Below, in pieces: positions 1 to 64,000 of a stretch of 64,000 nucleotides of DNA. The DNA is taken from positions 1 through 64,000 of the forward strand of contig NZ_JAUSUW010000018.1 of NCBI RefSeq assembly GCF_030814435.1, in the 5' to 3' direction. The notes below the pieces were generated by a model. The model did not search any database and was not told where the DNA came from. It was given only the letters and a program-made list of their open reading frames with translations. The position numbers were made by a program, and so were the translations under genes. The number at the start of each line of letters is the position of its first letter. Position 1 is the stretch's first letter. This DNA is from Peteryoungia aggregata LMG 23059. Lineage in GTDB: Bacteria > Pseudomonadota > Alphaproteobacteria > Rhizobiales > Rhizobiaceae.

Positions 1-51
1 AAGAGCCGTCTGTTCGGGAGCAGGTTTCTTCAACATGTCCCAGTGAATCAT

Positions 52-77
52 AAACCCCTGGATGTGACCAGGGGTTT
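52..77. terminator. hairpin, probable bidirectional terminator
   Basis: A perfect 10-bp inverted repeat, AAACCCCTGG and CCAGGGGTTT, encloses the 6-base loop ATGTGA. The stem ends in AAA/TTT on both strands, so it could stop transcription from either side, including from the chemoreceptor gene that ends at 138. The T run is short, so strength is uncertain. Bases 1-51 hold nothing I can identify. Confidence 0.55.
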
Positions 78-91
78 GTCAGCAGTCTGAG

Positions 92-108
92 GGCGGGCAA
101 TGCCCGCC
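92..108. repeat. short GC-rich inverted repeat downstream of chemoreceptor gene
   Basis: GGCGGGC and GCCCGCC form a 7-bp stem around the 3-base loop AAT, 30 bases beyond the stop of the minus-strand chemoreceptor gene. There is no T run after it, so it may stabilise the 3' end of the transcript or assist the hairpin at 52-77 rather than terminate by itself. Confidence 0.4.
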
Positions 109-137
109 ATTTCCATCAAGGTGATCTGCCGTGAGGC

Positions 138-2516
138 TCAGAACTCTTCCCATTCCTGACCGCTTGGCGCGGGCTTCGCACCCATGGCAGAGGCAATCTT
201 GCCGGCCAGTGCCCGGGCGGGAGACGCAACCGGACGGGCGGCTTCGCTCGCGGGTGACGGACGAGCCGGGGAAGCGGGGCGGGCGGTCGCTGGTGCGGGG
301 GCGCTATAGGGCCGTGTGGCCTGAGCCGGCGTTGCCGTGGGGCGCGAAGCTGAACCGAGATTGAACTGGGCAAGGCGGGCGGACAGGGCCTGCACCTCCG
401 ATACCAGCGTGTGCGAGGCCGCATTGGTTTCCTCGACCATGGCGGCGTTCTTCTGCGTTCCCTGATCCATGATATTCACGGCCGAGTTGATCTCGGCGAG
501 CCCGGTCGACTGCTCACGGGCGGCTTCGACGATCGCGTGCACGTTGGTGTTGATCTGCTGGACCTCGGCAACGATCGCCGTCAGGGCTTCGCCTGTCTGG
601 TCGACGAGCGAGACACCATGCTTGACCTGATCGCCGGATGCAGTGATCAGCGTCTTGATCTCCTTGGCGGCGTTGGCCGAGCGCTGGGCGAGTTCCCGCA
701 CTTCCTGGGCGACGACGGCGAAACCCTTGCCGGCTTCACCGGCGCGGGCGGCCTCCACGCCGGCATTGAGGGCGAGCAGGTTGGTCTGGAAGGCAATTTC
801 GTCGATGACGCCGATAATGTTGGAGATCGACTGCGAGGACTGCTCGATCGCGCTCATGGCATCGATCGCGGAGCGCACGACTTCGCCGGAGCGCTCGGCG
901 CTTTCCTTGGTGCGGCTGACCTGCTGGCCGGCCTCTTCGGCCCGTTGGGTGGATTCGCGGACCGAACGGGTGATCTGCGACAGGGCCGCCGAGGTTTCCT
1001 CGACCGACGCAGCCTGCTGTTCGGTGCGGCGGGCCAGATCGTCGGCGGCGGAACGGATCTCGTTGGAGCCGCTCTCAATTGTGGTCGCGTTGTCGCGGAA
1101 GGAAATCATCGCAGCGCGCAGCTTCTCGATCGACTCGTTGAAGTTGCCGCGGATCTCGTCGAGAGCAGGCGAGAAGGGCTTTTCGAGCCGGACTGTCATG
1201 TCGCCGTCGGACAGGCGGGCAAGTCCGGCGCGCAGTTCGTCGACGACGAAACGGATCTCCTCCTCACGCGCCTTATGACCCTTGGAGCGTTCGACGCGTT
1301 CGATTTCTTCCTGCTCGTAGCGGGCTTCGGCTGCCTTTTCGAGATCCACCTTCTTGCGATTGCTTTCCAGGAGAACGGCCAGCGAACGGGAGAGATCCCC
1401 CAATTCGTCGGTGCGGTCCTTGTCTGTCAGATGGACGTCGAGCCTGCCTGCTGCAATATCGGTCGTCTGGCCGATCACACGGTTGATGCGACCAATGAAG
1501 CGGCGGGCGAGAAGCCAGCCGACAATGATGAGGATCACCGTGGCGCCGGCGATGATGAGCGCCGAGGTCCAGACGGTATGGGTCAGTGCGCCGAGAACGG
1601 TGGCACTCGGCACGGCAACGACGACGTTCCAGACGGCCCCGGGGAAGGGCTCGATCTGAACGGCGATTGCCATGCGTTCGATGCCGTCCTTGTCGATCAT
1701 TGTGCCGACGGCGCCCGGCGTCTTCAGGAGGCCTTCCCAGGCGGAGGCATCCAGGCCACTGTCTTTCAGCGCCTTGCCCATGACAGCCTTGTCGGGATGG
1801 CTGACAAAGGCGTTTGCGGACGAGAGCAGCGCGACATAGCCGTCTCCGAGCGGCCGCTTTGCCGCAAGATCGGCGGCCGTCTTGTCGAGGTCGATATCGG
1901 CGCCGACATAGCCCAGCGCCTTTCCACCATCGAGCACGGGGATCGAAATGGTCGTCATCAGGACGTCCTTGCCGTCCACCGGATAGACATAGGGTTCAAG
2001 GAGAACCGATTTGCCTGTGGTCACGGGCAGGATGTAATAGTCGCCGGCACCGGGCTTGTCGTAGTCGACCAGTACGTCGCTCTTGATCGCACCACCGGCA
2101 CGGTAGATGTAGGGCATGAAGCGACCGGTCTGGTCGTGAACGGGTTTGCCGGCAAAATCCGCGTCCTTGCCGTCAAAGGCATTGGGTTCCCAGCCGCTCG
2201 ACACGCCGATGGCACCAGGGAAACCTTCGAGCGTTCGGGTCATCACGGCCATCGCTGTGTCGCGATCGGTGAGGCCCTGGGTGCGGAGGGCGGAAATCGA
2301 AGCTTCCATGCCGGCGACCATCTGATGGGCGATGCTGAGCGTCTGGTTGACTTCAGCAGCGGCATCCGAGGCTGCCGTCTGCATCTTGTCGATGCCGGCG
2401 CCGCGGATCGTGCCGTAACTCAGGCCGACCAGGGTCGCAGCGACACCGATCGTGGTCACGACGCCCAGACCGACGGTCGAGAAAATGTTTCGGCTGGTAG
2501 CGGATTTGAATAACAT
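138..2516 (-). CDS. methyl-accepting chemotaxis protein with dCache-type sensor
   Basis: A 792-residue membrane chemoreceptor. A first membrane segment near residues 10-32 is followed by a periplasmic domain of about 270 residues with dCache-like motifs ([28 protein letters not shown]), a second membrane segment ([19 protein letters not shown]), a HAMP domain, and the cytoplasmic signalling hairpin with the conserved tip [20 protein letters not shown]. The C-terminus is EWEEF, which matches the xWxxF pentapeptide that tethers CheR/CheB in some receptors. The start at 2516 is chosen because GAGGGAAC lies just upstream; an in-frame extension to 2582 has no such site. The ligand cannot be told from the sequence. 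It shares its tip and tail with the receptor at 25,231-27,504. Confidence 0.93.
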
Positions 2517-2724
2517 GGGCCGTTCCCTCATTAGCCTTTGAATGCAAGGCAGCGGACAACGTCCGCTGCGCCGGTCTTGCACCGGCCTTTGAAGCAGACT
2601 CTAGCTCTCCATGGTTAAGTAGATATTTATATTCGACTGAACGGTTTTGTTCGCGGCCGCTTGATTGATCGCCGGATTGCGCTGACTGTGACCGCAAATC
2701 TGCCAGAGTCGGATGGGGGAGACG

Positions 2725-4209
2725 ATGTTCAAGGACTATGCAGCGTATGATGCGCTGGGGCTCGCGGATCTGATCCGGCGAAAGGAAGTCTCGCCCGCAG
2801 AGGTCCTGGAGGCGGCCATAGCGCGCATCGAGGCGATCAACCCGCAGCTCAATGCGGTGGTGCGGCCCTTGTTCGATCGGGCACGCAAGAGAGTGGCCTC
2901 AGGTATTGCAGACGGACCGCTTTCGGGCGTGCCGTTCCTGGTCAAGGATCTGCTGGCACAGATCAACGGTGTTCCCACGGGAAATGGCAACCATCTCTGG
3001 GCAACGCGGCCCGCCGTTGGCAACAGTGAACTGGTGACACGCTGGGAGCGGGCAGGGCTGGTGATTGCCGGGCGGACCAATACACCGGAGTTCGGCCTGA
3101 CACCCTATACAGAACCCGCAGCAAACGGGCCGACCCGCAATCCGTGGGATCTCACGCGCACTCCGGGCGGTTCGTCCGGCGGCTCGGCGGCGGCTGTCGC
3201 TTCGGGAATGGTGCCAATCGCTTCCGGCGGTGACGGGGGTGGTTCCATCCGCATTCCGGCCTCTGCCTGCGGGGTCTTCGGGATGAAGCCGACGCGGGGG
3301 CGAACTCCGGCCGGTCCCTTCATCGGCGAGGCCTGGTCTGGTTTTGCCGTCGAGCATGTGCTGACGCGCTCGGTCCGGGACAGCGCTGCCGTGCTTGATG
3401 CGACCCACGGGCCGGACCGCGGCTCGCCGCATCCTTTGCAGACACATGCCGGTACCTTTCTCGATGCCGTCCAGCGGGCGCCGGGACGGCTGAGAATTGC
3501 AGTCTCGCGCGAACCCATGCTCGGCAAGGCCGTGGCGCCGGAGGTGATCGCGGCTTTCGACGAGACGGTGAAGCTGCTTGCCGATCTCGGACACGAGGTC
3601 CTGGAGGCGGCGCCGCCCGTCGAGCGGGAGGCCTTCTCCATGGCCTTCCTCACGGCTCTTGCCGGAGAACTGCGGGCCGATATCGAGTTCACCGCGAAGA
3701 CCTTCGGCATCAAAATCCGACCGGGCGACTACGATGCCTCGTCCTTCGGCATGGGATTGCTGGGTGAGGGGTTCACGGCCTCCGACCTGATCACAGCGCA
3801 TCGCTATCTCACGCTTTCGGCCCGCTCCATCCTCGGCTTCTTCGATGGTGTCGACGTCCTCATGACGCCGGTCCTCTCCTCGCTTCCGGTCAAGATCGGC
3901 GCCCTGCAGCCGAGTGCCATCGAGAAGAAACTGCTGACGGTGCTCGGCTATGTCGGTGGCGGGCGGCTACTGAAGAAGCTCGGGATCGCCGAGCAGCTGG
4001 CGGCGCAGACCTTCGAGTTCATTCCCTGGACGCCTGTCTTCAACGTCACGGGCCAACCGGCGATGTCGGTGCCTACAGGCTGGTCGCCCGAGGGACTTCC
4101 GATCGGCATGCAGTTCGTCGGCCGCTTCGCCGACGAGGACACGCTGTTTGCGCTGGCCGGCCAGCTTGAGATGGCCCGGCCCTGGAAGGACCGGCGTCCG
4201 CCGCTCTGA
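2725..4209 (+). CDS. amidase signature family hydrolase
   Basis: A 494-residue cytoplasmic enzyme of the amidase signature family, which hydrolyses amide bonds through a Ser-cisSer-Lys triad. The triad is visible: Lys74 in FLVKDLL, the cis-Ser in GGSSGGSAAA near residue 150, and the nucleophile Ser174 in GGDGGGSIR. Length is normal for the family. The ATG at 2725 is preferred over 2713 because GGGGGAGACG sits directly before it. Lack of GatB or GatC neighbours and the divergent surroundings argue against it being GatA; the substrate is unknown. Its stop abuts the stop of the convergent alcohol dehydrogenase at 4210. Confidence 0.9.
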   Translation: MFKDYAAYDALGLADLIRRKEVSPAEVLEAAIARIEAINPQLNAVVRPLFDRARKRVASGIADGPLSGVPFLVKDLLAQINGVPTGNGNHLWATRPAVGNSELVTRWERAGLVIAGRTNTPEFGLTPYTEPAANGPTRNPWDLTRTPGGSSGGSAAAVASGMVPIASGGDGGGSIRIPASACGVFGMKPTRGRTPAGPFIGEAWSGFAVEHVLTRSVRDSAAVLDATHGPDRGSPHPLQTHAGTFLDAVQRAPGRLRIAVSREPMLGKAVAPEVIAAFDETVKLLADLGHEVLEAAPPVEREAFSMAFLTALAGELRADIEFTAKTFGIKIRPGDYDASSFGMGLLGEGFTASDLITAHRYLTLSARSILGFFDGVDVLMTPVLSSLPVKIGALQPSAIEKKLLTVLGYVGGGRLLKKLGIAEQLAAQTFEFIPWTPVFNVTGQPAMSVPTGWSPEGLPIGMQFVGRFADEDTLFALAGQLEMARPWKDRRPPL

Positions 4210-5235
4210 TCAGAGCCCGGGGACGACGAGCACCTTGACCTCGCCCGGCTGTGGCGGGTTGCTGACGACCGAGGGGGCCTCATCGAGTGAGACCTTGCGT
4301 GAGATCAGTTTTGCCACCTCGATTTTTCCCGAAGCGATCAGGTCTGCGGCGCGCCGATGGGTGAAGGGGTTGAGGAACGAGGTGACCAGCTTTACCTCCC
4401 GAAAAAGCAGGTCGAAGGGTTCGATCGTGATCTTCTCGCCCTGGGGCATGACGCCGAGGATGACGGCAGTGCCGCCCGACCGCACCAGCTTTGTCGCCTG
4501 AATGACGGTTTCACCGACGCCGGCGCATTCCAGCACGACATCGACGCCGCCGGGAACCAGACCATTGTCGCCGGCGATCTGTGCCAGTACGTCGCCCGCC
4601 CCCGGGTCGACGCTGGCCGTCGCGCCCAGTTCCTCGGCCAGCCGGCGGCGGGTCGCCTGCCGTGTGACGAGGATCACCGTTGTCGCGCCCGCCAGCCTGG
4701 CGAGTTGGACCGTCAGAAGGCCGATAACGCCTCCTCCGAGGACGACAACGGACGCGCCGGTCTTGATTTCGGCGAGGTCAATGCCGTGAAGGCAGCAGGC
4801 GAGCGGCTCGCAGAAGGCGCCGTGCATGGGATCAAGGTCACCGGGAAGAAGGAAGGCCTGCTTGTGGGGGACCACGACATAATCGGCGAAGCCGCCGTCG
4901 CGGTGAATGCCGATGGCCCTGAGATTGCGGCAGAGATTGACGCGACCGTTGACGCAATGACTGCAGCGCCCGCAGGCGATATTGGGGTCGCCGGTAATGC
5001 GATCACCGATGGCAAAGCCGGAGACGGCTGCCCCAATTCCCTCGACAATGCCGCTGAATTCATGGCCGAGCGTCACGGGCGGCGTACAGGGAAACTCGCC
5101 GTGGAAGAGGTGACGATCCGTGCCGCAGACACCGCAAGCCTCGACCCGGACCAGCAGGTCTTCCGGCCCTGGCTTCGGTTTCTCCACTTCACGGTTGAAC
5201 AGCTGGCCGGTTGCTTCCAGTCGCATCGCCTTCAT
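4210..5235 (-). CDS. zinc-dependent alcohol dehydrogenase (MDR superfamily)
   Basis: A 341-residue medium-chain dehydrogenase that oxidises a secondary alcohol or polyol with NAD(P). Catalytic zinc ligands are seen as Cys37 (CGVCGTD) and His58-Glu59 (GHEFSG); structural zinc Cys residues are 88, 91, 94 and 102. The nucleotide-binding motif is VVLGGGVIGLL. The pattern resembles sorbitol or threonine dehydrogenase-like members, but the substrate cannot be assigned. The start at 5235 follows GGGAGGATTGGCGAC; the longer frame to 5259 lacks a ribosome site. The gene is convergent with the amidase with no spacer between the two stops. Confidence 0.9.
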   Translation of the reverse strand: MKAMRLEATGQLFNREVEKPKPGPEDLLVRVEACGVCGTDRHLFHGEFPCTPPVTLGHEFSGIVEGIGAAVSGFAIGDRITGDPNIACGRCSHCVNGRVNLCRNLRAIGIHRDGGFADYVVVPHKQAFLLPGDLDPMHGAFCEPLACCLHGIDLAEIKTGASVVVLGGGVIGLLTVQLARLAGATTVILVTRQATRRRLAEELGATASVDPGAGDVLAQIAGDNGLVPGGVDVVLECAGVGETVIQATKLVRSGGTAVILGVMPQGEKITIEPFDLLFREVKLVTSFLNPFTHRRAADLIASGKIEVAKLISRKVSLDEAPSVVSNPPQPGEVKVLVVPGL

Positions 5236-5414
5236 GTCGCCAATCCTCCCAAAGCGCATCTGCCAAGGAGATTTGCATGCGGGACCGGGCGTGCCAAGCC
5301 GCCTGAGCGTGTCATGTCACCTGTCGCGTCCGAGAAAGTTGCATGCCTCGGGTCGACGGAGGCGCCTTCGGTGGCTAGATAGTTCAAGCCGCGACAATCG
5401 AGAGATATTCCTTC

Positions 5415-6083
5415 ATGATCACCGTGCATTACCTGGACAATTCCCGCGCCCACCGGATTCTCTGGCTGCTGGAGGAGCTGGGGCTCGACTATCAGGTCAC
5501 GGTCTATCGTCGGACGAAGGACTATCGCGCGCCAGAGAGCCTGAAGCTTATCCATCCGCTCGGAAAATCTCCGGTCATCGAAGACAAGGGACGAATGATC
5601 GCGGAAAGCGGTGCGATCATGGAATATCTGATCGAAACCTATGGCGGCGAGGGCTTGCGGCCGGCGGCCGGTACCGAGGAGCGGCTGCGTTATCGCTACT
5701 GGATGCATTATGCCGAGGGGTCTGCCATGCCGCTTCTGGTCATGAAGCTGATTTTTGCCCGTATTCCAGGCCAGGTGCCCTTCTTCATCCGACCTGTTGC
5801 AAGGATGATCAGCCAGGGTGTCTCGCGCAAGCTGCTCGATCCCCAGCTCGCCGATCACCTTGATCTGTGGGTCGCCGAGGTTGCGAAGGATGGCTGGTTC
5901 GCCGGCAAGGATTTCTCGGCGGCGGATATCGCCATGAGCTTTCCTGTCGAAGCCGGGATGACCCGTATCGCACAAGGGAGGGACACCACCGCGCTGCGTG
6001 GCTGGATGGAGCGTGTCCGGGCGCGACCGGCCTATCAGCGGGCACTCGCGCGGGGCGGGGAATATGGTTACGCCAAGAGCTGA
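5415..6083 (+). CDS. glutathione S-transferase family protein
   Basis: A 222-residue protein with the two-domain GST layout: an N-terminal thioredoxin-like half (MITVHYLDNSRAHRILWLL, cis-Pro in GKSPVI, and the glutathione gamma-glutamyl contact ESGAIMEYL) and an all-helical C-terminal half with FSAADIAMSFP, the conserved N-capping region. Family members conjugate or reduce electrophiles with glutathione. The residue after HYLDNS suggests a Ser-type rather than a Cys-type active site, but this is an inference. It stands alone; no ribosome site stands out before the ATG. Confidence 0.9.
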   Translation: MITVHYLDNSRAHRILWLLEELGLDYQVTVYRRTKDYRAPESLKLIHPLGKSPVIEDKGRMIAESGAIMEYLIETYGGEGLRPAAGTEERLRYRYWMHYAEGSAMPLLVMKLIFARIPGQVPFFIRPVARMISQGVSRKLLDPQLADHLDLWVAEVAKDGWFAGKDFSAADIAMSFPVEAGMTRIAQGRDTTALRGWMERVRARPAYQRALARGGEYGYAKS

Positions 6084-6203
6084 AGCCGCGAACCGATCCC
6101 CAAGCCGGTCCTGGAGGCCCAGGACCGCATTTCCGTCTTTGGTGCTGGGGAACAGTTCGGCTATCTTCTCATTGTGAGGACTAGAGCGCAGAGGGGAAGC
6201 ATC

Positions 6204-7130
6204 ATGGAGTGGCGAGGCCGTCGGCAATCGGACAATATCGAGGACCGGCGTGGGCAATCCGCCGGTGGCGGTTCAGGCCGCAGCCCCTTCGGTCGCTCGG
6301 GAATCCAGATCCCGATGGGCGGGCGGCGCGGCGGGGGCCTCAGCTTCGGAACCATTATCTTCATTGTCATCATCTATTTCGTCCTGAAAGCCATGGGCAT
6401 CGACATGCTGCAGGTGCTGGGCGAGGGCAATGTTGGAGGAACCGGCTCAGGATACGAACAGTCGATCGGCCAGCGTCCCGCAGGACAGGCCAGCGATGAC
6501 GCGACCGCCTTTGTCCGCACCGTTCTGGCCGAGACGGAGACAACCTGGAACGCGATCTTTTCGGCTTCCGGCGAACGATATCGGGAGCCTGTGCTGGTGC
6601 TCTTTGCCGGCTCCACAACGTCACCCTGCGGGCAGGCGTCTTCGGCGACCGGTCCGTTCTATTGCCCTGCCGACAGCAAGGTCTATCTCGACACCGAGTT
6701 CTTCGACCAGCTGGAGCGACAGTTTGATGCTGCCGGCGATTTCGCCCAGGCCTATGTAATCGCCCATGAAGTCGGGCATCACGTGCAGAACCTGACGGGT
6801 GTGCTCCCGGAGTTCAACCGGCAACGCCGCTCGATGGGGCAGCGCGAGGCGAACCAGATGTCGGTGCGGGTCGAACTGCAGGCGGATTGTTATGCCGGAA
6901 TCTGGGCCAAGTCGGCGGACAAGGCGGGCATCCTTTCCGACGGCGATCTCGAAGAAGCGCTGAATGCCGCTCAGCAGATCGGTGACGACACGCTGCAGAA
7001 GCGCAGCCAGGGCTATGTCGTGCCCGACGCCTTCAACCACGGGACATCCGCACAGCGGATGAAGTGGTTCAAGCGCGGCTATGACAGCGGCAAAGTCGGC
7101 GCCTGCGATACTTTCTCAGGCGCGATCTGA
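6204..7130 (+). CDS. YpfJ-type neutral zinc metallopeptidase
   Basis: A 308-residue protein of the YpfJ/zinc metallopeptidase family. Residues 1-45 are Arg/Gly-rich and polar, a single membrane segment follows (TIIFIVIIYFVLKAMG, about 50-65), and the rest is the peptidase domain with the zinc motif HEVGHH (His188, Glu189, His192) and a probable third ligand in VELQADCYAG. Two cysteines (PCGQ, FYCP) flank the domain as in relatives. The start at 6204 is preceded by GAGGGGA. Function beyond membrane-bound proteolysis is unknown. It ends 13 bases from the convergent DUF2938 gene. Confidence 0.9.
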   Translation: MEWRGRRQSDNIEDRRGQSAGGGSGRSPFGRSGIQIPMGGRRGGGLSFGTIIFIVIIYFVLKAMGIDMLQVLGEGNVGGTGSGYEQSIGQRPAGQASDDATAFVRTVLAETETTWNAIFSASGERYREPVLVLFAGSTTSPCGQASSATGPFYCPADSKVYLDTEFFDQLERQFDAAGDFAQAYVIAHEVGHHVQNLTGVLPEFNRQRRSMGQREANQMSVRVELQADCYAGIWAKSADKAGILSDGDLEEALNAAQQIGDDTLQKRSQGYVVPDAFNHGTSAQRMKWFKRGYDSGKVGACDTFSGAI

Positions 7131-7143
7131 CAGGTCACTTCGG

Positions 7144-7623
7144 CTATCCGACGACGAGTGCCGTCAGCCACAGGCCGAGCCCGAACACGGTATGGGCCGC
7201 AAGGTTGAGGGCCCGAACCTTGTTCGGGTTCGGCGTCTTTGACGCGGCCCAGCCGATGCCGAGGCCCGGTTGCAGCAGGAACCAGCCGGCTGCGACCGTC
7301 ACGATGCCCCAGATCCATGCCGGGAAAAGGGTGGGTGCTGCAAACCAGGCGGGACCGACCATCAGGGCGAGCATGATGCCGTAGGCGATGCCGACGGCGT
7401 AGTGAGAGATCCAGCCGAGTGCCAGTTCATGCCCGTAGGGTTCGGCATCGGCGATGCTGTGGTGAAAGATCTGACCTTTCTTCAGGTGATAGAACCACCG
7501 GCCGACGGGCGCCCAATTGGCCTTGGGCTGCTTGAAGACTGCTGTCAGGACGACGGCCCAGAGGTCCATCACAAGCGTTGCGCCGGCGCCAATCAGCGCG
7601 CCCTTCCAGATCAATTCCAGCAT
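7144..7623 (-). CDS. DUF2938 membrane protein
   Basis: A 159-residue protein with four predicted membrane helices (GALIGAGATLVMDLW, ISHYAVGIAYGIMLALM, FPAWIWGIVTVAAGWFLL, LAAHTVFGLGLWLTALV). The arrangement GRWFYHLKKGQIFH and PNPNKVRALNLAAH matches my recollection of the DUF2938 family, whose function is not known. The start at 7623 is chosen for the AGGAGAAGG just upstream; an extension to 7662 lacks one. The gene sits alone between convergent and divergent neighbours. Confidence 0.75.
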   Translation of the reverse strand: MLELIWKGALIGAGATLVMDLWAVVLTAVFKQPKANWAPVGRWFYHLKKGQIFHHSIADAEPYGHELALGWISHYAVGIAYGIMLALMVGPAWFAAPTLFPAWIWGIVTVAAGWFLLQPGLGIGWAASKTPNPNKVRALNLAAHTVFGLGLWLTALVVG

Positions 7624-7869
7624 GCTTTGGCCTTCTCCTGCTGCCGTTTGGAGAATGACCATAGACTGGGAGCAAGGAGTTCGGAAAGGCCGGTTCGAGG
7701 GCGAGGTGTCGGCTCGTCGCCTTGTTTTTCATCAATTTCAGTGATGTCATGACCAATAATTCTGCAGTTTGCTGATTTGATATTGCCGGATCGTGGCTGG
7801 CGACTTATCCATCTGCGACATGCCGCTCGCCAGTTCCTGGAAGCGGCTTTTTTCGTTGAGATTGAAGCC

Positions 7870-9282
7870 ATGCATACAGATGTCGCCCCGCTTGAAACAT
7901 ACAGCCCCGCACCTGTCGGCGCCGGCAGCTGGATGTCGCATATCCGCGCAACGCTCTCGCTTGGCATTCCGCTGATTGGAGCGCAGCTGGCGCAGCTCGG
8001 CATCCACACCACCGACGTGGTGATCGTCGGTCAGCTCGGAGCCGTGCCGCTTGCAGCGATGGTGCTCGCGGGCCAGTTCTTCTTTACGATCTTCATTTTT
8101 GGATCGGGCTTCTCCATGGCGGTCATGCCAATGGTGGCGCAGGCCTATGGACGCGGGGATGTGGTGTCGGTGCGGCGGTCGATCCGCATGGGCATGTGGG
8201 TGTCCATTCTTTATGTGCTTCTGACCATGCCGCTATTCTTCCACGCCGAGGCGATCCTTTTGTCGCTTGGACAGAAGCCGGAAGTGGCGAAACTTGCGGC
8301 CGATTATGTCTTCATCGTCCAGCTTGGCCTCTTGCCGGCCCTGCTGTTTGCCGTGTTGCGTGCGCTTGTCAGCGCAACGGGACGGGCGCGGATCGTGCTT
8401 TGGGTCACGATCGGCATTTTGATCCTGAATGCCATCCTCGCCTATACGCTGGTATTCGGTCATTTCGGAATGCCGGCACTCGGGATGACGGGGGCTGCGA
8501 TCGTGGCCGTCATCGTGCAGTGGGTGAGCGTGATTGCGATGGTCGTCTATATCCAGACCCGTGACGAGACGCGCCGCTACGAGCTCTTTGTCCGCTTCTG
8601 GCGTCCTGACTGGCAGGCGTTCCGGGAAGTCCTGACACTCGGCCTGCCGATCAGTGTGACGGTGCTGGCAGAGGTGAGCCTGTTCAGTGCTGCCTCGCTG
8701 CTGATGGGCAGGATCGGCACCATCGAGCTTGCCGCCCATGGTATCGCGCTCCAGCTCGCCTCGATCGCCTTTATGCTGCCGCTTGGCCTGTCACAGGCTG
8801 CGACCGTTCGAGTGGGGCTTGCGCATGGGCGCCGGAACTATCCGGAACTGGTGCGGGCAGCAATCACCGTTTTCGCCATCGCCGGCCTTCTCTCCTTTGC
8901 CGGTGGTGTGTTCTTCCTCCTGGTCCCCGGGCCGCTCGCGTCGATGTTCCTCAATGAAAGCACGCCGGATGCCGCAGCGGTCTTGGCCTTCGCAGGCCCG
9001 CTTGTCATCGTCGCCGGGCTTTTCCAGCTGGTTGACGGGTTGCAGGCGATTGCCGCCGGGCTTCTGCGCGGGCTGAAGGATGCACGGGTGCCGATGATCC
9101 TGGCGCTCGTCTCCTACTGGCCGATCGGGTTCTTTCTTGCCTGGCTCATGGCCTTCCCGCTCGGGGTGGGGGGCATCGGCATCTGGTACGGCTTCTGCCT
9201 GGGGCTTGCGAGCGCCGCCGTCATGCTCTGCCTGCGCTTCTATCTGAAGGTCAGGCGGGAAATGAAAACGGCCCGGGGATGA
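7870..9282 (+). CDS. MATE family multidrug/metabolite efflux protein
   Basis: A 470-residue integral membrane protein with about 12 hydrophobic helices and the two-lobe layout of MATE (NorM-like) cation/drug antiporters. The N-terminal lobe has LGIPLIGAQLAQLG and the second lobe begins with LTLGLPISVTVLAEV, the repeated start typical of the family. Such proteins export cationic compounds using Na+ or H+ gradients. The start at 7870 gives the normal length; a frame extension to 7777 would add an unlikely polar leader. The stop codon lies inside the 5' half of a strong terminator hairpin. Confidence 0.9.
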   Translation: MHTDVAPLETYSPAPVGAGSWMSHIRATLSLGIPLIGAQLAQLGIHTTDVVIVGQLGAVPLAAMVLAGQFFFTIFIFGSGFSMAVMPMVAQAYGRGDVVSVRRSIRMGMWVSILYVLLTMPLFFHAEAILLSLGQKPEVAKLAADYVFIVQLGLLPALLFAVLRALVSATGRARIVLWVTIGILILNAILAYTLVFGHFGMPALGMTGAAIVAVIVQWVSVIAMVVYIQTRDETRRYELFVRFWRPDWQAFREVLTLGLPISVTVLAEVSLFSAASLLMGRIGTIELAAHGIALQLASIAFMLPLGLSQAATVRVGLAHGRRNYPELVRAAITVFAIAGLLSFAGGVFFLLVPGPLASMFLNESTPDAAAVLAFAGPLVIVAGLFQLVDGLQAIAAGLLRGLKDARVPMILALVSYWPIGFFLAWLMAFPLGVGGIGIWYGFCLGLASAAVMLCLRFYLKVRREMKTARG

Positions 9283-9300
9283 ACCCGGGCCGCCAATTTT
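9269..9300. terminator. bidirectional terminator between MATE gene and carA
   Basis: A 9-bp perfect stem, CGGCCCGGG and CCCGGGCCG, with loop GATGAA. On the plus strand it is followed by CCAATTTTC; on the minus strand by TTTTCATT. It therefore serves both convergent genes, and it overlaps the last codons of the MATE gene. Confidence 0.8.
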
Positions 9301-9317
9301 CATCAGTCTGACTGCTC

Positions 9318-10523
9318 TCAGCGTTCGGCGAGTGCCGGTTCGCCCTTGGTCTCGCGCACCATGTTGATGAAGCGGCGGAAGAGGTAGTGGCTGTCCTGCG
9401 GGCCGGGCGAGGCTTCCGGGTGGTGCTGGACGGAGAAGACCGGCTTGCCCTTCAAGCGCAGGCCGCAGTTCGTGCCGTCGAACAGCGAAATGTGAGTCTC
9501 CTCAACGCTTTCCGGCAGCGACTTCGAGTCGACTGCGAAGCCGTGGTTCATCGAGACGATCTCGACCTTGCCCGTGGTGAAGTCCTTCACCGGATGGTTT
9601 GCGCCGTGATGGCCCTGGTGCATCTTCTCGGTCTTGCCGCCAAGCGCGAGGCCCAGCATCTGGTGGCCGAGGCAGATGCCGAAGACCGGCTTGTCGCTCT
9701 TCACCAGGGTCTGGATGACGGGAACGGCGTATTCGCCGGTCGCGGCCGGATCTCCCGGGCCGTTCGACAGGAAGACACCATCCGGGGCGAGCGCCAGGAT
9801 GTCTTCGGCCGAGGTGGTCGCGGGTACGACGGTGACTTTGCAGTCGAGGCCAGCGAAGAGGCGCAGGATGTTGCGCTTCACGCCGAAGTCGACGCAGACG
9901 ATGTGATGCTTCGCATCAGAAGCGCCGAGCGTTGTGTGGCCTTCGGTCCAGGACCAGGCCTTCTCGCTCCAGACGGAGGACTGGCCGGAGGTTGCGATCT
10001 TGGCGAGGTCGAGGCCGACGAGGCCGCTCCAGGCCTTGGCTTCCGCCTTCAGCGCCTCGACGTCGAAGACGCCGTTCGGATCGTGGGCGATGACGGCGTT
10101 CGGTGCACCATTCTCGCGGATCCAGGCGGTCAGCGCTCGGGTGTCGATGCCGGAGAGGCCGATGATGCCGCGGGCCTTCAGCCAGACGTCGAGATGGCTT
10201 GCGGCACGATAATTTGATGGCTCGGTGATATCGGCCTTGAAGATGGTGCCGACCGCGCCGTGGCGGGCTGCCGGCGTCAGGTCTTCGATGTCTTCGTCAT
10301 TGGTGCCGACATTGCCGATATGCGGGAAGGTGAAGGTGACGATCTGGCCGAGATAGGACGGATCGGTCAGGATTTCCTCGTATCCGGTGAGGGCCGTGTT
10401 GAAGCAGACTTCGGCCTGGACCTTGCCGGTCGCGCCGATGCCATGGCCTTCGATGACGGTGCCGTCGACGAGAACGAGGAGGGCGGTCGGCTTGCGGGTC
10501 GTCCAGGGGGCTGTCGCGGTCAT
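9318..10523 (-). CDS. carA: carbamoyl-phosphate synthase small (glutaminase) subunit
   Basis: A 401-residue CarA. It hydrolyses glutamine and passes ammonia to CarB for carbamoyl phosphate used in arginine and pyrimidine synthesis. The N-terminal CarA-specific domain (ALTGYEEILTDPSYLGQ) is followed by a class I glutamine amidotransferase domain with the nucleophile Cys284 in FGICLGHQ, the FLSNGPGDP loop, and the His/Glu of the triad in QHHPEASPGP. Length is as expected. The start at 10523 is preceded by AAGGAACG. carB is not in the window. The gene is divergent from yqeY, a common arrangement in rhizobia. Confidence 0.97.
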   Translation of the reverse strand: MTATAPWTTRKPTALLVLVDGTVIEGHGIGATGKVQAEVCFNTALTGYEEILTDPSYLGQIVTFTFPHIGNVGTNDEDIEDLTPAARHGAVGTIFKADITEPSNYRAASHLDVWLKARGIIGLSGIDTRALTAWIRENGAPNAVIAHDPNGVFDVEALKAEAKAWSGLVGLDLAKIATSGQSSVWSEKAWSWTEGHTTLGASDAKHHIVCVDFGVKRNILRLFAGLDCKVTVVPATTSAEDILALAPDGVFLSNGPGDPAATGEYAVPVIQTLVKSDKPVFGICLGHQMLGLALGGKTEKMHQGHHGANHPVKDFTTGKVEIVSMNHGFAVDSKSLPESVEETHISLFDGTNCGLRLKGKPVFSVQHHPEASPGPQDSHYLFRRFINMVRETKGEPALAER

Positions 10524-10839
10524 GGTCGTTCCTTGTTCGCCCGCGTGCCGGCCCCTTGTCGGAGCGGTCTCGCAGGACCATTTATGTTGCAGATCGAGGG
10601 CGCGCGAAGTCGCGCGATTTCAGCCCTGATGACAATTTGCGTGCAGGTGCCGAGCAATAGACGCATGTTAAGGAGAGGTCAATTCCGGAGTTGCCGGAGT
10701 GTCTGATTTCTCCCAAGCCATTTCAATGGTTTGCTCAATTCGTTTGCACTGCAGCAGATGTCTGGCTATGAGGACCACTTAACGAACACGGAAAAGCCAC
10801 AATCACCGAAGGTGAACGGGCGCTTCCCCGGAGAAGAAA
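10524..10839. other. divergent intergenic region carA / yqeY
   Basis: A 316-base gap that must hold promoters for both divergent genes; I see no convincing sigma-70 pair. At 10601-10616 the hairpin CGCGCGA-AG-TCGCGCG lies in what would be the carA leader, 78 bases before its start. It has no T run on either strand. Whether it takes part in pyrimidine or arginine control of carA cannot be told. Confidence 0.4.
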
Positions 10840-11292
10840 ATGATACGCGACACGCTCGCCAACTCGCTGAAAGAGGCCCTGAAGGCCAAGGATGTCCGTC
10901 GGACATCGACCGTGCGTCTGATCCAGACGGCGATCAAGGATCGTGACATTGCCCATCGCGGCACCGGCAAGGATCCCGTCACGGACGACGAGATCATGCA
11001 GATCCTGATGAAGATGATCAAGCAGCGGGACGAGTCGGCCAAGATCTATGCCGACAACGACCGCCCTGAACTCGCCGCGCAGGAGCGGGAGGAAATCGTC
11101 ATCATCAAGTCCTTCATGCCGGAACAGCTGTCGGAGGATAAGGTGCGCGAACTCTGCGCTGCCGTGATCTCGGAAACCGGCGCCCAGGGCCTGCGCGACA
11201 TGGGCAAGTGCATCAGCACGCTCAAGGAACGCTATCCTGGCCAAATGGACTTCGGCAAGGCTTCCGGGGTGGTCAAGGACCTCTTGAAATAG
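10840..11292 (+). CDS. yqeY: GatB/YqeY domain protein
   Basis: A 150-residue YqeY-type protein, homologous to the C-terminal tail domain of GatB, the amidotransferase subunit that binds tRNA. It begins MIRDTLANSLKEALKAKD and carries the family hallmarks TVRLIQTAIKDRDI, IIKSFMPEQL and MDFGKASGVVKDLLK. Its precise role is not settled; it is often next to dnaG and rpoD, as here. The ATG is preceded by CGGAGAAGAAA. Confidence 0.92.
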   Translation: MIRDTLANSLKEALKAKDVRRTSTVRLIQTAIKDRDIAHRGTGKDPVTDDEIMQILMKMIKQRDESAKIYADNDRPELAAQEREEIVIIKSFMPEQLSEDKVRELCAAVISETGAQGLRDMGKCISTLKERYPGQMDFGKASGVVKDLLK

Positions 11293-11320
11293 GTCGGATC
11301 TCGCCGGCTCACATCTTTGG

Positions 11321-11343
11321 CGCCGCCTTCGGGCGGCGTCTTG
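11321..11343 (+). terminator. UUCG-loop terminator after yqeY
   Basis: CGCCGCC and GGCGGCG form a 7-bp stem closed by the stable tetraloop TTCG, 28 bases after the yqeY stop, followed by the T-rich TCTTGCGTTTC. It also lies just beyond the stop of the convergent brnA at 11348. Confidence 0.65.
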
Positions 11344-11347
11344 CGTT

Positions 11348-11680
11348 TCAGGGCTTGGAGCGCTTCTGCTCGTCGACGAAATGGCGCAGGACAGCGTTGA
11401 TCCGGGTCTGGTATCCCTTGCCCGTCGCCTGGAAGAAATCGATGATGTCGGGGTCGAGGCGGATGGAGATCGCCTTCTTTCTGTCCGGGATCACCATCTT
11501 GGCCTTGGACCAGTCGATGTCCATGTGGTCCTGCCAGTCGGGATCGTCACGCATTGCGCGCTCGATATCCTCGTCGGTCATGGCATCGACGCGGGCCCAA
11601 TCGGTCTGGCTCTTTTCGCCCCGCGCTCGCTTTTCCAAAATTTCAGCGATGGTAGTGCGCGTGATATTCTCTTCGCTCAT
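11348..11680 (-). CDS. brnA: BrnA-family antitoxin
   Basis: A 110-residue protein resembling BrnA (COG3514), the DNA-binding antitoxin that neutralises the RNase BrnT. The C-terminal half has the ribbon-helix-helix-like signature KKAISIRLDPDIIDFFQATG followed by GYQTRINAVLRHFVDEQ. BrnA usually represses its own operon as a dimer. Its ATG at 11680 lies inside brnT, giving a 38-base overlap, so the two are translationally coupled. A longer frame would need a TTG start at 11692. Order toxin first, antitoxin second is normal for this type II system. Confidence 0.88.
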   Translation of the reverse strand: MSEENITRTTIAEILEKRARGEKSQTDWARVDAMTDEDIERAMRDDPDWQDHMDIDWSKAKMVIPDRKKAISIRLDPDIIDFFQATGKGYQTRINAVLRHFVDEQKRSKP

Positions 11681-11945
11681 TTTTTCTCGCAACGCGGGCG
11701 GATATAATCCGGCAGGCGTTTCCTCTCATGGTGTAGACTGCTGTAATCAATCGGCCGCTTTCCGGGCATGTCGCAAGGATACGAAGTTCGCCGCTGGTCA
11801 TGTTCTGCGTCTCAAGGCGAGGCCCGGCCAGGGCCAATACAACGTCGTCAAAATCAATCCCGTGCTTATGGCGATTGATGATCCGTTTAGCCTCGTCCCA
11901 TTCGAAGGCCCATTCTTCCTGCGGAATGTCGTCCAGGCTTCGCAT
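11643..11945 (-). CDS. brnT: BrnT-family toxin (ribonuclease)
   Basis: A 100-residue BrnT-like toxin. Family members share a RelE-like fold and cut RNA, inhibiting translation. Landmarks are FEWDEAKRIINRHKHGIDF at the N-terminus and RIISARVARKNERREY at the C-terminus, which contain the usual His and Arg residues. The start at 11945 (ATG with GAGAGCC upstream) is preferred to a TTG at 11960. It is followed by brnA with a 38-base overlap. Two adjacent palindromes just upstream (11968-11987) are probable operator sites. Confidence 0.87.
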   Translation of the reverse strand: MRSLDDIPQEEWAFEWDEAKRIINRHKHGIDFDDVVLALAGPRLETQNMTSGELRILATCPESGRLITAVYTMRGNACRIISARVARKNERREYHAHYHR

Positions 11946-11967
11946 GGTCGAGGCTCTCAAAGTCTAT

Positions 11968-11987
11968 AGTCGCGACTGTATATACAG
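11968..11987 (-). promoter_or_regulatory. tandem palindromes, putative BrnA operator
   Basis: AGTCGCGACT (11968-11977) and CTGTATATACAG (11976-11987) are two perfect palindromes that share two bases and lie 23 bases upstream of brnT. On the minus strand TTGATT is followed, after about 15 bases, by TATACA, so the second palindrome overlaps a plausible -10 element. Autorepression by BrnA at such a site would fit what is known for this family; the assignment is inferred. Confidence 0.5.
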
Positions 11988-12092
11988 CTGTGATAACAAT
12001 CAACCTCTGTGAATAACGGGCACTGCGCGCGAAAGCCTTGGCGCTTCATGACGGCCACGCCTATATGGAGGATCAGCTTCCCAGGGATACAG

Positions 12093-14087
12093 ATGCGTTT
12101 TTCCAGCGACTTCCTCGACGAGATCCGTGACCGCGTGCCGATTTCGGCCGTCGTGGGTCGCCGCGTGACGTGGGATCGGAAGAAAACCAATGTCTCCCGG
12201 CAGGACTATTGGGCCTGCTGCCCCTTTCATGGCGAGAAGAGCCCGAGCTTTCACTGCGAGGATCGCAAGGGGCGATATCACTGCTTCGGTTGTGGTGTGT
12301 CCGGCGACCATTTTCGTTTCCTGACCGACCTAGAAGGCTTGAGCTTCGTCGAGGCGGTACAGCAGGTTGCCGACATGGCCGGCATTGCCATGCCGCAGCC
12401 GGATCCGCAGGCCGAGCGTCGCGAGCGCGAGCGCACGACCTTGCAAGACGTCATGGAGATGGCGACACAGTTCTTCCAGGACCAGCTGCAGACGGCAAGC
12501 GGCGCGCGGGCGCGGGCCTATCTGCGCGAGCGTGGGCTTTCCGGGCGGACGATCGAGACGTTTCGGCTGGGCTATGCGCCGGAGAGCCGCAATGCGCTCA
12601 AGGAGTATCTGGCGTCCAAGGGTGTGCCGAAGGAGCAAATCGAGGCTTGCGGGCTCGTCGTCCACGGGCCGGATATTCCCGTCTCCTATGACCGCTTCCG
12701 TGACCGCATCATGTTTCCTATCCTGTCGTCCCGCGACAAGGTCATCGCCTTCGGTGGTCGCGCCATGGCGGCGGATGCGATGGCCAAGTATCTCAATTCC
12801 AACGAGACCGAACTCTTCCACAAGGGTAATGTGCTCTACAACTTCTCCCGTGCCAAACGGGCGATGGCCGGTGCTGACGGTGCCGATACGCTGATTGCCG
12901 TCGAAGGCTATATGGATGTGATCGCCCTTTATCAGGCGGGGATCGAGAATGCCGTGGCGCCGCTCGGCACGGCGTTGACCGAAAACCAGCTGCAGCTGAT
13001 GTGGAAGACGACGCCGGTGCCGGTGCTGTGCTTCGACGGCGATGGTGCCGGCCAGCGTGCGGCATTCCGGGCTGTGGATCTGGCGCTGCCGCATATCAAG
13101 CCGGGACAGTCGCTGCGCTTCGCCATGCTGCCCGACGGCAAGGATCCGGACGATCTTGTCAAGCGCGACGGACGCCAACCGTTCGACCGGGTGCTGTCAG
13201 AGGCGCGGCCGCTTGCCGAGATGGTCTGGATGCGTGAGACGCAAGGTGGTGGTTTCGATACGCCGGAGAAGCGGGCGGAGCTTGAGGCGAAGCTGAAGCA
13301 GATCGTCAATGTCATTGGCGACGAAAACGTTCGGCGCCATTACCAGCAGGATGTGCGGGACCGGCTCTACAGCTTCTTCCAGAGCGCCCAGCCCGGGCGT
13401 GGCGAGCGCGGCAATTTCCAGGGTGGCGGCCGTGGACAGGGGCAGGGCGCCCGCAATGGCGGACGGCCTCCAGGGCCGGTTGCCTCCAGCCGCGGGGCGA
13501 TTTCCGATCGGCTGGCGCGTTCGGGGCTCGTGCGCGGTGCGCTTGACCAGCCGACCCTGCGCGAGAGCGTGCTGGCACTCACCATCGTCAATCATCCGCA
13601 ATTGCTGGAAGACGAGTATGACGAGATCGCCTCGATCGATTACGAAAATGCTGGGTTGCAGAAGCTGTGGTCCTCGCTTCTGACAGCGGTGGCCGAGGCG
13701 GGATCGTCGCTGACGCGCGAGGTTCTGATCCAGAAGCTGGAGGCGCATGGTCACGGTACGCTGCTGCGCGGTCTCGATCAGCAGATCCGTAATGCCAGGC
13801 TTTGGATCGCAACCGAGATCGCCGCTTCCGAAGATGCGCGAGAGGGATATGGGCAGGCTCTCGCCCTCTACAAGCGTGCGCGGGCGCTGAAGCGTCAGCG
13901 GATGGAGCTGGAGCGCGAAATCGCCGAGGCGACTGAGACAGACGATGCCGGTCGCATCGAGCAGGTGATCAGCGCGCTGCACGAGGTTCAGCTCGAGGTT
14001 GCACGGATGGAAAACCAGGAGGCGATCATCGACGGGTTCGGAGTGATGTCCGGGCGCGTGAAGGGGGCGGCGACCGGGCACGGCTGA
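12093..14087 (+). CDS. dnaG: DNA primase
   Basis: A 664-residue DnaG that makes RNA primers for replication. In order: the CHC2 zinc-binding domain near residues 38-65 (CCPFHGEKSPSF, then YHCFGCG), the catalytic core with FPILSSRDKVIAFGGRA, and the TOPRIM region with AVEGYMDVIALYQAG and FDGDGAGQRAA. A Gly/Arg-rich linker (GRGERGNFQGGGRGQGQG) leads to a C-terminal helicase-interaction domain. The start at 12093 (MRFSSDFLDEIRDRV) matches the family N-terminus. It is followed after only 9 bases by a nucleotide cyclase and then rpoD, so the usual dnaG-rpoD unit carries an insertion. Confidence 0.97.
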   Translation: MRFSSDFLDEIRDRVPISAVVGRRVTWDRKKTNVSRQDYWACCPFHGEKSPSFHCEDRKGRYHCFGCGVSGDHFRFLTDLEGLSFVEAVQQVADMAGIAMPQPDPQAERRERERTTLQDVMEMATQFFQDQLQTASGARARAYLRERGLSGRTIETFRLGYAPESRNALKEYLASKGVPKEQIEACGLVVHGPDIPVSYDRFRDRIMFPILSSRDKVIAFGGRAMAADAMAKYLNSNETELFHKGNVLYNFSRAKRAMAGADGADTLIAVEGYMDVIALYQAGIENAVAPLGTALTENQLQLMWKTTPVPVLCFDGDGAGQRAAFRAVDLALPHIKPGQSLRFAMLPDGKDPDDLVKRDGRQPFDRVLSEARPLAEMVWMRETQGGGFDTPEKRAELEAKLKQIVNVIGDENVRRHYQQDVRDRLYSFFQSAQPGRGERGNFQGGGRGQGQGARNGGRPPGPVASSRGAISDRLARSGLVRGALDQPTLRESVLALTIVNHPQLLEDEYDEIASIDYENAGLQKLWSSLLTAVAEAGSSLTREVLIQKLEAHGHGTLLRGLDQQIRNARLWIATEIAASEDAREGYGQALALYKRARALKRQRMELEREIAEATETDDAGRIEQVISALHEVQLEVARMENQEAIIDGFGVMSGRVKGAATGHG

Positions 14088-14096
14088 TGTAATCGT

Positions 14097-15476
14097 TTGC
14101 ACAAATCGGTTGCGCTGAGGCGGCAAATAGGGGATTCAGGTCCTGTTCCATCCTCACCGGACATAAGAGTGGCGCAGAACGAGTACGACTTCATAGCCCG
14201 CAACGGGCGCACATTTCGCTCGTTCTGGCGATTGCCGAATGCAATCTGGTGGGTGGCGCGGATCGGCACGTCCGGCTATCCGCCGAGAATCCGTCGCAGG
14301 CTCGCGGTGACCAATGTCATCTCGGCCATGGTCAGCCTGATGACCATTCCCTACATCGTGATCTACGCGCTCTACGACTGGTATGGGCTCCTGCCCGCGA
14401 TCGTCGCCTTTTCGCCGCAGATCGTGCTCTACGCGCTCGCTCCCTTCTTCCATCGTTTCGGGCCGACGTCTGCGGCCCTCTATCTCTGTTCGATCTGGCT
14501 GATATTCGGCGTCGGCTACTGCATGTTCTTCGGACGGGAATCGGGCCTGCATTTCTATTTCCTACCGGGGGCTGCCGCATCCATGCTGGTCTTTGGGCCG
14601 GAGCGTCTCTTTCTGTCGGCCTGCGTGACGATCGTTGCACTCGCCGCCTTCCTGACGACGGAGGTGGTGTTCGTCGCTCCTCTCGATTTTATCCACGTCG
14701 AGCCCGTATTCCTCGACACCCTCTACTATCTGACGGTGCCTTTCGCGTTCCTGCTGATCTTCACGACGTCCTATTTCGCTTTCAAGGAAGCCTCTCAGGC
14801 GGAGATGGCGCTCGAATCCGAGCATGAGTTTTCCGAGCGCCTGTTGCAGAACATCCTGCCGCGCGCCGTGGCCATCCGGCTTCGAGACCACCATACGCAA
14901 CTGGTGGCCGACCAGATTCCGTCTGCGACCATCTTGTTTGCCGATATCGTCGATTTCACGCCGCGCGCGGCGCGGTGGGAGCCACAGCAGGTCATTGCCT
15001 TTCTCAGCCGTGTGTTTAGTCAGTTCGATGCGATTGCCAGTGCTCACGACCTGGAAAAGATAAAGACGATCGGCGACGCTTACATGGTGGCCGGCGGTCT
15101 GCCGGAGCCGAAAGCCGAGCACGAGGCGGCCGTGGCGCTGATGGCGCTCGACCTTCTCGATTGTTGTCGGCGGATCTCCGAGGAGGTGGGGGAGGCGGTC
15201 GAGGTGCGAATCGGTCTCGATTCCGGTCCGGTGGTCGCGGGCGTGATTGGGCCCAACAAGCTGCTCTATGACGTCTGGGGCGATACAGTGAACACGGCAG
15301 CCCATATGGAATCCCATGGCGTGGCAGGGCGGATTCAGGTCGCCGATGGGCTGAAGAAGAGGCTGGAGGACCGGTTCGACTTCGAATTTCGCGGTGAGAT
15401 CGACGTCAAGGGCAAGGGGCGAATGCGCGTATGGTTCCTCACCGGGACCAAGTCCGATGTGGTTGTCGCCGCCTGA
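14097..15476 (+). CDS. class III adenylate/guanylate cyclase, membrane-bound
   Basis: A 459-residue protein with about five or six hydrophobic helices in residues 72-225, a short coiled segment (EASQAEMALESEHEFSERLL), and a class III nucleotide cyclase domain from about 275 to 445. Metal-binding aspartates are Asp283 (FADIVDFT) and Asp327 (KTIGDAYM); Lys323 and the Asp in VWGDTVNTA match adenylate-selective residues, so cAMP is the likely product. The start is unsure: TTG at 14097, or GTG at 14169. It sits 9 bases after dnaG and is probably co-transcribed with it. Confidence 0.88.
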   Translation: MHKSVALRRQIGDSGPVPSSPDIRVAQNEYDFIARNGRTFRSFWRLPNAIWWVARIGTSGYPPRIRRRLAVTNVISAMVSLMTIPYIVIYALYDWYGLLPAIVAFSPQIVLYALAPFFHRFGPTSAALYLCSIWLIFGVGYCMFFGRESGLHFYFLPGAAASMLVFGPERLFLSACVTIVALAAFLTTEVVFVAPLDFIHVEPVFLDTLYYLTVPFAFLLIFTTSYFAFKEASQAEMALESEHEFSERLLQNILPRAVAIRLRDHHTQLVADQIPSATILFADIVDFTPRAARWEPQQVIAFLSRVFSQFDAIASAHDLEKIKTIGDAYMVAGGLPEPKAEHEAAVALMALDLLDCCRRISEEVGEAVEVRIGLDSGPVVAGVIGPNKLLYDVWGDTVNTAAHMESHGVAGRIQVADGLKKRLEDRFDFEFRGEIDVKGKGRMRVWFLTGTKSDVVVAA

Positions 15477-15858
15477 TGTGTGTACGACTGCCGTGCCCCT
15501 TGTTTCTTGGGCCTGATGTCCTACATCTGCGAAGATCGGTGATAAAAACGCCGTTGCACGGCTTGTTTTGTTGATTTTCCCTGTCTGGTCTGCGGAAAGG
15601 CTTGACGTCAGGAAAAATTGTGGGAATCACCAATCCAAGCACACAAGGGTGAAGTGGGTTCAGGTGGATCTCTGGTATGATGACCGGTCATGCACGTAAT
15701 CGAGATTTTGGCGCTGGACCGCAATGCCCATAGTTAATCAGGAATTAAGCAACACTCCGTTAGGTCACTGACAGCTATTCGCCCGGGTGAGTGGTCCGCT
15801 CTCCCAATCGTCCGGCGGCCAGCAGCATGATCAGACGTCAGGGAAAGCGACAAGATAA
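15477..15858 (+). other. intergenic region upstream of rpoD
   Basis: A 382-base gap with no supportable gene. It presumably carries the rpoD promoter(s); TTGACG at 15602 is a possible -35 element, but I cannot pair it with a good -10. No inverted repeat stands out. Confidence 0.35.
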
Positions 15859-17925
15859 ATGGCATCGAAAGTCAAAGAAAACGAAGAAGCCGAAGGCGAA
15901 CGCGACGGCGCGACGGACGGCCCGCTTCTCGATCTTTCGGATGACGCGGTCAAAAAGATGATCAAGGCCGCCAAGAAGCGCGGCTATGTGACCATGGACG
16001 AGTTGAACTCGGTTCTGCCCTCGGAGGAAGTCACCTCCGAGCAGATCGAAGACACGATGGCCATGCTTTCGGACATGGGTATCAACGTCATCGAGGACGA
16101 AGACGTCGATGAGCCCCAGGGCGGCGAGGACGACGCCGAAGAGGATGGCGAGAGCGAAGGCGGCGAACTTGCCCCGACCGCCGGCACGGCTGTTGCGACC
16201 GCCAAGAAGAAAGAGCCGACCGATCGTACCGACGACCCGGTGCGCATGTATCTGCGCGAAATGGGTTCGGTCGAACTTCTGTCGCGCGAGGGCGAAATCG
16301 CGATTGCGAAGCGCATCGAGGCCGGTCGCGAGACGATGATTTCGGGTCTCTGTGAGAGCCCGCTGACCTTCCAGGCGCTGATCATCTGGCGCGACGAGTT
16401 GAACGAAGGCACGACCCTTCTGCGCGAGATCATCGATCTCGAAACCACCTATTCCGGCCCTGAAGCCAAGGCTGCCCCGCAGTTCCAGTCTCCTGAAAAA
16501 ATCGAGGCCGACCGCAAGGCGGCCGAAGAGAAGGAAAAGGAACGCGCCAAGCGCCGTCCGCAGTCTGCTGCCTCCGGCGATGACGACGACATCACGGCCA
16601 TCGGCGGCGAAGGCATGCCGCCGGAAGAAGAGGAAGAGGACGAGGACGAATCGAACCTGTCGCTGGCCGCGATGGAATCGGAGCTGCGTCCGCAGGTCAT
16701 GGAGACCCTCGACCTTATCGCCGACACCTACAAGAAGCTGCGCAAGCTGCAGGACCAGCAGGTGGAGGCACGTCTCGCCTGTGCCGGCACGCTGTCGTCC
16801 GGCCAGGAGCGTCGCTACAAGGAGCTGAAGGATCAGCTGATCACGGCGGTCAAGTCGCTGTCGCTCAATCAGAACCGCATCGACAGCCTTGTCGAGCAGC
16901 TTTACGACATCTCCAAGCGTCTGATGCAGAACGAAGGCCGTCTGCTGCGCCTCGCCGAAAGCTATGGCGTCAAGCGTGACTCGTTCCTCGAACAGTACCA
17001 GGGTGCTGAACTCGACCCGAACTGGATGAAGTCGATCGCCAATCTTTCGGCCCGCGGCTGGAAGGATTTTGCGCGCGAGGAAAACCAGACGATCCGCGAC
17101 ATCAGGGGCGAGATCCAGAACCTCGCGACCGAAACCGGCATCTCGATTGCCGAATTCCGCCGCATCGTGTCGATGGTCCAGAAGGGCGAACGCGAAGCGC
17201 GCATCGCCAAGAAGGAAATGGTCGAGGCCAACCTGCGTCTCGTCATCTCGATCGCCAAGAAGTACACGAACCGCGGGTTGCAGTTCCTCGACCTCATCCA
17301 GGAAGGCAATATCGGCCTGATGAAGGCGGTCGACAAGTTCGAGTATCGTCGCGGCTACAAGTTCTCGACCTATGCGACCTGGTGGATCCGTCAGGCGATC
17401 ACCCGCTCCATCGCCGACCAGGCCCGCACGATCCGTATTCCGGTGCACATGATCGAAACGATCAACAAGATCGTCCGCACCTCGCGCCAGATGCTGCACG
17501 AAATCGGTCGCGAGCCGACGCCGGAAGAGCTGGCCGAAAAGCTCGCAATGCCGCTCGAAAAGGTCCGCAAGGTCCTGAAGATCGCCAAGGAGCCGATCTC
17601 GCTCGAAACCCCCGTGGGCGACGAAGAGGATAGCCACCTCGGCGACTTCATCGAGGACAAGAACGCGCTTCTGCCGATCGATGCCGCCATTCAGGCGAAC
17701 CTGCGCGAGACGACGACCCGTGTTCTCGCATCGCTCACGCCGCGCGAAGAGCGCGTTCTGCGCATGCGCTTCGGCATCGGCATGAACACCGACCATACTC
17801 TCGAAGAAGTCGGCCAGCAGTTCTCGGTGACCCGCGAACGTATCCGTCAGATCGAGGCCAAGGCGCTCCGGAAGCTGAAGCATCCGAGCCGGAGCCGCAA
17901 GCTGCGGAGCTTCCTGGACAGCTGA
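15859..17925 (+). CDS. rpoD: RNA polymerase primary sigma factor RpoD
   Basis: A 688-residue sigma-70. Region 1.1 (residues 1-80) leads to an acidic stretch, region 1.2 ([19 protein letters not shown]), a long Lys/Glu-rich non-conserved insert, region 2 with the core-binding and -10 reading motif ([33 protein letters not shown]), region 3, and region 4.2 with the -35 reading helix-turn-helix ([20 protein letters not shown]). It is the housekeeping specificity factor. Length is typical of Rhizobiaceae. The start follows GGGAAAGCGACAAGATAA. A strong terminator lies 25 bases after the stop. Confidence 0.98.
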
Positions 17926-17950
17926 TCAGGAACACGATCTTTGACATCAG

Positions 17951-17981
17951 AACCCGTCGGAGCGATCCGGCGGGTTTTTTT
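17951..17981 (+). terminator. rho-independent terminator of rpoD
   Basis: AACCCGTCGG and CCGGCGGGTT form a 10-bp stem with one G-T pair and loop AGCGAT, directly followed by a run of seven T. This is a textbook terminator 25 bases after the rpoD stop. Confidence 0.9.
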
Positions 17982-18147
17982 CATCAGAGCGGTAGGACAG
18001 GGTGGGCACTCGTGCCGCGCCCAATCGTGACGGCTGACTGGCATTGTGGTCATCAAAGCCTTATCTGCCGTGCGAGAAAAGGATGGGTGACGGTGTGGTT
18101 GGGGCTGGGATTGGATTGCCACCTCCCTTTTTGCCGCAATCGTCGTT

Positions 18148-19182
18148 ATGGATAACCTCATGGCGGACACGAGGAAGACAGGCTGGCGGCGTCTCGGCGG
18201 AGGGATGGCCGTTTCCCTGCTGCTGCATGCGCTTGCGGTGGCTATCTTTCTGTTGAGTTTCGACAGCCCGGTCAATCTTGCCGAAGAGGAAGAAGCCGTG
18301 GAGGTGACGCTGGTTGCGCCGCCCGAACAGCCCGAACCGGAGCCGACTCCCGAAGAGCCCGAGGCGGAAGCGGCAGAACCGGAGACACCGGAGCCGCCGT
18401 CTGCGCCGCAGCCCGAGGTCGCGCCGCAGCCAGAACCGGAACCTGCGGCGCAGCCACCTGTCCCTGAGCCTGATGTGCCGGAGCCAGAGGTGCCGGATGC
18501 AGCGCAGGTTCCCATTCCCGTTCTGAGGCCGGTGGTGCGATTTGGCGAGCGTGACAGCGGGCCGGAACTTTCGCGGGGCACCGAGGTCGAAGCCGAGGCC
18601 GCCGAGGAGACACCCGCGACAGAGGATGAGGAGACCGCAGAAGCCACGCCGACTGTCGCGCAGCCGGAGATCACCTTGCCAGAGGCTCCGCCTGCCGAGA
18701 CGACAGCTGCTGAATCGGCTGAAACAACGAACGAGACCAGCGGTGAGGCGGAAGCGCCAGCCGACGAGCAGTCTTCGGATCGTCCTTCGGAAGCCGCACT
18801 CACTGATGCAAAGCTTGAGCCACGCGAGGTCACCGAACTCTTCTCGTCGGCCATATCCGGCGATCAGGCGGCCGTGACGGCCATGGCGGGGCTGACGCGG
18901 CAGGAGCGCGGCGACCAGCTCTGCGGCACTGAACTCAGCCAGCAGCTGCGTAACGGCACGCCTGCCTATGTGCCATATTTTCTGCCGATATTGCGTCTGG
19001 GAGAGGGCAATGTGGTGGATGTCCCGCTTGCCGCCTTCCGTGAGATCAACGGCGCCTGGATCAACATCGGAGTTCGCTGCGAGGTCGATGATGACGCAAC
19101 GCAGGTGGTCCGCTTCTCCTTGTCTGTCGGCAAGGCCGTTCCGCGATCGGAGTGGGCCGGGCGCGGCTTTCCCGACACCTGA
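18148..19182 (+). CDS. TonB-like Pro/Glu-rich protein with C-terminal DUF930-type domain
   Basis: A 344-residue protein with one N-terminal membrane helix (MAVSLLLHALAVAIFLLSF, about 20-38), then about 180 residues very rich in Pro, Glu and Ala with many PEP/EPE steps, and a C-terminal folded domain from about 225 (LTRQERGDQLCGTELSQQL, with paired cysteines at LCG and RCEVDD). The start resembles TonB, which spans the periplasm with such a rod, but the C-terminal domain looks like the rhizobial DUF930 family rather than TonB. Function unknown. The ATG at 18148 has no strong ribosome site; 18160 is an alternative. Confidence 0.75.
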   Translation: MDNLMADTRKTGWRRLGGGMAVSLLLHALAVAIFLLSFDSPVNLAEEEEAVEVTLVAPPEQPEPEPTPEEPEAEAAEPETPEPPSAPQPEVAPQPEPEPAAQPPVPEPDVPEPEVPDAAQVPIPVLRPVVRFGERDSGPELSRGTEVEAEAAEETPATEDEETAEATPTVAQPEITLPEAPPAETTAAESAETTNETSGEAEAPADEQSSDRPSEAALTDAKLEPREVTELFSSAISGDQAAVTAMAGLTRQERGDQLCGTELSQQLRNGTPAYVPYFLPILRLGEGNVVDVPLAAFREINGAWINIGVRCEVDDDATQVVRFSLSVGKAVPRSEWAGRGFPDT

Positions 19183-19194
19183 CGGCCTTGAGCA

Positions 19195-20343
19195 CTATCC
19201 CAGCGCTCTGCGAATCACCGCCATGAAGATCCGTGCACCGATTTCGGTCAGGCCGTCGGGATAGTCGTAGTCGGGATTGTGCAGGGCCGGGTGATGTTCC
19301 CCTGCGCCGAGGAAGAACATGGCTGAGGGGCAGATGGTGCGCAGGCGACCGAAATCTTCCGAGGCCCGCATTGGGAGATTGCCTTCGTTGAAAGCGACTT
19401 TCTCGGCCGCCAGTGCTGCCTCCAGATGGGTGACGGCCTCCGGCGCATTCTCGCAGTGGAAGAAGACGTCGTGATAGCTGATGGCGTGCTCAAGGCCTGC
19501 CTCCCGGACCGCCTGGCCCACCATTGCCTCCGCCTTCTCGCAAAGCTCGGCCATACGGTCATCGATCAGGGTGCGCAGGGTCACCCAGATCTCGGCGTCG
19601 CCGGGGGCGATGCCGAAGGCCTGTTCGCCGAGGACCGCATGTGTGACGGTCGCGAGCGTGAAGTCGATGGCCGGCGGGGCGCCGTGAGATAGGGCAGTCA
19701 GCGCCGGCATTAGTCGGGAGATCGTTGCCATGGGCGAAAGGCCGGTTTCCGGCTGGGAGGCATGGGCCGTCTTGCCTGACAGCCTGATCTTCATGCCACG
19801 CGAGGCGCAGTTGACCGGTCCGGTCTTCAGCGCAACCGTGCCGAAGGCAAGACCCGGCATGTTGTGCAGCGAATAGGCGAAATCGGGCCGGATCTCTGCG
19901 AAGCGCGGGTCGGCCAGCACGGCCGCAGCGCCACTGCCGTCTTCTTCGGCCGGCTGCCAGAGCAGCACCACACGTCCCCGCGCGATGGGTGCGCGCGACA
20001 AGCCGGTGGCCAGTGCGAGAAGAATGGTCGAGTGACCGTCATGGCCGCAAAGGTGACCCTTGCCGGTGACGGTCGAGCGGTGGGCGGCTTGCGATTTCTC
20101 GTCGATCGGCAGGGCATCGAGCTCGGCGCGGAAGAGCAGGCAAGGTCCTGGCGCTTCCCCTTCGAACACGGCAGCCACCCCGTGGCCACCAAGGTCGGTG
20201 AGGACCATCGATGGCGCAAGTGGGCGGAGCGCCTCGACCACACGGTTGGCCGTTTCCCTTTCCTCGCCGGAGACTTCCGGATGGCGGTGCAGGTCCCGCC
20301 GGAAGGCTGTGAGCTTGACCATGTCGTGGTCGGTCAGGAACAT
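19195..20343 (-). CDS. M20 family metallo-amidohydrolase (hippurate hydrolase-like)
   Basis: A 382-residue M20D-type hydrolase that cleaves N-acyl amino acids or similar amides. It shows the metal-binding motif GHLCGHDGHST, the catalytic Glu pair in LWQPAEEDGSG, HNMPGL, and the lid-domain pattern SGKTAHASQPETG. The ATG at 20343 is chosen because GAGGAG lies 7 bases before it; a longer frame to 20418 would overlap the LysE gene by 4 bases and lacks a site. It lies downstream of the exporter gene on the same strand, so an amino-acid-derivative hydrolysis plus export unit is possible. Confidence 0.9.
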   Translation of the reverse strand: MFLTDHDMVKLTAFRRDLHRHPEVSGEERETANRVVEALRPLAPSMVLTDLGGHGVAAVFEGEAPGPCLLFRAELDALPIDEKSQAAHRSTVTGKGHLCGHDGHSTILLALATGLSRAPIARGRVVLLWQPAEEDGSGAAAVLADPRFAEIRPDFAYSLHNMPGLAFGTVALKTGPVNCASRGMKIRLSGKTAHASQPETGLSPMATISRLMPALTALSHGAPPAIDFTLATVTHAVLGEQAFGIAPGDAEIWVTLRTLIDDRMAELCEKAEAMVGQAVREAGLEHAISYHDVFFHCENAPEAVTHLEAALAAEKVAFNEGNLPMRASEDFGRLRTICPSAMFFLGAGEHHPALHNPDYDYPDGLTEIGARIFMAVIRRALG

Positions 20344-20414
20344 CGGCATCTCCTCATCATCGGCAACTTCGTCACTATAACAGGGCTGTGACCAGATGAA
20401 GTGCCGGGGCTCGC

Positions 20415-21014
20415 TCATTTCAGCAGATTGATCGCAATCGATGCCATGACCAGGGCGATGATCCCGTCAAGAATGCGCCAGGCGACAGGCCTTGCAAACA
20501 AGGGTGCCAGCAGCCGGGCGCCATAGCCGAGGCTGAAGAAGAAGACGAAGGATGCGGTCATGGCGCCAAGCGCAAAGGCGGTTTCGTGATCGGCATAACG
20601 GGTCGAAATCGAGCCCAGAAGCACGACGGTGTCCAGGTAGACATGCGGGTTCAGCCAGGTGAAGGCGATGCAGGTGAGGAGGGCGGCATGCAGGCTTGTG
20701 GCGGTAGTCTCGCCGGCACCCAGGCTGTTGCCACCCGTCCAGGCGGAATAGAGGCTGCGCAGGGCATAGACGATCAGGAAGGCCGCGCCGCCAAAGCGCA
20801 TGACGGGTTCCAGCCAGTCCAGACGCGACAGGACCGTTGCAAAGCCGGCGACGCCGAGGGCAATCAGGATGGCGTCCGAGATTGCGCAGGTCAGCACCAG
20901 CGGCAGCACATGCTCGCGTCTGAGGCCCTGGCGCAGGATAAAGGCGTTTTGTGCCCCGATCGCGACGATCAGGCTCAGTCCGAGAAGAAAACCGGCGGTG
21001 GCGGCAACGAGCAT
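20415..21014 (-). CDS. LysE/ArgO-type amino acid exporter
   Basis: A 199-residue membrane protein with about six helices and the LysE superfamily start GFLLGLSLIVAIGAQNAFILRQG shortened here as IGAQNAFILRQG, plus FTWLNPHVYLDT, which is diagnostic for the LysE/ArgO branch that exports basic amino acids. The ATG at 21014 is preceded by AGGGGTCTGTC. It is divergent from a LysG/ArgP-type regulator 87 bases away, the classic arrangement in which the regulator senses lysine or arginine and switches on the exporter. Confidence 0.92.
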   Translation of the reverse strand: MLVAATAGFLLGLSLIVAIGAQNAFILRQGLRREHVLPLVLTCAISDAILIALGVAGFATVLSRLDWLEPVMRFGGAAFLIVYALRSLYSAWTGGNSLGAGETTATSLHAALLTCIAFTWLNPHVYLDTVVLLGSISTRYADHETAFALGAMTASFVFFFSLGYGARLLAPLFARPVAWRILDGIIALVMASIAINLLK

Positions 21015-21059
21015 GACAGACCCCTGTGGAATGCCGCTTTGACTAAGTGCCTCCGATTC

Positions 21060-21103
21060 ATTAGAAAAGATAATATATTTAATCGAGCATAAGGATTTCT
21101 AAT
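21060..21103. promoter_or_regulatory. inverted repeat in the exporter/regulator intergenic region
   Basis: ATTAGAAA (21060-21067) and TTTCTAAT (21096-21103) form a perfect 8-bp inverted repeat separated by 28 AT-rich bases, and the right arm reaches into the ATG of the LysR gene at 21102. LysR regulators usually bind such split sites between divergent genes, so this may be the control region for both. Binding is inferred. Confidence 0.45.
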
Positions 21104-22004
21104 GTTTGATCCAGCGCAGCTTGCTGCCCTGTCGGCGGTGCTCAGAACCGGCAGCTTCGAACGCGCCGCCCAGATGCTGCATGTCACGCAATCGGCTATA
21201 TCCCAGCGGGTGCGGCAGCTCGAGGAACAGGCCGGGACCTCTCTCGTCATCCGGTCGCAGCCCTGCCGGGCGACGGACGCCGGGGAGCGGCTTTTTCGCC
21301 ATGCGGAGGAATTGCGAATGCTTGAACAGGGGGTTCGCCGCGATCTCGGCCTCGCCTTGCCAGGCGAGGGGAAGGTGCGGGGCTGGCCGACCCTGCGGCT
21401 GGCGGTGAATGCCGACAGTCTGGCCACCTGGTTCGTCCCGGCGATGGCCAAAGTTGAGGCGGTGCTGTTCGATCTCGTGATCGACGACCAGGACCACAGC
21501 GCCGACTGGCTGCAGCGCGGCGAGGTGCGGGCGGCGATCAGCGGCTCGCCAAAGCCGGTGCAGGGGTGCGACTGTCGCCCGCTCGGCGCATTGCGTTATC
21601 TGGCAACCGCGAGCCCTGCCTTCGTGGAGCGATGGTTCGGTGCGGATGGTGTAACCGCGCAGCGGATTTCAGAGGCGCCTGTGATCACCTTCAACGCCAA
21701 GGATCGTTTGCAGACGCGCTGGGCTGAACAGGCGCTGGGTATCGCATCCATGGGGCCTTCCCACTGGCTGCCGTCGAGCCATGCCTTCGTGGATGCCGCG
21801 ATCGCGGGGCTAGGCTGGGGCATGAATCCCGAGGCACGGGCTGCGACGGCCATTGCCGATGGGCGATTGCAGGAGCTGATCCCCGGGCAGCCGCTCGACG
21901 TGCCACTCTACTGGCATGTCAGCCGCACCGTGGCGGGAGCGCTGAAGCCATTGACGGCCGCAGTTCAAAGTGCCGCGAGCGCCGTGCTGCGGCCGATCGG
22001 CTGA
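21102..22004 (+). CDS. LysR-family regulator, ArgP/LysG type
   Basis: A 300-residue LysR-type transcription factor. The N-terminal winged helix-turn-helix is clear (GSFERAAQMLHVTQSAISQR) and begins MFDPAQLAALSAVLRTGSF, as in ArgP/LysG. The C-terminal effector domain has LAVNADSLATWFVPA, a hallmark of this subgroup. Its divergence from the LysE-type exporter supports the role of sensing basic amino acids and activating export. AAGGA sits 6 bases before the ATG. Confidence 0.92.
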   Translation: MFDPAQLAALSAVLRTGSFERAAQMLHVTQSAISQRVRQLEEQAGTSLVIRSQPCRATDAGERLFRHAEELRMLEQGVRRDLGLALPGEGKVRGWPTLRLAVNADSLATWFVPAMAKVEAVLFDLVIDDQDHSADWLQRGEVRAAISGSPKPVQGCDCRPLGALRYLATASPAFVERWFGADGVTAQRISEAPVITFNAKDRLQTRWAEQALGIASMGPSHWLPSSHAFVDAAIAGLGWGMNPEARAATAIADGRLQELIPGQPLDVPLYWHVSRTVAGALKPLTAAVQSAASAVLRPIG

Positions 22005-22075
22005 GGTTGCGACCGCCAGCCGCCCTTGCCGCTGGCCGGCCAAAGACTATCTTCGGCACAGAGAAGGAGATACCC

Positions 22076-22456
22076 ATGTCGCTCGAAAACCAGACGCTTG
22101 CCGTGATCGACGCCTTCAATCGTCACGATTTCGACGCCTTGCTCGCGCTGTTCGAGAAGGAGGCTGTTCTCGATCTGCCCGACGGGATCCGGGTGATCGG
22201 CAAGGCGGCGTTTCGCGATACGCTGGCAGCCTATGTCCTGCGCCATGACCTCACGCTCGCCGACCAGGTCATCATGACCGATGGCGCGGGTTTTCGAGTG
22301 GCGGCCGAATGCACGCTGAATGGGCGGGACCGCCGCCATGTCGATACGGATCAGAAAGAAGACATCGTTTCTTATGCGCTGCCGGCAGTGCTGATCCTGG
22401 AGCGGGAGGGCGATCTCTTCAGCCGGCTGAGCCTCTATGCCGGGACACGGCCCTGA
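22076..22456 (+). CDS. SnoaL/NTF2-like small protein
   Basis: A 126-residue protein with the cone-shaped NTF2/SnoaL-like fold pattern: an N-terminal helix (LAVIDAFNRHDFDALLALFEKEAVLDLP), then strands including VRVIGKAAFRD-type residues and AECTLNGRDRR. Such proteins may be small enzymes or binding proteins; nothing here fixes a reaction. GAGAAGGAGATACCC precedes the ATG, a very strong ribosome site, so an in-frame extension upstream to 22007 is rejected. Confidence 0.72.
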   Translation: MSLENQTLAVIDAFNRHDFDALLALFEKEAVLDLPDGIRVIGKAAFRDTLAAYVLRHDLTLADQVIMTDGAGFRVAAECTLNGRDRRHVDTDQKEDIVSYALPAVLILEREGDLFSRLSLYAGTRP

Positions 22457-22463
22457 CACGCCC

Positions 22464-22925
22464 TCATGCGGAGGCGAGATAGGCTTCCAGCACCGTCACG
22501 ATCATCGCATGGTCCTCCTCCGACTTGAGGCCGGAGACCGTGATGGCGGCAACGACCCCCGTTCCGCTCACGCGTACGGGGAAGCTGCCGCCATGATCGG
22601 CGTATTCGAGGGGATCCAGGCCGATTTCGGGGGAGACGCTGCGGCCACGGGCGCGGTTGAGTTCTCCGACCCGCAGGGATGACTTGTGCATACGCAGCGT
22701 GACATTGCTCTTGCGGCGTGCCCAATGGTCGTTGTCCGGGGATGCCCCGGGCAGGGCTGCATGGAAGAGGGTGCGATCAGCGGTGCGGATGTCGATGACA
22801 ACAGGTGCCTTTTGGGACAGTGCGAGATCTACAAGCCGACGGCCCACCTCAAGCGCGGTCATCTCGTCGAAGCGCTTGAAAACGAGTTCACTTTCCTGCT
22901 TCTCGATGGTTTCTATCAGGCTCAT
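22464..22925 (-). CDS. UPF0303 / GlcG-HbpS-like heme-degrading domain protein
   Basis: A 153-residue protein matching the UPF0303 (YBR137W-like) group of the GlcG/HbpS fold: SLIETIEKQESELVFKRF, GRRLVDLALSQKAPVVIDI, DHWARRKSNVTLRMHKSS and YADHGGSFPVRVSGTGVV, AAITVSGLKSEEDHAMIV. Some fold members bind or degrade heme, but the role of this subgroup is unsettled. CAGGGAGGACG lies before the ATG. It ends 7 bases from the convergent SnoaL-like gene. Confidence 0.82.
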   Translation of the reverse strand: MSLIETIEKQESELVFKRFDEMTALEVGRRLVDLALSQKAPVVIDIRTADRTLFHAALPGASPDNDHWARRKSNVTLRMHKSSLRVGELNRARGRSVSPEIGLDPLEYADHGGSFPVRVSGTGVVAAITVSGLKSEEDHAMIVTVLEAYLASA

Positions 22926-23026
22926 CGGTCGTTCGTCCTCCCTGTTTGCGCGGGAGACTACTCAGGCGGATCGGCGCTGGCTAGGGGGAGGGCGTGGTTT
23001 CCCCGATGAGAGATGAGGTCTGATCC

Positions 23027-23443
23027 ATGGCGCTGTTGCAGCTGGCAATTTCCACCCGAGGGCAGGGGCTCTACGAATTCACCGAGGCGGCGCGCGACTT
23101 TTTGCGCGACAGCGGTGCACCGGAAGGGGTGATGACCGTCTTCGTGCGCCACACCTCATGTTCGCTGCTGATCCAGGAGAATGCAGATCCGTCTGTCCAG
23201 GTGGATCTGATGGCCTTCTTTCGTCGGCTGGTGCCGCCGACCACGGATCCCTCCATGAACTACATCAGCCATCGCGACGAGGGGCCGGACGACATGCCGG
23301 CGCATATCAAGGCTGCCCTTCTTCCGGTGTCGCTTTCCATTCCTCACGCCGGCGGGCGGCTGCTGCTCGGAACCTGGCAAGGGCTCTATCTCTTCGAGCA
23401 CCGCGATCGCCCGCATCGCCGTGAGGTGGTGTTGCATGTCTGA
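23027..23443 (+). CDS. YjbQ/UPF0047 family protein
   Basis: A 138-residue protein of the YjbQ/UPF0047 family, with the conserved FVRHTSCSLLIQENADP, the histidines in NYISHRDEGPDDMPAHIKA, and the tail LLLGTWQGLYLFEHRD. Family members form trimers and have weak thiamine-phosphate synthase activity in some tests; the biological role is not established. GATGAGGTC lies about 9 bases before the ATG. It is divergent from the UPF0303 gene. Confidence 0.9.
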   Translation: MALLQLAISTRGQGLYEFTEAARDFLRDSGAPEGVMTVFVRHTSCSLLIQENADPSVQVDLMAFFRRLVPPTTDPSMNYISHRDEGPDDMPAHIKAALLPVSLSIPHAGGRLLLGTWQGLYLFEHRDRPHRREVVLHV

Positions 23444-23596
23444 GCCGGTGTCATCGGCGTTTTTGACAAGGTGAACACTTGCTGAATGCGGGCTTCGGAC
23501 TGCGTTCAGCCGCGCCCGCCTAATCTCTCCTCAATCGCTCGCAACGGCGGGATGGCAACGACGGCGCCGAGATGCGTCGGATCAAGGAGAGAGAAA

Positions 23597-23965
23597 ATGA
23601 TCGGCATGCTTCGCAAACTCGGTCTCGCAGCCCTCGTCTCGGTCATGGCGACGACGGGTCTCGCCACCACGGCGTCCGCCGACAGCTTTGGCTGGGGCGT
23701 CTATATCGAAGGCCCGCGCCATGATGGTCGCGGCTGGGATCGACCCGGTCATCGCCCGGGCTGGGACCGTCCCGGCTGGGATCGTCCGCACCGCGGCGAG
23801 TGCCGTCCGCATCATGCCGTGGAGAAAGCCCGCTGGAACGGTCTGCGTCGGGCCTTTGTCGCCGACGTGACGCCGCGCCGGGTGGTGGTCGCCGGCATCC
23901 GTCACGGGGGGCGCGACCGGATGGTCTTTGCCAATGTGCGTGGCTGCCCGGTCATCCGCTCTTGA
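23597..23965 (+). CDS. small secreted protein with WDRPG repeats
   Basis: A 122-residue protein with a signal peptide (MIGMLRKLGLAALVSVMA, probable cut after TASA near residue 29) and a basic, aromatic mature part. The repeated unit WDRPG/H appears four times between residues 40 and 65, followed by a conserved-looking C-terminal half with two cysteines (GECRPHH, RGCPVI). This resembles the small Gly/Arg/Trp periplasmic proteins common in rhizobia; function unknown. GGAGAGAGAAA precedes the ATG. A strong terminator lies 65 bases after the stop. Confidence 0.72.
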   Translation: MIGMLRKLGLAALVSVMATTGLATTASADSFGWGVYIEGPRHDGRGWDRPGHRPGWDRPGWDRPHRGECRPHHAVEKARWNGLRRAFVADVTPRRVVVAGIRHGGRDRMVFANVRGCPVIRS

Positions 23966-24376
23966 CGCAAACGGCAGCGGAGCCGACTGGCCTTGGCTCG
24001 AACGCCGGAGCCTTGCCCGCCCGCCGCCCGGGCCATGCAGCACAGGGCCAGACAAGACCCCGGCTGCATGGCCCTTCCTTTTTCGTATCGGTCGATCTTG
24101 ATGCCTTGAAGACGCCGGATTCGATCCCCATATGCCGATCAACCCGCTGGTCCGGGCCCCTCTGGCAAGAGCCTCCGGCGCTCCTGCGATGTCGGACCGT
24201 TTTCGACACCGTTGCCGGTTCAAGGACCAGTTCATGCTACGCCACAGTTCCGTTCTCCTAGGCCCCGGCCGCTTTCCCTCGGGTGATTACGCCGGCTTGC
24301 AGGCCGGCTGCCCGAAGCCGCGCGTCCAGACTTCGCGGGCCTTCCTTTCATCCTCGCATCGGCAGGAGACGATCCG
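23966..24376 (+). other. intergenic region with terminator
   Basis: A 411-base gap. It holds the terminator described at 24,030-24,083; beyond that I see no gene. GCCGGCTTGCAGGCCGGC near 24,292 is a further small hairpin. The promoter of the next gene should lie here, but no clear elements are visible. Confidence 0.4.
24030..24083 (+). terminator. rho-independent terminator after the secreted-protein gene
   Basis: GGGCCATGCAGC (24030-24041) and GCTGCATGGCCC (24063-24074) make a perfect 12-bp stem with a 21-base loop, followed by TTCCTTTTT. It lies 65 bases after the stop at 23965. Confidence 0.8.
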
Positions 24377-24679
24377 ATGATCGGCGAATGGATCGCATCG
24401 CTCTTCGCCGCGTTTGTCATCGACCCGCTCCAGGCCGACATCCAGCAACGCCTCGAGGAGATGAAGGCGCCGGTTGAGGTTGTGACACAGGCTGGAGACT
24501 GCCTGCGCACGACAGGGCCGCAGCTCATCGATCGGGCAACGGGTGACCTGTGGTGGGCCGGAACGACGGTGGTCTATGTTGCCACGGGTCTGACGAGCCC
24601 GGCCGAGCTTCTCGATGCCGGCAATCCCGCCTGTGCGCCCATCGCCAGCTATCTCACATCCGCGGAAGCGGAAGCCTGA
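24377..24679 (+). CDS. hypothetical protein, 100 residues
   Basis: Not recognised. The protein starts with a hydrophobic stretch (IGEWIASLFAAFVID), continues with an amphipathic helix (LQADIQQRLEEM), and has WWAGTTVVYVATGLTS and two cysteines (DCLRTTG, NPACAPI). The hydrophobic N-terminus may be a membrane anchor or uncleaved signal. GCAGGAGACGATCCG before the ATG is a good ribosome site and codon use matches the surroundings, so the gene is likely real. It is probably co-transcribed with the DUF1476-like gene 26 bases downstream. Confidence 0.6.
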   Translation: MIGEWIASLFAAFVIDPLQADIQQRLEEMKAPVEVVTQAGDCLRTTGPQLIDRATGDLWWAGTTVVYVATGLTSPAELLDAGNPACAPIASYLTSAEAEA

Positions 24680-24705
24680 TCATGATCGAGGAGGAAGATC
24701 GTTCC

Positions 24706-25026
24706 ATGCCGCTTACTGTCATCAATACCACCGCTCTTTCCGCCCACCCGCACGAAGAGGACGGGCTCGGCAGCATTCGTGCCCGTCGCAATCTGCTTGC
24801 CGGCTACTGGGCCGGATCCCTGATCGGCTTCGCCGGTGACGATCTCGGGCGGTATGCCCGGGACCTGCATGCCGTCGATCACGTGGTGAGCGGTGATGGT
24901 GACGTGATCGCCCGGCTTTCGCGCGATCTGGCAACCGCCGGCCACAGCTTCACGCGCGCCGACATCGAGGCAGCGCTGCGCCGCTTTCATGCGCAGGCGC
25001 TGAGAGACACCGGCTGTACCGAATAA
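24706..25026 (+). CDS. DUF1476 (ATP synthase zeta-type inhibitor-like) protein
   Basis: A 106-residue protein whose second half fits DUF1476: RARRNLLAGYWAGSLIG, then GRYARDLHAVDHVV, and a C-terminal FTRADIEAALRRFHAQAL. The known alphaproteobacterial DUF1476 protein, the zeta subunit, inhibits F1 ATPase through an N-terminal inhibitory segment. Here the N-terminal 30 residues (MPLTVINTTALSAHPHEEDG) differ from the usual MTTFDDRE-type start, so this is probably a diverged paralogue. ATG 24706 is preferred since GAGGAGGA sits about 10 bases before it; ATG 24682 is an alternative. Confidence 0.65.
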   Translation: MPLTVINTTALSAHPHEEDGLGSIRARRNLLAGYWAGSLIGFAGDDLGRYARDLHAVDHVVSGDGDVIARLSRDLATAGHSFTRADIEAALRRFHAQALRDTGCTE

Positions 25027-25034
25027 GGGTTTTT

Positions 25035-25062
25035 CGGAGAAGGTTACGTCGTGCCTTCTCCG
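25035..25062. repeat. inverted repeat downstream of DUF1476-like gene
   Basis: CGGAGAAGG and CCTTCTCCG form a perfect 9-bp stem with a 10-base loop, 8 bases after the stop. No T run follows on the plus strand, but T residues precede it, so on the minus strand it would resemble a terminator. The palindrome CCGGAGGCCTCCGG follows immediately. Confidence 0.45.
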
Positions 25063-25230
25063 GAGGCCTCCGGTGAGCTTTGTTGAAATGGTTCAACCGA
25101 ATATCTTCGTATACTTAATTTCAATCGTTTGTGAGGCATAGGTATGTCAGTCGCCGCGTTGTGATGCGGTCGTGTGATCGACGTCGCGTGGACCATCATG
25201 ATCCTCCGCCGTTGTCTGGAGGAACCACGC

Positions 25231-27504
25231 TTGTCCGCTCTGTCCCGCCTCTCATTCCGGAAGTCGTTGACGCTTCTGGCCCTCGTGCCATTGTGTGCCG
25301 TGCTCGGTCTCGGCGCCATGATTGGCATCAATGCCTATGGTGACTACAAAAAGCTGCAGGAAGCCCAGGTACTTGCCGATCTCGCTCATGCAGGCGGCGA
25401 GCTGATGGTGCTCATGCCGCTGGAAACCGGACCCAACAAGGCCGAGATCCGCACGCGCGCCGATGCGACCTATGCGCGGACGATCGAGACGCTGAACGCG
25501 CTTGAGGCGCTCGGCTACAACGACCCGATTACCAAGAAGCTGCGCGGTGATCTGGAGGCGACCTATGCCCGGATGCCGGAGTATCGCCAGAAGCTTGACG
25601 CTGGCGACAAGGATCCCATCCTGCCGCTGCGCTATGCCCAACCGACGGCTTCTGCGGCCCTTGCGCTCACCCTGCGCAGCGCCAACCTGACCGACAATGT
25701 CGAGCTTTCGTCCAACATCCGCGGCCATCAGGCCCTGATGAAGGTGAACGAGGGCTATCTGGCGATCAACCGGATGGGACAATTCTACATCAGCAATGGC
25801 GGCTTCGGAAAACCCGAGGTGTTCCGTTTCTCGTCGCTCATCAACCAGATCCGATCCTTCGATGGTCCGTTCCGCGAACATGCGCGACCGGAGATCGTGG
25901 CACGCTATGACGCCTTCTTCGATACGCCGGATGGCAAGGTCGTCGCCGATCTCATCAAGCGCATGGAGAGCCTTGAGGATTATGCCGGCCCCGCCGAAGG
26001 GCTGCAGCAGTGGATCGACGTGATGACCAAGCGTCGTGAATATGTCACGGCGATCATCCAGGACAATGCCGCCTATCTGCTCTCGTCGATCGACAGCCGG
26101 GTCACCGAGGCACGCCAGCACCTTCTGACCGTTCTTGGAGCCCTTGCGCTGTTCGTGGCCGCCGTGATCGGCGTCGCCATGGCTGTCAGCCGGACATTGG
26201 CCGGATCGATCCGCCGGGTGGGGGCCTCGATGGTCGATCTCGCGCGCGGCGAAACGCAGAATTCCATTCCGTTTACCGATCGCTCTGACGAGATCGGCGA
26301 AATGGCCCGCTCGGTCGAGGTGTTCCGGGAGGCGGCGATCCGCAATGCGGAGCTCGAAGCCGAGGCGTCCCAGAACCGGGTCCGCGCCGAGCGCGAGCGG
26401 GCGGAGATGCAGGCGCGCGCCGAAGCGGATGCAGAGGAGCGCCTGACACGCGCCACGGGAACGCTTGCGGCCGGCCTCAAGCGTCTGGCCTCGGGCGACA
26501 TGATGTGCGAGATCGACGAGCAGTTTGCGCCGCAGTTCGAGGCGCTGCGCCACGACTTCAACACGTCGGTGCAGCAGCTGCGCTCCGTGCTCGTTTCGGT
26601 TGGCGGCTCTGCGCATGCGGTCAGCGGCGGCTCCGGCGAGATTTCGCATGCCTCCGATGACCTCGCCAAGCGCACCGAGCAGCAGGCGGCCTCGCTGGAG
26701 GAGACTGCAGCGGCGCTCGAAGAGATCACCTCGAACGTGACGGCCACTTCGCGGCGGACCGGCGAGGCGCGCGATATTGTCCGCACCACACGCAGCCGTG
26801 CGGAGCAGTCCGGCGTGGTGGTCGGCAATGCCGTGACCGCCATGGAGCGGATCGAGCATGCGTCGAAGCAGATCAGCCAGATCATCGGCGTGATCGACGA
26901 GATCGCCTTCCAGACCAACCTTCTGGCTTTGAATGCAGGTGTTGAAGCCGCACGTGCGGGTGAGGCCGGCAAGGGCTTTGCGGTGGTCGCCCAGGAGGTG
27001 CGCGAGCTTGCGCAGCGTTCGGCGAATGCGGCCAAGGAGATCAAGGCGCTGATCGGCAATTCGGAAGTGGCTGTCAGCGAGGGCGTGAAGCTGGTCAACG
27101 AGACTGGCGACGGCCTGACCGCAATCGCTGGGCTCGTGCAGGCGATCAACGAGCATATGGATGCGATCGCTTCTGCCGCACAGGAGCAGTCGGTCGGCCT
27201 CGGCGAGGTCAATCAGGCGGTCAACCACATGGATCAGGCGACACAGAAGAACGCCGCCATGGTCGAGGAAATGAATGCGGCGTCTGCCGGGCTGGCACAG
27301 GAGGCGGCGAGCCTTGCCGAACTGCTCCGCCAGTTCCAGACGGGACAGGAGAGCTCGGCGCCATCCCGTGGCATGTCTGCCCGGACACCCGCGCCGGCCC
27401 GCGCACAGGCTTCGGCACCCGTCTCGCCAGCCGCCCCACGCCGCTCCATGCCCGCCGTCTCCGGCAACACAGCGCTTGCCAGGGACAACTGGGAAGAATT
27501 CTGA
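25231..27504 (+). CDS. methyl-accepting chemotaxis protein
   Basis: A 757-residue chemoreceptor if the TTG at 25231 is used; GGAGGAACCACGC directly before it supports this over GTG 25174 or ATG 25198. A first membrane helix ([18 protein letters not shown]) precedes a helical periplasmic domain of about 260 residues of unclear family, possibly NIT-like, then a second helix ([20 protein letters not shown]), HAMP, and the signalling hairpin with [20 protein letters not shown]. The C-terminus is NWEEF, a match to the CheR/CheB tether pentapeptide. A terminator follows. Sensor specificity is unknown. Confidence 0.92.
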
Positions 27505-27527
27505 GCCAATTCACGCAAAACCACCAG

Positions 27528-27556
27528 GCGCCCGGATCGCAACGTCCGGGCGCTTT
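27528..27556 (+). terminator. terminator after chemoreceptor gene
   Basis: GCGCCCGGA and TCCGGGCGC form a perfect 9-bp stem with loop TCGCAACG, followed by TTTGCGTT. It lies 24 bases after the stop at 27504. Confidence 0.75.
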
Positions 27557-27869
27557 GCGTTGGGTCTGGCGCTGCGACTTGTTGCTTGACCGGTGGCGGA
27601 GTTTGAAATCGGTAGGTTGTGGGCCCGGAGGGAGCGCTCCCCATCGCTTCAGAGCCTTAGAACGCGGGCTTTCAAGGACGGGCTAGGAGGACGTTATGTC
27701 CCCCTCCTATGTCTCTGCGTGGCATATCGATGATCCGGCATTCCGTCTCGGTCAGGTCGCCTTGAACCAAAACTGCCTCCAAAAACAGTCTTGCATCATG
27801 CTTCCGCTGAATTGGGCATCCACTCGCGTCAACAGGGTCCGAGATTGCTCGTCCCCTGTTGCTGCCAGA
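27557..27869. other. intergenic boundary between core-like and polysaccharide regions
   Basis: A 313-base stretch with no gene I can support. Base composition drops here from GC-rich to more balanced, marking the left border of the accessory locus. No integrase, tRNA or direct repeat was recognised. Confidence 0.4.
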
Positions 27870-28790
27870 TCACTGCTTTCCCAGAGCCATCTTTTGCGCG
27901 CTCGACATTCCGTCGCGCCAAAACCTCGCGAAGCTGACAGGTTTATGCAGTCGAGCCTGGCACGCCGAAGTGAATTGATACATGATGACCACTCTTCTCT
28001 GCTCTTCAACTCGGCTGCCCAGATGGAAGCATCGCGAGGTGTCTATGAACACCGAACGACCGGCTGGACCTGAGATCGCGATTGAGCGGTCTGTACCGAT
28101 CAGTTGCTCTACAACTTCGTCTTTGACGCGATAATCGATCCCCCTCTGCCCATAATTTATGGCCGCGCTGATTTTGTCCGAATCGGGTGCCGACAAGAAT
28201 GTGAAGGGTCCATTTTTCGGACTGACGTCGTCGACGTTAATGAACAGCTTGCAGTGTTGGAACGGCAGGTCAGCATTGTCCAAGTGGAACAACTGACTCG
28301 ATCGGGCCTGCGCCATACCACCCGGTGGTGGTAAGCTGACCAGGACCTTGACCGCAGTCAGAAGGGGAACAAACTTGCAGTACTCGCTCGCCACATCGAG
28401 GACATTGCTCTGCAATGCGAAATCAACCAGCAGCCGGTGTTGAAAGTTGTCCTGGCCGGGCTTGTAGACGTTAATGAGGAAGGGTTTCGTTTCTCGCCCT
28501 TCGTCGATCAAGTCCTGTCGGGATGCGACCAGAGCTTTTGCGACCTTGACTACTTCAGATGTATCAAGGTTCGGGTCGATATGGTAACCGGTCTCGTTGA
28601 GCGCATGCACTGCCGCTTCTGCCTTAGGACTGCCACCGACAAAGGCTTTTTCACGCCGCCTTTGGTCTGCCCCGTCTGTTAGACGATTAATGAATTTGGC
28701 AATCTTCTGTGTTCTCGTGCCGCCAAGCCACTCGTTTTCGTTTCTATGGAGCAGCTTGCTCGCCCGATTTCTGATCTTTTCTGACAACAT
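27870..28790 (-). CDS. phytanoyl-CoA dioxygenase (PhyH)-like Fe(II)/2-oxoglutarate oxygenase
   Basis: A 306-residue protein whose central part fits the PhyH fold. Iron ligands are visible as HLD in QLFHLDNADLPF and the distal His in SRCFHLGSRVEE, with the downstream Arg (EEQRRVVIMYQF) that would bind 2-oxoglutarate. KLFINVDDVSPKNGPFTFL between them is the typical strand pair. Such enzymes hydroxylate small molecules or glycan precursors; here the substrate is unknown, though the position at the edge of a polysaccharide locus suggests tailoring of a surface molecule. ATG at 28790 is preferred to TTG at 28796; ACAGG lies upstream. Confidence 0.78.
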   Translation of the reverse strand: MLSEKIRNRASKLLHRNENEWLGGTRTQKIAKFINRLTDGADQRRREKAFVGGSPKAEAAVHALNETGYHIDPNLDTSEVVKVAKALVASRQDLIDEGRETKPFLINVYKPGQDNFQHRLLVDFALQSNVLDVASEYCKFVPLLTAVKVLVSLPPPGGMAQARSSQLFHLDNADLPFQHCKLFINVDDVSPKNGPFTFLSAPDSDKISAAINYGQRGIDYRVKDEVVEQLIGTDRSIAISGPAGRSVFIDTSRCFHLGSRVEEQRRVVIMYQFTSACQARLHKPVSFARFWRDGMSSAQKMALGKQ

Positions 28791-29143
28791 GTTCAAACCT
28801 GTGCTCCTTTGTCTCCATCGGACAAACCTTTAGTTGGTCCCTGGGCGTTTGGGTAGGTGGCCCAATCTTTGCCACCCGGTTCAGGTGAGGCACCTGTGAA
28901 TGGAAGTGAGTACCGCTGATGGTGCTTCCATTCGTCTTGGCACGAAGCACTCGCGGTGCCGTATCGGCATTCAGGATTTGCAGGGTTCTGTCGACGAGGC
29001 AAAGCCCTCGAATGATGGATGTGCGACATGTATCACCATCCGTCTCATTTCTCCGGGCTGTGGGCTGAGTGAAATTCTGGGCTACTTCTCTGAGAGCAAG
29101 TGCTATCTGGTAGCAAATTCACATCATGCAGGCTGTTTCTTCG
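28791..29143. other. divergent intergenic region
   Basis: A 353-base gap between the PhyH-like gene and the acyltransferase gene, which should hold both promoters. I see CAGGTG-AGG-CACCTG near 28,883 as a small palindrome but no gene, no clear promoter pair and no JUMPstart/ops element. Confidence 0.35.
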
Positions 29144-31006
29144 ATGTCGCTCCAATACAGACCTGAGATTGATGGATTGCGTGCGATCGCCGTCTCTTCA
29201 GTCCTTATCTACCACGCAGAATTCCAGTTCGGGCAGGATACTCTACTCGAAGGAGGATTTTTGGGTGTCGATATTTTTTTCGTGCTCAGTGGCTATTTGA
29301 TCTCCAGGATCATTTTTTCAGCGCTTCTTACAGGGAACTCCCTGTCCATTGTGGATTTCTATGATCGAAGAATCAGGAGAATCCTGCCGGCGCTGCTAGT
29401 CGTCATAATAGTATCAACCCCATTGGCGTGGATCTTGCTGGCCCCTTCTGATTTGGAGGAGTTTGCAGGAAGTATCGTGTCTTCGATATTCTCGTATTCC
29501 AATATTTTTTTCTATTTTTCTACAACGGAATATGGTTCTGACAGTTCGCTATTGAAGCCATTCATGCATACATGGAGTCTGAGTGTCGAAGAGCAGTTCT
29601 ATCTATTTTTCCCGTTGATTGCTATTTGGATATATAAAGGCTCCAACATCCGGGCTTTGACGACTTATGCATTCATCATTGTCTCTTCTTTGGGTGTTTC
29701 GCATTTTCTATTGTTTTTTGATACCAGTCTGAACTTTTTCATTTCTGTCACGCGTTTTTGGGAGCTTGCGGTCGGGTCCTTGCTCGCTTTTTACGAGCTG
29801 CGGTGGCGTACCGTTCACGGTCACTCCTGGATCGGCGCCGTAGGTTTCGCCTTGGTGCTGCTGTCTATTGCCAGTTTCAGTGCCTCAACTCCGCATCCTT
29901 CGGTGTTGACTGCTGTCCCGGTGCTTGGCGTGGCGTTGGTTTTGCTTTTCGGTTCATCCGCCACACCACTGGGGCGCATTCTGTCGATCGCTCCGCTCAG
30001 ATGGATCGGCTTGGTCAGCTACTCGGCCTACTTGTGGCACTTCCCGTTGATGGCGTTTGGCAGGATTGCATTCCCCAATGCGACCAACATTGACAAGTTG
30101 CTCTGGATTGCGATGACATTTTTCCTTGCTGTCTTGACTTACTTTGCGATTGAGGTGCCCTTTCGCAATCGACGGCTGATGTCCGCCTCGCGCGTTTATC
30201 CCGTGCTTGCAATCCAGGTTGCGCTTATTCTTGGTGGTGCAATTCTGGTTGATGCCAGATCCGGATTTCCTGAGAGGGTCCCGGACCAGGTTCGGCAGGA
30301 GAATTTCGATGATAGGGTTCGCTATCAGTCTGACTTTCAGAGATGCCACAAGCTCGCTGCCATGACGGGACCGGCCGATCAGGCATTTTGCAAGTGGGGA
30401 AATTTTCCGTCAAATGTCTACCTGGTTGGTGATAGCCACATGGTTGCCCTCGCCTTTGACTTGCGAGCCAAATTGTTGGCTCGGGGGCAAAATCTCATTC
30501 TGATGACACGTCCTGGCAGCGCATTCGGGAAAAATCCTCAGCTCGACAAGATGAGAATGACCCAGTTGGCGCGTGCTAGGAATGATGTCGTTATACTCGG
30601 TGGTTACCTGCACCGCGAGAGTGACGAATTTTTTGAGGGTAATCGCTCTGCATACGAAGAACTTGTTTCTGATCTTCTCTCACGGGGTAACAAAGTTGTT
30701 TTCGTTTATCCTATTCCATCAACATATATAAATCGCGCCAGCTTGTTCCAGGAGTATGTGGTCAATGGCTATCTCAAGGATGTGAAGTCGTCGAGGAATG
30801 ACTTTGAAAATTCAGCGAGAAAAGCCTACAGATTTCTGGATGGTCTGGGCGGTGTGAATGTCTATCGCGTCTACCCCGAGAGTGTTCTGTGTGATGATCT
30901 TTTTTGTTATGGAATTAGAGGTAATGAAATATTGATCAGTGATTTTGACCATCCTTCGACGGTTGCATCAGGTTTTATTAACGACCAATTGCTTTTGAAG
31001 TTGTAA
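29144..31006 (+). CDS. acyltransferase 3 with C-terminal SGNH domain (OafA-like)
   Basis: A 620-residue protein of the OafA type that transfers acetyl groups to surface glycans. The N-terminal acyltransferase-3 domain (about 1-350, ten or eleven helices) has YRPEIDGLRAIAV, the catalytic His in LIYHAEF, GVDIFFVLSGYLI and TWSLSVEEQFYL. A linker helix leads to an SGNH hydrolase-like domain with the Ser motif VYLVGDSHMVAL and the Asp/His pair in SDFDHPS. A two-domain layout of this sort normally moves acetyl-CoA-derived acetyl across the membrane and onto sugar. Low-GC codon use differs from region 1. Confidence 0.9.
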   Translation: MSLQYRPEIDGLRAIAVSSVLIYHAEFQFGQDTLLEGGFLGVDIFFVLSGYLISRIIFSALLTGNSLSIVDFYDRRIRRILPALLVVIIVSTPLAWILLAPSDLEEFAGSIVSSIFSYSNIFFYFSTTEYGSDSSLLKPFMHTWSLSVEEQFYLFFPLIAIWIYKGSNIRALTTYAFIIVSSLGVSHFLLFFDTSLNFFISVTRFWELAVGSLLAFYELRWRTVHGHSWIGAVGFALVLLSIASFSASTPHPSVLTAVPVLGVALVLLFGSSATPLGRILSIAPLRWIGLVSYSAYLWHFPLMAFGRIAFPNATNIDKLLWIAMTFFLAVLTYFAIEVPFRNRRLMSASRVYPVLAIQVALILGGAILVDARSGFPERVPDQVRQENFDDRVRYQSDFQRCHKLAAMTGPADQAFCKWGNFPSNVYLVGDSHMVALAFDLRAKLLARGQNLILMTRPGSAFGKNPQLDKMRMTQLARARNDVVILGGYLHRESDEFFEGNRSAYEELVSDLLSRGNKVVFVYPIPSTYINRASLFQEYVVNGYLKDVKSSRNDFENSARKAYRFLDGLGGVNVYRVYPESVLCDDLFCYGIRGNEILISDFDHPSTVASGFINDQLLLKL

Positions 31007-31222
31007 TGAGCGCAAATTATATTTTCTTGTATTGTTTTCCTGGGTGTGTGTTTTTTTTGTATTTCATTTTTTTGTTTTGTAAAAATCGTTGCGTTCGTGA
31101 AGGCTCGAGGTGGAAGTGCTTGGGTTGCCTTGCGTTCGTCACTGCAGATTGACGGCAGAAGCCAGGTTCAATAGCAAAGGCTGGAGCAGGGAGAACTCAA
31201 GCAGCTTGTCAGGATTTGCGGT
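31007..31222 (+). other. AT-rich leader of the rhamnose operon
   Basis: A 216-base gap; its first 75 bases are strikingly T-rich on the plus strand (for example GTGTTTTTTTTGTATTTC). It may combine termination of the acyltransferase gene with promoter DNA for rfbB. No hairpin stands out. Confidence 0.4.
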
Positions 31223-32290
31223 ATGACGATATTGGTGACCGGCGGTGCCGGCTTCATTGGGAGCAATTTTGTTCTGGACTGGCTGGCCCACACCGATGAG
31301 CCGGTGGTCAATGTGGACAAGCTTACCTATGCCGGCAATCTTCGGAACCTCAGTGCGCTAGAGGGGGACGCGCGGCACTTCTTTCTGCGTGAGGATATAT
31401 GCGATGGTTCACGGATGCTGGATATCATCGCCACACACAGACCAAGAGCTGTCATCAATTTTGCGGCGGAGTCCCATGTAGATCGGTCGATCGCGGGCCC
31501 GGAAGAGTTTATCCAAACCAATGTGGTCGGCTGTTTTCGGCTCTTGGAGGCTGTCCGCGAAGCATCCAATGGATTCTCCGACGCGTGGATGTCGAGTTTC
31601 AGATTTGTGCAGGTGTCGACCGATGAGGTCTATGGTAGCCTCACTCCTTCGGCGCCCGCGTTCTCAGAAGCGAACCGATTTGAGCCCAACAGTCCTTATT
31701 CAGCGTCCAAAGCGGCCGCGGATCATCTTGCACGGGCCTACTGGCATACCTACGGTTTGCCGACAGTTACCACCAATTGCTCAAACAATTACGGTCCGTT
31801 CCATTTTCCTGAAAAGTTGATTCCGCTTTGCATCAACAATGCGCTGGCTGGCCTTCCTTTGCCTCTCTATGGAGACGGTCGCCAGGTCCGGGATTGGCTC
31901 TTCGTCCGGGATCATTGCGCCGCCCTGAGGGTCGTGCTCGAGAGGGGGATTCCAGGAGAAACCTATAATATCGGCGGAAAGGCGGAAGTCACAAACCTTG
32001 AGGTTGTGCAAATGATTTGTGACATCCTCGATGAATTGCGCCCTGATCCCTTATCTGGCTCATACCGGCGTCTCATCACGTTCGTGAAAGATCGCCCCGG
32101 ACACGACCGCCGCTATGCGATTGATGCATCAAAGATCGAGTCACAGCTGGGCTGGTATCCTCGCGTTGCTTTCAGAGACGGGCTCCGGCAGACGATAGAA
32201 TGGTATCTGGACAATGAGGATTGGGTGTCGGGCATTACGAGCGGTGCATATAGGGACTGGATCAGGCGACAATATGGGTCGGGCGAATGA
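31223..32290 (+). CDS. rfbB: dTDP-glucose 4,6-dehydratase
   Basis: A 355-residue short-chain dehydrogenase that makes dTDP-4-keto-6-deoxyglucose, the second step of dTDP-L-rhamnose synthesis. It shows the NAD motif GGAGFIGSNFV, the catalytic Tyr/Lys in YSASKAAADH, the Asp-Glu pair in VSTDEVYGSL, NFAAESHVDRSI and the substrate motif NNYGPFHFPEKLIP. Length is normal. AGGA lies upstream of the ATG. It starts a four-gene rhamnose block; its stop overlaps the start of rfbD by 4 bases. Confidence 0.97.
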   Translation: MTILVTGGAGFIGSNFVLDWLAHTDEPVVNVDKLTYAGNLRNLSALEGDARHFFLREDICDGSRMLDIIATHRPRAVINFAAESHVDRSIAGPEEFIQTNVVGCFRLLEAVREASNGFSDAWMSSFRFVQVSTDEVYGSLTPSAPAFSEANRFEPNSPYSASKAAADHLARAYWHTYGLPTVTTNCSNNYGPFHFPEKLIPLCINNALAGLPLPLYGDGRQVRDWLFVRDHCAALRVVLERGIPGETYNIGGKAEVTNLEVVQMICDILDELRPDPLSGSYRRLITFVKDRPGHDRRYAIDASKIESQLGWYPRVAFRDGLRQTIEWYLDNEDWVSGITSGAYRDWIRRQYGSGE

Positions 32291-33183
32291 AGATCCTGCT
32301 GCTTGGACGAGACGGTCAGGTCGGATTCGAATTGCGACGGGCTCTCGCGCCTTTGGGCGACGTGGTGGCAGTCGGGCGACTTACCTGTGACTTCGAAAAT
32401 GAGGAGGACATCAAGCGCACAATCAACGCTGTAGGTCCTGACGTTATCGTCAATGCGGCTGCGTTCACCAAGGTTGATCTTGCTGAGCGTGAAACGCAGA
32501 GGGCCTATGCCATAAATTCGGAAGCTGTCAGCCTTATCGGCCGTGAAGCAGCGCAGATTGGAGCGCTTGTAGTCCACTATTCGACCGACTATGTTTTCGA
32601 TGGTCTATCAACCGAGGCATATCGGGAAAACTCGGCGGCCAATCCTCTGGGAACCTATGGCAAGAGCAAGCTTGAGGGCGAGCGGCGCTTGGCGGAAAGT
32701 GGGGCTCAGCATCTCATCTTCAGAACGAGTTGGGTCTATGGTCTGCACGGGGGCAATTTTGCAAAGACCATTCTCAAGTTAGCCCGCGAAAGAGAAGAAT
32801 TAAGCGTCGTCTCGGACCAGTTCGGCGCCCCCACGTCGGCGTGCCTTATCGCTGATGTGACAGCCCACGCTCTCGTCCGGACCAAAGCGCGACCGTCGCT
32901 GCAAGGACTTTATCACCTGACAGCAAGTGGGTCTACGAATTGGCACGCTTACGCCTGTCGCCTTGTTGAAAAGGCGCGTGCGGCAGGGCTGCCTCTCCGC
33001 GTTGACGTCGGCGGAATCCGCAGTGTGTCCTCTCTTGAATATGCGACGGTCGCGCGTAGGCCGGCGAATTCGCTCCTGGATACGAGCAAGCTTTGTCAAG
33101 CTTTCCAGTTCAGGCTTCCGGCCTGGACGGATGGTGTCGATTATTTCCTCGAGCAGTTCATCGGTGATCATGTCACAGCGTAA
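32287..33183 (+). CDS. rfbD: dTDP-4-dehydrorhamnose reductase
   Basis: A 298-residue reductase that completes dTDP-L-rhamnose. It begins with the nucleotide motif [14 protein letters not shown], and has [21 protein letters not shown], the Tyr/Lys motif YGKSKLEGE, and [18 protein letters not shown]. All are characteristic of RmlD. The start overlaps the rfbB stop (ATGA) and its end overlaps rfbA by 14 bases. Confidence 0.96.
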
Positions 33184-34054
33184 AGGTATAGTACTTGCCG
33201 GAGGATCTGGCACCCGACTTCACCCGGCGACCATTGCTGTGTCCAAGCAGCTTTTACCCGTGTATGACAAGCCGATGATATACTATCCTCTGTCGACGCT
33301 TATGCTCGCGGGGATCAGGGAAATACTGATAATCTCGACTCCGCAAGACACGCCGCGCTTCCGGCAACTGTTGGGAGATGGTCGTCAATGGGGGGTGCGC
33401 TTTGAATATGCCGTGCAGCCCAGTCCCGGTGGACTTGCGCAGGCTTTCACTATCGGGCGTGAATTCCTCGGGGGATCCCATTCGGTTCTGATCCTGGGGG
33501 ACAACATCTTCTATGGTCACGACCTCGCGAGGGAGCTTCGTGTCGCGGAACGATCGAATGAAGGAGCCCGGATTTTCGCTTATCACGTCCACGACCCTGC
33601 ACGGTATGGTGTGGTCGAATTCGGGCCGGATGGACAAGCCATGAGTTTGGAAGAGAAGCCTCTGAAGCCGAAATCAAATTATGCGGTTACCGGATTATAC
33701 TTCTATGATGGTCAAGCGCCCGACATCGCCATGACGTTGCAACCCTCGGCGCGCGGCGAACTCGAAATCACGGATCTCAATAAAAGGTACCTAGAGCAGG
33801 GCCAGCTTAATGTGCAAGTTTTGGGCCGCGGCCACGCCTGGCTTGATACCGGCACTCACGACAGTCTTCTGGATGCCAGCCAGTTTATTGCAACTATAGA
33901 AAAGCGCCAGGGTTTGAAAATCGCCTGTCCTGAGGAAATAGCATTCCGAATGGGGTGGATCAGTGCCCCCGAACTGGAGCAATTGGCGTCGTCTTTGCAC
34001 AAGACATCTTACGGCGAGTATCTGCTCAAAATACTGAACGAGCCGGTTTTCTGA
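33170..34054 (+). CDS. rfbA: glucose-1-phosphate thymidylyltransferase
   Basis: A 294-residue nucleotidyltransferase that forms dTDP-glucose, the first step of the rhamnose pathway. The signature [16 protein letters not shown], with [17 protein letters not shown], is diagnostic, as are [12 protein letters not shown] and [20 protein letters not shown]. The start at 33170 ([12 protein letters not shown]) lies inside the end of rfbD; a longer frame from 32927 is an artefact of rfbD sequence. The stop shares bases with the rfbC start (TGATG). Confidence 0.97.
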
Positions 34055-34623
34055 TGAGAGCTTATCGCACCCGCATTCACGACGTCATGGTATTCGAGCC
34101 CACCGTTTTTGAGGATGGGCGCGGATACTTCTTCGAGAGCTTCAACGAGCAACGGTTCAAAGAGGCGACCGGCGAACCCATTGCTTTCGTTCAGGACAAC
34201 CAATCCCGAAGCGGGAGAGGGGTGTTGCGCGGCCTTCACTTTCAGGTGGCGCCGAAAGCGCAAGGCAAGCTTGTCCGGGTGCTGTCTGGCGAGATCTTTG
34301 ATGTCGCGGTTGATCTTCGTCGCGATTCATCCAGCTTCGGATCGTGGGTCGGCGAAGTGCTGTCCTCTGAAAACAGAAAGCAACTGTGGATCCCCGCCGG
34401 TTTCGCTCATGGTTTTCAGGTGCTCAGCGACGTGGCCGACGTGTTTTACAAGGCAACAGACTTCTATTCGCCGAAACACGAGCGCTCGATTCGTTGGGAC
34501 GACAGAGACCTCGCCATTCAGTGGCCGGACCGGCAGCTCCCGAATGTGTCTGAGAAAGACGCGTGTGCGCCGTCCTTTTCTGAATATGTCGCCCATTCTG
34601 CGTCCTCTGAAAATCTACCCTAA
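34054..34623 (+). CDS. rfbC: dTDP-4-dehydrorhamnose 3,5-epimerase
   Basis: A 189-residue cupin-fold epimerase that acts between RfbB and RfbD. Characteristic motifs are FEDGRGYFFESFNEQRF, FVQDNQSRSGRGVLRGLHFQ (with the catalytic His) and IPAGFAHGFQVLSDVADVFY. The ATG at 34054 overlaps the rfbA stop. A weak hairpin follows the stop, so this may close the first transcription unit of the locus. The order B-D-A-C is one of the common rhamnose gene orders. Confidence 0.96.
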   Translation: MRAYRTRIHDVMVFEPTVFEDGRGYFFESFNEQRFKEATGEPIAFVQDNQSRSGRGVLRGLHFQVAPKAQGKLVRVLSGEIFDVAVDLRRDSSSFGSWVGEVLSSENRKQLWIPAGFAHGFQVLSDVADVFYKATDFYSPKHERSIRWDDRDLAIQWPDRQLPNVSEKDACAPSFSEYVAHSASSENLP

Positions 34624-34630
34624 TGCTCCT

Positions 34631-34650
34631 AGCGCCCAGGTAGGGCGCTT
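34631..34650 (+). terminator. possible terminator after rfbC
   Basis: AGCGCCC and GGGCGCT form a perfect 7-bp stem with loop AGGTA, 7 bases after the rfbC stop. Only TTGCTT follows, so termination may be partial. Confidence 0.45.
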
Positions 34651-34715
34651 GCTTCAGGTCTCGATTGGACGCTATACCCAGCGCGAACCGCAGATACGGT
34701 TCCCAGGAGTGATTT

Positions 34716-35729
34716 ATGAAGGTATTGGTCACCGGCGCAGCAGGCTTCATCGGCTCCGCGCTGTCGCAAAGATTGCTCGAGCGCGGCGATACGGTTATCG
34801 GTTTCGACAATCATAACGACTACTATGATCCCTTAATCAAAGATGCGAGGGTCAGTCGAAATCTGAAGCACGGAAATTACGCTCATGTAAGGGCCGATCT
34901 CGCGGACAAGGCAGCAGTCGACTCCTGTTTTACCGAATATCGGCCTAGCCGTGTAGTAAATCTCGCCGCCCAAGCGGGGGTCAGGTATTCGATTGACAAT
35001 CCCCTGGTGTATGCCCAGAGCAACATTACGGGATTTCTGCATGTCCTGGAGGCTTGCCGACACGGCGAAGTGGATCATCTCGTCTACGCCTCAAGCTCGA
35101 GCGTATATGGCGCGAATACTTCGATGCCTTTTTCTGTTCACGACAACGTCGACCATCCGCTGTCGCTCTATGCGGCCAGCAAGAAGGCGAATGAGTTGAT
35201 GGCGCATTGCTACAGCCATTTGTATCATCTTCCGACGACGGGACTGCGCTTCTTCACCGTTTATGGACCATGGGGGCGTCCGGACATGGCGCTTTTCAAG
35301 TTCACCCAGGCGATTGTGGAGGGCAGGCCAATCCAAGTGTTCAACCACGGTCAACATCGACGAGACTTCACCTACATAGATGACATTGTTGAAGGCATCG
35401 TTCGAGTGCTGGATAGCCCGGCTTGCCCAAACTCGGATTGGGACGGGTCTTCCCCAGACCCTGGGACAAGTGCTGCTCCCTGGCGGGTCTACAACATTGG
35501 CAACAGTTCCCCGGTCCATCTCATGGATTACATCAGCGCGCTCGAAGTGGCCTTAGGCAAGAAGGCTGATATAGAGTATCTCCCTCTGCAGCCTGGCGAT
35601 GTTCCGGATACCTATGCCGACGTTACCGATCTCGCAAACGACTTTGGCTATCGCCCGACTACGACTGTGGCCGAGGGGGTTGCAAGTTTCGTGCACTGGT
35701 ATCTCGACTACTTCGGAGTGAAGCAATGA
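34716..35729 (+). CDS. NAD-dependent epimerase, UDP-glucuronate 4-epimerase-like
   Basis: A 337-residue SDR epimerase close to the LpsL/Cap1J group, which interconverts UDP-glucuronate and UDP-galacturonate. It has [17 protein letters not shown], the group-specific [32 protein letters not shown], the Tyr/Lys motif [13 protein letters not shown], and [31 protein letters not shown] precedes the ATG. Its stop overlaps the next dehydrogenase by 4 bases. It would supply a uronic acid for the polymer. Confidence 0.92.
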
Positions 35730-37021
35730 ACATTTTGGCGGAATCTACCGTGGCGGTTGTGGGCCTCGGCTATGTCGGTTTGCCTCTGGCCATCGAACTG
35801 GGAAAGTCCTACCGCACAATTGGATTCGATTTGTCCGAGGCCAAGATCGAGAGCTTCCGTCGGAATTGTGACCCGACGGGCGAGGTGTCGCCAGAAGATT
35901 TCGCCAAGGCGAGCCGATTGATGGTAACCACCGATTCTTCTCTCTTGAAGCAGGCCGACATAATTATTGTTGCTGTGCCTACTCCAGTCGGCGAGGCACA
36001 TGTTCCGGATTTTGGTCCGTTGCGCAGCGCATCTGTGACCGTTGGCCAAAACCTAAAGCATGGTTCGATCGTGGTGTACGAGTCGACGGTTTATCCCGGA
36101 GCGACTGAGGAGGTCTGTATACCGCTTCTCGAAATGCACTCCGGTATGCGCTGGAAAGAAGGTTTCCACGTTGGCTATTCGCCCGAGCGTGTTAATCCGG
36201 GCGACAAGGAGCGCACGATTACGAAGATCGTCAAGGTCGTGTCTGCCGATGATGCAAAGACTCTTGAAACGCTAAGCGAACTGTACAGCTCAGTGATTAC
36301 GGCAGGTGTCTATTGCGCTTCGTCAATCAAGGTGGCCGAAGCGGCCAAGGTCATTGAGAACACCCAGCGCGACCTCAATATCGCACTCATGAACGAACTC
36401 GCCATCATATTCGACAAGCTGGGTATTGACAGCTCCGAAGTGCTCGCGGCCGCCGGTACGAAATGGAACTTTTTGAACTTCAGGCCTGGCTTGGTCGGTG
36501 GCCACTGTATCGGTGTCGATCCCTACTATCTCACGCATAAGGCTGAGATGTTGGGCTATCATCCAGAAGTGATACTCGCTGGCCGGCGCATCAACGACAG
36601 TATGCCGAGTTTCATTGCTCAGCAGACTGTCAAATTGATGATCAACGGCGGCAGTTACGTGAAGAATGCCAAGGTTTCGGTCCTGGGTCTCACGTTCAAA
36701 GAAAACTGTCCCGATCTTCGCAATTCCAAAGTCGCCGATCTTGTGAAGGAGCTTCAGGAGTACGGATGTCATGTCGTGGTTCACGATCCGCGGGCCTCTA
36801 GCGAGGAGGCATTGATGGAGTATGGGATCACCCTTAGCAGCTGGGATCAACTTTCGGGCGCCGACGCGGTTGTGGCTGCGGTGGCCCATCAGGAGTATCT
36901 CGAAATGCCAGTCGGGGACCTGACTTCACTACTGAAGCCAGGTGGTGCGTTTGTCGATGTGAAGTCGGCCTACAAGATTGACTCGGAGCCTTTTTCCGGT
37001 ATTGCGTGCTGGAGGCTCTAG
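35726..37021 (+). CDS. UDP-sugar 6-dehydrogenase, TviB/WbpA type
   Basis: A 431-residue nucleotide-sugar dehydrogenase. The N-terminal Rossmann domain has [18 protein letters not shown] and IIVAVPTPV; the central helix and catalytic Cys lie in [15 protein letters not shown]; the C-terminal UDP-binding domain has [16 protein letters not shown]. The PDFGPL and SGIACWRL patterns resemble TviB/WbpA, which oxidise UDP-GlcNAc or UDP-GalNAc to the uronic acid, rather than Ugd acting on UDP-glucose. Combined with the preceding 4-epimerase it could yield UDP-GalNAcA or UDP-GalA. Substrate choice is inferred. Confidence 0.9.
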
Positions 37022-37078
37022 CTTAGCTTGACCGGAAAAACCCCGGCGTTCCCCACAAAATGAAAGGTTTGAGCTTCG

Positions 37079-38083
37079 ATGCTCCCACCTCAAGTCATTG
37101 CCGAAATCGGCCAGGCTCATGACGGCAGCTTGGGCATGTTGCATTCGATGATTGACGCCATAGCGGCGACAGGCGCTCGGGTCATCAAATTCCAGATGCA
37201 TATCGCCGAAGCCGAAAGCAGTGTTCACGACGAATTTCGCGTCAGATTTTCGCGGGTAGATGCGACGCGCTATGACTATTGGAAGCGGATGGAGTTGACG
37301 CCCGAGCAATGGGCCGAGGTCAAGTCCCATTGCGAAAGTCTGGGGTGTGAGTTTTTTTGCACACCCTTTTCCGTGCGTGCAGTGAACCTCTTAGAAGATC
37401 TCGGCGTGGCGCGTTACAAGGTTGGCTCGGGGGACGTCAACAATCTGCTTCTGCTGGAAGCAATCGCTCGAACGGGCAAGCCCGCGATACTGTCCAGCGG
37501 AATGAGCACTCTCGACGAACTGGACCGTGCGGTTGAACTGTTGCGGGGCCGCTGCGGAAGCTTGGCAGTGATGCAATGCACTTCGCAATATCCTGTGAAG
37601 CCTGAGCGCTGGGGGCTGAATCACATCGGTGAACTGCGGTCACGCTACGGCTTGCCGACTGGCCTTTCCGATCATTCGGGCACCATCTTTCCTGGGTTGG
37701 CTGCTGTGGCGCTTGGGGCGTCACTCATTGAGGTGCATGCCGTCTTCGACAAGCAGATGTTTGGTCCTGACGCGACTTCGTCTCTGTCAATGTCCGAGCT
37801 TGGGCAGTTGGTGAAAGGGGTCGGAGATATTGCTACAGCTCTGGCCACCCATGGGTCCAAAAACGACGTCAGTGAGTTTTCGAACATGAGGCGCCTTTTT
37901 GGCCGCTCCTTGACGGTCGCAAAAGATTTGCAGCAGGGCTCTGTATTGACCTTCTCCGACTTGGAGGCCGCGAAGCCGGGTGGATATGGAATTGAACCTC
38001 GCGAGTATGAACTCGTGCTTGGCAAACGGTTGAAACGATCCCTGACTAGGGGAAGTTTTTTGACGGAAGGCGACATTGAATGA
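37079..38083 (+). CDS. NeuB-type nonulosonate (N-acetylneuraminate-like) synthase
   Basis: A 334-residue NeuB-family enzyme that condenses phosphoenolpyruvate with an N-acetyl hexosamine to give a nine-carbon 2-keto acid. The TIM-barrel shows VIAEIGQAHDGSLG, AVKFQ-like VIKFQMHIAEAES, FFCTPFSVRAVNLLE, YKVGSGDVNNLLLLEA, LSSGMSTLDEL and MQCTSQYPVKPE. A C-terminal SAF (antifreeze-like) domain starts near residue 275 (RRSLTVAKDL-type) with GSVLTFSDLEAAKPG and ends in GSFLTEGDIE. It is followed by neuC with a 4-base overlap. The exact product (sialic, legionaminic or other) is unknown. Confidence 0.93.
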   Translation: MLPPQVIAEIGQAHDGSLGMLHSMIDAIAATGARVIKFQMHIAEAESSVHDEFRVRFSRVDATRYDYWKRMELTPEQWAEVKSHCESLGCEFFCTPFSVRAVNLLEDLGVARYKVGSGDVNNLLLLEAIARTGKPAILSSGMSTLDELDRAVELLRGRCGSLAVMQCTSQYPVKPERWGLNHIGELRSRYGLPTGLSDHSGTIFPGLAAVALGASLIEVHAVFDKQMFGPDATSSLSMSELGQLVKGVGDIATALATHGSKNDVSEFSNMRRLFGRSLTVAKDLQQGSVLTFSDLEAAKPGGYGIEPREYELVLGKRLKRSLTRGSFLTEGDIE

Positions 38084-39228
38084 AAAAGAAGGTCTGTATC
38101 GTAGTTGCCAGCCGCGCGAACTACGGTCGAATCAAGTCCGTCATGCGAGCAGTGCAGGATCATCCAGATCTTGAGTTGCAGCTAATTGTCAGCGCTTCTG
38201 CTCTCTTATATCGGTTCGGGAACGTAATTGATATCATCAAGCAGGACGGTTTCGAAGTTACTTCGAGAATATACTCCATCGTCGAAGGCGAGAACCTGAC
38301 CACAATGGCCAAATCGGTTGGCCTTGGCATTATGGAACTCACCACCCAGTTCGAGAATCTTCAACCCGACATTGTTCTGACTGTCGCTGACCGATTTGAA
38401 ACAATGGCGACCGCGATTGCGGCAGCCTACATGAATATTCGAGTGGCCCACACGCAAGGCGGGGAGCTTACCGGTTCAATCGATGAAAGCGTACGGCACT
38501 CGATCACAAAGCTCTCCCATCTCCATTTCGTTTCCACCGATTTGGCGCGAGAGCGTGTTCTGCGAATGGGCGAGAATGAAGACTATGTCTTCAATACCGG
38601 CTGCCCTTCGATAGACGCCATTGCCGAACTTGATTTGACCTTGCCCAAGGACTTCTTCTTAAGCCACGGCGGTGCCGGACATGAGATTGACATGTCGAAG
38701 CCATATCTCGTGGTCTTGCAGCATCCCGTCACGACTGAGTTCGGATCTGGTCTCGATCAAATCAATCAAACATTGGCGGCTGTGGCGGGAACCGGGATGC
38801 AGGCCGTTTGGCTATGGCCGAATGTCGATGCGGGGTCTGACGATGTCTCGAAGGGGCTGCGCATGTACCGCGAGCGTAATCGGGACGCGCCAATTCGTTT
38901 CTTCCGCAATTTTGCGGTTGAGGATTACGCACGCGTTATCAACAACGCTGCGTGCCTGGTGGGCAATTCTTCTAGCGGGATCCGCGAGTCAGCCTATCTT
39001 GGCGTTCCAACAGTGAATGTCGGTTCTCGGCAGCATGCGCGAGAACGAGCGGCAAACGTGACTGATGTTCCCTACTCGGCGACAGCGATCAAAGACGCAA
39101 TCATCAAGCAGGTGGCGCATGGTCGCTATGAAGCTGATCATCTGTATGGAGACGGCAAGAGCGGCGTGCGCATTGCCAAGCTTCTCGCAGAAGTTGAGGC
39201 GCCCATCCAAAAAACTCTAGCTTATTGA
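38080..39228 (+). CDS. hydrolysing UDP-GlcNAc 2-epimerase (NeuC-type)
   Basis: A 382-residue NeuC-like enzyme that turns UDP-GlcNAc (or a diacetamido analogue) into the free 2-epimer plus UDP, feeding NeuB. Hallmarks are VVASRANYGRIKSVMRA, DIVLTVADRFETMATAIAA, VAHTQGGELTGSIDESVRH and CLVGNSSSGIRESAYLGVP, typical of the hydrolysing branch used for sialic and legionaminic acids. ATGA couples it to neuB. Since ManNAc or its 4-amino analogue could be the product, the final acid is not decided. Confidence 0.93.
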   Translation: MKKKVCIVVASRANYGRIKSVMRAVQDHPDLELQLIVSASALLYRFGNVIDIIKQDGFEVTSRIYSIVEGENLTTMAKSVGLGIMELTTQFENLQPDIVLTVADRFETMATAIAAAYMNIRVAHTQGGELTGSIDESVRHSITKLSHLHFVSTDLARERVLRMGENEDYVFNTGCPSIDAIAELDLTLPKDFFLSHGGAGHEIDMSKPYLVVLQHPVTTEFGSGLDQINQTLAAVAGTGMQAVWLWPNVDAGSDDVSKGLRMYRERNRDAPIRFFRNFAVEDYARVINNAACLVGNSSSGIRESAYLGVPTVNVGSRQHARERAANVTDVPYSATAIKDAIIKQVAHGRYEADHLYGDGKSGVRIAKLLAEVEAPIQKTLAY

Positions 39229-39239
39229 TCGGATCGATA

Positions 39240-40115
39240 ATGTCTGAGCGGACTTCTGGGGATATCGAGAACTTTGACAAGAGCTGGCGTACTCGCAAGG
39301 AGGCGCTCTACAATCACTGGACAGCGGGGCGCCCCAACAATCAGATTCAGCTTGCGTTTCGGTCTCACTGGGAAGTGTTTCGAGAACTCATTGGACCCTT
39401 GGCTTCGGCAAAGGGAAAGGTGCTTGAAGTCGGCTGTGGGAGGGGGAGTCTTTCCAGCTATTTTGCCCAGGATGGATGGGACTGTACCCTGCTTGACTAC
39501 AGTCCAGCCGTGCTAGAGACGGCTAAGGCCGTCTTTTCCAGAAACGGTCACAACGCTGAATACGTTCCGGGCGATGCGAATGCACTGCCGTTTCCCGACG
39601 GCTCATTCGACGTCACATGCAGCATCGGTCTGCTTGAGCATTTCGAGAATGTCGGTCGTGTCATGGAGGAGCAGGCGAGAGTATTGAAGCCCGGTGGCTG
39701 GTTCCTGGGGTATGTCGTCCCAGAACGTCCAGACAACGTCCAGAGATATTTCAATTGGGTCAATAGGATACTCAAGTTCTTTGCGTCATTTGGCGGAGCT
39801 GACAAGAAATCAACTGCTGCGAAGCCAGACATTTACCGGAGCGATTTCCAATCCAGCCATTATGTGGCCGCGTTGAATAATGTCCAGTTTAAGAATCTGA
39901 CTGTGTTCGGCATGTATCCGATGCCGATGATTAGCCACAGTCCACAATTTCCTTTTTCCTTGCTGCCGAAACCACTGGAACTGGTCTTAACGCGAACGTT
40001 TGAGTTTGCGCTTGCTGTCCGCCAGAAGTTGCTCGGTCGTCACGGTTGGATTTGTGACGAGAAAAATGGCCAGGCGTTCCTGATTGCTTTTCAAAAGGGC
40101 GGCGACAACGAATGA
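39240..40115 (+). CDS. class I SAM-dependent methyltransferase
   Basis: A 291-residue methyltransferase. Motif I is VLEVGCGRGSLSSYFAQDG, the acidic residue after strand 2 is in LLDYSPAVLE, motif II VTCSIGLLEHFEN and motif III LKPGGWFLGYV. No close family name is evident; such enzymes in nonulosonate and capsule loci usually methylate a sugar or its N-acyl group. The ATG at 39240 is preferred over an in-frame TTG at 39225. The stop overlaps the next dehydrogenase start by 4 bases. Confidence 0.85.
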   Translation: MSERTSGDIENFDKSWRTRKEALYNHWTAGRPNNQIQLAFRSHWEVFRELIGPLASAKGKVLEVGCGRGSLSSYFAQDGWDCTLLDYSPAVLETAKAVFSRNGHNAEYVPGDANALPFPDGSFDVTCSIGLLEHFENVGRVMEEQARVLKPGGWFLGYVVPERPDNVQRYFNWVNRILKFFASFGGADKKSTAAKPDIYRSDFQSSHYVAALNNVQFKNLTVFGMYPMPMISHSPQFPFSLLPKPLELVLTRTFEFALAVRQKLLGRHGWICDEKNGQAFLIAFQKGGDNE

Positions 40116-41092
40116 AAGTCGTCAATGCCGAGTCGCTGGCTTATCCGGCTGAGGCGCGCGCTTTGCTGGCGTCTCTCGGCGAGGTGGTTGAACTCGATGG
40201 CGAGAGGAGTTTGTTGATACATGAGGCATCAGATGCGGACATTTTGATTGTTCGGCTCGGCAATCAAATCGACAATGAAGTTCTTTCGGCCTGCAGAAAA
40301 TTGCGGGTAATCGTGTCTGCCACTACTGGCCTCAACCACGTTGACGTGGAAGAGGCGTCGCGTCGCGGTATTGTTCTTATCAGTCTCAAGGGCGATCTGG
40401 CCTTTCTGGAGTCTGTAACAGCCACGGCAGAACACGCCTGGGGGCTTTTGCTGTCGCTCGCACGCCACCAGCTTGCTTCAAGCAGAAGTGTTGTCGAGGG
40501 GGAGTGGGATCGGGATCGTTTCAAGGGCACGCAACTGTCAGGCAAGACTATAGGTATTCTAGGTCTCGGTCGGCTCGGTCGGATGGTCGCGGAATATGCC
40601 CGTGCATTCCGAATGAACGTTCTCTTTTGTGACCCTCACGTGCATGGCGAGGTGGAAGGAGGGCGAAAAGTCGAAATGCTCGATCTTTTCGAGATGAGTG
40701 ATGTGGTCTCGGTCCACGCCTCGTTTTCCGAGAGCAATCGCCGTATTGTCAACGCCGACTGTTTTTCTCGGATGAAGAGCACGGCATTTTTTATCAATAC
40801 GGCGCGTGGTGAACTCGTTGATGAACAGGCTTTGCTGCATGCGCTTGAGCAAAATCGAATCGCTGGCGCCGCCTTGGATGTGCTTGACGCAGAGGCTGGC
40901 AAGTCTCATGCGTGGTTCCACGACCATCCTCTGGTCAGGTACTCCCGTCTGAACGAAAATCTCGTTATAACGCCCCACATTGGCGGAGCGACTGCCGAGT
41001 CGATGAAGAATGCAGAGATCCATGTCGTCAAAAAGCTAATGGATTTCCTATCAGCCTCTGGCGGCTCGCTGCCGGTCCAGAGATCCGTCTAG
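40112..41092 (+). CDS. D-2-hydroxyacid dehydrogenase (phosphoglycerate dehydrogenase-like)
   Basis: A 326-residue NAD-dependent D-2-hydroxyacid dehydrogenase. It carries the nucleotide motif GKTIGILGLGRLGRMVAEYA, the catalytic Arg in NTARGELVDEQAL, Glu in LDVLDAEAG and the His in ITPHIGGATAES. Lack of an ACT domain and the position inside a nonulosonate cassette argue against a role in serine synthesis; it may reduce or oxidise an alpha-hydroxy or keto acid group on a sugar acid or a side chain. That role is inferred. Confidence 0.87.
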   Translation: MKVVNAESLAYPAEARALLASLGEVVELDGERSLLIHEASDADILIVRLGNQIDNEVLSACRKLRVIVSATTGLNHVDVEEASRRGIVLISLKGDLAFLESVTATAEHAWGLLLSLARHQLASSRSVVEGEWDRDRFKGTQLSGKTIGILGLGRLGRMVAEYARAFRMNVLFCDPHVHGEVEGGRKVEMLDLFEMSDVVSVHASFSESNRRIVNADCFSRMKSTAFFINTARGELVDEQALLHALEQNRIAGAALDVLDAEAGKSHAWFHDHPLVRYSRLNENLVITPHIGGATAESMKNAEIHVVKKLMDFLSASGGSLPVQRSV

Positions 41093-41142
41093 AACTGATT
41101 TTTAGTCGTCGGAAGACATATGACATGACAGGAGAAATAATA

Positions 41143-42045
41143 ATGAATCGTGCGCCACTGAAAGGCATTGTTCCCGTCGTTGTCGTCCCAATGACTCGCG
41201 GAGGTGAGCCAGACGTTGAGGGTATTCACCGCCATATCGAATTTCTGATCTCCGCAGGTGTTGGTGGAATGTGGGCACTCGGGTCCGCCAGCGAAGACAT
41301 CAACATGTCGGTGAAGCAGCGCCTTAAGGTCGCAAGAGCTACTGCCGAAGCTGTGCGAGGTCGCGTGCCCGTCGTGATGGGTTCTGGTTTGACATCGATC
41401 GGGGATATACTCGATTACGCGGAACAACTGTCTGATCTTGAGTTTCATGGACTTCATGTCTTGCCATATGACCTCAAGATGGGAGACGCTCGTCTTATCC
41501 ATCTGATCGAAACGCTGGCAGACAAGCTGCCGTGGCCGCTGTGGATGTACCATAATCCGAAAAGGGGTCGTCCTTTTACTGACGACATCATCGGCCGCGT
41601 GAAGGGTCATCACAATGTCGGTGGAATCAAGATTGGCGGCTACAATCTGACTGAGTTGACGCGGACTATGATGCATAAATCCGCGGATTTTGATGTCGTC
41701 GGTGCTGGCGGCGGGCAGCTGTATCAGATGTTGTCCCTAGGGGCAGAGGCGCATACCACCAGCGAAGCTTCCGTGTTCCCAGAGCGATTTATCGAAGTCA
41801 TCGAAGCGTTCAAGCAAGGAGAATTCTCCAAGGCGCGAGAACTGCAATTCAACATCATTCGCTTCTCCAAGTCCTTGCCCAGGAATGAGAACGGTGAGTA
41901 TTGCGCCGAGGAGAAGTACATGCTTCAGCTTCGCGGGATGTGCGATGAATGGGTCAATCCACTTTACCGCACCTTGACCGATGCTGAGAAGGCCAAAGTG
42001 CGCGAGGCTCTTCTGGCTCATGGTCATGAATGGGCCCGTGACTGA
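41143..42045 (+). CDS. DapA/NanA-family aldolase
   Basis: A 300-residue TIM-barrel protein of the dihydrodipicolinate synthase / N-acetylneuraminate lyase family. The Schiff-base Lys is in VGGIKIGGYN and the conserved Tyr in LWMYHNPKRG. The first active-site loop, normally GTTGE, reads GSASED, an unusual change that suggests a different substrate. Found between a hydroxyacid dehydrogenase and the CMP-activating enzyme, it probably acts on a 2-keto acid in the same pathway rather than in lysine synthesis. Start at 41143 is set by AGGAGAAATAATA. Confidence 0.87.
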   Translation: MNRAPLKGIVPVVVVPMTRGGEPDVEGIHRHIEFLISAGVGGMWALGSASEDINMSVKQRLKVARATAEAVRGRVPVVMGSGLTSIGDILDYAEQLSDLEFHGLHVLPYDLKMGDARLIHLIETLADKLPWPLWMYHNPKRGRPFTDDIIGRVKGHHNVGGIKIGGYNLTELTRTMMHKSADFDVVGAGGGQLYQMLSLGAEAHTTSEASVFPERFIEVIEAFKQGEFSKARELQFNIIRFSKSLPRNENGEYCAEEKYMLQLRGMCDEWVNPLYRTLTDAEKAKVREALLAHGHEWARD

Positions 42046-42058
42046 TGGGGGATGCCAG

Positions 42059-42775
42059 TTGCGAAAGGTTTTGGCGGTTATTCCTGCGAAACTCACATCT
42101 GTGCGAATTCCCAGAAAAAATCTCGAAAAGCTACTGGAATTAGAGCTATTCCTTTTTTCAGTTCGTGCTGCACAACTCGCAGCCAGCGTCGATCGTGTGG
42201 TCGTAAGCAGCGAGAGCACAGAACTGCTTGAACTCGCTGGCAGATATGGTGCTCAGACTGTCCTTCGTCCTGCCGAGCTCTCCGGTGAGCGTGTTACAAA
42301 TCAGGCAGTAATCGGTCATGTTGTTGAGCAGATGAGGGCCTGCGAAGGTTGGAGTGCCGATCTTGTTGTTTTGTTGCAGCCGACGCATCCATTTCGTGTG
42401 CCGGCTGACATCAATGACGCAGTTGCCGCTCTATGCCGAGATCCGGATGCCGACAGCGTTTTCGCTGTGAAACAAGACAAGGGTCTGTTTGGGCGGATGT
42501 CTGGTGAGCTCTTTGTGCCCGATGTCGCCTTGCCCAGAGTTCGGGACAAGGAGGAGCGAAGGTTCGTAAATACGGGGAATTTCTACATCTTGAATGTCGC
42601 CCGGACGATCGACAGAGGTGTGTTCTTCGGCCACCATATCCTTGGTTTCCCGATCAGCAGGCCGGACTTGGAGATCGATATTGATGAGCCCATAGATCTG
42701 GCCGTCGCAAGGGCCATGGCCGAATTCTACGAGCCGGAGCTGAGGAAGTTGGGTTTGTTGGAGGGCCGGCAATGA
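42059..42775 (+). CDS. CMP-nonulosonate (acylneuraminate) cytidylyltransferase
   Basis: A 238-residue NeuA-like enzyme that would activate the nonulosonic acid as its CMP derivative. The N-terminal loop reads VLAVIPAKLTSVRIPRKNL; usual family members have ARGGSK before the IPRKN part, so the loop is divergent. Further matches are VVVSSESTELLELAGRYG, LLQPTHPFR and the metal site DLEIDIDEPIDL. The start is taken as TTG 42059 with GGGGGATGCCAG upstream; ATG 42020 or 42026 inside the previous gene are alternatives. It overlaps the next gene by 4 bases. Confidence 0.85.
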   Translation: MRKVLAVIPAKLTSVRIPRKNLEKLLELELFLFSVRAAQLAASVDRVVVSSESTELLELAGRYGAQTVLRPAELSGERVTNQAVIGHVVEQMRACEGWSADLVVLLQPTHPFRVPADINDAVAALCRDPDADSVFAVKQDKGLFGRMSGELFVPDVALPRVRDKEERRFVNTGNFYILNVARTIDRGVFFGHHILGFPISRPDLEIDIDEPIDLAVARAMAEFYEPELRKLGLLEGRQ

Positions 42776-44328
42776 AGATACTTGGCGTTACCCAAGGGGC
42801 GGGACTAACTGTCTACCTCCGATTGGTCGAAATGCTCGCTCGCGAGTTTCCGACATTCGAGGGGGCGGCTTATGTTTCTGACTCGCTTGCATACCGGTCC
42901 ATTGAACCGCGGGAGCCGAGTTTGCGCGACGGCCGTTTGAAGCTCTTGTTTGAATGGGACATCACTTCCGCCTCGAAGCATACGGAGCCCGACTGGGACT
43001 ACCTGCGCGAGCAAGAGCAGAGTTTAGGTGATCCAGTCCTGTGGAACGTATTGTTGGCTGACCGGCGGATTTTTTTCGGTCGAGCGTGCAAGTTTCGCCA
43101 GGATTATCGCCCCCGTTTCGACCATGAGCAGATGGGTGCCATACTCACGGTGGCTCTTCGGCAAATTCAAGCATTTGTGGATGATTTCAGACCGGACGTC
43201 GTGATCGGATTCGGAACGGCCACGTTCGGCGATTACCTTCTGTACAGAATCGCAAAGGTCCGGGGCATTCCATACCTTCTGCTGAAATCCACGAAGATTG
43301 GAAACTATGTCTCATTGAACGATGACGCAGTTGCACTCTCCGCTCATATCAAGGACGTCTTAGACGGTCGCCAGCATTTGGACCCGACCACCTTGGATGA
43401 AGCCCGCCGTCATATCAGAAGCATCCGCGAGCGCGGCGTGCGTTATGAGGGGGCATTAAAATCCGCAGCAAAGGTTAGGTTCGTGTCAGGGGCTCGAGGG
43501 CTCGCCGCAGGTTTGGTGCGCGAGCTCAAAACCGCATTGGATCCTGTGGTGAGGAGCGACAACCATGTCGACAGCACACTTGCCCATGCATGGCACGCGA
43601 ACTTTCGACAGCCTCTCAGTGCAGCCTTCATCCGCTATCGGCTGAGGGGGGCAATGCTCCAAGTGAAGGATCTGGAAACCGTTGCTGGATACGCATTCTT
43701 TCCGCTGCATTTCGAACCGGAAGTATCGATCCAGGTCTTCGGCAGGCCGTTTCAAAACCAGATAGAACTTGTCCGAAACCTTGCACTGGCCCTTCCCGCT
43801 GGAATGTTACTGGTGGTCAAGGAGCATCCCCGCTCGGTCGGCTTCCGGCCGCTCGGATACTATCGCAAGCTTCTGGATATTCCGAATGTAAGGCTGGTTG
43901 ATCCTCAAATTCCCACACATGTCGTCACCCGCGGTTCGTCGCTTGTCGCCGTGATATCCGGAAGCACGGGACTTGAGGCTGCTATATGCGGTAAGCCAGT
44001 CCTTGTTTTCGGGACGCCGACCTACAACGCTCTGTCCGACCGAATGATCTGCAGGGTTTCAAATCTCCATTCGCTTGGCTCCGATATCCGTGACTTGCTA
44101 TCGCGCTACGCGTCCGATGAGACTAACTTGGAGGAGTTCGTGGGCGCGCATATCCAAGGTTCCGTCCCCATCGACCTCTATAGCGTGCTCCTGCGTAAAC
44201 AGGGCAGGGTAAACGAGGGTCGAACAACAATGTCTGAAGAAGAAAAGCGCCGGACAGATTATGACCAGCTTTCGCGCTACGTAGTAACGCGCATATCGGA
44301 CGTTGCAGGGAGCAAGACCAGCGATTGA
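42772..44328 (+). CDS. capsule-type polysaccharide glycosyltransferase/export protein
   Basis: A 518-residue soluble-looking protein. The C-terminal half has the Capsule_synth-type pattern: LLVVKEHPRSVGFRPLGYY, VRLVDPQIPTH and the donor-site SGSTGLEAAICGKPVLVFG. An N-terminal half with FRPDVVIGFGTATFGDYLL supports a GT-B fold. Relatives (KpsC/KpsS-type or sialic-type transferases) add acidic sugars from CMP donors, which would fit its position right after the CMP-activating gene; this is an inference. Coupled to both neighbours by 4-base overlaps. Confidence 0.75.
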   Translation: MKILGVTQGAGLTVYLRLVEMLAREFPTFEGAAYVSDSLAYRSIEPREPSLRDGRLKLLFEWDITSASKHTEPDWDYLREQEQSLGDPVLWNVLLADRRIFFGRACKFRQDYRPRFDHEQMGAILTVALRQIQAFVDDFRPDVVIGFGTATFGDYLLYRIAKVRGIPYLLLKSTKIGNYVSLNDDAVALSAHIKDVLDGRQHLDPTTLDEARRHIRSIRERGVRYEGALKSAAKVRFVSGARGLAAGLVRELKTALDPVVRSDNHVDSTLAHAWHANFRQPLSAAFIRYRLRGAMLQVKDLETVAGYAFFPLHFEPEVSIQVFGRPFQNQIELVRNLALALPAGMLLVVKEHPRSVGFRPLGYYRKLLDIPNVRLVDPQIPTHVVTRGSSLVAVISGSTGLEAAICGKPVLVFGTPTYNALSDRMICRVSNLHSLGSDIRDLLSRYASDETNLEEFVGAHIQGSVPIDLYSVLLRKQGRVNEGRTTMSEEEKRRTDYDQLSRYVVTRISDVAGSKTSD

Positions 44329-45881
44329 AAAAAAAGGCAGATATTCCAGGGGCTGGTAGAGCGGCAAAGAATCTCGTTGCAGGTTGGATCGTCCAGCTCG
44401 CTGGGGTTCTGTACGCTTTCGTCACTGTACCATTGATTACGCGTGCCTTTGGATTCGAAGGGCTGGGGATCTGGCTGATCATACAGCAGGTCAGCGGGCA
44501 CCTTCAGCTGTTCGAGATCGGAATAAATACAAGCCTTGGTCGATACTTGTCTCGCTTTCTGGCCCAGTCAGATATGCAAAAGCATAATGCGTATCTGTCA
44601 GCGGCATTCATCATACTCAGTGGCGCATGCCTTATTGTGCTGCTTTCGACGGCCTTCATCAGCGCCCACCTGGCGGATATATTTGACATAACTTCGAGTT
44701 ATGGCGCTCAGGCCTTTTGGATGGTCTTGTTCGCAGGGGTGGCTACTGGATTAATGCTGCCCCTTAGGGTCGGCCTCGGCGTCTTGGCAAGTCGCCACCG
44801 ATTTGACATCATTTCCAAGTGGGAGTTGGTCGTAGTTGCGCTGAAGTTGTTCACCGTGCTCTTGGTGTGCTTTGGTCTCCGCGAGGATGGGCTCGTTTGG
44901 CTCAGCCTAGGGGTCTTTGGCTCCATGCTTTTATGCGGTTTTCTGTTGTTTTTTGAGAGTCTTCGGACGCTTCCTGAAAGCCGCATTGCCCTCTCATTCG
45001 TTACGTGGGCTTCAGCGAAAGCGTTGCTTAGCATTAGCGCGTCTACTCTCATTATCTCCGCGGCCGCGGTTGTACTTCGCCAAGGAGCTCCGATGTTCGT
45101 TGGCGTTCAGTTCGGTGTCGAGGCGGTGCCGCTGCTTGCGCTACCTCTTATGATCGTCACAACGATTGGCCCATTCGTCAATATTACAAACAAACTCATT
45201 GCACCCATAGCGAGCCATGCTGATGCCACTCATCAACGTGAAAGACTGTTCAACATAGTTTCCTTCTCGTCTCAATATGCACTTTCGGGTGCTTTTGGTT
45301 TGTTATGCGTATTCGCAGCTGTCGGAAAATCATTCTTACTGATTTGGCTCGGTAAAAAAAACCTGTCGCTTGATCAGGTTTTTATAATATATGATAATAC
45401 TCTATTCGTTCTTGGAAGCTTCTGTCTGAGTATACCAGCCTTGCTGGGCCGCAGTGTAATGTCTTCTGTAGGTCAGCACTGGCAAGCTGCTATTAGTGAA
45501 GTTACTTGCGTGTTGTTTGGAATGGCAGTTGGAATGCTGTTGGTGTTTTATTTCGACGCGGAGACCTGGGGGATGGCGGTGGGCGTAGGTGCCACCTACT
45601 TGGTGCGCATAATCGGGAGGGTTGTTCCTGCTCTGGCGCAATACTTTTCCGCGTCAATTTTCAAAGTCTACGTTCATATGTGGGGGCGCGCGTTTCTCAT
45701 TGGCGCGTTTACACTCACTTTGGTTGTGGTTTCGCCCCGCTATCTTGGGGACAATTGGACCAATCGGCTCATCGGCGACATGGTTATCATGTCCATGTGG
45801 TCCGTACTGACGTTCGCGTTTGTGGTGAAGATGGAACACCGTGCCCTCCTCATGCAGTACCTTCGGCATCTAGGACGCTAG
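44325..45881 (+). CDS. polysaccharide repeat-unit flippase (Wzx-like)
   Basis: A 518-residue integral membrane protein with about 12-14 helices, of the polysaccharide transporter (MVF/Wzx) superfamily. The start NLVAGWIVQLAGVLYAFVTV, PLITRAFGFEGLGIWLII and LFEIGINTSLGRYLSRF are typical. It would turn lipid-linked repeat units to the periplasmic side for polymerisation. The TTG at 44325 overlaps the preceding TGA. The stop at 45879-45881 is followed by IS-derived DNA, so the operon is interrupted here. Confidence 0.9.
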   Translation: MKKKADIPGAGRAAKNLVAGWIVQLAGVLYAFVTVPLITRAFGFEGLGIWLIIQQVSGHLQLFEIGINTSLGRYLSRFLAQSDMQKHNAYLSAAFIILSGACLIVLLSTAFISAHLADIFDITSSYGAQAFWMVLFAGVATGLMLPLRVGLGVLASRHRFDIISKWELVVVALKLFTVLLVCFGLREDGLVWLSLGVFGSMLLCGFLLFFESLRTLPESRIALSFVTWASAKALLSISASTLIISAAAVVLRQGAPMFVGVQFGVEAVPLLALPLMIVTTIGPFVNITNKLIAPIASHADATHQRERLFNIVSFSSQYALSGAFGLLCVFAAVGKSFLLIWLGKKNLSLDQVFIIYDNTLFVLGSFCLSIPALLGRSVMSSVGQHWQAAISEVTCVLFGMAVGMLLVFYFDAETWGMAVGVGATYLVRIIGRVVPALAQYFSASIFKVYVHMWGRAFLIGAFTLTLVVVSPRYLGDNWTNRLIGDMVIMSMWSVLTFAFVVKMEHRALLMQYLRHLGR

Positions 45882-46075
45882 AGCGGGTCCTGTTCAATCT
45901 TGGTCATATCCAGAAGCCCTGCAGTAGTTTTCCCATTCCTTATGCGTGAACCGAGCTGCATCAAGGTACCGACGGCGCCCCATAGGGCATTGATCCTTTC
46001 CTCCGCCTGAAGTCGCAGCACGGCCTGACCGTTCGCCATTCGTGTGGATAACGGACCGGCGTAGGGCAGTGGCAA
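45878..46075 (-). CDS. possible small protein, uncertain
   Basis: A 65-residue frame on the minus strand, with a plausible soluble composition (MANGQAVLRLQAEERINAL, then WGAVGTLMQLGSRIRNG). Inner ATG at 46042 would give 54 residues. It overlaps both the Wzx stop and the IS3 transposase remnant and lacks a clear ribosome site. It may be a real IS-passenger or host gene fragment, or chance. I do not recognise a family. Confidence 0.25.
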   Translation of the reverse strand: MPLPYAGPLSTRMANGQAVLRLQAEERINALWGAVGTLMQLGSRIRNGKTTAGLLDMTKIEQDPL

Positions 46076-46301
46076 ATTGATGGAATTGGCAGCAATGCAA
46101 GGAAATGCCTTAAGCCACAGCCAGCCCGGAAAGCCTCGGCAGAATGCCTGTGTCGAGCGCTACAATCGCACCGTCCGATATGAAATGCTTGAGGACGCGC
46201 CGGAGTTCGCCACGCAGTGGCTATGGACCTACAACAGCAAACGGCTCAATGTGGGCATAGGCGGCATAACGCCCGCACAGAAACTGAAATTGGCCTCGTG
46301 A
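46029..46301 (+). pseudogene. IS3-family transposase (OrfB) remnant
   Basis: About 90 codons of the C-terminal integrase core of an IS3-family transposase. Reading in one frame gives PFAIRVDNGPA, a TAG stop at 46062-46064, then GSGKLMELAAMQGNALS, SQPGKPRQNACVERYNR and the tail TYNSKRLNVGIGGITPAQKL. The Asp in VDNG and the Glu in CVERYNR are the second and third residues of the DDE triad; the first is missing with the rest of the gene. The stop plus truncation make it inactive. It lies between wzx and the next methyltransferase. Confidence 0.85.
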
Positions 46302-46345
46302 ACTCTACTGCGGAGTCCCGTTCAAAACCCGTGGATTGCCAACCA

Positions 46346-47227
46346 ATGCAAAAAATGTCTGTAAACCAATGTCCGTGCTGTCCAGACGATCGCCTTAAGC
46401 GCTTGGAAGTCCGTGAATCTCAGGTGGTGGCTGAGAGATTCCAACAGCTGAACCGTAAAAAGTATGGTGGTTACATGAGCGGTTGGGAGGGGGAGCTTTC
46501 GCTTCAGTTGTTTCAATGCGCGGGCTGTGGACATGTTTGGCACGCGGAGCATCCAGATCAAGAATCGCTTTTCGGGATGTATGCACATGGTCGGCGGATG
46601 CGCGTGACCTCTGCGGACCGCCCGCCAACCAACCGAATGTGTCGTGAGATGCGGCAGTTCGCACGATTGGTCGGTGCAAGACATCTTGATCAAGGCCTTC
46701 TAGATTTTGGTTCTGGTGGAGGGCGTTGGTCTGTGGCTGCAGATCTTGCCGGGTTTCAGGTAACGGCTTACGAGCCCTCAGCTGCTCGGGTGCCGAGTCA
46801 ATCAAGGATTAGGCAAATCACTGATCTCCGAGAGCTTGAGGGGGCTCAATTCTCTGCGGTAAACCTCGAACAGGTGCTGGAGCACGTGCCGGATCCAATG
46901 GGTTTGCTGCAGACGATCAAGTCTCTGATGCAGCCTGGCGGGGTGTTGCGCATATCTGTTCCAGACATATGCAAGCACCTGAACGGAACGTGGTTGGAAG
47001 ACTATCCGTTTAATGGACGCGAGATGCATATCATGTCGCCATTCGAGCATCTCCATGGCTTTACTCGAAAATCACTGATTTCTTTGCTCGCCCGCTCTGG
47101 CTGGAGAATCGTTTCTGGCTTTGATCTGATTTCGGCGTCTCCTCTTCTCTTTTCACGCTATTTCCTCAGTTCTGCAGGGTTGCCAATTTCGAGAACACTG
47201 TTGTTTGTGGAACCTCAAGAATGCTGA
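46346..47227 (+). CDS. class I SAM-dependent methyltransferase with N-terminal zinc-ribbon-like motif
   Basis: A 293-residue protein. Near its start are two Cys pairs (CPCCPDD and FQCAGCGHVWH), a zinc-ribbon-like arrangement seen in sugar C-methyltransferase-type proteins. The methyltransferase core follows: LLDFGSGGGRWSVAADL, VNLEQVLEHVPDP and LMQPGGVLRISVPD. It probably modifies a sugar of the repeat unit. The start (ATG 46346 or 46355) has no clear ribosome site and lies 44 bases after the IS remnant, so the native 5' end may have been disturbed. It overlaps the Wzy-like gene by 7 bases. Confidence 0.8.
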   Translation: MQKMSVNQCPCCPDDRLKRLEVRESQVVAERFQQLNRKKYGGYMSGWEGELSLQLFQCAGCGHVWHAEHPDQESLFGMYAHGRRMRVTSADRPPTNRMCREMRQFARLVGARHLDQGLLDFGSGGGRWSVAADLAGFQVTAYEPSAARVPSQSRIRQITDLRELEGAQFSAVNLEQVLEHVPDPMGLLQTIKSLMQPGGVLRISVPDICKHLNGTWLEDYPFNGREMHIMSPFEHLHGFTRKSLISLLARSGWRIVSGFDLISASPLLFSRYFLSSAGLPISRTLLFVEPQEC

Positions 47228-48603
47228 GGTCGGATAACCGGGCCGGAGCTGAATTCGGGCCGCTTTCCGTCGCCTTTTGTCTGACCGCGTTGCTGCTTCT
47301 GCTTGTCATGACGGGCGGTCTCTTGGAATGGCTGGGGATACCCCAATCAGCCAGTCGATTTGCGGTGGAATGTCTTGCGCTTCTTCTGATTGCCTGTGGC
47401 GTAAGGCGTTGTGATCGTGCCTCGTTGGTAAGCGTGGCATGCGCGTCCATTCCACTTGTTTTGGCCTGGAGCATCGGAGGGGCAAATGCCTTGGCGAGTG
47501 GGGCTTCAGCGCTTCAAATTGCCTTGTTTTCAAGGGAGATCGGTACTCCAGTTCTGTTTATGGCGGCATTCCTTCTGGCTCCTCTTGGGACCAGCGAGCG
47601 CCATCACCTACTCAAGCTCCTGCTTTCTCTGACGCTGTTGCAGGTGGCGGTTTGTGTGGTCAAGTTATTCTGGATAGGGGCCAATGAGAAAGGCTGGATC
47701 GGCACGATGCACCAATCGGCTGGACAGCTTGGCTTGCTGACGCCGCTGCTTGCCCTCGGGTTTATATGGGCGGTCGCCCTGGTTCATCGCACCCCATGGA
47801 AAGTCTTTCTCGTTGCAACGTCCGTCGGATTGGTCGCTGTAGCTTCCGAGAAGCGAGCGCTTCTCGTCATGATGCCATTGGTGCCCATAGGGGTCCTTGT
47901 TTGCCACGCAATCTTTCATCGCTTTTTTTGCAAGAGTTATAAGAGGGTATCGGTCTCTCTTCTGGCAAACTATGCGGCTTCTGCATTCATGTCTTGCGTA
48001 CTCTTGATAGCTCTGGCGCTTTCTTCAATTGATTCACTAAGATCGTCTGATTATTCTAAGCTCGGGGTTAATGGTGTTTTTGAATATATATACGTATATA
48101 TGACGCGAGATTTTGATTCCGAGATGAACAGGTCGGATTTCTCTGTTGATGAGAACCTTAACATACAGATGGGGCGCCTGCGAATTATAGTCGTTGCTGT
48201 GGATATAGTTTCAGATAGTGACTTATACACAATGCTCCTGGGTGGTGGTGGAGGTCGCTTACTGGCGCATCCGAGACTGAATAACGGATCGGATGTCATG
48301 TATCGGGAAGTCGGGCTTCGCGGGCCATCAGGTCTGGCGATTCGCCACTTGTTCGAAATTGGCTTTCTCGGCGTTTTTCTCGTATTGGGGTGGATGGGGT
48401 GGATGGTGGTCCTCTTGGTCAACAGCGCGGGAAGCGGTGCAAACCAGGTCCTTGTGCTGGGGGCGCTCGGCTGTGTCGGTGTGCTGGCCTTCGATTATCT
48501 CATTTACTCAGAATCCGGCTGGTATTCTGGAGTGCTTCTTCCGCTAGTCACATTTCTTGTGGCTCAGGCCATCACGAGTAAGTCTTCTTCGCTCGTGGCA
48601 TAA
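47221..48603 (+). CDS. Wzy-like O-antigen/capsule polymerase
   Basis: A 460-residue membrane protein with about 10-12 helices and one large hydrophilic loop around residues 275-375 (DSEMNRSDFSVDENLNIQ, GGGGGRLLAHPRLNNGSD). That layout, low sequence conservation and the position next to wzx fit a Wzy polymerase that joins lipid-linked repeats in the periplasm; the arginines and histidine of the loop fit the usual active region. Assignment rests on topology and context. The ATG lies in the last codons of the methyltransferase gene. Confidence 0.72.
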   Translation: MLRSDNRAGAEFGPLSVAFCLTALLLLLVMTGGLLEWLGIPQSASRFAVECLALLLIACGVRRCDRASLVSVACASIPLVLAWSIGGANALASGASALQIALFSREIGTPVLFMAAFLLAPLGTSERHHLLKLLLSLTLLQVAVCVVKLFWIGANEKGWIGTMHQSAGQLGLLTPLLALGFIWAVALVHRTPWKVFLVATSVGLVAVASEKRALLVMMPLVPIGVLVCHAIFHRFFCKSYKRVSVSLLANYAASAFMSCVLLIALALSSIDSLRSSDYSKLGVNGVFEYIYVYMTRDFDSEMNRSDFSVDENLNIQMGRLRIIVVAVDIVSDSDLYTMLLGGGGGRLLAHPRLNNGSDVMYREVGLRGPSGLAIRHLFEIGFLGVFLVLGWMGWMVVLLVNSAGSGANQVLVLGALGCVGVLAFDYLIYSESGWYSGVLLPLVTFLVAQAITSKSSSLVA

Positions 48604-48787
48604 GGCAGTGTTTTAAGGTCAAGCCTCCTGAAGGCCGCCAGAGCACGATCACAGAAATGCTATTGAGGTTCTTTCATCGTCGATCGCATGATAATAGCAG
48701 CCAGGACTGATCTGCGGTCCCGATTTCTTCCGGGGGAGGGCTCAAGCGCCCACCGTCAGTTCGTTTCAAATATCCAGGAATTCCCGA

Positions 48788-49948
48788 TTGCTGCACATAC
48801 AAGAATCAACTTTTAGCGGGGTCTATAAGTTTTTGCGGGCCTGCCGCGACGATGGTGTCGACTACCGTCTTACCCCCAAAGCAGAGGCTACACCCTTCGC
48901 CAGGTGTTTCGCCATCTACATTTTGCACCTTCTGAGAGATGCTCAGCTGTCGGAACGAGCAATGCACTTCGGAGACGCAGTCGTCTCGGACGTTCGCGCA
49001 AAGCGTGGGGCTTTGAACGATGCGGCTGCGCTCAAGAGTAAGCCATACAGGCAACTGCTCACTTTCTCACTGAGCGCCCTTGCTGTGTTGCCGGGCAGGA
49101 GCCCGGCTGAACTGAATGACTTGGTCATAGAGCAACTCCCCCAAGATCTGGACCGTGAGCTCCATTTGCATGGATGCCTCAGAGGCGTTGCTGGCAGTGG
49201 AAACCAAGCGATGTTTCTAGCGATCTTTCTCCTGCACGCGAGGGACTTTGCCGGTCGGGATACAAGTCGCGATATCGAACTGTGGGTCAGTCGTCACCTG
49301 GCATCAATGAACAGCTACGGGTTCTGGGGGGGGCGAACGAAAATGACGCATCTTCAGTTCCAGAACGGCTATCATCAACATGAGATCTTGGAATACCTTG
49401 AGGTGGACAACCCGCATTCTACCAGATCGATAGATGCGGTTCTTTCGCTGGCTGATTCAGGCGGACACTTCGCACCCTATCCCGGTGGTGGAGGATGCTA
49501 TGACTATGATGCAGTCTTCATGCTGACGCCTCACGGAGGAGGCGGAGGGATGCGGGCAAGTGAGCAGTTGCGGACGACGGCCAAGGCGATCATGGGCGAA
49601 CAAAACTCGGATGGTGGGTTCGCCGAGACGCTGCAGGTGCGCCCAAGATCGATCGCGAATTTCTGGCGGTCGGTAAATCGCGTATATGGAGCGCTTGGCA
49701 ACGTGCCATTGCTTGTCGAGCGACTGCGGTATGCCGTTGCCTTGCAGCGTCCCAAACATAGCCAGATCCACACTCACTGGAGCGAATACTCGCGGGAGTG
49801 GAGCGAATCTGATCTTTGGGATACCTGGTTCCGTCTGCTGGCGATTGCAAGAATCGATGTGTGTCTTGATCCGAAACGGGCGATCGATTGGGGCTTTATC
49901 GACTATCCAGGGATCGGGTTTCATCCCTCTCTGAGGGCGCAGCCATGA
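48788..49948 (+). CDS. unknown protein, alpha/alpha-toroid-like
   Basis: A 386-residue protein without signal or membrane segments. The mix of helices and aromatic/Gly-rich turns suggests an alpha/alpha toroid: MNSYGFWGG, GHFAPYPGGGGCYDYDAVF and IMGEQNSDGGFAETLQ, the last close to a QW-type repeat of terpene cyclase/prenyltransferase barrels. A Tyr/Asp pair (CYDYDAV) and His residues (NGYHQHEI) could form an active site. Starts at TTG 48788 with AGGAATTCCCGA upstream. It is coupled to the next glycosyltransferase by ATGA. Possible roles are a polysaccharide lyase/hydrolase-like or scaffold protein; unknown. Confidence 0.6.
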   Translation: MLHIQESTFSGVYKFLRACRDDGVDYRLTPKAEATPFARCFAIYILHLLRDAQLSERAMHFGDAVVSDVRAKRGALNDAAALKSKPYRQLLTFSLSALAVLPGRSPAELNDLVIEQLPQDLDRELHLHGCLRGVAGSGNQAMFLAIFLLHARDFAGRDTSRDIELWVSRHLASMNSYGFWGGRTKMTHLQFQNGYHQHEILEYLEVDNPHSTRSIDAVLSLADSGGHFAPYPGGGGCYDYDAVFMLTPHGGGGGMRASEQLRTTAKAIMGEQNSDGGFAETLQVRPRSIANFWRSVNRVYGALGNVPLLVERLRYAVALQRPKHSQIHTHWSEYSREWSESDLWDTWFRLLAIARIDVCLDPKRAIDWGFIDYPGIGFHPSLRAQP

Positions 49949-51102
49949 GATTCCATTACATCTCGCCTTCCACTTTGCCATCGCTGTCTGCCAATTCGGT
50001 GCATGTCGCATTGCAATGTGATGCGCTCGGTCGAGAAGGAGTTGACGTTGTGCTTTATGCGAAACGGTCGGTTCCGGAGCCGGCCGCCTTGGCGAGCGCA
50101 GTCGGTGAAGCTTACGGCGTCAAGAGTGCACGGCTGAAAATCGTGAGCTACCACAGTACTTCTACCAAGGGAGACAACTTGCGAATTGCTGCAATGGCTG
50201 TTTTCGGAGTCCTGATGGATCGGCGTCCCAAGCACGTTCTTTCCCGGAATCTATATGCCGCATTTTTGCTCGCTTGTCTGTTCCGCTTGCCTCTCGTTTT
50301 TGAGACGCATCAACTGGAGACGGGCCTTCGCAAATGGATGCAGAGGCTTGTGATGCGCTGCCGTCACGTCACGACAATCGTCATCTCCTCCAGGCTCGAA
50401 CAGTATCTGACTGAGCACCATGGGGTGCCCCCTTGGAACTGCGTGGTAATGCATGATGCAGCCCCCGATGGCATTGAACCTGTTCCGAGTAGTTCCAGGC
50501 GAACTCAACTGATGCAGTTGGTTCCGCTTGCTGATCTGCGCTGGAGGCAGGTTTGCGGATACTTCGGGCATCTGTATCAGGGGCGAGGTATAGAGGTCGT
50601 CGAGGCAATGGCAGATGCGAGGCCTGATTGCCTATTTCTAGTCTATGGTGGAAATCCCGAGGAGGTCTCGGCCAAAAGACTGGCGAACACTTCCTCCAAT
50701 CTCGTGTTCATGGGGCATGTTTACCATCCGGTGGCGCGACAGCTGATGTGTCTGATGGATGTTTTGCTTATGCCTTATCAGGAGAGTGTCTCAATTGGGG
50801 TTTCTGGGCATGATACAGCGCGCTGGATGTCCCCGATGAAGATGTTTGAATATATGGGCTCTGGTGTACCAATCATCTCTTCAGATCTTCCCGTCCTGCG
50901 TGAGGTTTTGTGCGATGGGCAAAATTGCCGGCTTGCCTTGCCGACGGATGTGTCGGGTTGGGTGACGGCGCTCGACCACTTGCATAGTGAGCCAGGACTT
51001 TCTGATCGGCTGGGGAGTGCGGCTCATGTGCAATACCGTGAAAGGCACACATGGAGCGCCAGGGCGAGGGGCATCCTGGTTGCTGCGCGGTGTCTTGCAT
51101 GA
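49945..51102 (+). CDS. GT4-family glycosyltransferase
   Basis: A 385-residue GT-B fold transferase. The C-terminal domain has VCGYFGHLYQGRGIEVVEA, FLVYGGNPEEV, LMPYQESVSIG and the donor-binding SPMKMFEYMGSGVPIISSD, all typical of the GT4 (glycosyl transferase 1) group. The N-terminal acceptor domain begins MRFHYISPSTLPSLSANS. It probably adds one sugar to the lipid-linked repeat unit on the cytoplasmic face. Its start and stop overlap the neighbours by 4 bases. Confidence 0.9.
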   Translation: MRFHYISPSTLPSLSANSVHVALQCDALGREGVDVVLYAKRSVPEPAALASAVGEAYGVKSARLKIVSYHSTSTKGDNLRIAAMAVFGVLMDRRPKHVLSRNLYAAFLLACLFRLPLVFETHQLETGLRKWMQRLVMRCRHVTTIVISSRLEQYLTEHHGVPPWNCVVMHDAAPDGIEPVPSSSRRTQLMQLVPLADLRWRQVCGYFGHLYQGRGIEVVEAMADARPDCLFLVYGGNPEEVSAKRLANTSSNLVFMGHVYHPVARQLMCLMDVLLMPYQESVSIGVSGHDTARWMSPMKMFEYMGSGVPIISSDLPVLREVLCDGQNCRLALPTDVSGWVTALDHLHSEPGLSDRLGSAAHVQYRERHTWSARARGILVAARCLA

Positions 51103-52175
51103 CATTCGACGTGTTTATTCTGGTCCCGTCGCCACATCCGACGGGCCCTGTGAAGGGGGCAATCGCGCTGGCGAATGCACTTGTTGCGGTGTGCAATGTC
51201 TCATTGGTCTATTTGAAAGAGGGGCCTGGAGCTGATGCCGAAGTGGATACCCGTATTGCGGTCATTTCCTTGGCCAAGACCGGAAGAACGTGGATCCGCA
51301 AGTTCCTGGCCTATCGAGCGCTCCTGAAAGCAAGTGGAGGGAGGTCCCGCACGTACTCAATTTCAATGTGCCTCTCGGCTGACATGGTGAACAGTCGGTG
51401 CAGGGATCTGGCAGTCATATGTGCAAGCGTGCGCGGTAATCTTCCGGAGAACTACCGTCACGAATACGGCGTTCAGGGCCTCGTCTTGTCTGTGGTGCAT
51501 ATGTGGCTATTGCGGTCATTCGATCATGTGGTCGCCATGACACAAGCCATGGCCGACCAACTGCAGAGGTTGGCCTTCTTGAAGCCGAAAGTCATCGGCA
51601 ACTTTATCGACGAAATGGCGCTGGAGCCTTATCGAGGCGTACATTCGTCTAACGGCGGTCCGCGCTTGGTCTTTGTCGGTTCCTTAACTTCCCGGAAACA
51701 ACCCCTTGTGCTCTTAAGCGCTTTTGCAAAGGTGCGTGAGTTTTACCCGAAAGCCACCCTCGACATCTTGGGAGAGGGGCCCCTCAGGCCCGAAGTCGAG
51801 GCGTTCATTGTCGCTGAAAATCTAAGCGACCATGTTCGGCTGCGTGGGCAAGTTGAGAACCCCTATCCTGTTCTCGCGTCCGCAGATCTATTCGTATTGC
51901 CTTCCAAATCCGAGGGGGTCTCAAGAGCGGCCATGGAGGCGCTTTTCCTGGGCGTGCCATGCGTTCTTCGAGATGTGGATGGCAATGGTGAATTGTTGGG
52001 GGTGGGCGGCCCGAGTGCTACATTTCGATCGGACGATGAGCTACCTGTTGTGATTTGCAGGCTATTGGACGATAGACAGGACCTTGTGGGGCGGCGGGGC
52101 CCACTTTTGCCCGCCACGTTTAGGCAGCAGACTTCTGCACGCCGATATCTGGACCTTATGGAAAACGCGAAATGA
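51099..52175 (+). CDS. GT4-family glycosyltransferase
   Basis: A 358-residue GT-B transferase with PRLVFVGSLTSRKQPLVLL, LDILGEGPLRPEVEAF, VRLRGQVENPYPVLASADL and FVLPSKSEGVSRAAMEALFLGVP shortened here as SKSEGVSRAAMEAL, the usual donor-site pattern. The N-terminal domain starts FDVFILVPSPHPTGPVKGA. It is different enough from the previous transferase to act on another linkage. The ATG at 51099 sits on the stop of that gene (ATGA). Confidence 0.9.
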   Translation: MTFDVFILVPSPHPTGPVKGAIALANALVAVCNVSLVYLKEGPGADAEVDTRIAVISLAKTGRTWIRKFLAYRALLKASGGRSRTYSISMCLSADMVNSRCRDLAVICASVRGNLPENYRHEYGVQGLVLSVVHMWLLRSFDHVVAMTQAMADQLQRLAFLKPKVIGNFIDEMALEPYRGVHSSNGGPRLVFVGSLTSRKQPLVLLSAFAKVREFYPKATLDILGEGPLRPEVEAFIVAENLSDHVRLRGQVENPYPVLASADLFVLPSKSEGVSRAAMEALFLGVPCVLRDVDGNGELLGVGGPSATFRSDDELPVVICRLLDDRQDLVGRRGPLLPATFRQQTSARRYLDLMENAK

Positions 52176-52735
52176 CTGCTTCTGAAGATTACTTCAGCTA
52201 CCTGAAGGGGCGTAGCCTGACGGGTTTGATTTATAGGAACTGGTGGCTTTACCCGCGGATCAGCCGCTATCTGCCAGGATCTGTTCTTGACGTTGGCTGT
52301 GGCATTGGTGACTTCCTGCGATTCAGGCGCGATGCAATCGGCGTCGACATAATTCCGGCAGCGGTTGACTGGTGCCGCACCCTTGGACTTGATGCCCGCT
52401 TGATGGAGGTGAACCAACTTCCGTTTGGCGATGCGACTTTCGATGGGGTTGTTTTGGACAATGTACTTGAACATGTCGCGGAACCTCACGCTCTGGTCGC
52501 CGAGGTGGTTCGGGTGCTCAAGCCGGCGGCAAGGGTAGTCGTGGGCGTCCCAGGACGAAAGGGCTATGCAAGTGATCCAGACCACAAGGTATTCTACGAT
52601 GAAGCGAAGCTGGTGGGCTTGCTTCAGAATTATGGACTCAAGCAGAAGAAGCTTTTCCACATGCCTGTAGAGGCGAAATTTTTGGATCGATGCCTCTCGC
52701 AATACTGCTTGTACGGAGTTTTCGAGCGTGGGTAG
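52172..52735 (+). CDS. small SAM-dependent methyltransferase
   Basis: A 187-residue class I methyltransferase. Motif I is VLDVGCGIGDFLRFR, followed by GVDIIPAAVDWCRTLG, LPFGDATFDGVVLDNVLEH and VLKPAARVVVGVPGRKG. The protein is short, with a reduced C-terminal part. It likely methylates a sugar or a lipid-linked intermediate in this locus. Coupled to the previous gene by ATGA, and overlapping the next by 8 bases. Confidence 0.85.
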   Translation: MTASEDYFSYLKGRSLTGLIYRNWWLYPRISRYLPGSVLDVGCGIGDFLRFRRDAIGVDIIPAAVDWCRTLGLDARLMEVNQLPFGDATFDGVVLDNVLEHVAEPHALVAEVVRVLKPAARVVVGVPGRKGYASDPDHKVFYDEAKLVGLLQNYGLKQKKLFHMPVEAKFLDRCLSQYCLYGVFERG

Positions 52736-53492
52736 TGCTGCAAGCGTCGGAGTTACTGTTTCGATCGTCAGTCACGGACAGGGTAAAATTGTAAGTGCTC
52801 TCTTGAGCGATCTTGCGCGTGTAAAGCCTGATGCCAAGGTCATTCTTACCTACAACGTCTCTGAATTGGAGGTTGATCTACCTGAGGTCTTCGCTGAAAA
52901 TGCAAAGATTATCTGGAACGAGAATCCGAAAGGCTTCGGTGCTAATCACAATCAGGCTTTTCAATACTGTGATGAGCCCTATTTCGTTGTGGTAAATCCA
53001 GACATCCGGCTCAGTGATAGCCCGTTTGAGGATTTGGCGCGGCTTTTTTCCGATGATGAGAGTTGCGGTATCTGCGCGCCCAGCGTTGCTGATCCGACTG
53101 GAAGCATAGAAGACAGCGCCAGATATTTTCCGACGTTCGGTGGCCTCATCAAGAAAGTGCTGCTGGGAGAGCAGGGGCGTTACCCCGTCATCCAAGGTAC
53201 CCCCACGACCGTTGATTGGGTAGGAGGTATGTTCCTGATGTTCCGCGCTGACAAGTTCCGTGCGGTTAACGGCTTCGATGAAGGCTACTTTTTATATTAC
53301 GAAGATGTTGATATCTGCGCCCGATTCTGGCGACGCGGGTGGAAAGTGGTTTACGAACCCCGCGCCCGTGTCACTCACGACGCCCAAAGGGCGAGCCACA
53401 AAAGTATTCGCTATCTTCGGTGGCATGTGAGCAGTATGGCTCGATATCTCCTTAAGCATCGCTCCCCCATGAGATTTCTATTTGATTATTGA
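52728..53492 (+). CDS. GT2-family glycosyltransferase (rhamnosyltransferase-like)
   Basis: A 254-residue GT-A enzyme. It has VTVSIVSHGQGKIVSALL, the nucleotide-site NPKGFGANHNQAF, the metal-binding region VVVNPDIRLS (DXD position reads NPD) and the acceptor-side FDEGYFLYYEDVDICARFWRRG shortened here as FLYYEDVDICARFWRRG. This pattern is common among WbbL-like rhamnosyltransferases and fits the dTDP-rhamnose genes upstream. Starts at GTG 52728 with ACGGAG before it. It is the last plus-strand gene of the block; the next genes are convergent. Confidence 0.87.
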   Translation: MGSAASVGVTVSIVSHGQGKIVSALLSDLARVKPDAKVILTYNVSELEVDLPEVFAENAKIIWNENPKGFGANHNQAFQYCDEPYFVVVNPDIRLSDSPFEDLARLFSDDESCGICAPSVADPTGSIEDSARYFPTFGGLIKKVLLGEQGRYPVIQGTPTTVDWVGGMFLMFRADKFRAVNGFDEGYFLYYEDVDICARFWRRGWKVVYEPRARVTHDAQRASHKSIRYLRWHVSSMARYLLKHRSPMRFLFDY

Positions 53493-53518
53493 TGCTTTGT
53501 GCTGTATTTAAGAAGATA

Positions 53519-54418
53519 CTAATTAATCTTTTGCAGCGCATATTTGTTTGGTTTCCAGCCTAGTTTTTCTGTCGTATCTCCGATGTCTGCTTCAAGATTT
53601 CCAATGATTTTCTCCAGGGCAGCGTTATTCTCGAACAGTCTGCTTTTCAAAATTGAAGACGCCAGTTTGCATAGCCACCTTGGCGCCTTCGTCCAGCCAA
53701 GTTCTTGAAGAATTTGCTCAGTGGAAACGCTGTTTCCGTCGGCTGCGAGGAAAACTTGATTGGCTGCGTTTGGATGCTCACTTGCGATCAAAAGCAAGTC
53801 GCAGAGATTGCTGACATGCAGCAAGGATCGCCTATTTTGGATCAGCCCCAGTGGTGACGGTAAACCTAGTTTTCCCAACTTTGCCAGGGTCGCAATATTA
53901 CCCTTTACGCCCGGGCCATATACCAGCGTTGGGCGTATAATGACTATTTCCAAGCCTGTGTCTCTGGCGAGTTCCAGCAGGGCTTTTTCAGCTTCCATTT
54001 TTGAAATTGCATAAGGCCCCTCAGGGTTAGGGGAGGCGTCTGCCTTGAAAGGGCAGCCCAACTCTGTCCTCTCACCATTGACCTTTATTGTACTTACAAA
54101 CACAAATCGCCGGACCCCGCAGCGGGCAGCGGAACGGGCAAGATGGAGAGATGCCTCTACGTTGGATTGGCGAAATTCCCTTAAGGGCTCACTCGACCGG
54201 TCATTCATCACGTGTACACGAGCGGCGAGGTGAACGATTACCTCCACCCCGTCAAGAAGCGGGTCCCAGTTCATCTCGGTGGTATATGTCGGGATCCGGA
54301 CCAGCCCTTCCCTATATGTTTGGGATACGCCAATGCATGGATGCGCCCTGCGATGCAGTTCTTCCATCAGGCACGTCCCTACGAAGCCCGAAGCGCCCGT
54401 CACCAGAGTGAATGTCAT
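53519..54418 (-). CDS. NAD(P)-dependent 4-ketoreductase/epimerase (WbpV/WreQ-like)
   Basis: A 299-residue SDR with LVTGASGFVGTCLMEEL, HLAARVHVMND, VFVSTIKVNGE and the Tyr/Lys motif YAISKMEAEKAL. HVMNDRSSEPL and RRSLLHVSNLCDLL recall the reductases that convert UDP-2-acetamido-4-keto-sugar into UDP-QuiNAc or UDP-FucNAc, partners of the membrane dehydratase encoded directly upstream. The stop of that dehydratase gene overlaps this start by 4 bases. QuiNAc versus FucNAc as product is not decided by the sequence. Confidence 0.85.
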   Translation of the reverse strand: MTFTLVTGASGFVGTCLMEELHRRAHPCIGVSQTYREGLVRIPTYTTEMNWDPLLDGVEVIVHLAARVHVMNDRSSEPLREFRQSNVEASLHLARSAARCGVRRFVFVSTIKVNGERTELGCPFKADASPNPEGPYAISKMEAEKALLELARDTGLEIVIIRPTLVYGPGVKGNIATLAKLGKLGLPSPLGLIQNRRSLLHVSNLCDLLLIASEHPNAANQVFLAADGNSVSTEQILQELGWTKAPRWLCKLASSILKSRLFENNAALEKIIGNLEADIGDTTEKLGWKPNKYALQKIN

Positions 54419-56370
54419 TCCTCAGCATCATCCCGTTGCGAACTGAGTGGGTCTGTCTGCGCCACGTCACCTTCTTCCTGGATTAACGAGAAAAGAATGG
54501 CTCTTGCCTCACCGCTGTCCTCGCGATCGACGGCGAGCTGGAGAGCCGCAAGCGCACCACCCAGATCCTGATGGCCGATCGTTGAAGCGTCTGCCCGCAT
54601 GATCTTCGGGTGTGCCGTGGGTGTGGCGTGGTCACGGTTGTAGAAAAGTTCTTCGAACGGCTTCTCGCCTGGCCGCTTGCCGATCACCTGAATTGCGATT
54701 CCATTTTCCGCATTATCCTCACCCCTGATCTTAAATCCGGCGAGGCGGATCATGTTTTCAGCAAGGTCTCCGATACGGACGGGGTTTCCCATGTCGAGAA
54801 GAAATACATCGCCACCCTCGGAAAGGGCGCCAGCTTGGACAATGAGTTCTGCGGCTTCGGGGATCGACATGAAGTACCGTGTCATGTCTGGATCCGTTAC
54901 AGTCACAGGGCCTCCCTTGGCGATTTGCTGCTTAAACAGGGGAACCACGGAACCATTGGACCCGATCACATTGCCAAATCTAACTGCGCAGAATGTCTGC
55001 TTGCTCCCGCTCTGCAATGCCTGAGCCGCCCGCTGGCGCACGATCAACTCGGCCCAGCGTTTTGTCGCTCCCATCACGTTGGCCGGCCGCACGGCTTTGT
55101 CGGAGGAGATAAGGACGAAACTCGACACATTCTCTGCCGTCGCAGCCTGGGCGAGGGTAAGTGTGCCAAACACGTTGTTACGAATACCCTCAAGGACATT
55201 TGCCTCTAAGAGCGGAACGTGTTTGTGGGCCGCGGCGTGATAGAGCACTTCGATCCTGTTTTGCCGGATCGTCCTTCGGACCAGCCGTTCATCGGTAACG
55301 GAACCGAGGATCGGCACTATTTCTGGTCCGCCTTTGTTCGTCAGTTCCTGCTCGATCTTGTAGAGAGCATATTCGCTTGCTTCAAAAAGGATAAGTTTGG
55401 CTGGTTTCCAAGTTGCGATCAGGCGACAGAGCTCCGACCCGATTGATCCACCGGCTCCGGTCACCATGACGGTCTTTCCGCTGAGCGCGCGCGCCAGCAG
55501 ACCCTTGTCAGGCGGCACGAACGAGCGTCCGAGCAACTCATCAATCTCGATTTCCCGAATCTGATTGACGATGTATCTGCCATCGACGATGTCAGAAATG
55601 TCCGGAACGCTGCGCACCTTTATTCCCAATCCTGCCACGCGGGCGATTACCGCTTGACGCGCTTCTGGTGGGATGGATGACATCGAAAGCACGATCTCGC
55701 GAATTCCGTATTGATCAACGAGTCGTGGCAAGTCGAGAGGCGAAAAAACACGGTATCCGCCGATGTCACGGCCATGGTTAACCGGATCGTCGTCAATCAA
55801 TCCCATCACATACCTGTTCCCGTGGCCACGCAAAGCGCTTGCCAGTTGGGCGGCGGTTGCTCCTGCTCCATAGATAAACGTCGGTTCTTCGTCGCGCCTA
55901 AGGCCTGTGCCCGCACTTAGCACCCACTTTGCCGCGAACCTGGAACTACCGATCATGAGCGTCCCAAGCACGAAGTAGAGCACCGGGACCGAACGCGGTA
56001 CGATGCCTTGACCTGACATTTCGGTGAGGAAGACGATAATGACCCAGCACATCGTTGCGATCATCATCGCTCGGAAGATTGTCCAGATCGCGGCTTCCGG
56101 CAGGTAGCGAATTACGGATCTGTAAAGTCCCAAGCGAATGAAGACTGGAATGGCGACCGCAATCGCCATGAAGGCTAAGATTAATCGTTCTGGCGTGATT
56201 GCGGGAGACCAGTTGGAAAGGCGCAGTGCATACGCGGCCCAGATCGCGCTGAGCAGCAAAGCACAGTCAATCAGGATCATGACGAGCCGCTTCAAACGCC
56301 TTGGAGTGCGAATGATCCGATCGCGAAGTCGGCGAACGAGGGGGTGCCGAACGAGTTCTGAATCTGTCAT
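54415..56370 (-). CDS. membrane-bound UDP-GlcNAc 4,6-dehydratase (WbpM/CapD/WreV-like)
   Basis: A 651-residue protein of the long FlaA1 class. Four membrane helices lie in residues 25-150, then a first Rossmann-like domain (PTFIYGAGATAAQLASALRG) and the catalytic SDR domain with VMVTGAGGSIGSELCRLIA, YHAAAHKHVPLLEAN and SSDKAVRPANVMGATKRWAE; as in this class the catalytic Tyr is replaced by Met (NVMGATK). It produces UDP-4-keto-6-deoxy-GlcNAc. It forms a unit with the reductase downstream and the initiating transferase upstream. Confidence 0.93.
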   Translation of the reverse strand: MTDSELVRHPLVRRLRDRIIRTPRRLKRLVMILIDCALLLSAIWAAYALRLSNWSPAITPERLILAFMAIAVAIPVFIRLGLYRSVIRYLPEAAIWTIFRAMMIATMCWVIIVFLTEMSGQGIVPRSVPVLYFVLGTLMIGSSRFAAKWVLSAGTGLRRDEEPTFIYGAGATAAQLASALRGHGNRYVMGLIDDDPVNHGRDIGGYRVFSPLDLPRLVDQYGIREIVLSMSSIPPEARQAVIARVAGLGIKVRSVPDISDIVDGRYIVNQIREIEIDELLGRSFVPPDKGLLARALSGKTVMVTGAGGSIGSELCRLIATWKPAKLILFEASEYALYKIEQELTNKGGPEIVPILGSVTDERLVRRTIRQNRIEVLYHAAAHKHVPLLEANVLEGIRNNVFGTLTLAQAATAENVSSFVLISSDKAVRPANVMGATKRWAELIVRQRAAQALQSGSKQTFCAVRFGNVIGSNGSVVPLFKQQIAKGGPVTVTDPDMTRYFMSIPEAAELIVQAGALSEGGDVFLLDMGNPVRIGDLAENMIRLAGFKIRGEDNAENGIAIQVIGKRPGEKPFEELFYNRDHATPTAHPKIMRADASTIGHQDLGGALAALQLAVDREDSGEARAILFSLIQEEGDVAQTDPLSSQRDDAEE

Positions 56371-56406
56371 TGGTTCTCGCCCGTATTCCCTATTTGGTTG
56401 TGCGGT

Positions 56407-57975
56407 TCAATGGGATACGCCCTTCGCGCTGGCGACTTTGAGCGCCGTCAGGATCAATATCCGCAAATCGAACATGAAACCCCGGCGCAGCAGATACTCG
56501 GCGTCATAGGCAACTTTCAAGGGAATCTCCAGTTCATCCCGCCCATTGATCTGGGCCCAGCCGGTCAAGCCAGGGGGAAGAGTGTGCACGCCTGCAGTTG
56601 TCCGTGCTTCGATGAGGTCGTCTTGGTTGAACAGGGCAGGGCGGGGCCCCACCAGGCTCATCTGCCCCTTCAATATACACCAGAGCTGAGGCAGCTCATC
56701 GAGGCTGCTTTTTCTCAAGAAGCCTCCGATCGGGGTCAAATGCCGGGAAGGGTCGCTCAACAGATGTGTGGCGACAACAGGCGTGTCAGCCCGCATGGTG
56801 CGGAACTTCGGCATAAGAAAGATGCGGTTGTCTTTCCCGACACGTTTGGACCAGTAAAGCACTGGACCCGGCGAGCTGGCCCGCACGGCAATCGCCACGA
56901 TTGCCATCGGGATCGCGAAGACCAGTGCAGCGCAAGCTGACATGAGCACATCGAAGAGGCGCTTCAGAACCATATTGCGAAACTTCTCCAATACATTCGC
57001 TAGTGCTTCATAGAGCAGTTCATAACGTGTCGCCAGTCTCTTGAGGATGCGGCCGTAGGAACGTCGCCCGATCAGCGCCATCGGTCGAAACGAGAGAGCA
57101 ATGGAAGTGAAATTCCGTGTCTCTCCGGCCAAAATCAGAAAAGCTGTAAAGACGACAGGTGGCAGGGCCGCAAGTCCCGGGAATGGAATAGCCGGATCAT
57201 AAAGCCATACGAGCGCCATCAGCGAGAAAAGAGCGCTCGCACCCGCCACATTGAAGGCCTTCCTGTGGCTCTCCACGAATGCTCTCCGTTCGGGCCAGAG
57301 GGCAAGTGCGACACCCGTGAGAAGTTCCCAGGCACGATAGGGGAGCAGGTAGAAAGCCGCGTCTGGGCGTCCCGGGAGTGTGATGGCGCTGGCGACGAGA
57401 CTGATGACCCCCAGGCAGATGACTGTAGGGAGCAGCCACTTCTTCAGCGCCGAGACAAAAAAGAGCGCCGCGACGGCAAGGTAGAATTGTTCTTCGATGG
57501 CGAGAGACCAGACATGCAACCGCGGCTTGGTCAGGTGTCCCGTATCGAAGTACCCGAGCGTGTCATGGAAGTGATGGTTGGCGAGAAGGGTAACGCTGCC
57601 TCGGACGCTACGAAGAAAGGTCTCGTAGTCGGGCGGCATGAAAAGTGACCATGCCGCCAACCAGCTCAGTGCAACGACGGTCATGAAAGCGCCCGCCAAT
57701 CGCCTCGCGCGTCTCTCGAAGAAGTCTAGGGCGGTGAACGGACCAGCCTGCTGCCGGCGCATCACCGAGGACGCGATCAGAAAACCCGAGACTACGAAGA
57801 AGATGTCGACGCCGATGAAGCCGCCGGCGAAACCAGGAACGCCAGCATGGAACGCGACGACTGCCATCGCAGCAATCGCACGAATGCCGTCTATGTCATC
57901 ACGGCTCGCTGCTTTCTTGCATATCGACGCGATCGCGCTATTGGGGCGCTGATCCACTAGCAATGTCGCCGACAT
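56407..57975 (-). CDS. fusion: truncated acyltransferase 3 plus initiating sugar-phosphate transferase
   Basis: A 522-residue protein with two unrelated membrane domains. Residues about 26-305 are acyltransferase 3: DIDGIRAIAAMAVVAFHAG, GVDIFFVVSGFLI, HVWSLAIEEQFYL; the domain breaks off at LIGRRSYGRILKRL, where family members continue with YLxHxP and two or three more helices. Residues about 335-522 are a complete PglC/WcaJ-type phosphoglycosyl transferase: MVLKRLFDVLMSACAALVF, SSPGPVLYWSKRVGK, PKFRTMR, the catalytic Asp-Glu in SSLDELPQLW, and SLVGPRPALF. An internal ATG at 56973 with GGAGAAG upstream could still give the transferase alone. Start 57975 has GAGG upstream; 57999 is the alternative. 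Confidence 0.88.
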   Translation of the reverse strand: MSATLLVDQRPNSAIASICKKAASRDDIDGIRAIAAMAVVAFHAGVPGFAGGFIGVDIFFVVSGFLIASSVMRRQQAGPFTALDFFERRARRLAGAFMTVVALSWLAAWSLFMPPDYETFLRSVRGSVTLLANHHFHDTLGYFDTGHLTKPRLHVWSLAIEEQFYLAVAALFFVSALKKWLLPTVICLGVISLVASAITLPGRPDAAFYLLPYRAWELLTGVALALWPERRAFVESHRKAFNVAGASALFSLMALVWLYDPAIPFPGLAALPPVVFTAFLILAGETRNFTSIALSFRPMALIGRRSYGRILKRLATRYELLYEALANVLEKFRNMVLKRLFDVLMSACAALVFAIPMAIVAIAVRASSPGPVLYWSKRVGKDNRIFLMPKFRTMRADTPVVATHLLSDPSRHLTPIGGFLRKSSLDELPQLWCILKGQMSLVGPRPALFNQDDLIEARTTAGVHTLPPGLTGWAQINGRDELEIPLKVAYDAEYLLRRGFMFDLRILILTALKVASAKGVSH

Positions 57976-58228
57976 TCGGTGCCTCGGTTTCGCGGTCATG
58001 ACTCCGAAACCAGATACAATGGCTGGAGCAACATTGAAGTTTGTAGGTCGTCACATTCGTTGCTCCTACGGTATCCTTTTCTCACATTCGATAATCTTGG
58101 CACCCACTACGTGATACTGAGCAAAATGGCGTAACGCTCGTATTCTGACGGCTACCGTTTCGCTTATGCTTAGCGATAAGGGGACCGCATTAGTCAAAAC
58201 GACTTGTTTTTCGGCTTGACACGGATAG

Positions 58229-59221
58229 GTGGTAAATTGGAAGAAGTTGGGAGCAATGCTCAATTGCGTCCTTTGGGGGTGCATGGATTGCATTGCATTC
58301 TTGCGTTCGGGCTGGCGGGGTAAATCGTTGTTTCTCAATTCTTTGAAGCATAATATTTCAGTATTCTGGGGAGACTGGCGAGGAAAGCTGATAGTTTGTA
58401 GCGTCCTTGGGATATGCCTTTTAACAGTATTGTCGTCTATATTTTTTCCGAAGCTCGGAGACGTAAGTACGTTCTGGGGTGCGTTCTATGCGTCTTGGGT
58501 GGCTGGGCTTGTTATGTTCGTCGCCACCGGCCTAATTATAGCGGCTGTAACCATTCCCTGACCCGAGCAGGACCTGATTAATACGCGCATCCACAACCTT
58601 TTGCAGCGTCAGCAGGGGCCCCATATCGACTACATTTCTAAAAAGTTGGTCGGCCTTCTTGAGCCTTACATGGAGCGGGTAGAAAGAACACTGCACGTTG
58701 TTAAATACGACAGTGCTCACAAGATGTTTTTGGTCAACCAAGATACCGAGATTGTTTATAAATCCTATCTCTCGGACGCTGATGTGACCTTTCCGTCTCG
58801 AGTAGGGTATACAAATGCACCACTGCCGCCACCTGGGGGAGACGACTGTTGCCTTGCATATCTACGCATTGATGGAAAGGACTTCGGGGGACGCGAAACG
58901 TTTACTTCCAAGATCGTTCGTCCATTTCAAATCACGATCAAGTCGCATTCAGAATGCGTAGTGAGGCATCGAATGGTCTTTTGGGTGGCCGTCAACGAGC
59001 CGAATAGGCAGCTTGCAATTCGGTTTACACGAAAGATGACTGTCATGATCAACAATCAGCTTGGCACCCACAAAATCAAAGTGACCCATCATGGAGGCAG
59101 TGGGCAAAACGGCGTGATCGAAGGTGGTGAGACGTCAATAGTTGTTAACAAGCTGGATGTCCATCCCGGCAAAAGCAACACGGATTTTGCATTTCATTTC
59201 ACCTTGGATATTGAAAATTAA
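58229..59221 (+). pseudogene. two-TM protein of unknown family, interrupted by in-frame TGA
   Basis: One continuous reading frame of about 330 codons broken by a single TGA at 58559-58561. The first part (110 codons) ends in two membrane helices (KLIVCSVLGICLLTVLSSIFF and SWVAGLVMFVATGLIIAAV); reading on in the same frame gives PEQDLINTRIHNLLQRQQ, then a soluble part of about 200 residues with many strands (YTNAPLPPPGGDDCC, DGKDFGGRETFTSKIV, KVTHHGGSGQNGVIEGGE). No family is recognised. Start is GTG 58229 or ATG 58256. The stop could be a recent nonsense change, so the gene is listed as broken. Confidence 0.6.
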
Positions 59222-59606
59222 CGTGTAACAACATATTACTGGAGGAACTGAAGGAGAATCTAATGAGATTTGGTGACGATATCGGAGCGTAAGGCTCATT
59301 GTGTTTATGCGGTGCCAACTCTGAACCGCAGTACGCCTTCTAGGTTGTCGGGTTGGTTATAAGTTGGCGTTCAGCTTAGTAGGTGCTGTTCTCTCGGCCA
59401 CCTTTGGAGCCCTTCCCGTGGGTTTTTGCCCATCAGAGTGCGGCTCATGTTGTAACCATTTTTCTTTGATGTGGTTCGAGATATAAAAGGCAGGGTTTTC
59501 CCTGCCTTTGTGCTGGCCCGCAGGCCAGAATATGCGTTCGCCCCGCATCCGGAGCGTTGCTGATCCGCAGACCAGAACCAAGAATTACCGGGTACCGCGA
59601 AGTAGG
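59222..59606. other. intergenic region between the broken gene and the transposon operon
   Basis: A 385-base gap that should contain the transposon end. At 59263-59292 a tiny frame, MRFGDDIGA, follows the strong site GGAGGAACTGAAGGAGAATCTA and could be a leader or the cut 5' end of a gene. CTGGCC-CGCA-GGCCAG at 59513-59528 is a small hairpin. I could not define terminal inverted repeats or a target-site duplication by eye. Confidence 0.4.
59486..59509 (-). terminator. terminator of the transposon operon
   Basis: AAAGGCAGGG and CCCTGCCTTT form a perfect 10-bp stem with a 4-base loop. Read on the minus strand it is followed by TTTTATATC, a usable T run, about 100 bases after the stop of the last transposon gene at 59607. 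Confidence 0.75.
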
Positions 59607-60260
59607 TCAACCGGCCTGCCTATTTCCCGGCCGGGTCATCAGTTCGAGGATTTCGTCCTCAAGAGAGGCCAGGCGGAGTTCGTGATCCTGTGCCGCCTTC
59701 GCCATAGCGTCCACGTATTCATTCCGGATGCGGCGCTCGATCATATTGCGCAGCGGAACAATGGCGCTCGCTACCCCTTCGAGAACCTGCTCGAAGTCTT
59801 CCTGCGAGACCCTGGGGACCCATGTACACTTTCCACGCTCCAGGTACTTTTCCAACCTGCAGATACTCGCCGTCATGACCATGTCGCAGATCGCCCAGAC
59901 CGGGCGCTCTTTTTCAGGCCCCGGATTTTCCGAAAGCTGGCGCAGGTACGGGGGCAGGGGCTGGCCGGTTGCGAGAACCATGGGAGGTACGCTGCTCAAC
60001 GGCACGAATACCACGGTACCCTGGTTGGCTGACATGGAGACGGGAGGACGAAGGATCACGCCCGGGTGGTAGCCCGTGAACTCGGGTTTGCGGGAACCGG
60101 GAGCCGCGGCGATCCAATAAACTTCCCTAGCGGCCGGCTTACGCGTGATGGTCAGCGTATTGCAATCCCAGTGATCGAGAGCGCCCCGCATCCTGGGTTC
60201 GTTAGCGGCGTCCGCAGAAGCTGACCGCGCGGGCATGACGATGGTTTTCCTATGCTTCAT
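59607..60260 (-). CDS. transposon accessory protein with MazF/PemK-like segment
   Basis: A 217-residue protein. Residues about 45-150 read like a MazF/PemK barrel: TGYHPGVILRPPVSM, GTVVFVPLSSVPP, then PVWAICDMVMTASICRLEKY, which correspond to the strand, Pro-x-Thr/Ser and RL positions of that family. The C-terminal 60 residues are helical with a coiled-coil look (DHELRLASLEDEILELM). MazF toxins are RNases; whether this one cuts RNA is unknown, and no antitoxin gene is beside it. GAGGAG in the end of tniQ serves as its ribosome site, 8 bases before the ATG. Confidence 0.7.
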   Translation of the reverse strand: MKHRKTIVMPARSASADAANEPRMRGALDHWDCNTLTITRKPAAREVYWIAAAPGSRKPEFTGYHPGVILRPPVSMSANQGTVVFVPLSSVPPMVLATGQPLPPYLRQLSENPGPEKERPVWAICDMVMTASICRLEKYLERGKCTWVPRVSQEDFEQVLEGVASAIVPLRNMIERRIRNEYVDAMAKAAQDHELRLASLEDEILELMTRPGNRQAG

Positions 60261-60265
60261 ACGCT

Positions 60266-61753
60266 CTACTCCTCACACATGGAAATCGTATCAGACTGAT
60301 GCTGGCGCTCGGGGAGCTGGTTGCCATCGAGCGCGATCCGAACACCGCGAAACCCGGTTCGCCCGTCCACGTCCCTGACTGCGATCTCGCCTCTCAGGAT
60401 AGCCACCGCCACATCGCCAACGGGGCGGTTCTCAGCACGGCAGTAGGCGCGGAACTTCCGCGACGCTCCTGTCGACACTCGTGGGATCAGTGCGATCAAA
60501 CGGAGGATTTCGTCGACCTGTCGGCGCAGGAACCGAAAGCCGCGGTCGCCATCGCAGGAGGCGCGTGAAACGGGAATGAGATAGCCGGCGGCCGAGAGCG
60601 GCGAGATTTCCCAGCTCCGGATACCGAGCAGGTCTCCGACCTTTTCCCTCGAGAGGAGTGCCCCAAACTCGCGCTTGATCTCGGCGATCTGGGAACTGTC
60701 GAAGGACATTCGTCGCTTGCCGTCTTTGGCTTTTCCGGCAGAACCAAGTGCGCTGATCAGGCTAGAGAGGCCGCGACGGTCCACTCCAATCTCGGCAGCC
60801 AGTTCGGTGAGGCTCACCATTCCATCGTCGTCGGCTTGGGACGCATGGCCGCCTGTCAATACAGTGGCGTGCGCCTTCCGGAAGGCAGAGAGGAGCATCC
60901 TCTTCGCAGAAACATCCAACAGAGAGCGAGCCTGGTCGTACGCCCATCCGAAAACGACCGAATAGGAACGATCGATTTCCGCACGGAGGAGGTTGCGTTC
61001 CATCCAGCGAGCAATCGCACCGACCAGATGTGCGCGATCACTGGCCAAGGCCCGATAGCCTGCATCGACCGTGCGCGAGGCCAGTTGGGGAATGCTATCC
61101 GTTTTGGAGTTGGACACGAGACGGCCGACCAGATGGCAAAGGTCGATCACGACCGTCGCGTCGAGGCCGTCAAGCAATGGTGCTTTCCAAGCGTCTTCGT
61201 AGTCCATGCGCATAAGGAGGTAAGCCGCCAGCGTGCCGCGACGTAGGACGTTGGGACGACGCGGCCCTGCCAGGGCGTTTCCGCTTTTTGTCACGTCGAA
61301 CCTCGGCCACCACCAGCCGACCGGGCGATTGTCGATATCGCGGTCCACCAGTTCCAGGTCGTGGTAGGGGCAGCGGCGCACAGCCAGGATGTCCCACCAG
61401 CTTCGATGGTAGGGCTTCTCGGCCAGACAGGCGGGACACCAGCGCCGTCTTCTAAAAGAAAGGTCGCGCCTTGCAAAACGTTGCCCACCGAGCCAGTACG
61501 ATCCATCCCTTTCGACGGGAGTGGCGTGGGCTAGACGACGTCTGCGGTCGTCGGAGATGGGGAGGTCGCATACGACCTCGAGCAGGGACGAAGGGACGAT
61601 GTTGCGACCGTTGACCTCAATCCATTTCGAGTAGACCCGCATGCTGTCGTGTCCCTCGTCATCCACGAGGCGAGCGAAGTAGCCGAGCGCACCCTCGGTG
61701 TTTCCGGGTTCGACCGACCAGTTGCTGAACGGCATCGTCAGGCGATCAAGCAT
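60266..61753 (-). CDS. tniQ: TniQ/TnsD-family target-selection protein
   Basis: A 495-residue TniQ protein. The N-terminal region with FARLVDDEGHDS leads to the zinc-binding part: RRWCPACLAEKPYH (first Cys pair) and VRRCPYHDLELVD (Cys and His), as in TniQ/TnsD. The long C-terminal part would read DNA or contact a target factor. In related elements it links the ATPase to the target site. The ATG at 61753 is fixed by a perfect GGAGGTGACCGCC ribosome site inside the end of tniB, overlapping it by 8 bases; a frame extension to 61792 is not needed. Confidence 0.9.
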   Translation of the reverse strand: MLDRLTMPFSNWSVEPGNTEGALGYFARLVDDEGHDSMRVYSKWIEVNGRNIVPSSLLEVVCDLPISDDRRRRLAHATPVERDGSYWLGGQRFARRDLSFRRRRWCPACLAEKPYHRSWWDILAVRRCPYHDLELVDRDIDNRPVGWWWPRFDVTKSGNALAGPRRPNVLRRGTLAAYLLMRMDYEDAWKAPLLDGLDATVVIDLCHLVGRLVSNSKTDSIPQLASRTVDAGYRALASDRAHLVGAIARWMERNLLRAEIDRSYSVVFGWAYDQARSLLDVSAKRMLLSAFRKAHATVLTGGHASQADDDGMVSLTELAAEIGVDRRGLSSLISALGSAGKAKDGKRRMSFDSSQIAEIKREFGALLSREKVGDLLGIRSWEISPLSAAGYLIPVSRASCDGDRGFRFLRRQVDEILRLIALIPRVSTGASRKFRAYCRAENRPVGDVAVAILRGEIAVRDVDGRTGFRGVRIALDGNQLPERQHQSDTISMCEE

Positions 61754-62702
61754 GGCGGTCACCTCCGCGGCCGAAGGGGACGTAATCCGCATCCAGTGAA
61801 AGCCGCTCCGCGGCGGCGCGCCGAAGATGTTGTAGAGTGATACGGGGACTATCGTCGTTGATGGCGAAGAACGCGGCAGCCGTGATCACGTTCATCGGCC
61901 AGCCGATCGTGCCGCGGCAGATGTGGAAGAAGTCGGCGACGTACTCGTTTTCGCCAAGTCCCGACAGTTCGCGAAACGGCAGAAGGCGATCGACGCCGTG
62001 GAGGAAGTACTGAAGCCGCTGACGGTCCTCTACGCTGTTCTGGTCGTACTTGCGCATGCGGAAGCGGGGAAGGCCGCCGCGTCCCTCGATTTCCGGAATC
62101 TCCATCATCGCCTTCTCGATCGAGGGATGTCCCGAGAGCAGGATGTTACAGAAACGCCGATCGGCGACGTACTTGACTAGGGACATGGCGACCGTCCTGC
62201 GCTGACCGCGGTCGTGTAGGATCGCGTGCGCGTCGTCGATAACGAGAAGCTTGACGCCCATCTTCATGAGCCTCGTCGTCGCCATCTTGTTGATGGTCGC
62301 CGCGGAAAGGTTGGGGATCGCCGCCGCGGCCGTTGCGTCGTAGATTTCCCGTCCCAGCGACATCGAATTCCAGTCGCGGCGGGCCTCCACATAAAGTACG
62401 GGATACTCCCAACCCGTCTCCGTCTGAACCGGAGGACGCTTGCTGGCGAAGTACTGCAGAACGAAGGACTTGCCGCTGCGGTAGTCACCCAACAGCGTTC
62501 CGACTTGGCCGACATCGGGAGTGCCGCCCTCCACGGGCATGTGGAACCGTTTGATGTCCTTGAGCCGCGCGAGAAAGTCGTCGCTTCGGAAAAGGACATC
62601 TCGTACCATCGCCTGGCGCTCGGCAGGCGGGCGGGTGGCCGCCTCCGCCCGCTGTTCGGGGGTCACGATCGGGTTAACGTTGAACTGCGGAAAAACCCTC
62701 AT
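61746..62702 (-). CDS. tniB: TniB/TnsC-family AAA ATPase
   Basis: A 318-residue ATPase that regulates the transposase and recognises target complexes. Walker A is GTLLGDYRSGKSFVLQYFA, Walker B LLVIDDAHAIL, and the sensor region ILLSGHPSIEKAM. A helical lid follows (FFHICRGTIGWPMNVITAAA). Size and motifs fit TniB rather than the longer TnsC of Tn7. The ATG at 62702 overlaps the transposase stop by 4 bases. Confidence 0.92.
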   Translation of the reverse strand: MRVFPQFNVNPIVTPEQRAEAATRPPAERQAMVRDVLFRSDDFLARLKDIKRFHMPVEGGTPDVGQVGTLLGDYRSGKSFVLQYFASKRPPVQTETGWEYPVLYVEARRDWNSMSLGREIYDATAAAAIPNLSAATINKMATTRLMKMGVKLLVIDDAHAILHDRGQRRTVAMSLVKYVADRRFCNILLSGHPSIEKAMMEIPEIEGRGGLPRFRMRKYDQNSVEDRQRLQYFLHGVDRLLPFRELSGLGENEYVADFFHICRGTIGWPMNVITAAAFFAINDDSPRITLQHLRRAAAERLSLDADYVPFGRGGDRHA

Positions 62703-64000
62703 TCGTCTTCTCCTTCGCTATGGAACTTGTCGAAAAGATCGGCCGCGGACGTGCCGGCCTCGGTGTCAGTCAGTCCATCGAGCGGCGGCGGATCGACTTG
62801 GGTGCGCCTCTTGCGGGGTTCGATTTCGCCTGTGCGGTCTTCGAAAGGGTCACTGGACAATGGGACGGCGTGACCCTTGTCATCGACCTCTGGGCCTGGC
62901 GCGAAGATTTCGTCGGGCGTGCTGCCGCGGCGTGATTGCGCGTCGATAGGTGACCTGTTTGCCGGGGCGGGTTCGAACGGCTCATCGATGCGCATGCGTT
63001 CGGCACTGGCAGTGGCGCTGGGGACCGGATCGACGATGCGACTGCGCGCGAACTTGCGCTTGAGGCCCGCGAAGAAGCGTTCGAAGCTGTACTTGACGCG
63101 CATCGCCTTTCGGCGCTCGTTGAGTTCCTTCAATTCTTCGGTCATGGTGCCGCGCAGGGAGAGAAGGTCCGTGACGGAGGATGCATCCTCCTTGAGGCGG
63201 TCACGGTAGACCTGTTGAATGGCGCGGTGGCGCGACAGCGTCATACCCGTTGCGTATGCCGCGTCCGAGCCGCAGATCGGCACTTCGATGAAGGTCGGCG
63301 GGTTGACGTGGTGGTTGACGAGCCAGATGCGCGAGAGATCATTCGGATCGCGGACGCACTTGTAGCGGGTTGTTTCCGATCGGTCCGCCGCGGAGCGGTG
63401 CTTGGGGTCGGCCGTGAAGACTGCCAAAGCCGGATCGGCGTAGCGCAGGCAGTCCCAGAGGATGCCATCGTTCTGGATCGTCCTGTGTGTGAAATCGCCT
63501 GCGAGACGAGCAAAGATGAGCGGATCGACGGGACGGCGTGCCGGAGCCTGCTTGATCGTGGCGGCCCACTTGTCGTTCGGGATCGCTTTCATCGAGCGGA
63601 GAACGCCGATGCCCTTGACGGGACGCGTGTGATACTTCGTCGCGAAATAGGTAAGGAGCCAGGCATTCAGCTCAGAGAGTGTCAGAACCGGCAGTCCCGC
63701 GTTCTTGGCGTCGTCATATAGCTTTCGGCGCTGAGGATTGGAAAATGTCGAGCCAGGCGCGATGTGGAGCACGTCCTGATTGATGACCCCGAAGGTCCGC
63801 TCGACCCCGCCTTTTTCCCATCCATGGGAGCCTCGGTATTCGACGATCCGGAAACCAAGCTGGGCGGCCGCCGAACGCATGTTCTCCGAGATGTTTTCCA
63901 TCGCGAGATCGACGCCCACTTGCGCGGGCAATCCATATGGAAGGTAGACGATACCTGGAAAGGCAGACATGTCCTTGGGGTAGATCGCGTGCTTGAGCGC
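62699..64000 (-). CDS. tniA: TniA/TnsB-like DDE transposase, partial (5' end outside window)
   Basis: The last 433 codons of a Mu/Tn7-type integrase; the frame is open to the right edge, so the start lies beyond 64000. The second catalytic Asp is in QVGVDLAMEN and the Glu in WEKGGVERTFG; the first Asp is outside. After the catalytic core comes the barrel-like C-terminal Mu-type domain (RDPNDLSRIWLVNH) and an acidic, proline-rich tail ending FDKFHSEGEDE that probably contacts TniB. It cuts and joins DNA ends. Confidence 0.92.
   Translation of the reverse strand, partial: ALKHAIYPKDMSAFPGIVYLPYGLPAQVGVDLAMENISENMRSAAAQLGFRIVEYRGSHGWEKGGVERTFGVINQDVLHIAPGSTFSNPQRRKLYDDAKNAGLPVLTLSELNAWLLTYFATKYHTRPVKGIGVLRSMKAIPNDKWAATIKQAPARRPVDPLIFARLAGDFTHRTIQNDGILWDCLRYADPALAVFTADPKHRSAADRSETTRYKCVRDPNDLSRIWLVNHHVNPPTFIEVPICGSDAAYATGMTLSRHRAIQQVYRDRLKEDASSVTDLLSLRGTMTEELKELNERRKAMRVKYSFERFFAGLKRKFARSRIVDPVPSATASAERMRIDEPFEPAPANRSPIDAQSRRGSTPDEIFAPGPEVDDKGHAVPLSSDPFEDRTGEIEPRKRRTQVDPPPLDGLTDTEAGTSAADLFDKFHSEGEDE

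Follow-up and report, generated by a model that had tools for sequence, protein, structure and literature searches.

Acyltransferases of the OafA/OafB type combine an acyltransferase-3 domain (AT3, PF01757) with an SGNH domain (PF19040), and such AT3-SGNH proteins are reported to need both (PMC7448272). In the published model of OafB, transmembrane helices 9 and 10 (TMH9 and TMH10) bound the entrance of the acyl-CoA channel, and an SXXXY motif lies on TMH9 (PMC9833829). A C-terminal alanine racemase is given as the second commonest AT3 fusion (PMC9558356); fusion of an AT3 domain to a phosphoglycosyl transferase was not described in the titles and abstract openings of the papers listed. On the transferase side, monotopic enzymes fused to other domains form a known class, the Bi-PGTs, whose partner domains are reported to be functional, and WbaP-like large monotopic transferases bear an N-terminal four-helix bundle (PMC10942596). 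Here we describe a locus of Peteryoungia aggregata LMG 23059, within a window of 64,000 nucleotides (contig NZ_JAUSUW010000018.1, positions 1 to 64,000), in which an AT3 domain and a monotopic transferase share one open frame. The sequence confirms the join, whose probable origin is a mundane genetic accident and not the evolution of a two-in-one enzyme.

Architecture of the fused frame

The minus-strand frame at 56407–57999 is uninterrupted over 530 codons, or 522 amino acids counted from its second ATG (57975). As read from the sequence, GGAG lies only 2 nt before the ATG at 57999 and GAGG lies 6 nt before that at 57975, so, if the fused chain is translated at all, it more probably begins at 57975 and has 522 residues. 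A Pfam profile search matched Acyl_transf_3 (PF01757) at residues 35–316, a C-terminally incomplete match to profile positions 3–281 of 326 (76 bits, cut-off 31), and Bac_transf (PF02397) whole at residues 346–522 (positions 1–177 of 179, 182 bits). Both matches are far above chance level. A sequence-only reading had described a single frame made of a cut AT3 domain and a whole transferase, and the open frame and the Pfam limits bear this out.

Structure prediction of the fused chain was mostly confident for the AT3 half (blocks of 78–98, lower at residues 1–30 and 141–180), gave ~58–64 over residues 311–350 and was poor for the transferase half, for which just 3 of the 33 added rows gave coverage. 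It placed eight helices (seven by hydropathy) before the junction, followed, at low confidence, by a probably helical linker, with one helix spanning residues 317–373 at a pLDDT of only about 45–64. In a fold search of the PDB nothing reached E≤0.001; PglC came closest, at 3.3e-3.

The acyltransferase half

Residues 1–317 (57049–57999, minus strand) form a 3'-truncated OafA-type gene fragment by Pfam, comparison with relatives and structure prediction, and the protein they encode reads as the front part of an OafA-type AT3-SGNH protein. Residues ~33–316 align with OafA/OafB enzymes, at 42–46% identity among the best matches listed. TMH1–8 and the motifs of TMH1–3 are retained: the R/K-X10-H of TMH1 (R40, H51), GGFIGVD, FFVVSG and the RxxR before TMH3 (R97, R100), named after PMC7448272 and PMC9833829. 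Unlike OafA/OafB, the fused protein lacks TMH9, TMH10, TMH11 and the SGNH domain; no PF19040 match was found in the frame by Pfam. Set against a ten-helix AT3 domain it falls short, the profile match stopping at 281 of 326 with eight helices predicted before the linker.

In the family survey, residues 1–317 were matched in 114 of 394 genomes at E≤1e-40, and no match passes residue 316. The matching frames are mostly of 610–790 amino acids, with a few shorter or longer. Relatives supplied 94 frames for comparison, of which 80 came from genome contigs and 14 out of the family search. Of the 90 complete ones, 80 have a C-terminal tail of more than 250 amino acids past the AT3 match, and in five the tail is below 120. 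The break after LIGRRSYG, as first read from the letters, holds on alignment with these full-length homologues, which continue past the junction point as IGLISYSLYLWHWP (SYSLYLWHWP or similar) while the match to the fused half ends at residue 316. Among the 80 long relatives, 84 columns are conserved at ≥85%. The fused protein contains 74 of them (60 identical) and has lost the ten in TMH9–10, namely the L, Y, L, W, H and P of the LYLWHxP stretch and, later, A, E, P and R. S314 abuts the junction, and I318 sits where the relatives have Y. Because TMH9–10, with the channel entrance and SXXXY, and the required SGNH domain are absent, the AT3 half is expected to be inactive and should acylate nothing.

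The missing part was sought elsewhere in the genome with the PF19040 profile and with C-terminal segments from two relatives, and neither an orphan SGNH domain nor a C-terminal AT3 half was found. Only a paralogue at 29126–31006 was matched, with the sole genomic PF19040 match at 30341–30988. This gene, which shares its contig with the fusion, encodes an AT3-SGNH acyltransferase that is intact.

Substitutions at conserved sites were counted after leaving out 14 of the 94 frames (four at locus ends and ten with tails ≤250 amino acids). At columns conserved ≥95% the fused half is substituted at 6 of 47, a number that none of the 80 relatives reaches (maximum 5), and at columns conserved ≥85% it is substituted at 14 of 74, equalled by two of the 80; since the relatives from genome contigs were picked by words taken from the query, and the fused half is less identical to the relatives (mean 0.348) than their median (0.394), this excess gives a slight hint of decay. 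The open AT3 frame of 317 codons was considered as a sign of selection and rejected as such, the simulated chance of a stop-free frame under neutral drift being 0.41, 0.27 and 0.19 for three assumed drift amounts, of a size that the changes at conserved sites suggest; the result is compatible with constraint as well. No relative of the AT3 half exceeds 46% identity among the matches listed in the genus, family, order and class surveys, so its drift is undatable and a substitution-rate test impracticable. Some of its unusual residues may be old.

The transferase half and the junction

The 3' part of the frame is a complete small monotopic phosphoglycosyl transferase gene (56407–56973, minus strand) of 188 amino acids from the ATG at 56973 (residue 343). 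It resembles PglC-type small monotopic transferases (PF02397) in its complete catalytic domain with SLDELPQ and GPRP stretches, and differs from them in continuing the frame of an AT3 fragment that lies upstream. Residues 340–529 align with residues 6–191 of the PglC chain from Campylobacter concisus (8g1n, 8e37), and the alignment includes the Asp-Glu of SLDELPQ and the PRP motif, which have a catalytic role. Values of dN/dS against four relatives were 0.145, 0.101, 0.075 and 0.093, with dS >1.2 and near saturation in three of the comparisons. On these grounds we judge the transferase complete and under purifying selection. No other match to it was found on the 76.5-kb contig (E≤1e-3), so the polysaccharide cluster probably depends on it; a second transferase of the same family, 41% identical, lies on contig C7. 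No relative was found among viral contigs. An NDP-sugar epimerase/dehydratase gene (Polysacc_synt_2; 54415–56370, minus strand) comes after the transferase in a conserved module.

DNA homology to relatives is unbroken from ~54.5 kb through the epimerase, the transferase and 67–74 bp of its leader, and ends at 57047 in genome G016 (80% identity), 57044 in G049 (75%) and 57040 in Rhizobium sp. WL3 (76%). AT3 protein homology ends where this homology of transferase-leader DNA begins. Beyond 57047 the window has AT3 sequence, and the sequence of G016, G049 and WL3 there is unalignable to it. Because the homology continues to the junction and stops at it, we assign the 25-codon stretch that leads from the AT3 half to the ATG at 56973 (residues 318–342; 56974–57048, minus strand) to the old leader of the transferase, formerly non-coding as judged from the DNA alignments and a GC content of 0.44 vs 0.59 and 0.58 in the two coding halves. 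Read in the fusion frame, the leader contains a stop in six of eight relatives (G049, G017, G028, G039, G030 and G007) and is stop-free in G016 and WL3; in G028, G039, G030 and G007 the leader has diverged too far for blastn to carry the alignment up to the junction.

The leader also carries start signals of its own. An internal ATG at 56973 with a ribosome site had been picked out previously, and it is indeed preceded by GGAG (56989–56986), a 12-nt spacer separating the latter from the ATG (56973–56971; whole element 56971–56989, minus strand). This arrangement is mostly common to relatives: GGAG-N12-ATG/GTG occurs in five of six aligned leaders, the fusion's own included, and thus in four of five relatives. 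The exception is G017, with TGAG, and the start slot holds GTG in G049 and G017. In the WL3 orthologue the annotated start lies two codons past the ATG slot, not before it. Of the three frames of the 75-nt leader kept here, only that of the transferase is free of stops, so about a third of joins at this point would yield a fused frame and the shared frame is less improbable than it appears.

The leader (56974–57048) aligns between genomes with differing upstream DNA, and in three comparisons the ends of the alignment fall within 7 bp of one point; upstream of it, G049 and G017 resemble each other. The pattern may reflect a regulatory element under conservation, or else a boundary favoured in module exchange. 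A search for transposon ends found no repeat in 56900–64000 with an arm at 57047, and the junction 20-mer is single-copy within the window.

Distribution and neighbourhood

A search for other fusions with the same junction, which the sequence-only reading had proposed, came back empty. No second fusion was found in 394 genomes of the family (E≤1e-70), 397 of the order (E≤1e-60) and 337 of the class (E≤1e-50), or among the matches listed for 63 genomes of the genus, in four overlapping sets, searched at thresholds too strict for fusions whose halves are only weakly similar. Among the matches listed, only the genome of the window itself was matched across both halves. A 704-residue frame with 58% identity and one internal stop appeared in the genus survey in G052, and no AT3 of the fused type was found in its 20-kb stretch. 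Three of 72,556 plasmid records cover ≥80% of the query, all from Agrobacterium larrymoorei. In the two regions inspected, transferase and AT3 are separate genes in reverse order. They share with the fusion the adjacency of transferase and AT3 genes in a polysaccharide locus, and differ from it in carrying an intact AT3-SGNH gene after a transferase that is only 35% identical. On pAlCFBP5473 (L134 4962–7585), for instance, a sugar transferase is followed by a gap of ~60 bp and an intact AT3 protein of 642 amino acids.

We examined 28 loci with related transferases (52–91% identical), over at least 1.5 kb of upstream flank in 26 and over 313 and 831 bases in two. None of the 28 has an AT3 gene of the fused type in the upstream flank, by a test that detects AT3-SGNH relatives and that missed the diverged AT3-only gene of G016 used as a control. 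That gene (found by Pfam; 312 amino acids; L118 7927–8865) lies on the same strand 3.7 kb upstream of the transferase, and G016 also has an AT3-SGNH gene ~9 kb downstream of it. G028 has an AT3-only gene on the opposite strand, ~2 kb upstream of its transferase. A weak AT3-profile match (L127 1996–2244, E 3e-6) was also seen, on the strand opposite to the transferase there and >7 kb from it. No parent locus carrying both genes was found among the 28. Since related loci have no fused-type AT3 gene upstream, this gene may have arrived by a wider rearrangement and not by simple deletion between old neighbours.

A mobile island adjoins the polysaccharide cluster at 58000–64000 and continues to 75.4 kb of contig C18. 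It holds a MazF/PemK-like gene (59607–60260), TniQ (60266–61792), TniB (61746–62702) and, in the position of a transposase, a frame at 62699–64150 whose IS21-type match is weak and falls short of the cut-off. Further right are HATPase and metallophosphatase genes, a resolvase and two tyrosine integrases. A SIMPL gene (75456–76403) ends the island; its region is 84% identical to one in G028, where the counterpart lies ~5.9 kb from the transferase. A rearrangement, perhaps tied to this island, is as reasonable a guess as simple deletion, if not a better one. Of the earlier proposal that a deletion had fused two neighbouring genes and left the second as the working part, the accidental in-frame fusion and the working second half are supported, and the former neighbourhood of the two genes is not.

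Origin and function of the fused frame

We regard it as very likely that a private rearrangement left a working transferase behind a dead AT3 remnant. In outline, the first 317 codons of an AT3-SGNH O-acyltransferase gene would have been joined to a point ~75 bp before the transferase ATG, through a leader that by chance had no stop in the fusion frame. The transferase would be the sole functional part, translated from its own GGAG-ATG at 56973, as the tail of the fused chain, or both, and would start the polysaccharide of the cluster by moving sugar-1-phosphate onto undecaprenyl phosphate on the cytoplasmic side of the membrane. With a cytoplasmic N-terminus, eight helices would return the chain to the cytoplasm before the linker, so the fused protein would not block the transferase. 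Counting against this reading, the AT3 fragment is still open over 317 codons and keeps its main catalytic motifs, the leaders of G016 and WL3 are likewise free of in-frame stops, and the 28 loci yielded no parent locus with both genes.

The same facts could be read otherwise. The fused chain might itself be the working transferase, with the inert eight-helix remnant as membrane anchor, or the promoter and start site of the AT3 gene might drive the transferase. An anchor of this kind would recall the four-helix bundle reported for WbaP-like enzymes (PMC10942596), and it is compatible with the helices and predicted helical linker. Transcription from the AT3 side is possible because a simple scan of 56300–58600, for sites of the sigma-70 type only, found none where 1.4 were expected. 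We nevertheless think either arrangement unlikely, given that the native GGAG-ATG is intact and common to relatives, that conserved sites of the AT3 half show excess substitutions and that the genome surveys (for the genus, the matches listed) contain no second example. A true bifunctional enzyme, acylating and priming the lipid carrier or the first sugar, is scarcely credible. In its favour are one continuous open frame, retention of R-X10-H, FFxxSG and RxxR, and the precedent of the Bi-PGT class, which likewise attaches an extra domain to the transferase domain. Against it, the lost helices are those that flank the entrance of the acyl-CoA channel in the model of OafB (PMC9833829), SXXXY is incomplete, with S314 at the junction and I318 in place of Y, and the second domain reported as required in AT3-SGNH enzymes (PMC7448272) is missing. 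AT3-family acylation takes place outside the membrane and priming inside, and the surveys (for the genus, the matches listed) hold no other example. Bi-PGTs are reported with functional partners (PMC10942596), and here the partner is a truncated remnant seen once. The bifunctional alternative of the sequence-only reading accordingly finds no support in either the truncated partner or the surveys. Misjoining of unrelated stretches in the assembly, conceivable in a draft genome of 31 contigs with a junction present in no second genome surveyed, is very improbable: the junction is internal to a 76.5-kb contig, and a misjoin predicts the missing C-terminal AT3 half elsewhere, which was not found in a genome rated 99.95% complete.

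A search by domain architecture would report an "acyltransferase-phosphoglycosyl transferase" at this locus, and such a report calls for caution. Comparison with relatives instead shows a truncated gene in frame with its neighbour through that neighbour's old leader. There is some small chance that the architecture is young, private and functional, a captured eight-helix AT3 remnant anchoring a working fused enzyme through a linker that was once a non-coding leader. If the fused chain does work, it would be a recent case of an anchor and a linker derived from non-coding DNA being added to a polysaccharide-initiating enzyme.
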